A DNA stretch of 13,136 bases from Planctomycetaceae bacterium (GTDB taxonomy: Bacteria > Planctomycetota > Planctomycetia > Pirellulales > Pirellulaceae): positions 1 to 13,136 of the forward strand of contig NYXM01000026.1 of the NCBI GenBank assembly GCA_002685655.1. Reading direction: 5' to 3'. Numbering within the stretch: the stretch's first letter is position 1; each line of letters starts with the position of its first letter. Of the stretch, positions 1-13,136 are shown piece after piece. A program made the translations under genes and the position numbers. The notes below the pieces were generated by a model, which ran no database searches, was not told the DNA's origin, and saw only the letters and a list, made by a program, of their open reading frames with translations.

Positions 1-9
1 GGAGACGAT

Positions 10-33
10 TTTCACTGACTGGCAACAGTGAAA
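10..33 (-). terminator. Inverted repeat after the flagellin-like gene, possible terminator
   Basis: TTTCACTG (10-17) and CAGTGAAA (26-33) form a perfect 8-bp stem around an 8-nt loop. It lies about 30 nt beyond the stop of the minus-strand flagellin-like gene. Read on the minus strand, the stem is followed by A/T-mixed sequence without a clear T run, so it is not a textbook intrinsic terminator. It could also belong to something outside the window. Confidence 0.3.
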
Positions 34-62
34 CAAAACTGCCCTCCAAAAACTAGCTCAGT

Positions 63-689
63 TCACCAGGAAATGCCAACTTTGGCGCGGCCTAGAGTCA
101 GCGTGCTCGTATCAGCACCGTCGACGTTGCCCGCGGTCCCTGTATAACGGGTTACTGACTGTGTCGCGGCACTGTCGACGCTGCCGGAAAACGCAGTTTC
201 ACCCAGGGCGAACACTTCGATATCGCTGATCTGTTGGGCGCTTTTGCCGGTGTAACGGTAGTCCACGGAGCCATCGAGATACCGTTTGCCGCTGATCTCC
301 GACTTGGCCACAGAATCGAGTTCGGTGATGGCTGCATCGATCAAGAGTTGATTGGCGAGGCGATCTTCGCTCGTTAAGGTCTGATTTTCATCGAGTAGCA
401 GGCTGTTGCGGATAAGGACGATCTGCGCGCGGACCTCGCCGAGATTGAGCTGCGACTGGGCACCGATAGTCGCGGCAGCATCGACATTGCTCCGCGTGTC
501 CTGAACAACACTCTGTCGGTGTTCGAACGCGCTGAGCTGGGCAAAGGCCGCCGGGTCGTCAGACGCTCTGTTGATTTTGTTCCCGGTGGCGAGTCGGACT
601 GCGGATGCCAGCGCGGCCTGATCAGATCTGGCAATATTGTTCAGCAAGAATCGCTCGAGCCCGGCAATGGAAGCTCCAATGCGTGACAT
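63..689 (-). CDS. Short flagellin-like protein (flagellin N-terminal domain only)
   Basis: The first ~145 residues look like the N-terminal helical (D0/D1) domain of flagellin. A start MSRIGASIAGLE is followed by the typical ATGNKINRASDDPAAF segment (about residues 34-49), where flagellins have a TGxRINxxxDDPA signature, and then long amphipathic helices. Residues ~146-208 are a Ser/Thr/Gly-rich beta-type segment like the start of a flagellin variable domain. The protein then stops at 208 residues, with no C-terminal D0/D1 half, which normal flagellins need to polymerise. AAGGAA sits about 7 nt before the ATG and supports this start. The gene lies 75 bp downstream of the HD/PAS/GGDEF gene on the same strand, so co-transcription is possible. 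It may be a truncated flagellin, a pseudogene, or a genuinely short flagellin-domain protein. The domain assignment is firm; the role is not. Confidence 0.8.
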   Translation of the reverse strand: MSRIGASIAGLERFLLNNIARSDQAALASAVRLATGNKINRASDDPAAFAQLSAFEHRQSVVQDTRSNVDAAATIGAQSQLNLGEVRAQIVLIRNSLLLDENQTLTSEDRLANQLLIDAAITELDSVAKSEISGKRYLDGSVDYRYTGKSAQQISDIEVFALGETAFSGSVDSAATQSVTRYTGTAGNVDGADTSTLTLGRAKVGISW

Positions 690-764
690 GCAATGTTCCT
701 TGCGTTCGGTTCTGTTACGCGGATCGAATCGTCAGGGAGATTCGAATCGCCGAATCGGTGTCAA

Positions 765-3065
765 TCACTTCTTCAGCCAGTGCGAAAGGATTCTCTTGGC
801 CTGCGTCGCCAAGCCTTGTCTTGCGTCTGTGGACTCTCCATCGATCTGTTCTCCGTTGTCGGAAAACTCGTGCGCCATTAAGTACGACTTCATGCTGATG
901 AGGAGCTGGCGAGCTCGCTGCGAGGCGTCGTGCCGGCGCCGGTCGCGCTGTCGCTTCAACCGGACGATAACGTCGATTGCGGTGCGCTGGTACGTGCCGT
1001 CCTGCCCGCCTTCACAGGGCATACTGCGTTCGTGCAATGTCAGTTCAATCACCAAAGGAACGGCCCGGTCGTTCCAGCGCCGGAGCAACGGCGTATTGTG
1101 CCCATCAATAAGCAGCATGACATGATTGTCCTCGATGCTGATCACTTCCGCACCATGGTCGGCGACGAATCCGCGAAGCTTCTCGGCAGTGATCTTCAGA
1201 GGCATCACCGTCATCAAGCTGCATCTCAGCAAGCTGGCGTTGGGCGGCCCTGCCAGCCAGGCAATCAGATTGAATTTCGGCTTGAGTGGTTCGTCGTCGG
1301 ACACGCCGGTTCCCAACTGCACAACCAGATTTCGGCCATGATCCTTGGCCTGCAAGAGGGCCCGATCGGTGCGTCGCAGGAACGTCTCGGGTGTGTCGCC
1401 TGCTTGGACCTCAGTGACGCCGAAACTGGCTGTCAGACGTTTATTGTCCAGCGGTGGAAGCGGTTGTGATGCCAGGGCGATCCGCGCCTCGTTCGCGCGG
1501 CGGGTGGCGGTGGCATTGTCGCAATGGGCGCACAGCAGTACAAACTCCTCGCCACCATATCGGGCGACCAGGTCACCAGCCCTCGCATGACGCTGTAGCG
1601 AGTTAGCAAACAACGTCAAGGCTTTGTCTCCAGCCTGATGACCATAGGTATCGTTGATGCTCTTGAAGTGATCGATGTCACACATAATCATGCTACAGGT
1701 CACACCCTGTTCCGCGTGGGCATCAACAAACAGCGGCAGTAAGCGATCGAATTCCGCACGATTGGCGACTTTGGTGAGCGGGTCACGCGTGGCTTTCTCG
1801 TGCAGCACTTGCACCCGTTCTTCCAGCGTGATCTGTGACGACACATCGTGCACCACCAGAGTTACTCCGGAGATGGTCGAGTCTGAAGCCAGTACCGGGG
1901 CCACGTGCGCATCGACGGCGATTCGTGTCTTGTTGGTACCTCGCACGATTAACCGGCGTGATGTCTGCTCGCCGCTGCGAAGTGCCTCGGCCACCGGACA
2001 TTCCTCCTCCGACAAGTTACGTCCGTCTTCATTGCACACGTCAAGTAATGCTAGAGACCACTGCTTACGCTGCACGCTCGTTTCGGTAATGCCGGTCATT
2101 CGCTCGGTGGCACGGTTCCACAGCAGAACCCTCAGCTGCGCGTCGACGAAGATGACACCGTCATGCATGTTATCCAGTAGCTGAGCATTAAAGGGCATGC
2201 TGCCGGCAGTTGACGAGCAAGCCTCGCTTGCCGTGGAATTCCAGGTCCACATCAGACTGCTCGATTCCGGCGAAATCTCTCGTAACCAATCTCGTGCACG
2301 TGCCGAGTCGAAGTGGATGCGGCCAAGGTCCATCGCTTCGCAGAAATCGTGAACCAGATCTGGATCAAACTGAGTGCCGGCACAGGCAAGCAGTTCGGCT
2401 GTCGCTCGCTCAACGGACATAGCAGGACGATAAACGCGATCTGTCGTCATCGAGTCGTACGCGTCGATGATCGCGATCAACCGGGAGCCCAGAGGCAATT
2501 GCCCGTCGATCTTAGTCGCTCCATTCGACCCCGGCTTCTGGCCTGAGCAGTGATACCAGACATTGGCGTTGTGGACGGTGCTTATCAGCTCCCTCGAATT
2601 GCTGCAACCGGACAGGATCTCTCGCCCGATTTCTCGATAGCGTTCCATCGCTTCGGCTTCGTCACCAGTCAGCTTCCCCGGTTTTTCGAGGATATAATCG
2701 GCGACGCCAATCTTGCCGATGTCGTGGAGCAGTGCGGCGATCTCGATGATGTCCCGCTGTTCTTTCGACAATTCCATCGTCTGTAACCAGGATGAAACTC
2801 CGACTGCAACGCGAAGACTATGAGATGCTGTCGCGGGATGGTTCGAACGAAGCGCAACAAACAAGCTCGTGGCGATACCTAGCCGCGCTTGGAGTTCATG
2901 GACCGGAAGCCTGTCAATTGCCTGTGTGCGGCACGGATACCCTGCAACAACAGCAGATTCCAACGTGCTCAACAGCGTCGAAAACGCTTCGATCCGCTCC
3001 TCCCCGGTGGTGGTCTCACCAGCAGGGGTCGAAATTGGGTTGCCCGAGTTGATCATGATGCCCAT
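765..3065 (-). CDS. HD(-GYP-like)/PAS/GGDEF signalling protein, likely diguanylate cyclase
   Basis: Predicted cytoplasmic c-di-GMP signalling protein of about 766 residues (numbering from the ATG at 3065). An HD phosphohydrolase domain has a first His near residue 82 and HDIGK at 114-118. It continues to a region where HD-GYP enzymes carry HHExxDGxGYP, but here reads YHCSGQKPG (171-179), so the GYP part is degenerate. A PAS domain follows (~292-407), then a GGDEF domain with the active-site form GGEEF (504-508) and an RxxD inhibitory I-site, RAGD, five residues before it (495-498). Synthesis of c-di-GMP is therefore likely; phosphodiesterase activity is doubtful. About 185 C-terminal residues after GGDEF match no domain I recognise. 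The start is uncertain: ATG 3116 is an alternative, and neither has a strong Shine-Dalgarno. A longer frame back to 3224 would lie upstream of the predicted promoter. The flagellin-like gene follows on the same strand. Confidence 0.88.
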   Translation of the reverse strand: MGIMINSGNPISTPAGETTTGEERIEAFSTLLSTLESAVVAGYPCRTQAIDRLPVHELQARLGIATSLFVALRSNHPATASHSLRVAVGVSSWLQTMELSKEQRDIIEIAALLHDIGKIGVADYILEKPGKLTGDEAEAMERYREIGREILSGCSNSRELISTVHNANVWYHCSGQKPGSNGATKIDGQLPLGSRLIAIIDAYDSMTTDRVYRPAMSVERATAELLACAGTQFDPDLVHDFCEAMDLGRIHFDSARARDWLREISPESSSLMWTWNSTASEACSSTAGSMPFNAQLLDNMHDGVIFVDAQLRVLLWNRATERMTGITETSVQRKQWSLALLDVCNEDGRNLSEEECPVAEALRSGEQTSRRLIVRGTNKTRIAVDAHVAPVLASDSTISGVTLVVHDVSSQITLEERVQVLHEKATRDPLTKVANRAEFDRLLPLFVDAHAEQGVTCSMIMCDIDHFKSINDTYGHQAGDKALTLFANSLQRHARAGDLVARYGGEEFVLLCAHCDNATATRRANEARIALASQPLPPLDNKRLTASFGVTEVQAGDTPETFLRRTDRALLQAKDHGRNLVVQLGTGVSDDEPLKPKFNLIAWLAGPPNASLLRCSLMTVMPLKITAEKLRGFVADHGAEVISIEDNHVMLLIDGHNTPLLRRWNDRAVPLVIELTLHERSMPCEGGQDGTYQRTAIDVIVRLKRQRDRRRHDASQRARQLLISMKSYLMAHEFSDNGEQIDGESTDARQGLATQAKRILSHWLKK

Positions 3066-3147
3066 CGAAGTTGGATTGGTCGCGTCTCTACGAAGGTGAC
3101 TCCAACTGTCACCCATCGGTACAGCATCTCGCCGTCGCTCTGTAGAA

Positions 3148-3176
3148 AACCTAGGTCGCCAAACGAGTAACGTCAA
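3148..3176 (-). promoter_or_regulatory. Candidate sigma-70 promoter for the HD/PAS/GGDEF gene
   Basis: Read on the minus strand, TTGACG (3176-3171) is followed after 17 nt by TAGGTT (3153-3148). The -35 matches consensus at 5 of 6 positions and the -10 at only 3 of 6. It would start transcription near 3141, leaving a short leader before ATG 3116 or a ~75-nt leader before ATG 3065. Confidence 0.4.
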
Positions 3177-3321
3177 AATCAGCAAGCAGGTGCACAGTTG
3201 CTTGTCAGGCCGAATCTCTGCCAACCCAACGGTCCTTATTGCCGTGCCGGTTGTACCGATCGCGCCGGACGGATGGGCTGCACGACCTACGATTCAGGTT
3301 CAGAGCTGGAAAAACCGAAGA

Positions 3322-4662
3322 ATGCCTCAGTACCGGCACACTACTGGCGACCAGTGGAGTCGTTTGCCGGCGAATCGCCTGGCCGCCTATCGCGTGGCGA
3401 AATGCCGATTGGATCCTCACCAAATATTCTGGTTACGTATGCAATTCCGACAGAATGGGCAGCGCGACGAGCGGCGTCGTCGCGTGTTGCGAGACGAAAT
3501 GTTGACCTCGCCTGGGGCCGAGGGCGATGAAGCACAAGTTACAGGCGGTCGAGAGACCGAGACTAAGGTCCCGCCCCGCGGCTACTCAGCGGCCGTTTCG
3601 ATAGAATCGCAGCCGCCCATTTCGTGCCTCATTGCCACACGACCTTGGACGCTCACCGTGGCGGTGCTAGCTGGGTTAACTGTCATTGCTGGATTGGAGG
3701 CCGCCTATTCGAACATCTTCCATGGTTCGCATCTTCGGCCCGAGGTTACCGCCGCGCTGGATGTCGTCGCGCCAGGCAGTCTCGCGGCCTGGTTTTCCTC
3801 TGTGTTGCTCTCCATGGCTGCCGTCAACGCCGTGTTGGTCTACTGGTTGCGCAGTCACAGGCTGGACGATTATCGAGCTCGCTATCGCGTCTGGCTATGG
3901 GCAGCGTTTGGGCTGACCATCGCTGCCATTGATGCCAGCACATCGCTTCACTCGGTTGTCGGCCAGTTGATTGCGGATCGATTTGAAATGCCTTGGCTGC
4001 AGAGCCCTATGGTCAACGGCGTCGTGGTTCTGTCGCTCGTATTCGGCAGTCTGGCAGCCCGGCTTGGATTCGAGATTTGGTCAAGCCGGCTGGCAAGGTC
4101 GTGGTCCCTGTTGGCCGCGATCAGTTACTTTACGGCGATCTTGATCCAATTGGATGTGCTGGTGGTTGACAGCGTCTTACTGACTGCCATGGCCGAATCG
4201 ACAGTGATCCTGGTTGCCAACCTGGCAGTTACGCTCGTCGTGGCCTCGTATTGCCGCTATGTGTATCTGGAGTCCCAGGGAGAACTCAAGCCTCGCCGGC
4301 AGCGCCGTCGAAAACTGGCAGTGGATGTGCAAGGTACGGATGACAAGGGCAGGCCGGACAAGAAACTGGCCACGAGGTCCGCGCGGGGATCGCTGGTCAA
4401 ACCGGCAGAAGACGATGCACCGAAAGGAACGCTCAGGACGAATACCATCAATTCGAAGTCCATTCGTTGCGATTCCGCTCATCAGTCGCTTGGCGATGCT
4501 CAGGCAGCCAAAAAGGCGTCCGGCAACTTGAATCCCGCTGAATCGGCGGGCCACGCGGATATGTTAGATTTCGATCCCGAGACTGGCGAAAGACTGTCCA
4601 AATCCGAGCGACGCCGACTTCGGAAGCAAATGCGACGTCAAAAGAAGACGGGGAGTGGTTAG
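3322..4662 (+). CDS. Six-helix membrane protein with a long basic C-terminal tail, function unknown
   Basis: I do not recognise this family. From the ATG at 3322 the product has 446 residues. A hydrophilic, Arg-rich N-terminal stretch (1-~105) comes first. Six hydrophobic segments follow at about 109-129, 152-176, 188-208, 231-251, 259-281 and 287-314, indicating an inner-membrane protein. The remaining ~130 residues are charged and low in hydrophobics, ending in a very basic segment that includes [16 protein letters not shown] just before the stop. That tail could bind nucleic acid or acidic lipid, but this is only inference. The frame is open back to a GTG at 3190. I prefer 3322 because 3190-3321 reads poorly as protein and is close to the divergent promoter. 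It is divergent from the c-di-GMP gene and 104 bp upstream of gltX, so co-transcription with gltX is possible. Confidence 0.72.
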
Positions 4663-4766
4663 GAAGTCTTCAATGCTGGATAGTAGGTAGTCGCTCTACG
4701 CCAGGACTGGCTGCTGGTCGCTTGCGATTCCAATTCCATCCCTCATCTCTGACGCATTGCAGACAC

Positions 4767-6323
4767 ATGGTTCGAACTCGCTTTGCCCCCAGCCCCACCG
4801 GCTATCTACACATTGGTGGGGTCCGCACCGCCTTATTTAACTGGCTTTATGCGCGGCATCACAATGGCCAGTTTATTCTGCGCATCGATGATACCGACCA
4901 ACAGCGCAATGTCGCCGAGGCGCTGCAGCCCATTCTGGACGGTTTTCGTTGGCTCGGCATCGATTGGGATGAAGGCCCCGAGGTCAATGGCCCGCACGCT
5001 CCGTACTATCAGTCGCAACGTGACCAGCGCTATGACGAAGCCGTGGCCAAATTGCTTGACGACGGATTGGCCTACCGTGATTTTGCCACCACGGACGAAC
5101 TGGCTGCCGAACGCGAGGGGGCGGCGGAGGAGAAACGCGACTTCGTCTACAGCCGGCGTTGGATGGCCGAATCTGCGGCAGATGTTGCCCGATTTGAGGG
5201 CGAAGGGCGATCCTCGGTTGTGCGATTGAAGATGCCGCGCGAGGGAAGTTGCAGTTTCCACGACCTCATTCGTGGCGACGTCCAGTTTGCTTGGAGTCGC
5301 GAACAGGATCATGTCATTCAACGGGCGGACGGCAGCTGCCTGTATCATCTGGCCAGTGTGATCGACGACGCAGACTTCCAGATTTCCCATGTGATTCGTG
5401 CTGAAGAGCATTTGCCAAATACGCCGCGACAACGTTTCATCGCCGAGTCGCTGGGGTTGGAGCCGCCGCAATTTGCTCATCTGCCGTACGTTGCCGAGAC
5501 AGGCGGAACTCAAAAGATCAGTAAACGAAAACTCTCCAAGTATCTCAAGAATCGGGATTTCAAAGAGCTATTCGAACACGGCTCGGCAATTGCCGCGACA
5601 CTCGGCCGTGAAGTCGCTGCGGACACCTTCAATCCGGTCATTGTCGACTTCTACCGAGAGGTCGGATATTTGCCGGAAGCAATCTTGAATTACTTGGTCT
5701 TGCTAGGCTGGTCGCTCGATGACAAGACGGAGACGTTTTCACGGGAAGAGATGGTCCAGCAATTCTCTTTGGAACGTGTCAACAAATCACCGGCGAGCTT
5801 CGATCCGCAGAAACTGCGTGCGACCCAGGTACGTTATATGCAAGCCCTGCCAAGCAAGAAGAAAGTTGCCATGGTCTTGCCATATATTCAGCGGGCCGGA
5901 TGGGTCAGTTCGCCGCCACCTTGCGAGACTGGTCCACACCTGGCCCAGATCCTGGCGGCCGCCGATGACCGGATTAAAGTGGCCGGCGACATCCTGGAAT
6001 TCAGGGAGTTCTTTGTTGCCGACGACGACATCGAGTTTAATGAGAAGGCGTTTGAGAAACGCATTCGCAAACCGAACGCGACACCGCTGTTGATTGCATT
6101 TCGCGAGGAACTCGCGGCGATCGACAACTTCAACGCTGCATCGACGGAAGCTGCCTTGCGCGCATTTATTGAAGCCAAGTTGATCAAGATGGGTAACATC
6201 ATTCACGCCCTCCGCGTAGCCGTGACCGGCAAAACGGTCGGTTTGGGCATGTTCGATACGCTCGAAATCTTGGGCCGCGAATCCTGCCTCGCGCGAATTG
6301 ACCGTGCCTGCCAGCGTGCCTGA
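4767..6323 (+). CDS. gltX: Glutamyl-tRNA synthetase
   Basis: Class I aminoacyl-tRNA synthetase that charges tRNA-Glu with glutamate in the cytoplasm. The N-terminus [14 protein letters not shown] (5-18) carries the HIGH-type ATP-binding motif, and KISKR (250-254) is the KMSKS-type motif. Between them lie conserved GltX stretches such as LRIDDTD (38-44) and the [12 protein letters not shown] region (~211-222). The 518-residue protein is longer than E. coli GltX (471). Much of the difference is a segment of about 45 residues (255-299) between KISKR and [11 protein letters not shown], where E. coli has about 12. The C-terminal anticodon-binding helical domain is complete. The start at 4767 puts the conserved motif at the usual distance from the N-terminus; an in-frame start at 4722 would add 15 unconvincing residues. 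No clear Shine-Dalgarno is visible. It converges with the redoxin gene, with only 20 bp between stops. Confidence 0.96.
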
Positions 6324-6343
6324 TCCAGATCGAATCGGCACGC

Positions 6344-6895
6344 TCAATCCAGCGACTTCACCATGTCGATCAGCTGCTTTACCGAATGGCGGCGGCGTAC
6401 ATCACCAGGCAAGTGGCCTCGGACTCGTAGGTCGCTGTCCACGATGATCGTTATCGGTTTGGGAATTCCTGCCTGACGGCCCCGCGCCCGTTCGTTGCGA
6501 ACTCCGTAGGCGTCAATCACTTTGCTGTCCGGATCGGCCAGCAGTGGAAATGTGATTCTGTGCTTCTTGGTGAACTTGGCCAAAACATCAACTGAGTCAT
6601 AACTGATGCCAACGACTTGAACGTTGGCGGCTTCAAGATCCTTGATCTCCTTTTGCAGTTGATCCAACTGCGTCACACAGAATGGTCACCAATCCGCCGA
6701 ACGGTAAAAGATCAAGGCTACCGGCATATTCTTGACGAGATCAGCGAGCGAAGTCGCCTTTCCTGCTTGGTTGTTGAGTTCAAACTTGGGGGCAACTTCG
6801 CCCACTGGAATTGGCGATGCGCCGTAGGCGGTTGCCGATCCAAGGAGCAGTAGGCTCGCGGTGACGACCGAAATCAATGTCCCGTTGAAGATCAT
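6344..6895 (-). CDS. Secreted peroxiredoxin/redoxin-like protein, candidate selenoprotein (Sec at TGA 6686-6688)
   Basis: Read through one in-frame TGA, this is a 183-residue AhpC/TSA-type thioredoxin-fold protein. Residues 1-~26 form a signal peptide (MIFNGTLIS, a hydrophobic core, then a GSATAYGA-like cleavage region), so it should act outside the cytoplasm. The mature part begins PVGEVAPKFELNN, followed by the beta strand ALIFYRSADW. TGA then occupies codon 70, followed by P-F-C. Homologues have WCPxC here, so TGA replaces the first, nucleophilic cysteine and the second (C73) remains. The frame continues unchanged through typical fold elements: VQVVGISYDS, a TFPLLADPDSKVIDAYGV stretch and PITIIVDSD. 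The likely function is thiol/selenol peroxide reduction or disulfide exchange. The start at 6895 is supported by AGGAG six nt upstream. Split calling would give a 69-residue fragment plus a fragment starting at a GTG (6676). The alternative is a nonsense mutation or sequencing error. Confidence 0.85.
6655..6688 (-). promoter_or_regulatory. Candidate bacterial SECIS element next to the Sec UGA
   Basis: On the minus strand the UGA (6688-6686) is followed by 14 nt and then a perfect 7-bp stem: GCAGTTG (6671-6665), loop GAT (6664-6662), CAACTGC (6661-6655). The loop begins 21 nt after the UGA and its first base is G. The bacterial SECIS model as I recall it wants a hairpin just downstream of UGA, a loop roughly 16-37 nt away, and a G in the first two loop positions. 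Caveat: the stem coincides with codons for Q-L-D-Q-L, which are partly self-complementary and could pair by chance. Confidence 0.65.
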
Positions 6896-6901
6896 CAGTG
6901 G

Positions 6902-6906
6902 CTCCT
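6902..6906 (-). promoter_or_regulatory. Ribosome binding site of the redoxin gene
   Basis: AGGAG on the minus strand lies six nt before the ATG at 6893-6895. It decides the start: the same frame is open back to 7012, but that longer form would put 39 extra residues before an obvious signal peptide. Confidence 0.75.
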
Positions 6907-6969
6907 GAATTAGAATGGCAACACGGCCAACACCGTAATCGGTCTCGGCACTCGGATTAACGCCGGGCG

Positions 6970-6990
6970 TGTGCCGATTCGACCGGCACA
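6970..6990 (-). repeat. Hairpin in the predicted leader of the redoxin gene
   Basis: On the minus strand TGTGCCG, loop GTCGAAT, CGGCACA forms a perfect 7-bp stem with a 7-nt loop. It sits just after the predicted transcription start of the redoxin gene and about 75 nt before its ATG. It resembles a tRNA T-arm in shape and loop sequence, but no tRNA surrounds it. A leader or operator role is only a possibility. Confidence 0.35.
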
Positions 6991-7002
6991 TCTGGAAGCC
7001 TA

Positions 7003-7011
7003 ATTCTAGCA
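7003..7011 (-). promoter_or_regulatory. Candidate extended -10 promoter for the redoxin gene
   Basis: On the minus strand TGC-TAGAAT (7011-7003) fits the extended -10 pattern TGnTATAAT with one mismatch in the hexamer. No good -35 is present at 16-18 nt. Transcription would begin near 6996, giving a leader of about 100 nt before ATG 6895. Confidence 0.35.
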
Positions 7012-7174
7012 AACCCGGTCAGAAGTTAAGTGAGCAACGTCACAGTTTAGAATTTGCTTGGCGCGTCGCCGATCAGAAGATGGTGGCCGAGGTCGCTGTC
7101 AGGGCAGGGGGCGGTTGGGACGGATCTCTCATGTGAATCCCGGTGGGCACGGCCTTTTTGGGGCAGAATCGGCC

Positions 7175-7203
7175 TTGTTTGACAATTTTGGGGCTCGTAT
7201 ACT
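7175..7203 (+). promoter_or_regulatory. Candidate sigma-70 promoter for the secretin-like gene
   Basis: TATACT (7198-7203) matches the -10 consensus at 5 of 6 positions. At the correct 17-nt spacing lies a weak -35, TTGTTT (7175-7180). A perfect TTGACA overlaps it at 7179-7184 but is only 13 nt from the -10, too close for a normal promoter. The predicted leader to ATG 7332 is about 120 nt. Confidence 0.42.
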
Positions 7204-7331
7204 CCGCCACCATTTTCGGCCGCCGCTCGAGGCCACCAGACGGGAAAGTCTCAATCGCGATCCGTGTCGAAGCTGACGCAGAGAATGGTACCGCGTTCCT
7301 ATTTCGGCGGGCTCCACCACAAGGGAGAAGC

Positions 7332-8498
7332 ATGATGGCTCAGCATCCTCAATTGTCGCAACCAGTGGCCAGGGTTACCTGTTTTCTGCTGGTCAGTGGG
7401 TTCGGTTTGGTTCACGCTCAGGAGAACGTAGCGACAGAGAACGGTCCGATCAACTCGACCGAAGTCTCTTCGGCTGACGCAAATGGAACGCTGACCAAAG
7501 TCACCAAGGGTGACGGCGTGTTGCCGCACAGCCACGGGCAGATCTGGCGCGAGTACGACATTTCGCCTTATACCGACCGTGTTGCGACGACGGCGCGGCC
7601 CGAGCAAGCGATCGTCGATTGGATTTTGCGCGACACCGGAACAGAGATCTGGTTTTCTGAGCCCGTTGGGCTGCTGAGCGCCAATCGCGACAAGTTGGTC
7701 GTCTACAACACGCCGGAAATGCAGGAGCTTGTACGGGGCGTCGTGGATCGGTTCGTCAGCAGTCGAGCGGATTCTAATGCCTTCAGTTTACAGTTGGCCA
7801 CCGTTGGGAGTCCCAATTGGCGAAGCAAGGCGTTACCGTTGATGCGTGCGGTGACGGTTCAATCACCAGGGGTCGATGCCTGGCTGTTGTCCCCGGAAAA
7901 TGCGGCCGTGCTGATCAATCAGCTCCGCAAACGCATGGACTTTCGTGAACACAATTCACCCAATCTGGTGATCCACAATGGGCAGTCACAGGCAATTTCA
8001 CGGACGCGACCGCGCAACTACGTTCGGTCCGTTGGGATCCGGCCAAACGCTTCACCAGGGTATGAACTTGAACCTGGGCAGATCCAGGAGGGGTTCTCGC
8101 TGCAAATCAGCCCGCTGCTCTCGCTGGACAAGCGGGCCGTGGATGCGGTGATCAAGTGCCAGATTGACCAGGTCGAGAAATTCGTCCCCGTCGGAATTGA
8201 CATCCCGGGTGTGGCCGCCGGTCGCCAATCGGTTCAGATTCAGGTGCCCCAGTTGGTGAGTTGGCGATTGCACGAACGTTTTCGCTGGCCAGTAGACCAG
8301 GTTCTGTTGGTCAGTTGTGGCGTCGTGGCAACACCCACGGCCGACCGCCCCAGGTCGATCGGCCTTCCTTTGTTAGGCGGTTCGACGGGGAGAGCGGACG
8401 CGCTTCTGTTCATTCAAAACCAGGGCAAAGTGAGCCAGCCGGGTGGGATCGATCGGACCGCCAATGGCGCCACACCGAACAGCCGGGGACGGTATTGA
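7332..8498 (+). CDS. Secreted secretin-like protein of unknown function
   Basis: The 388-residue product starts with a signal peptide of about 30 residues (hydrophobic core TCFLLVSGFGLVHAQ). The section from about residue 80 to 140 (DWILRDTGTEIWF... DKLVVYNTPEMQELVRGVVDRFV) resembles the small N-domains of secretins and related outer-membrane proteins, where a short strand-helix unit ends in xLVVxNTPExxxxV. The later part contains NGQSQAIS (about 215-222), then FSLQISPLLSLDKRAVDAVIK and VLLVSCGVVATP, a pattern reminiscent of the secretin beta domain. It is far shorter than a complete type II secretin and has no clear channel-forming remainder, so a periplasmic or outer-membrane-associated accessory role is more likely. 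AGGGAG just upstream supports the start at 7332 (the next ATG, 7335, is equally possible). The frame is open back to 7143 but runs across the predicted promoter. It is followed by a 154-bp gap. Confidence 0.75.
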   Translation: MMAQHPQLSQPVARVTCFLLVSGFGLVHAQENVATENGPINSTEVSSADANGTLTKVTKGDGVLPHSHGQIWREYDISPYTDRVATTARPEQAIVDWILRDTGTEIWFSEPVGLLSANRDKLVVYNTPEMQELVRGVVDRFVSSRADSNAFSLQLATVGSPNWRSKALPLMRAVTVQSPGVDAWLLSPENAAVLINQLRKRMDFREHNSPNLVIHNGQSQAISRTRPRNYVRSVGIRPNASPGYELEPGQIQEGFSLQISPLLSLDKRAVDAVIKCQIDQVEKFVPVGIDIPGVAAGRQSVQIQVPQLVSWRLHERFRWPVDQVLLVSCGVVATPTADRPRSIGLPLLGGSTGRADALLFIQNQGKVSQPGGIDRTANGATPNSRGRY

Positions 8499-8652
8499 TC
8501 CGTTGGGGGGCCGCTTCTCATTCGCCTCACGGCCAGCGACGCTCTCGACGGTTACCCAGTACCCGGGCTATCATTTACGATAGTTACTCGGTGATGCGTA
8601 GCGTCTTTCACCTTCTCTGCGAACCGACCACCCACAGGTTCCTGTCAAAGCT

Positions 8653-9963
8653 ATGCCTGCTTCTCCCCCGCGTCGTGTTGTGATCACTGGTGTTGGTCTG
8701 GTTAGCCCGTTGGGCGGTGACCCCGAGACACTGTGGGATGCATTTTTAAGTCAGCGTAGTGGTGTCGCGAAAATGACACGCGTCGCAACGGATTATCTGC
8801 CAACCCCTTACGGTGCGGAAGCTTGGGATTTCTCGGGACACATTGACGATTTCGGCCCGCTCGAGTCACCTCAGAAACGGGCGATCCGCAAAGGGCTGAA
8901 AGTGATGTGCCGCGACGTTCAGATGGGGGTCGCCGCCGCACAGAAAGCGATTGCTGCCTCCAGTCTGCTTGCCGACTGCGACCCGGATCGAACCGGCGTC
9001 ATGTTTGGGGCTGACTATATTGTGACAACGCCGGACGAATTCGTCGAAGGTGTGCGTCACTGTTTGGACGATCAGAAGCAATTCGACTTCAGCCGTTGGG
9101 CCGAAGACGGATTGCCTCGCGTCACACCCTTGTGGCTCCTCAAGTACCTGCCCAACATGCCCGCCAGTCACGTTGCCATCTACAACGATCTACGTGGGCC
9201 GAACAACTCGATCACACTCCGCGAGGCATCGGCGAATCTTGCTTGTAGTGAAGCATTTACGACGATCAAGCGAGGTGCTGCTGACGCTATGGTCGTAGGC
9301 GCAACGGGTTCACGGGTAAATCCACTCCGCACGGTCCATGTCATGATCCAGGGAGAGCTGGCGACTAATGCCGAGGATCCTGCGGAATTATGCCGACCGT
9401 TTGACCTGAATCGGACGGGCGCTGTCGTCGGCGAAGGTGCCGGGGCAATCGTTGTAGAGGAATTGGGACATGCTCGAGCGCGTGGTGCGACGATCCTCGG
9501 CGAAATCGTTGGCTACGGCTCTTCCACCGTGGCCAACCGGGAAAGTGTCGCTGATTGTGGCAAAGCGATCGAAAATGTCCTGCAACAGTCCTTTCGGACT
9601 GCCAGTTTGACACCAGACAAAGTTGGCCACATTAATGCTCACGGTTTGGGAACACGAGCCTGTGATGCTGCGGAAGCCCAAGCAATTCACCGGTTGTTTG
9701 GTGATCGGCGGGTTCCCGTGATGGCACCAAAGAGCTACTTCGGCAATCTGGGTGCCGGCAGTGGAATGATTGAATTGATCGCCAGTTTGACGGCCAACGC
9801 CAAGAGCGCATTGTTCCCAATCCTGAATTACGAGACACCCGATCCGGATTGTCCGATCCAAGCGTCACGTGCGGACGACCCGCCGGGCGACTGCTTCCTC
9901 AACGTCAATGTGTCCCCCCAAGGGCAAGCCTCGGCACTCGTCGTCAGCCGGTTTTCCGAGTAA
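8653..9963 (+). CDS. Beta-ketoacyl-synthase-fold protein with altered catalytic residues
   Basis: The 436-residue length and the overall pattern match FabF/KAS II-type condensing enzymes. It opens RRVVITGVGLVSPLGGDPETLW (7-28), continues to RGAADAMVVGAT (207-218), the CRPFDLNRTGAVVGEGAGAIVVEE segment (247-270) and INAHGLGTRACDAAEA (327-342). The catalytic triad is not intact. Aligned without gaps from NSI to GxAD, the nucleophilic Cys of FabF is Glu191 here (in SITLREAS). The first His is kept (H330 in NAHG). The second His, in KSxxGH, is Asn365 (KSYFGN). The C-terminal GFGGTN loop is also replaced (NVNVSPQGQAS). It therefore probably does not run standard Claisen condensation. It may act like a chain-length-factor partner, a decarboxylase, or another acyl-ACP-binding enzyme. 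No acyl carrier protein or other lipid gene is adjacent. Confidence 0.9.
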   Translation: MPASPPRRVVITGVGLVSPLGGDPETLWDAFLSQRSGVAKMTRVATDYLPTPYGAEAWDFSGHIDDFGPLESPQKRAIRKGLKVMCRDVQMGVAAAQKAIAASSLLADCDPDRTGVMFGADYIVTTPDEFVEGVRHCLDDQKQFDFSRWAEDGLPRVTPLWLLKYLPNMPASHVAIYNDLRGPNNSITLREASANLACSEAFTTIKRGAADAMVVGATGSRVNPLRTVHVMIQGELATNAEDPAELCRPFDLNRTGAVVGEGAGAIVVEELGHARARGATILGEIVGYGSSTVANRESVADCGKAIENVLQQSFRTASLTPDKVGHINAHGLGTRACDAAEAQAIHRLFGDRRVPVMAPKSYFGNLGAGSGMIELIASLTANAKSALFPILNYETPDPDCPIQASRADDPPGDCFLNVNVSPQGQASALVVSRFSE

Positions 9964-10070
9964 GTCGGCGATGTTGATCTTGTGGAATTGAGGCAGCCAT
10001 ACATCAAGTAGGACCGCCCCGGAGATTTGTGCGCAAACCCGGTCGTACGCGAACTTTGTGGTGTCCTCGG

Positions 10071-10099
10071 TTGACACCTTCTGGAGCGAGCGGTATCCT
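10071..10099 (+). promoter_or_regulatory. Strong sigma-70 promoter for the ABC ATPase gene
   Basis: TTGACA (10071-10076) is followed by exactly 17 nt and TATCCT (10094-10099). The -35 is perfect and the -10 matches 4 of 6 positions. Transcription would start near 10106, about 107 nt before the ATG at 10213. It separates this gene from the ketosynthase-like gene. Confidence 0.65.
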
Positions 10100-10212
10100 A
10101 ACCAGCTTCAGAATCCCACTAAGTTGTGTGACTTTCCGGGTTTCGAGCGATTTGGACGTTGCGACGCCCGCTCGGTGACGTGCGAGGTTCGCGCTGCGGT
10201 GATCGGGAAGGC

Positions 10213-11481
10213 ATGGCGAGCGTTACTTTTGAAGACGTCTCGAAAGCCTTTTCCGATGATGTTGTAGCAGTCGATCGCTTGGATCTGGAGATCGCGGATC
10301 GCGAGTTTTTAGTTTTGCTCGGGCCCAGTGGGTGCGGCAAGAGTACATCCTTGCGATTGATTGCAGGATTGGAAGATTGCACGACTGGAGAGATTCGAAT
10401 CGATGGACATGTGGTCAACCACATACCACCGAAGGACCGGGACATCGCCATGGTGTTCCAAAACTATGCGTTGTACCCGCATATGTCGGTGTACAAGAAC
10501 TTGGCGTTTGGTTTAACGCTACGGTATGGAGGTGGTTGGCTGGCACGGACGTGGCTTCGGTTGATGAACTCGGCTGAAGCGAATTTGTTGGCGGAGAAGC
10601 GAAACGGAATCCGGCAGCAGGTAGAGGAAACGGCGAAAGCGTTGAGGATCGAGCGTTTGCTTGATCGGATGCCCCGGCAGTTGTCCGGAGGCGAACGTCA
10701 ACGCGTGGCCCTGGGAAGGGCAATGGTCCGCCAACCGGCGGTTTTTTTGTTTGATGAGCCATTGTCCAACCTTGACGCAAAGTTGCGATTGGAAACACGA
10801 CGCGAATTGAAACGACTTCATCAACACTTGCAAACAACCATGATCTACGTCACCCACGATCAAACCGAAGCGCTCACCTTGGGCCAGCGGATTGCCGTGA
10901 TGAATGCTGGGAGTTTGCAGCAGCTAGGGACACCAACCGAGATTTACGACCGACCAAAGAACTTGTTTGTTGCTGGCTTCGTGGGCTCACCACCGATGAA
11001 TTTAATCGCTGGCGAGTTGCGGCATGTGGACGAGCGAGTGGTGTTTTTTAACGACCACATCACGATTTCGCTGCCTTGCGGACGACTGCGGAACATCGCT
11101 GCCAACAACCTGCCGCGCGAGAAAGTGACTTTGGGAATTCGTCCGGAAGATGTCACGATTACTGGGTCCAAGCCTGATGGGAGTGCGAGTGAACCGATGG
11201 CCTTAGCCGACGTTCAGACAGATCACAGCCCCTCCGTACGCGGCCGGGTCTCAATGGTCGAATCGGTGGGCGATACGGCGTTCGTTCACGTGGTAATACA
11301 ACCACGCAAAGAAAGGAAGGCGCCCCCGTCTCACTTGGCTGACGATGCCCCTGATCACACCTTGGTATGCAAAACAAATCCCCGCACCGGCATCCAACCA
11401 GGCGATCTTGTCGAGGTGGCCATGGTTTCGTCGCGGGTGCACTTATTTGACGACCAGACGGAGGAACGCCTGACATTGTAA
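10213..11481 (+). CDS. ABC transporter ATP-binding protein, MalK/UgpC type
   Basis: The 422-residue product is the ATPase subunit of an importer, probably for sugar or a sugar-phosphate-like solute. It has Walker A GPSGCGKST (37-45), Q-loop FQNYALYPHMSVY (82-94), signature LSGGE (157-161), Walker B VFLFDEP (177-183), a D-loop with SNLD (185-188) and the H-loop Q/H region VTHDQTEA (213-220). The C-terminal ~180 residues form the MalK-type regulatory OB-fold (TOBE) domain, with GIRPEDV as a hallmark. Between the Q-loop and signature there is about 23 residues more than in E. coli MalK (around 104-132). No permease or binding-protein gene is adjacent, so the ATPase must serve partners encoded elsewhere. 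GGGAAG lies immediately before ATG 10213; an upstream TTG start at 10159 is less likely. Confidence 0.92.
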   Translation: MASVTFEDVSKAFSDDVVAVDRLDLEIADREFLVLLGPSGCGKSTSLRLIAGLEDCTTGEIRIDGHVVNHIPPKDRDIAMVFQNYALYPHMSVYKNLAFGLTLRYGGGWLARTWLRLMNSAEANLLAEKRNGIRQQVEETAKALRIERLLDRMPRQLSGGERQRVALGRAMVRQPAVFLFDEPLSNLDAKLRLETRRELKRLHQHLQTTMIYVTHDQTEALTLGQRIAVMNAGSLQQLGTPTEIYDRPKNLFVAGFVGSPPMNLIAGELRHVDERVVFFNDHITISLPCGRLRNIAANNLPREKVTLGIRPEDVTITGSKPDGSASEPMALADVQTDHSPSVRGRVSMVESVGDTAFVHVVIQPRKERKAPPSHLADDAPDHTLVCKTNPRTGIQPGDLVEVAMVSSRVHLFDDQTEERLTL

Positions 11482-11603
11482 CGCTGCCAAGTTGCGTGGG
11501 AACGACGTCAGTTGTCCCGCAAGAGAGATCCAAATAGGAATTCCAACAACCCTCGATCGTCGCCCGCAAGCATCGATCGACCCAGGATGGAAAGCGATAG
11601 AGC

Positions 11604-13136
11604 ATGAATCCGAATGAAGTGCTACGAATCGTCGATTCGTTGCATCGTGATAAGAACATTGACCCGGAAATCGTCTTCCAGGCGATCGAAGCGGCGTTGA
11701 CTTCGGCAGCTCGTAAGCAGTACGGCGAAGAGTCTGATATCGCGATCACGATCGACCGCGAGACGTGCGGATTCACTGGCGTCTGCGATGGCGTGGAACT
11801 CGACACCGAGGTGATCGGGCGGATCGGCGCACAGACAGCCAAGCAGGTGATCATTCAGAAGATTCGTGAGGCGGAACGCGACGCGCTGATCGAAGAGTAC
11901 AAAGAGCAAATCAGCTCGATGGTTTCCGGAATTGTGCAACGAAGTGATGGCGGAGCCACGACCGTGGCGCTGTCGGGCGTCGAGGCGATACTGCCCCGCA
12001 GCGAACAGATTCAAGGCGAATCGCATCATCCCAACGAACGCGTGCGGGCGATCGTTTACGAGGTCAAACCGCAAGGCAATCGCGTCAAGGTCGTGCTCAG
12101 TCGGAAACACCCCAATTTGGTTAGACGGTTGTTCGAGCAGGAGATTCCTGAAGTCTCCGATGGCGTGATTACCATCAACGAGTTGGCACGTGAACCAGGC
12201 TATCGCAGCAAGGTTGCTGTGAGCAGTTCTGATCAACGAATTGATTGCGTCGGTGCGTGTGTTGGCGTGCGTGGCAATCGGATCAAGAACATCGTGGATG
12301 AATTGTCCGGCGAGCGGATCGACATCGTCCGTTGGAGTGACGATCCCGAAGTCTTGATTCCAAACGCCCTCCAACCCGCCGAAGTCGAACAGGTACTGTT
12401 GTGCGACATGATTGGTCGCGCCATCGTGTTGGTGCGAGAAGATCAGCTTTCGCTGGCAATCGGTCGGCGAGGTCAAAATGTGCGACTCGCGAGCAAACTC
12501 AGCGGGTGGGACATCGAAATCATGACAGCAAACGAACTCGAAGACCAGATCGAACGAGCTGTCGCCGGCTTCGCAGAATTGGATGGCATGACCGAAGATC
12601 TGGCGCAGCAGCTTGTCGAGCAAGGCTATTTGTCGTACGACGACCTGTCTGTCATTGAGCCCGACGCCATGATGGAAATGGGAGGTATGACGGAAGAGCA
12701 AGTGGACGCGATCGTCACCGAGGCAGAGAATAAGGCAGAAGCGGCTGAACGTGCCGCAGCCGAAGAAAGGCGTCAACAAAAGGCCGCCGAAAGAGCTGCC
12801 GAGCAAGCGGCTCGCGAGGCAGCTCGGGAGGCGGCTGCGCGTGGCGAGACCCCGGCTGGCGAAGAAGCGACCACGGAAGAAGCAGCCACGGAAGAAGCAG
12901 CCACAGAAGAAGCAGCCACAGAGGAAGCAGCCACAGAAGAAGCAGCCACGGAAGAAGCAGCCACGGAAGAAGCGGCCCCAGAGGAAGCGGCCACAGAGGA
13001 GGCAGCCACAGAGGAAGCGGCCACGGAAGAAGCAGCCACGGAAGAAGCAGCCACAGAGGAAGCGGCCGTTGGCGACATGGCAGATGACGCGGTCGTCGCA
13101 GAAACACCTGTAGCCGTGAAGGGTGAAGAAGTAGCC
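11604..13136 (+). CDS. nusA: Transcription termination/antitermination factor NusA (3' end beyond window)
   Basis: RNA-polymerase-associated factor for pausing, termination and antitermination. The frame is open for all 511 codons up to the window end and runs off it; a TAG two codons upstream fixes the ATG at 11604. Residues 1-~100 are the NusA N-terminal domain, but about 33 residues shorter than in E. coli between IDRETCGF (49-56) and AQTAKQV (76-82). An S1 domain follows (~105-168), then KH1 with GVRG (221-224) and KH2 with GRRG (287-290), including the hallmark [12 protein letters not shown]. An acidic-repeat-like helical unit (~323-380) aligns with E. coli AR1. After it come an Ala/Glu/Arg-rich helix and an EEAAT tandem array. 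The usual neighbour rimP is not directly upstream; infB commonly follows in bacteria but is outside the view. Confidence 0.96.
12861..13070 (+). repeat. Tandem 15-bp repeats encoding EEAAT pentapeptides in nusA
   Basis: Fourteen consecutive 15-bp units encode EEATT once, then EEAAT mostly, with one EEAAP (unit 8) and a final EEAAV. The units differ only at synonymous third positions (GAA/GAG, GCA/GCG, ACA/ACG), which suggests expansion followed by drift and selection for the peptide. The product is a very acidic, helix-prone tail. Because the array is almost perfect, copy number may vary between strains. Confidence 0.93.

Follow-up and report, generated by a model that had tools for sequence, protein, structure and literature searches.

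Peroxiredoxin-like (Prx-like) selenoproteins with selenocysteine (Sec, U) at the first position of a UxxC motif have been in print since 2005. The Sargasso Sea study describes a Prx-like family of 22 sequences in which UXXC replaces TXXU, the motif of classical Sec-peroxiredoxin (PMC1088965), and the GOS study lists Prx-like 1, a pfam00578 family with UxxC and 225 genes (PMC2398784). The Sargasso Sea "Prx-like protein" and the GOS "Prx-like 1" are likely equivalent. Further, a third report describes selenoproteins and full sets of Sec-insertion genes in Planctomycetes (PMC4807772).

The window analyzed here, the whole 13,136-nucleotide stretch of contig NYXM01000026.1 from a Planctomycetaceae bacterium, contains a redoxin gene that very probably encodes a putatively exported peroxiredoxin-fold thiol:disulfide oxidoreductase or peroxidase, with the TGA at codon 70 decoded as Sec via tRNA-Sec, SelB, and a downstream hairpin. 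Since UxxC Prx-like selenoproteins were published as early as stated above, the gene is a further member of an already known family; the preliminary description of this DNA had likewise referred to such proteins as known. Judged by the family's published descriptions (PMC1088965, PMC2398784, PMC9312934, PMC13188914), the window shares with it the pfam00578 domain and the first-position Sec of a thioredoxin-like UxxC, and Cys homologues and a downstream bSECIS stem-loop are common to both; the reviews' reference sequence for the family is WP_010940744.1. In contrast, the SECIS loop of the window differs (GGAUC). The understanding of selenium use is unchanged by this selenoprotein. Support for the locus as a selenoprotein is good, and routine annotation breaks it into two pieces; its family forms a clean natural series for the study of Sec/Cys exchange. 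The features discussed below are the following.

6344..6895, minus strand: Prx-like (AhpC/TSA, redoxin) selenoprotein gene of 183 residues with TGA read as Sec, based on frame, PF00578, and predicted fold.
6686..6688, minus strand: proposed Sec codon TGA, residue 70, first position of UxxC; among 61 related loci, 34 likewise have TGA here.
6677..6679, minus strand: Cys73 (TGT), second (resolving) position of UxxC, aligned to the Cys of the Bcp/PrxQ SxxC (2cx3).
6818..6895, minus strand: hydrophobic N-terminus, likely a signal peptide of about residues 1-26 with an inferred end point, based on sequence and the low-confidence N-terminus of the model.
6655..6671, minus strand: putative bacterial SECIS hairpin, 7-bp stem GCAGUUG/CAACUGC with loop GAU, based on fold energy, synonymous shuffles, and covariation.
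4722..6323, plus strand: glutamyl-tRNA synthetase (GluRS) gene, convergent neighbor outside the selenoprotein gene, in the same arrangement in the nearest relative.

On the minus strand, positions 6895-6344 form a single frame of 183 codons plus stop, in which the TGA at 6688-6686 is the sole internal stop. The gene starts with an ATG at 6895-6893 (minus strand), preceded by an AGGAG 6 bases upstream, and ends normally with a TGA at 6346-6344 (minus strand). As originally noted, two open pieces share this frame and are joined only by a TGA at the first Cys position of a WCxxC motif (residue 70; YRSADW-U-PFC, motif W-U-P-F-C). The second Cys is intact, and the gene contains no Cys codon besides its TGT at residue 73.

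Of eight complete window genes that were inspected, the redoxin gene among them, five terminate with TGA, and the seven genes other than the redoxin gene have no TGA in-frame; a genome-wide reassignment of TGA is therefore not indicated. A reading in which TGA encodes an ordinary amino acid in the organism (Trp or Gly code) could draw on the database protein P0038, stored with Trp at the site. Given the terminator usage in the window and the Cys aligned at this position in 76 of the 120 best-listed relatives, its probability is practically negligible. P0038 itself reads RSASWWPYC at this motif, where its source probably rendered a TGA as Trp.

Conservation of the TGA was assessed by scanning an alignment of relatives against genome contigs from 84,980 species, each represented by a single genome, which yielded 61 loci. 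The codon at the site is TGA in 34 and TGC or TGT in 13; the site is absent from the remaining 14, mostly Bcp-like loci without W-x-x-x-C, which are counted neither as U nor as C. Neither TAA nor TAG occurs at this codon in any of the 47 loci with a W-x-x-x-C site. The TGA loci, some of which are close kin (L029 and L030 are nearly identical), come from records named Planctomycetota, Verrucomicrobiota, and Acidobacteriota, with one record each titled Proteobacteria and Deltaproteobacteria. The recurrence of TGA at this one codon across the genomes of different species, in 34 loci altogether, upholds the initial argument that nonsense at the catalytic codon is not a matter of chance.

The recurrence of TGA at the same codon in other assemblies likewise bears on a sequencing or assembly error, with TGC or TGT as the true codon. 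Such an error could be suspected because the window may be a single metagenome contig, yet a database protein from a 10,696-base contig (P0049) is identical to the first 69 residues and ends at the same point, although it may derive from the same sample. We consider an error of this kind extremely improbable.

The protein database gives a matching picture. It contains 163 matches, of which the best 120 were examined at the Sec column: Cys stands there in 76 and Trp in one, while 40 entries are C-terminal fragments and the last three are pieces of another kind. The Cys homologues sought at this column are thus present. The 40 fragments begin at residues 74-80, just past the Sec column, and hence are what gene callers are expected to produce from the same TGA; with 40 of the 120 best-listed relatives truncated in this way, the prediction that annotation pipelines split such genes is borne out.

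Among 294 genomes from the phylum of G001, the genome of the nearest relative, three match at an E value of 1e-20 or better (G001 included), each with exactly one internal TGA. Two loci of this phylum, L063 and L064 (genomes G053 and G182), have longer frames of 445 and 428 aa that comprise the redoxin region and one internal TGA; they are possibly fused selenoproteins. A scan of viral contigs found no relative. Matches occur in 244 plasmid records, all below 60% identity, and the eight matches listed are ordinary or unannotated redoxin-like proteins.

In a tree of 46 rows, which leaves out L018 (a further in-frame stop downstream) and L056, the sister of the window is locus L001 (contig JAUIHJ010000754.1, genome G001), with an SH-aLRT support of 98 and 70% identity. 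The tree requires four U/C changes and does not distinguish gain from loss. L001 carries the same TGA, and its GluRS gene stands tail to tail with the redoxin gene, with orf3190 beyond, as arranged in the window. Its GluRS is 85% identical to that of the window, the best value among 12 genomes compared, and its orf3190 is 61% identical. The preliminary description had set the selenoprotein against unrelated disruptions in close relatives; the nearest relative has the identical TGA instead. Between the window and L001, dN is 0.19 and dS 1.24 in the part after the TGA, and pN is 0.22 and pS 0.80 (saturated) in the mature part before it. The gene parts on both sides of the TGA evolve as coding sequence.

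These data weigh against a pseudogene, in which a nonsense mutation would have truncated a Cys redoxin in the source lineage and struck the catalytic codon by chance. A single base change from TGC or TGT to TGA would suffice for this, and the off-consensus SECIS loop of the window would fit it. Opposed to it are the same TGA in 34 genomes, the nearest relative included, the frame that is intact on both sides with purifying selection downstream, and the covarying hairpin and the coupling to sel genes described below, which render a pseudogene very improbable.

The published bacterial SECIS (bSECIS) model comprises a stem of 4-16 bp, a loop of 3-9 nt with a G within the first two loop positions, a distance of 16-37 nt from the UGA, and an energy of at most -7.5 kcal/mol, and prefers a loop G followed by G or U (PMC13188914). 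The hairpin of the window begins 14 nt after the TGA and its 3-nt loop 21 nt after it. With 7 bp, a 3-nt loop starting with G, 21 nt distance, and -8.9 kcal/mol, it agrees with the model; to obtain the preferred G or U at the second loop position, the closing G-C pair has to open, giving the 5-nt loop GGAUC. The energy refers to the 21-nt piece with the hairpin (z -4.1); in a wider context the hairpin is weaker, with z -1.3 for 44 nt and -1.65 for 67 nt.

Selection on the stem was evaluated with 2000 synonymous-codon shuffles for the window plus 34 TGA loci and for 12 Cys loci (L056 left out), whereby related sequences are treated as independent. In fixed register, the window and its 34 relatives form 229 of 245 pairs, compared to a mean of 168.5 in the shuffles (sd 6.3, maximum 189). 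In the 12 Cys loci, 55 of 84 pairs form versus 48.3 (sd 3.3, maximum 58), so that the stem is not clearly kept. The window alone forms all seven of seven pairs, which 6.6% of its synonymous shuffles equal, a weak result by itself. A less strict scan, which accepts every SECIS-like hairpin of -4 kcal/mol or below, detects one in 34 of 35 TGA sequences and also in seven of 12 Cys sequences; thus, the fixed register, rather than the mere presence of a hairpin, separates the two forms.

In the alignment of 34 distinct rows, 93.7% of the cells pair, and at most 41% do so when the partner strand is slid by 1-3 columns. Changes on both sides occur in four of the seven pairs, amounting to 40 such cells versus 15.2 in the shuffles, and one-sided changes are absent. 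Two of the five covariation measures, the number of pairs with a both-sided change and further pair types, are no higher than in the shuffles. RNAalifold, unprompted, predicts the same helix with six of the seven pairs. The SECIS stem is kept beyond codon choice, with compensatory changes.

The loop is where the window departs from its relatives. Its GAU is unique among the 35 sequences, all 34 relatives having GU in the loop, and therefore residue 77 is Asp (D77) instead of the usual Val. The change of the loop U to A raises the question of whether Sec insertion is weakened or being lost in the source lineage, in which case mostly a 69-residue stump or a restart at a GTG (V74) would be made. 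The uniqueness of the loop speaks for such a loss; the stem with its seven of seven pairs is fully kept, the coding sequence is intact, and GGAUC still fits the general bSECIS model, which together make a loss unlikely. A wider proposal, that Sec is inserted here via a SECIS loop lacking the otherwise invariant U (GGAUC versus GGUC), reflecting either SelB recognition that has diverged or a selenoprotein in the course of losing Sec, is speculative and somewhat less doubtful. Sec insertion at codon 70 directed by the hairpin remains our preferred reading of the window.

For the Sec machinery, we searched 50 genomes, comprising those of all 34 TGA loci, all 13 Cys loci, and three of the 14 loci without the site, for SelB (TIGR00475), tRNA-Sec (RF01852), and SelA (TIGR00474). 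Among the 34 TGA genomes, SelB exceeds its cut-off in 30, tRNA-Sec reaches at least 54 bits in 30, and SelA is found in 32; at least one of the three elements is present in all 34 and the complete set in 26. As most genomes are MAGs, gaps in these sets are expected, and G030, for example, has two SelB pieces on different contigs, both below the cut-off. In G001, SelA and SelB adjoin on contig C646 and tRNA-Sec lies on contig C631.

Of the Cys-form genomes (n=12, the distant L056, a Cys form with all three sel genes, being left out), two have selA, selB, and tRNA-Sec and ten have none, counting strong tRNA-Sec matches. The difference in having at least one sel element, 34 of 34 TGA versus two of 12 Cys genomes, gives a Fisher P of 1.6e-8, and with L056 put back (three of 13) 5.5e-8; all P values given here overstate independence because the genomes are related. 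SelB alone separates the groups with P 1.3e-5 (30 of 34 versus two of 12) and SelA alone with P 9.6e-7 (32 of 34 versus two of 12).

The tRNA-Sec line of 54 bits was set in a score gap after the scores were seen, because in our judgement hits of around 50 bits resemble long tRNAs of other kinds; the Rfam gathering score of 47 bits is passed by 41 of the 50 genomes and by five of 14 control genomes. At 47 bits, the TGA genomes G021 and G034 and the Cys genomes G008, G024, and G035 are added, resulting in 34 of 34 versus five of 12 genomes with at least one sel element (P 1.5e-5). The candidate selenoprotein proposed in the preliminary description is thus supported by the conserved TGA, the co-occurrence with sel genes in relatives, and the covarying SECIS-like hairpin. 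By kinship, we infer that the window's own genome carries sel genes as well.

Sec forms with the covarying SECIS hairpin occur in Planctomycetota, Acidobacteriota, and part of the Verrucomicrobiota; most Cys forms belong to Opitutae-type genomes that lack sel genes. The genomes of L027, L040, and L056 combine the Cys form with selA, selB, and a strong tRNA-Sec; hence, Cys forms are not confined to Sec-free genomes. Cys-form proteins of the peroxiredoxin family with WCPFC or WCPYC come from Opitutaceae and others; three of them, P0024, P0031, and P0035, named "peroxiredoxin family protein", are 47-49% identical over 84-86% of the query and share the motif region RSADW-C-P-[FY]-C with the window, Cys replacing Sec.

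The translated frame matches PF00578 (AhpC/TSA) with an E value of 1.5e-34 and a score of 119 bits (cut-off 26). The AlphaFold model has a mean pLDDT of 91.9 and a low-confidence N-terminus, which is hydrophobic and, from its sequence, likely resembles a signal peptide. The top PDB folds for the model are the Bcp/AhpE peroxiredoxins 5epf, 3hjp, and 1xvw (TM 0.87-0.88 by target length). We predict the protein to be an oxidoreductase that is exported and alike in modeled fold to Bcp/PrxQ and AhpE peroxiredoxins. Aligned by sequence to the Bcp 2cx3, the U-x-x-C of the window matches S-x-x-C, with residue 70 opposite Ser and Cys73 opposite the Cys, so Sec is at the thioredoxin-type attacking position. 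The Cys73 column we take to be the peroxidatic one in peroxiredoxins. By the same alignment, a classical Sec-peroxiredoxin (TxxU), which has Sec at the peroxidatic position and Thr three residues ahead of it, was rejected, Sec not being at the peroxidatic position. The SelL-related redox protein family NF040769 is related (E 2e-13), but a score of 50.4 bits versus a cut-off of 120 does not make the protein a member.

In the mechanism we propose, tRNA-Sec and SelB would decode the TGA of codon 70 as Sec, the hairpin starting 14 nt downstream recruiting SelB. The product would be exported and act as a thiol:disulfide oxidoreductase or peroxidase with the active site U70-P-F-C73. The Sec selenol would attack a disulfide or peroxide substrate, a U70-C73 selenenyl-sulfide would then form, and a partner would reduce it.

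Beyond the redoxin gene, an Rfam scan of the window gave three snoRNA matches below the gathering score, which were taken as chance. Two long open frames, 3190-4662 and 7143-8498, are without any Pfam match; beyond GluRS, the former is conserved in both L001 (61%) and L066 of G002 (35%). Positions 12861-13067 hold a 15-base tandem repeat in 13.8 copies (GAAGAAGCAGCCACA), which encodes a low-complexity TEEAA-repeat tail at the C-terminus of the NusA homologue at the end of the window.
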